Below, in pieces: positions 1 to 7,312 of a stretch of 7,312 nucleotides of DNA; within the stretch, counting starts at the first letter, position 1, and each line of letters opens with the position of its first letter. The notes under the pieces were generated by a model. That model searched no databases. It worked only from the letters and a program-made list of their open reading frames with translations, and was not told the DNA's origin. Source of the stretch: a bacterium (GTDB taxonomy: Bacteria; Blakebacterota; Blakebacteria; Blakebacterales; Blakebacteraceae); contig JALGWK010000246.1 of assembly GCA_025774205.1 (NCBI GenBank), forward strand, positions 1 to 7,312, read 5' to 3'. The position numbers and the translations under genes were made by a program.

Positions 1-2126
1 TCTGAATAGAGATCGGCTGCCCCGGGGATGGGGCGCAGGATTTTTTCGACCTGCAGCGCCAGGTCGGCCAGGGTCCGCAGGTCGGGGCCGAAGATCTTCA
101 CGCCCAGATCGGTGCGCACCCCGGTGGCGAGCATCTGGATCCGGTTGATGATCGGCTGGGTCCACCCGTTGGTGAGCCCCGGGATCTGAAGCCGTGAATT
201 GAGGTCACCGATCAGGTCGGCCTTGGTGAAGCCCTCCCGCCATTCCTTCTGTGGTTTCAGCAGGATGATCGTCTCGATCATCGCGACCGGAGCCGGGTCG
301 GTCGCGGTCTCGGCCCGGCCGACCTTCCCCAGGACGTAGTCGACTTCGGGCACCGATCTGATGATGGCGTCGGTCACCTGCAACAGCCGCTTCGCTTCTG
401 TCACGGTGACGTTGGGAAGGGTGACCGGCATGTAGAGGAGGCTGCCCTCGTCGAGCTGGGGCATGAACTCCCGCCCCCTGCTGGCAGCGATCGGGATCGT
501 TGCCGCCAGGATAAGCAGAGCCAGCGCGATCGTCACGAGACGATGCCGGAGCGCCATCCCCTGAACGGCGTGATAGATGGCGTTGAAAAAGCGCATGAGA
601 GGGTTCTCACGCTCAGTGCGGAGACGCCGCCCCCGGATGAAGATGGTCATCAGGACCGGAACCAGGGTGATCGAGATGAGGGCAGCTCCCGTCATGGTGA
701 AGGTTTTGGTAAAGGCCAGCGGAGTGAAGAGTTTGCCCTCCTGGCCCGTGAGCATGAAGACCGGGACGAAGGAGAGGATGATGATCACGAGACTGAAGAA
801 GATCGGCCGCCCGACCTGTTTTGCCGAGGTGATCACTATGGCCGTGATCTCTTCGCGCGTCTCCAGTTGTGATTCTGAGATGTGCCGGTAGGCGTTCTCA
901 ACCATCACGACCGAGGCATCCACGATGACACCGATGGCGATCGCCACCCCTCCGAGCGACATGATATTGGAGGTGATCCCGAGGTACTTCATGAAGATGA
1001 AGCTGACGAGCACGGCGATCGGGAGACTCACGATGATCACCAGCGCGCTCCTGAAATGCATCAGGAAGAGAAACACGATCAGGGCGACGATGATCGCTTC
1101 CTCGGTGAGCGTGTGCCGCAGGTTGTCGACGGCGTTCTCGATCAGTTCGGAACGGTCGTAGGCGGTCCGGATTGAGACGCCCTCCGGCAGTCCCGCCTCG
1201 AGTTCCGTGATCCGGGCCTTGACCCGGTCGATGACATCTTTCGCGTTCTCGCCGTAGCGCATCACGATGATGCCGCCGACGACCTCTCCCTCACCATTCT
1301 GGTCGAGGAGGCCGCGTCTGATGTCGCCTCCCATCTGGACCGTGCCCAGGTTGCTCACGTAGATCGGTATCCCCTCGGGGGTGGCGCCGACCACGATATC
1401 CTCGACATCTTCGAGGGACTTGATGTAGCCAAGGCCCCGCACGACATACTCGATGTCGCTCATCTCGAGCAGGCGTCCGCCGACGTCGGCGTTGCTGCCG
1501 CGGACCGCCTGGATGACACGGTTGAGGGGGAGGTTATAGGCGAGCAGTTTCGCGGGATCGATATCGATCTGGTATTGCCTGACGAAACCTCCGATCGAGG
1601 CGACTTCACTCACTCCCTCGACGGCGGCCAGCGAGAAGCGCAGGTACCAGTCCTGAACCGAGCGCAGGAAACCGAGGTCGTGGTCCTCGCTCTCGAGCAC
1701 GTACCAGTAGACATGCCCCACGCCGGTCCCGTCAGGTCCGAGAGTCGGTGTCACTCCGTCCGGCAGGAGGCTCTGGGCGTAATTCAGCTTCTCCAGGACG
1801 CGACTCCTGGCCCAGTAGATGTCGACCTTATCCTCGAAAATCACGTAGATGATGCTGCGGCCGAACATACTGGTGGCCCGGACCGATCTGACCCGGGGCA
1901 GTCCCTGGAGGGCGGTGGAGAGGGGGTAGGTGATCTGGTCTTCGATCACCTGCGGCCCCCGACCCATCCATTCGGTGGAGACGATCACCTGGTTGTCACT
2001 CAGGTCGGGGATGGCATCGAGGGGAGTGTTCTGAAGGGCCCATATTCCCCAGGCGACCGCGAGGATGAATACGATCCCTACGATGAGCCGGTTGCGGATG
2101 CTCGCTTCGATGATGCGATCGATCAT
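1..2126 (-). CDS. cusA: CusA-type Cu(I)/Ag(I) efflux RND transporter, inner-membrane pump (3' end cut by window)
   Basis: This is the proton-driven inner-membrane subunit of a tripartite heavy-metal efflux (HME-RND) pump, moving Cu(I)/Ag(I) from periplasm or cytoplasm to the TolC channel. It reads from ATG 2126 for 708 codons without interruption; the family is usually about 1,040 residues, so roughly the last third lies outside the window. TM1 is at about residues 12-30, followed by the family motif TPLDAIPDLSDNQV at 34-47. TM2-TM6 lie at about 343-498. The TM4 proton-relay residues are Asp403 and Glu410 (IVDASVVMVEN). Met566, Met616 and Met665 match E. coli CusA M573, M623 and M672 with identical 50- and 49-residue spacings, which argues for Cu/Ag rather than Zn/Co/Cd. 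TM methionines equivalent to M391, M410, M486 and M501 are kept, but M403 is Ile401. The start overlaps the cusB stop (ATGA), and no clear Shine-Dalgarno precedes it, so translational coupling is likely. Confidence 0.95.
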   Translation of the reverse strand, partial: MIDRIIEASIRNRLIVGIVFILAVAWGIWALQNTPLDAIPDLSDNQVIVSTEWMGRGPQVIEDQITYPLSTALQGLPRVRSVRATSMFGRSIIYVIFEDKVDIYWARSRVLEKLNYAQSLLPDGVTPTLGPDGTGVGHVYWYVLESEDHDLGFLRSVQDWYLRFSLAAVEGVSEVASIGGFVRQYQIDIDPAKLLAYNLPLNRVIQAVRGSNADVGGRLLEMSDIEYVVRGLGYIKSLEDVEDIVVGATPEGIPIYVSNLGTVQMGGDIRRGLLDQNGEGEVVGGIIVMRYGENAKDVIDRVKARITELEAGLPEGVSIRTAYDRSELIENAVDNLRHTLTEEAIIVALIVFLFLMHFRSALVIIVSLPIAVLVSFIFMKYLGITSNIMSLGGVAIAIGVIVDASVVMVENAYRHISESQLETREEITAIVITSAKQVGRPIFFSLVIIILSFVPVFMLTGQEGKLFTPLAFTKTFTMTGAALISITLVPVLMTIFIRGRRLRTERENPLMRFFNAIYHAVQGMALRHRLVTIALALLILAATIPIAASRGREFMPQLDEGSLLYMPVTLPNVTVTEAKRLLQVTDAIIRSVPEVDYVLGKVGRAETATDPAPVAMIETIILLKPQKEWREGFTKADLIGDLNSRLQIPGLTNGWTQPIINRIQMLATGVRTDLGVKIFGPDLRTLADLALQVEKILRPIPGAADLYS

Positions 2127-3479
2127 GACAGTGGATCCGTTCCCGGTGGATCAGGCTCTCCGCTGTCATGGACGTGTCCCGTCGCCGCGGACACCGCCGC
2201 ACTGGTGATCGCCCTGAGCTGGCTCTCCGAATCGAGCAGGAAGCCGCCGGAGGAGGCCACTTCAGCACCCTCCTCCAGGCCGTCCACTATCTCCACCCAC
2301 TCTCCGATACGGTTCCCCACCGTCACGTACCGCGGTGTGAACCGGTTCTCCGAGACCTCCTCCCAGACCACCTGCCGCTCACCGGTGTTGATGACCGCTG
2401 AGGCCGGCACGGTGAGGATGTTGCTCAGGGGTACCATGATCGTGGCGGTGCCGAACATCATCGGCTTCAGCCGACCGCTCCGGTTCGGGAATTCGGCCCG
2501 CACGCGGATCGTACGCGAGCGGGGATCCACGACCGGCTCGATGAATCCGATCGTGCCGGTGAAGGTCCGGTCGGGCCAGGCATCGGTAGTGACCTCGATC
2601 GCGCGTCCCAGTCGCAGGGCCTGGAGGTCCTTCTCATAGAAGTCGGCCAGGAGCCAGATGGAGGTGAGATCGGCGATGTCGAAGAGGGTCTGGCCTTCCT
2701 TTATATACATTCCTTCATGGACCATCTTTTTCATGACTGTGCCGGAGGCCGGGGCATGGATCGTCACCGTGGTCGGGACGGTCCGGGTCTGTTCAAGTTC
2801 TTCGATCTGTGCTTCTGTGATCCCCCACAGGATCAGCCGCTGGCGGGTCGCCCGACGGAGTTGTTCCCGGACCATCTTCATGGTCTCACTCTCGGGACCA
2901 TCTTCCGGCGGGAGCGTGGTCAGGTACTCCTCCTGCGTCTGGATAAGGACCGGGCTGTACAACTCCAGGAGTGGTTCGCCTTCGGTGACCATGGAGCCGG
3001 TGAAATCAACATGCAGCTCTTCGACCCGACCGCTGATCCAGGCCGCGACATGGGCGGTGAGCTGTTCGTTCACCGCGAATCGTCCGACAGCCGTGATCTC
3101 CTTCTCCAGATCGGTACGATGGGCGGTTGAGGTTGCCACGTTGGCCAGATTCCTCTGTAGCGGCGAGAGGGTCACATCGGGCAGTTCTCCGGCGACAAAG
3201 TCACCCGGACTGCCGCTCACTTCGGTGGCTGCCGGTACCAGGCTCATACCACAGATGGGGCAGTCACCGGGACGGTCACTCACCACCGAGGGATGCATCG
3301 GGCAGGTGTATACCGCTTCGCCCTGATCGGTTGCGGCCTGTGCGGCAGACGTAGACGGTCTCGGCCACAACGGTTCCCTGCCGTGAGCTTCCGGGCAGAG
3401 GGATGATCCGCAGTACGACGCCGGTGGTTGCCAGCAGCAGTACCACAGCTATGACGAGGATGGTGTTCAGATGTTTCAT
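2123..3479 (-). CDS. cusB: CusB-type RND periplasmic adaptor with heavy-metal-binding domain, frameshifted near its N-terminus
   Basis: This is the membrane-fusion/adaptor subunit linking CusA to the outer-membrane channel. The start at ATG 3479 overlaps the tolC stop (ATGA) and has a good ribosome site (AGGGAA, 3491-3486). It opens MKHLNTILVIAVVLLLATTG, a membrane anchor or signal at residues 5-26. That frame decays into unrelated sequence after about residue 40. The body continues in the +1 frame from about 3370 (415 residues if counted from TTG 3370). It contains a heavy-metal-binding domain (YTCPMHP at 21-27, CPICGM at 37-42), a barrel-sandwich/lipoyl domain split around a hairpin (about 100-235; APASGTV at 206-212), a beta-barrel domain (about 236-312) and a membrane-proximal domain (about 313-390). 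The frame must change between about 3370 and 3310. Whether this is mutation, sequencing error or recoding cannot be told here. The family assignment is firm; the functional state is not. Confidence 0.85.
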
Positions 3480-3886
3480 GATCCATTCCCTGATTGTCCG
3501 GTGTTGAGAGCTTCCGGTATGGGTGTGCCGATTATCGCTTCCATCTCGATCAGATGACGGTGGTAATCGGTCATCACCCTGATCGATTCGAGCTGGTAGT
3601 TGAAGAGGGTGGCCTGGGCGCTCAGCAGGGACAGGAAATCGACCTGTCCGACCTGGTATCCGGCCAGCGCGCTGTTCAGAACTCCCTCCGCCTCCGGGAC
3701 GATCTCCGAGGCATAGAGCCTGATCAGCCGGCGCGATTCCTCGAACCTGGTCTGGAGCCGGTGGATCGAATCGCTGATGCCAAGTTCAATATCCTGCAGC
3801 CGGTAACGGGCCTCCCGGACGAGCGCTTCCTGTTCCTCGACCGCCTGCGACTGCTTCCTGTCCGACCAGAGGGGGATCTGGACCAT
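3476..3886 (-). CDS. TolC/CusC C-terminal fragment
   Basis: This is the third readable piece. The homologous sequence begins upstream of ATG 3886, at about 3945 (SYAQRDGGRADLISASV, then MVQIPLWSDRKQ), so the ATG is only the first methionine in this frame. It contains the second OEP repeat: the P-L-W/D-R-K-Q strand-to-helix turn, long helices, and LNSALAGYQVGQVDFLSLLSAQ, matching the Y-x-x-G motif of the family. It ends in the helix DYHRHLIEMEAIIGTPIP. Its stop overlaps the cusB ATG by four bases. Confidence 0.7.
   Translation of the reverse strand: MVQIPLWSDRKQSQAVEEQEALVREARYRLQDIELGISDSIHRLQTRFEESRRLIRLYASEIVPEAEGVLNSALAGYQVGQVDFLSLLSAQATLFNYQLESIRVMTDYHRHLIEMEAIIGTPIPEALNTGQSGNGS
3486..3491 (-). 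promoter_or_regulatory. Ribosome binding site fixing the cusB start
   Basis: AGGGAA on the minus strand, 6 nt before ATG 3479. It supports the anchor-bearing start in the first frame over the TTG at 3370 in the second frame, which has no such site. Confidence 0.6.
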
Positions 3887-3900
3887 GACCGAAGCGCTGA

Positions 3901-4401
3901 TCAGGTCGGCCCGGCCTCCGTCCCGCTGGGCATACGAAGTCCCCTGAGCAGGGTGGGATTGCCGGTCCGTGCCATCTCGAGCAGTTCGTCGGCGCCGGGG
4001 AGCGGACCGGCCGGTTCGGGAAGTCCTGCCAGGTCGAATCGGGAATCGGCCGGGTTTCCCCGGAGGATGTTCATGGTGCTCCTGAGCCCGGCCTGCCTGG
4101 CTTCGAGACGGATCAGTCGCTCGGTCAGTCGGGCATGTTCAAGACGGGCCTTGAGGATGTCCTGCTGGATCCCGCTGCCGGTCCGGTACCGGGCCTCCGA
4201 GATACGGATGAAGGTATCGAGCAGGGACTGGTTCTCGGAGACGATCGCCAGGGCCTGCTCGATGTCATGGAGTTCCAGATAGAGCTGCCTGGCCCGAAGG
4301 TTCAGCATCTCCCGGGTCACCGCGATCTCCTGTTCAGAGATATTGAGGCCCCGCTCCGAGACTGAAGTGCGAGCGTCCCTGACTCCGGGCGCCGGGAACA
4401 T
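3901..4401 (-). CDS. TolC/CusC central fragment
   Basis: This is the second readable piece. It restarts within the downstream copy of the duplication at an internal ATG (4401) with no ribosome site. It carries the long periplasmic alpha-helices of the first OEP repeat: ISEQEIAVTREMLNLRARQLYLEL, then FIRISEARYRTGSGIQQDIL, where the Y-R/Q-x-G motif marks the helix-strand turn, and RGNPADSRFDL leading to LLEMARTGNP, the start of the second repeat. The final residues after about TLLRG (LRMPSGTEAGPT) are out of frame. Confidence 0.65.
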   Translation of the reverse strand: MFPAPGVRDARTSVSERGLNISEQEIAVTREMLNLRARQLYLELHDIEQALAIVSENQSLLDTFIRISEARYRTGSGIQQDILKARLEHARLTERLIRLEARQAGLRSTMNILRGNPADSRFDLAGLPEPAGPLPGADELLEMARTGNPTLLRGLRMPSGTEAGPT

Positions 4402-4775
4402 CTGAGAGACCAGACTGAAGTGCGAGCGTCCCTGACTCCGGGCGCCGGGAACATCTGAGAGACCGACAGGGTCTTCATCGTCATGTCCATCTGATTGAAA
4501 CTGAAGCTGCCCGACGGCAGGTTCATGATTCCGAGTCCGAGGGTCGGATCAGGCAGGGCGCCGGCCTGTGGAATCCGGAACTGACCGGCATCCCTGCCCG
4601 CCTCCCGGGTGGCCACTCCAGGGTGAGTGGCAAGGACTTCCGATACGAACTCATGCATCGATAATACCGGTAGCGGCAGGTCACTCTGAGCAACAGCCAT
4701 TTCGCTGCCAGGCAAGAACACCAGGGACGCCAGGAGCGCGATGGCCGATCGGGTATGTCGGATTGGCTTTCTCAT
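4317..4775 (-). CDS. TolC/CusC N-terminal fragment
   Basis: This is the first readable piece of the broken channel gene. It has a signal peptide, then a first OEP-type segment (LSMHEFVSEVLATHPGVA, ALPDPTLGLGIMNLP, MTMKTLSVSQMFPAPG). The motif in which a conserved Pro-Asp-Pro precedes a beta-strand is typical of CusC-like channels. After residue 121 (position 4412) the reading frame enters the second copy of the duplication out of phase, and the remaining residues to the stop at 4317 are not homologous sequence. Confidence 0.7.
   Translation of the reverse strand: MRKPIRHTRSAIALLASLVFLPGSEMAVAQSDLPLPVLSMHEFVSEVLATHPGVATREAGRDAGQFRIPQAGALPDPTLGLGIMNLPSGSFSFNQMDMTMKTLSVSQMFPAPGVRDARTSVWSLRCSRRPESGTLALQSRSGASISLNRRSR
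4359..4464 (-). repeat. Perfect 53-bp tandem duplication inside tolC
   Basis: Positions 4359-4411 and 4412-4464 are identical over 53 of 53 bases and directly abut. The flanking bases differ on both sides (4358 g versus 4411 c; 4412 a versus 4465 g), so the unit is exactly 53 bp. Because 53 is not a multiple of three, the duplication shifts the channel gene out of frame. Deleting either copy restores a continuous coding sequence, so the event is a recent duplication rather than an ancestral protein repeat. Confidence 0.97.
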
Positions 4776-4836
4776 AGGGAGTATCTGTATCAAATGTTGT
4801 GCCAGAGTTGTCTGGGTATGTAACTGATTGAATGAC

Positions 4837-4852
4837 ATCAGATTAGCCTGAT
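4837..4852. promoter_or_regulatory. Small dyad ATCAG-N6-CTGAT upstream of tolC
   Basis: The two 5-bp arms (4837-4841, and the CTGAT ending at 4852) are perfect inverted copies around GATTAGCC-type sequence. It lies about 62 bp upstream of the tolC start, within the probable leader or promoter. It is short enough to be chance, and no regulator family is recognised. Confidence 0.3.
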
Positions 4853-4876
4853 AACATGAATGCTGTGCAGCCACGA

Positions 4877-4896
4877 ATTGTTGCATATACAACAAT
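4877..4896. promoter_or_regulatory. Perfect palindrome ATTGTTG-N6-CAACAAT, candidate operator
   Basis: Seven-base arms with no mismatch flank the 6-base AT-rich spacer CATATA. Its centre (4886.5) is 23 bp from the centre of the adjacent FNR-type site, about two helical turns, on the side towards tolC. It does not match the CusR box or the classical CueR operator, so the cognate regulator is unknown. Confidence 0.5.
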
Positions 4897-4901
4897 ACCT
4901 G

Positions 4902-4917
4902 ATTGATATAAATCAAT
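4902..4917. promoter_or_regulatory. Perfect FNR/CRP-family binding site
   Basis: ATTGATATAAATCAAT contains TTGAT-ATAA-ATCAA, an exact match to the FNR/Dnr-type consensus TTGAT-N4-ATCAA, with one further matching pair on each side. Its centre is 134.5 bp upstream of the tolC start on the minus strand and about 383 bp upstream of the tetraheme cytochrome start on the plus strand. FNR senses oxygen through a 4Fe-4S cluster, and Dnr/NnrR-type relatives sense NO and bind the same box. The sequence does not show which factor binds or which gene responds; distance favours the efflux operon. Confidence 0.65.
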
Positions 4918-4938
4918 GTTGGCGTCCCTCCGGACCCC

Positions 4939-5048
4939 CTTCGGCAGTAATCCAGCTACACTTCGGCAGTACTCCAGCTACATTCCGGGAGTACTTCAGC
5001 TACACCCTGGTCGTACTCCGGCAACTGCTCGGCAGTACTCCGGCCAGC
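4939..5048. repeat. Array of about five degenerate 22-bp direct repeats
   Basis: Units begin at 4939, 4961, 4983, 5005 and 5027. The first two differ at one base; the third differs from the second at several; the fourth and fifth keep mainly the core GGCAGTACTCC-(A/G)-GC. The core contains AGTACT, itself a palindrome. The 22-bp period is not a multiple of three, so the array is not a protein repeat. It equals about two helical turns, so the cores face the same side of the DNA. No unique spacers separate the units, so this is not a CRISPR array. Confidence 0.85.
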
Positions 5049-5117
5049 AGCTGAATCCTGTTCACGATCGGTTCAGAGGTGAGAAACGGGCCACGGTCGG
5101 GCAGTGGGCCGGAATAA

Positions 5118-5137
5118 TCTGCATATTTCTGCATATT
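5118..5137. repeat. 10-bp perfect tandem repeat TCTGCATATT x2
   Basis: Two abutting identical copies (5118-5127 and 5128-5137), one helical turn each. They lie about 45 bp upstream of the -35-like hexamer proposed for the cytochrome gene. They may be a direct-repeat binding site, or a chance slippage product. Confidence 0.6.
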
Positions 5138-5161
5138 CGAAAGAGATAGAAGAGATAAGGA

Positions 5162-5191
5162 TTGTTAAAAGTCGTTCGGAGTGATTATTAT
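5162..5191 (+). promoter_or_regulatory. Candidate sigma-70-type promoter for the tetraheme cytochrome gene
   Basis: TTGTTA (5162-5167; 4 of 6 to TTGACA), an 18-bp spacer, and TATTAT (5186-5191; 5 of 6 to TATAAT). Transcription would start near 5198, leaving a leader of about 95 nt. The -10 overlaps a perfect GATTAT-N8-ATAATC dyad (5183-5202), where a repressor could bind. The host's promoter consensus is unknown, so this is tentative. Confidence 0.4.
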
Positions 5192-5292
5192 TTAGGATAA
5201 TCGGACCTGAAATAGCGGATACCCTGAACGAGCCTCTCCGGCATGACAGGATCGAACACCGGGGGCGCTGAAACACAGGAGCATCATCAGAC

Positions 5293-5865
5293 ATGGCCGA
5301 GTACACGAAGAACAATCGCCTGCCCGCCTGGAGCCTGGTCCTCATTCCTCTGCTTCTGCTGCCGATCGTGGCTCTGACTGGCGCCGGATACCCCGACACC
5401 ACTTCCGCCGACCACGCCTTTGTGGGTGTCGACGGCTGCAAGATGTGTCACCGGAGTGCGGCCAAGGGCAACCAGTTCGGACAGTGGGAAGGCTCACGGC
5501 ACGCCAAGGCCTTTGAGACCCTGAGCAGCGACGCCGCGAAGGCGATCGCCACCGAAAAGGGACTCGGGAATCCCCAGGAAGCGGCTGAGTGTCTGGCCTG
5601 TCACACGACCGGCCCCGGTGGTGAACATGCCGCCACCTGGAAGGCTGAAGAAGGTGTCGGCTGTGAAGCATGCCACGGCGCCGGCGCCGACTACAACAAG
5701 TTCCCGATCATGCGGGACCATGAGCAGTCAGTCGCCAATGGCATGCTCGTACCGAACGAAGAGACCTGCCTGAAGTGTCACAACGATAACAGCCCGACCT
5801 TCAAGGGTTTCGACTTCGAAGAGAAGCACGCGAAGATAGCGCACCCCGATCCGACCAAGGGATAG
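5293..5865 (+). CDS. Membrane-anchored tetraheme c-type cytochrome, cytochrome c554 family
   Basis: This is a periplasmic electron carrier of 190 residues. A hydrophobic N-terminal helix at about 13-31 acts as a Sec signal or uncleaved anchor; there is no lipobox cysteine. Four heme-attachment motifs follow: CKMCH 49-53, CLACH 100-104, CEACH 124-128 and CLKCH 159-163. The order CxxCH, then W-x-x-S-R-H-A (65-71), then CHTTG and VGCEACHGAGA is the layout of cytochrome c554-type proteins. His70, His143, His179 and His184 are candidate distal ligands. Start ATG 5293 has AGGAG at 5277-5281, an 11-nt spacing. An intrinsic terminator follows, then a larger multiheme gene with a related N-terminal module. 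Which electron donor it serves (quinol oxidase, nitrogen-oxide or metal pathway) cannot be told: no hydroxylamine oxidoreductase or NapC-type gene is visible. The c554 label means fold family, not a role in ammonia oxidation. Confidence 0.9.
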   Translation: MAEYTKNNRLPAWSLVLIPLLLLPIVALTGAGYPDTTSADHAFVGVDGCKMCHRSAAKGNQFGQWEGSRHAKAFETLSSDAAKAIATEKGLGNPQEAAECLACHTTGPGGEHAATWKAEEGVGCEACHGAGADYNKFPIMRDHEQSVANGMLVPNEETCLKCHNDNSPTFKGFDFEEKHAKIAHPDPTKG

Positions 5866-5904
5866 CTGTCCGGGGGTAACTGTCCGGGGGTAACTGTCGG
5901 ACAG
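5866..5904. repeat. 14-bp tandem repeat with hairpin, directly after the tetraheme stop
   Basis: CTGTCCGGGGGTAA occurs twice in tandem (5866-5879, 5880-5893), starting right after the TAG. A third partial copy runs into GGACAG (5899-5904), which is the inverse of CTGTCC (5880-5885 or 5866-5871), so the transcript can form a 6-bp stem with either copy. It could be an mRNA 3'-end stabiliser or simple slippage. Confidence 0.6.
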
Positions 5905-5936
5905 GGGAGACGAGCGACGATTTTGTGTCGAGAAGG

Positions 5937-5994
5937 AAAAGAGGGGGCCTGCCATTGCCGGAATGATCTTCCGGGTGGGGGCCCCTGTTCTTTT
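5937..5994 (+). terminator. Intrinsic (Rho-independent) terminator between the two cytochrome genes
   Basis: The outer stem pairs AAAAGA (5937-5942) and GGGGCC with GGCCCC (5980-5985) and TCTTTT (5989-5994), with a small internal loop. An inner perfect hairpin CCGGAA-N5-TTCCGG (5958-5974) sits inside it. The T-rich 3' side follows the G+C stem. The flanking A tract on the left would also allow function on the other strand. Placed 59 bp before the nonaheme gene, it probably reduces or blocks read-through from the tetraheme gene. Confidence 0.75.
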
Positions 5995-6037
5995 GATGGA
6001 GGAGCGAACTGATCCCTCCTGGGCCGCGTAAGGCCGA

Positions 6038-6044
6038 AAGGAAG
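6038..6044 (+). promoter_or_regulatory. Ribosome binding site selecting the nonaheme cytochrome start
   Basis: AAGGAAG ends 8 nt before ATG 6053 and 5 nt before the in-frame GTG 6050. The spacing favours the ATG. Confidence 0.6.
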
Positions 6045-6052
6045 AACCAGTG

Positions 6053-7288
6053 ATGAACGGAACGTGGAAACGCAGGGCGCAGATAGTGGCGGTAGTGGTG
6101 CTGATCCCCGGCTTCATGCTCGTGGCGGGATGCGAGCAGGATGAAGGGGCAACCGGTCCGGCGGTAGACGGCAGCGAAGTCGCCCTGAGGTACGTCGGTT
6201 ATTCAGATACCGTGAACCGGAATCCCGTCTGCGTGCAGTGCCACCAGGAGACGACCTTCGGCTGGCGCCTGACTGCTCACGCCGACGCGCTGACCACCAT
6301 CCAGGAAAACGACTTCGCCGACGCTTCCTGCATCCCCTGCCACACGACCGGATGGGACGCCGACGATTCCCTCTACGGGGCCGATGACGCCTGGGCGGCA
6401 GCTTCGAGTGATACCCTCAAATATCGGGATGTACAGTGCGAGGTCTGTCACGGACCGGCCAGCCAGCACAACAACGCCTACCTCGATTCGCCCACCGACG
6501 TCCTCATGCCGGTCGACTCCGAACTGTGGGACGCCGACCTGTGCGGTCAGTGCCATGAGGGCACCCACCATCCCTACCTGGAGGAGTGGGAGGATTCGGC
6601 TCACGCGGACTGCGCCTCGTGCCATATCGCCCAGTCGTTCGAGCAGTGGATCAGCACGGGGGTGAGCGGATACATCGCCGACGATCCCATGCCGATCACG
6701 TGCCAGGCCTGTCACACCGCCCACAGCAACGAGAATCCGGGCCAGCTCCGGCTGCCACTGGGACAGAACGTGATCTGCGCGAAATGCCACAATGCTGAAG
6801 GTGCCTTGCCGGGCGAGGCGATCCATCACGCAACCTGGGAGATCTTCACCGGCACCCTCGGGTTCACCTATCCGGGTGAGGAATACGAGAATTCGGTCCA
6901 CACCACGGCTCTGGCCACTGAAGCATGCATCGCCTGCCACGTGTTCCAGAGTCCCTACGTCAGTGAATCGGTCCCGATGAAGACCGGTCACACTTTCGAA
7001 CCCCGGATAGAGGCCTGCCAGCAGTGCCATGAAGGCGCCACCGATTTCGACATCGATGGCGTGCAGACCGAAATCCAGGGCCTGCTCACCTCGCTGGAGG
7101 CGGAGCTCGACGCCGCCGGCGCCGGCCAGGATACCACCACCAGCTACCTGCGGGCGGAGTATATCTTCGAGGCGATGACCTCGGAGGGCAGTCTGGGGGT
7201 TCATAATACGGAGTACACGCGCAAACTGCTGGAGGATGCCCTGGCCGACTTCACACCGGTACCGGCCGATTCCGGGGGAGGGCGATAA
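6053..7288 (+). CDS. Nonaheme c-type cytochrome lipoprotein
   Basis: This is a 411-residue exported multiheme electron-transfer protein. Its lipoprotein signal peptide ends in the lipobox LVAGC, with Cys27 as the lipidated residue, so it should sit on a membrane, probably the outer one. Nine CxxCH motifs start at residues 60, 93, 129, 164, 187, 217, 242, 292 and 322. Hemes 1-3, with TAHADAL, CHTTGWD and VQCEVCHGPASQH, repeat the c554-type module of the upstream tetraheme protein. Hemes 6 and 7 are a doubled-CxxCH unit. GHTFEP at 312-317 offers a distal histidine before heme 9. The C-terminal helical tail (about 335-400, with LGVHNTEYTRKLL) resembles tails seen in several large multiheme cytochromes. 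There is no CxxCK motif as in nitrite reductase NrfA, and no sign of the hydroxylamine oxidoreductase crosslink site. An electron conduit role is more likely than a known catalytic one. The next gene starts 2 nt after the stop. Confidence 0.9.
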   Translation: MNGTWKRRAQIVAVVVLIPGFMLVAGCEQDEGATGPAVDGSEVALRYVGYSDTVNRNPVCVQCHQETTFGWRLTAHADALTTIQENDFADASCIPCHTTGWDADDSLYGADDAWAAASSDTLKYRDVQCEVCHGPASQHNNAYLDSPTDVLMPVDSELWDADLCGQCHEGTHHPYLEEWEDSAHADCASCHIAQSFEQWISTGVSGYIADDPMPITCQACHTAHSNENPGQLRLPLGQNVICAKCHNAEGALPGEAIHHATWEIFTGTLGFTYPGEEYENSVHTTALATEACIACHVFQSPYVSESVPMKTGHTFEPRIEACQQCHEGATDFDIDGVQTEIQGLLTSLEAELDAAGAGQDTTTSYLRAEYIFEAMTSEGSLGVHNTEYTRKLLEDALADFTPVPADSGGGR

Positions 7289-7290
7289 GC

Positions 7291-7312
7291 ATGCCGAGCC
7301 ATCGAGTGGAAC
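7291..7312 (+). CDS. Start of a further gene, cut by the window edge
   Basis: ATG 7291 begins MPSHRVE, 2 nt after the nonaheme stop, with a G-rich ribosome site (GGGAGG, about 7275-7281) inside the end of the preceding gene. The tight spacing implies the same transcript as the nonaheme cytochrome. Seven codons are too few to assign a family. Confidence 0.5.

Follow-up and report, generated by a model that had tools for sequence, protein, structure and literature searches.

A perfect 53-bp tandem duplication in the channel gene of a metal-efflux operon probably arose from local misassembly of a fragmented draft genome

RND efflux operons of the CusCBA/CzcCBA type carry, in the order C-B-A on one strand, genes for an outer-membrane channel (OEP), a periplasmic adaptor (HlyD_D23 with HMBD) and a CusA/CzcA permease. 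Tandem repeats with units of about 50 bp are known from M. tuberculosis, where 54-57-bp repeats in promoters vary in copy number among isolates and within populations, show minority reads and are reported to be phase-variable (PMC12817950). Metagenome assemblies contain local errors in the form of wrong local repeat counts, gene-breaking joins and unmerged overlaps that leave false short duplicates; IDBA-UD is the assembler with which such errors are suspected to be most prominent (PMC7111523). Faulty assembly also accounts for many apparent pseudogenes in bacteria (PMC11017572).

The window, which is the whole stretch of DNA analysed here, is a contig in its entirety (C27, 7312 bp), one of the 527 that make up a 3.09-Mb draft genome with 85.9% completeness and 4.8% estimated contamination. 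Its minus strand carries a heavy-metal efflux operon with the C-B-A gene order and domain content of the CusCBA/CzcCBA systems (Table 1), in which OEP (PF02321), adaptor (PF16576 and PF19335) and CusA/CzcA-type permease (PF00873) genes are adjacent and TIGR00914 scores above its curated cut-off. In contrast to those systems, the assembled cusC and cusB of the window have broken frames, and cusA runs off the contig end. OEP matches at 3904-4401 (1.3e-6) and 3479-3886 (1.4e-14), together with the neighbouring cusB and cusA, bear out an initial sequence-only reading that had named the gene a TolC-type channel of a metal-efflux operon; the substrate, Cu/Ag or another metal, can only be predicted, and at no finer than family level. 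As assembled, the window holds no intact outer-membrane channel gene, and a search of the same genome for a second cusC copy returned only a distant TolC paralogue (25% identity, contig C464). A plasmid origin of the locus was also considered and rejected, as plasmid records gave only distant TolC matches.

Table 1. Features of the efflux operon in the window and its three lesions
Feature	Position	Strand	Basis
cusC/TolC-type (OEP, PF02321) gene, three frame segments as assembled	3476-4775	-	Pfam OEP; intact homologue L024:5216-6520
53-bp unit, first copy on + strand	4359-4411	-	TRF and exact identity
53-bp unit, second copy; zero extra homology at junction 4411/4412	4412-4464	-	TRF and exact comparison
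Second lesion: out-of-frame loss of 76 bp from cusC, junction near 3941/3942	3937-3947	-	Nucleotide alignment to G001 (congener); lost block kept by homologues read in frame
cusB-type periplasmic adaptor (HlyD_D23, HMBD), start region frame-shifted	2123-3479	-	PF16576 5e-74, PF19335 2.6e-14; ORFs 2123-3370 and 3276-3479
Third lesion: frame-shifting loss of ~100 bp in 5' part of cusB, near 3340	3333-3346	-	blastn breaks, alignment, HMBD matches
cusA/czcA-type RND transporter, open 708 codons to contig end	3-2126	-	PF00873 (ACR_tran) 2.5e-158; TIGR00914 1.1e-232

Two identical, abutting 53-bp units had been reported within cusC at 4359-4464, and both TRF (53 bp x 2.0 copies, 100% match) and exact comparison confirm them. 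A perfect repeat of a 53-mer is far beyond chance. Its edges are exact, as the homology stops right at the unit borders, and both the junction and the locus occur once in the genome. We do not take the zero junction homology as proof of an artefact, as out-of-frame cases of 22 and 23 bp in control genomes share it. Folding of the repeat was tested and is ordinary, with nothing special found (z 0.94). As 53 mod 3 is 2, the extra unit shifts the cusC frame, as the sequence-only reading had stated, and the gene as written runs from its start at 4775 for ~152 aa to a stop at 4317-4319.

The same reading held that loss of one unit would rejoin the protein seamlessly and that the event is exactly reversible. 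Locally the frame does rejoin: with a single unit it is open across the repeat for 333 codons from stop to stop. It nevertheless ends at a stop near 3901-3903, well before the gene end, because a second frame-shifting lesion, the 76-bp deletion, lies near 3941/3942, 0.4 kb downstream of the duplication; the C-terminal part of cusC (3476-3886) is in a different frame. Reducing the repeat to one unit therefore does not restore a full-length product, and exact reversibility does not hold.

Relatives were sought among other species in the genome collection, where the only congener match is JALGVQ010000055.1, from the MAG Meg19_1012_Bin_119, which is probably the congener compared here (hereafter G001), so that the comparison within the genus covers this genome. 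Its syntenic operon, on stretch L024, has a single 53-bp unit in an intact cusC whose frame is open for 450 codons (435 aa in the reading used). The repeat is thus not kept at the same place, and a pattern in which all relatives carry two copies, raised beforehand as a possible refutation, was looked for and is contradicted by this genome. Relative to G001, the window's cusC lacks 76 bp at 3941/3942. The corresponding 26-residue block is kept by all homologues from other lineages that were read in the right frame (a count that leaves out L004, L007, L012, L014 and L016, which were in the wrong reading frame), and therefore the window lost the block rather than G001 having gained it.

The damage extends into cusB. 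Here the window passes out of frame from the start of the first heavy-metal-binding domain seen in G001 straight to the linker that precedes the second, and one such domain is matched in the window versus two in G001; the third lesion thus falls inside the first domain. Three frame-shifting lesions, the duplication, the 76-bp deletion and the ~100-bp loss, accordingly lie within 1.1 kb of one operon. Stops in the cusC, cusB and cusA fragments occur only at these lesions, and differences between the window and G001 are about 2-4 times as frequent at third codon positions as at first or second ones (in the C-terminal part of cusC, 16.4, 10.3 and 38.4% of first, second and third positions differ). 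This codon pattern indicates purifying selection on the operon, either up to the very recent past or still in force. The absence of other stops and the concentration of divergence at third positions do not suggest a decaying operon, and for the same reasons the lesions are either very recent or unreal.

Similar lesions were surveyed as perfect tandem duplications whose extra homology did not exceed 5 bp. The survey covered 81 contigs (446 kb) of the window's genome, 194 kb of G001 in 21 stretches and, as controls, 800 kb of single-contig genomes from other phyla, sampled in 40 stretches of 20 kb each. Out-of-frame units of at least 25 bp number five in the window's genome (53, 104, 70, 28 and 29 bp), two in G001 and none in the controls, with a one-sided binomial p of ~0.006 for the window's genome alone and 0.003 with G001 included. 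At a limit of at least 20 bp there are six in the window's genome versus two in the controls (p 0.03), and again two in G001. These rates serve as a guide, as the counts are small, the 25-bp limit was chosen after the data had been seen, and the controls belong to other phyla with lower G+C (0.48 versus 0.61). Unrelated genes of the same assembly thus carry similar lesions above the single-contig rate. A 22-bp perfect duplication (L034:3043-3086) cleanly splits a DUF1846 gene (NF010184) into parts that match profile positions 3-181 and 173-492, and one of 104 bp (L032:267-474) splits another gene, separating its ion-channel part from its TrkA_N part. On stretches L115 and L125 the frames lengthen when one duplication copy is kept. 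Overlapping perfect duplications of 57 and 28 bp were also seen at L115:6806-6947, in a region whose plus-strand frame has TPR matches. The G001 draft has perfect out-of-frame duplications of its own, of 76 bp at L073:3814-3965 and of 35 bp at L074:16320-16389, the latter breaking a frame of 413 codons.

We consider faulty local assembly of a fragmented draft the probable origin of the second 53-bp unit (probability about 0.74), because several lesions fall in one operon and comparable duplications are found across the same draft. A short overlap at a join may have been written twice, giving the second unit, while nearby bases would have been dropped at two other places in the operon; such an error can arise, for example, when strains are merged at the locus. 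Like the local errors described in MAGs, the window combines a short duplication and a changed repeat count with joins that break genes, but in the overlap cases published so far Ns separate the duplicates (PMC7111523), whereas the duplication here has none. A sediment MAG set with bins named in the 'Meg' style of the congener was assembled by IDBA-UD (PMC9727166); use of that assembler for G001 or for the window's genome is no more than a possibility. A local assembly fault would be likelier than three independent events that each shifted a frame within 1.1 kb, too recently for other damage to have built up. Most likely, then, the duplication and the two other lesions stem from assembly, a view drawn from the lesions themselves, the intact locus of G001 and the scattered duplications. 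The second unit is most likely no real biological feature, and in the living organism cusC would most likely hold one unit, within a cusCBA metal-efflux operon that is intact and ordinary.

Of the three explanations offered by the sequence-only reading, a recent knock-out, a phase-variation-like state and an assembly error, the last is thus the best supported, on the strength of the several operon lesions and the comparable duplications elsewhere in the draft. A real and recent inactivation, in which the organism or part of the sampled population carries the duplication and both deletions, with cusC and cusB as young pseudogenes, is possible though unlikely. It would fit a duplication that is perfect and frame-shifting, several lesions in one operon are a possible outcome of relaxed selection, and a comparable 22-bp duplication splits a gene in a single-contig control genome (L093). 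Yet all fragments keep a codon pattern of purifying selection with no other stops, cusA is long and open, and the genome-wide spread of similar lesions over unrelated genes points to assembly rather than to selection on metal efflux. We regard as highly improbable a phase-variable switch that would turn the channel off and on as slippage or recombination adds or removes the 53-bp unit. What speaks for it is that a perfect tandem repeat may be unstable. The M. tuberculosis repeats, tandem and of similar unit length, change copy number and are reported to be phase-variable (PMC12817950), and repeats of this kind could therefore in principle be truly unstable. Unlike those promoter repeats, however, the repeat in the window has two copies only, inside the coding sequence of a gene that bears a further lesion; loss of a unit yields no full protein, cusB is broken too, the congener is without the repeat, and the folding is ordinary. 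The proposed on/off state accordingly finds no support, and the scattered duplications in unrelated genes look like an assembly fault, unlike a dedicated metal-efflux switch.

Part of the duplication excess could represent true micro-duplications in the lineage. That the duplications are real throughout, in a lineage where short tandem duplications out of frame arise unusually often and turn many genes off for a time, seems very doubtful; if they were, frequent knock-outs by short tandem duplication would make the lineage of interest. With the second unit read as an assembly error, its biological weight is small. The case carries a caution, in that a perfect duplication that breaks the frame of a gene in a draft assembly can look like a reversible switch, and here checks on the rest of the gene, on a relative and on the duplication rate in the same assembly point to an assembly fault.

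RNA genes and tRNAs were sought across the window and none was found. Two multihaem cytochrome c genes (5293-5865 and 6050-7288) adjoin the efflux operon and give Cytochrome_C554, Cytochrome_C7, MtrC/MtrF-like and DmsE-like matches. Between cusC and the cytochrome genes lies a degenerate 22-bp tandem repeat (4939-5041; 4.7 copies, consensus CTTCGGCAGTACTCCAGCTACA), and a 14-bp repeat with 2.4 perfect copies (5866-5898; CTGTCCGGGGGTAA) follows immediately past a cytochrome gene stop. The neighbourhood of efflux operon and cytochrome c genes is conserved in the congener.
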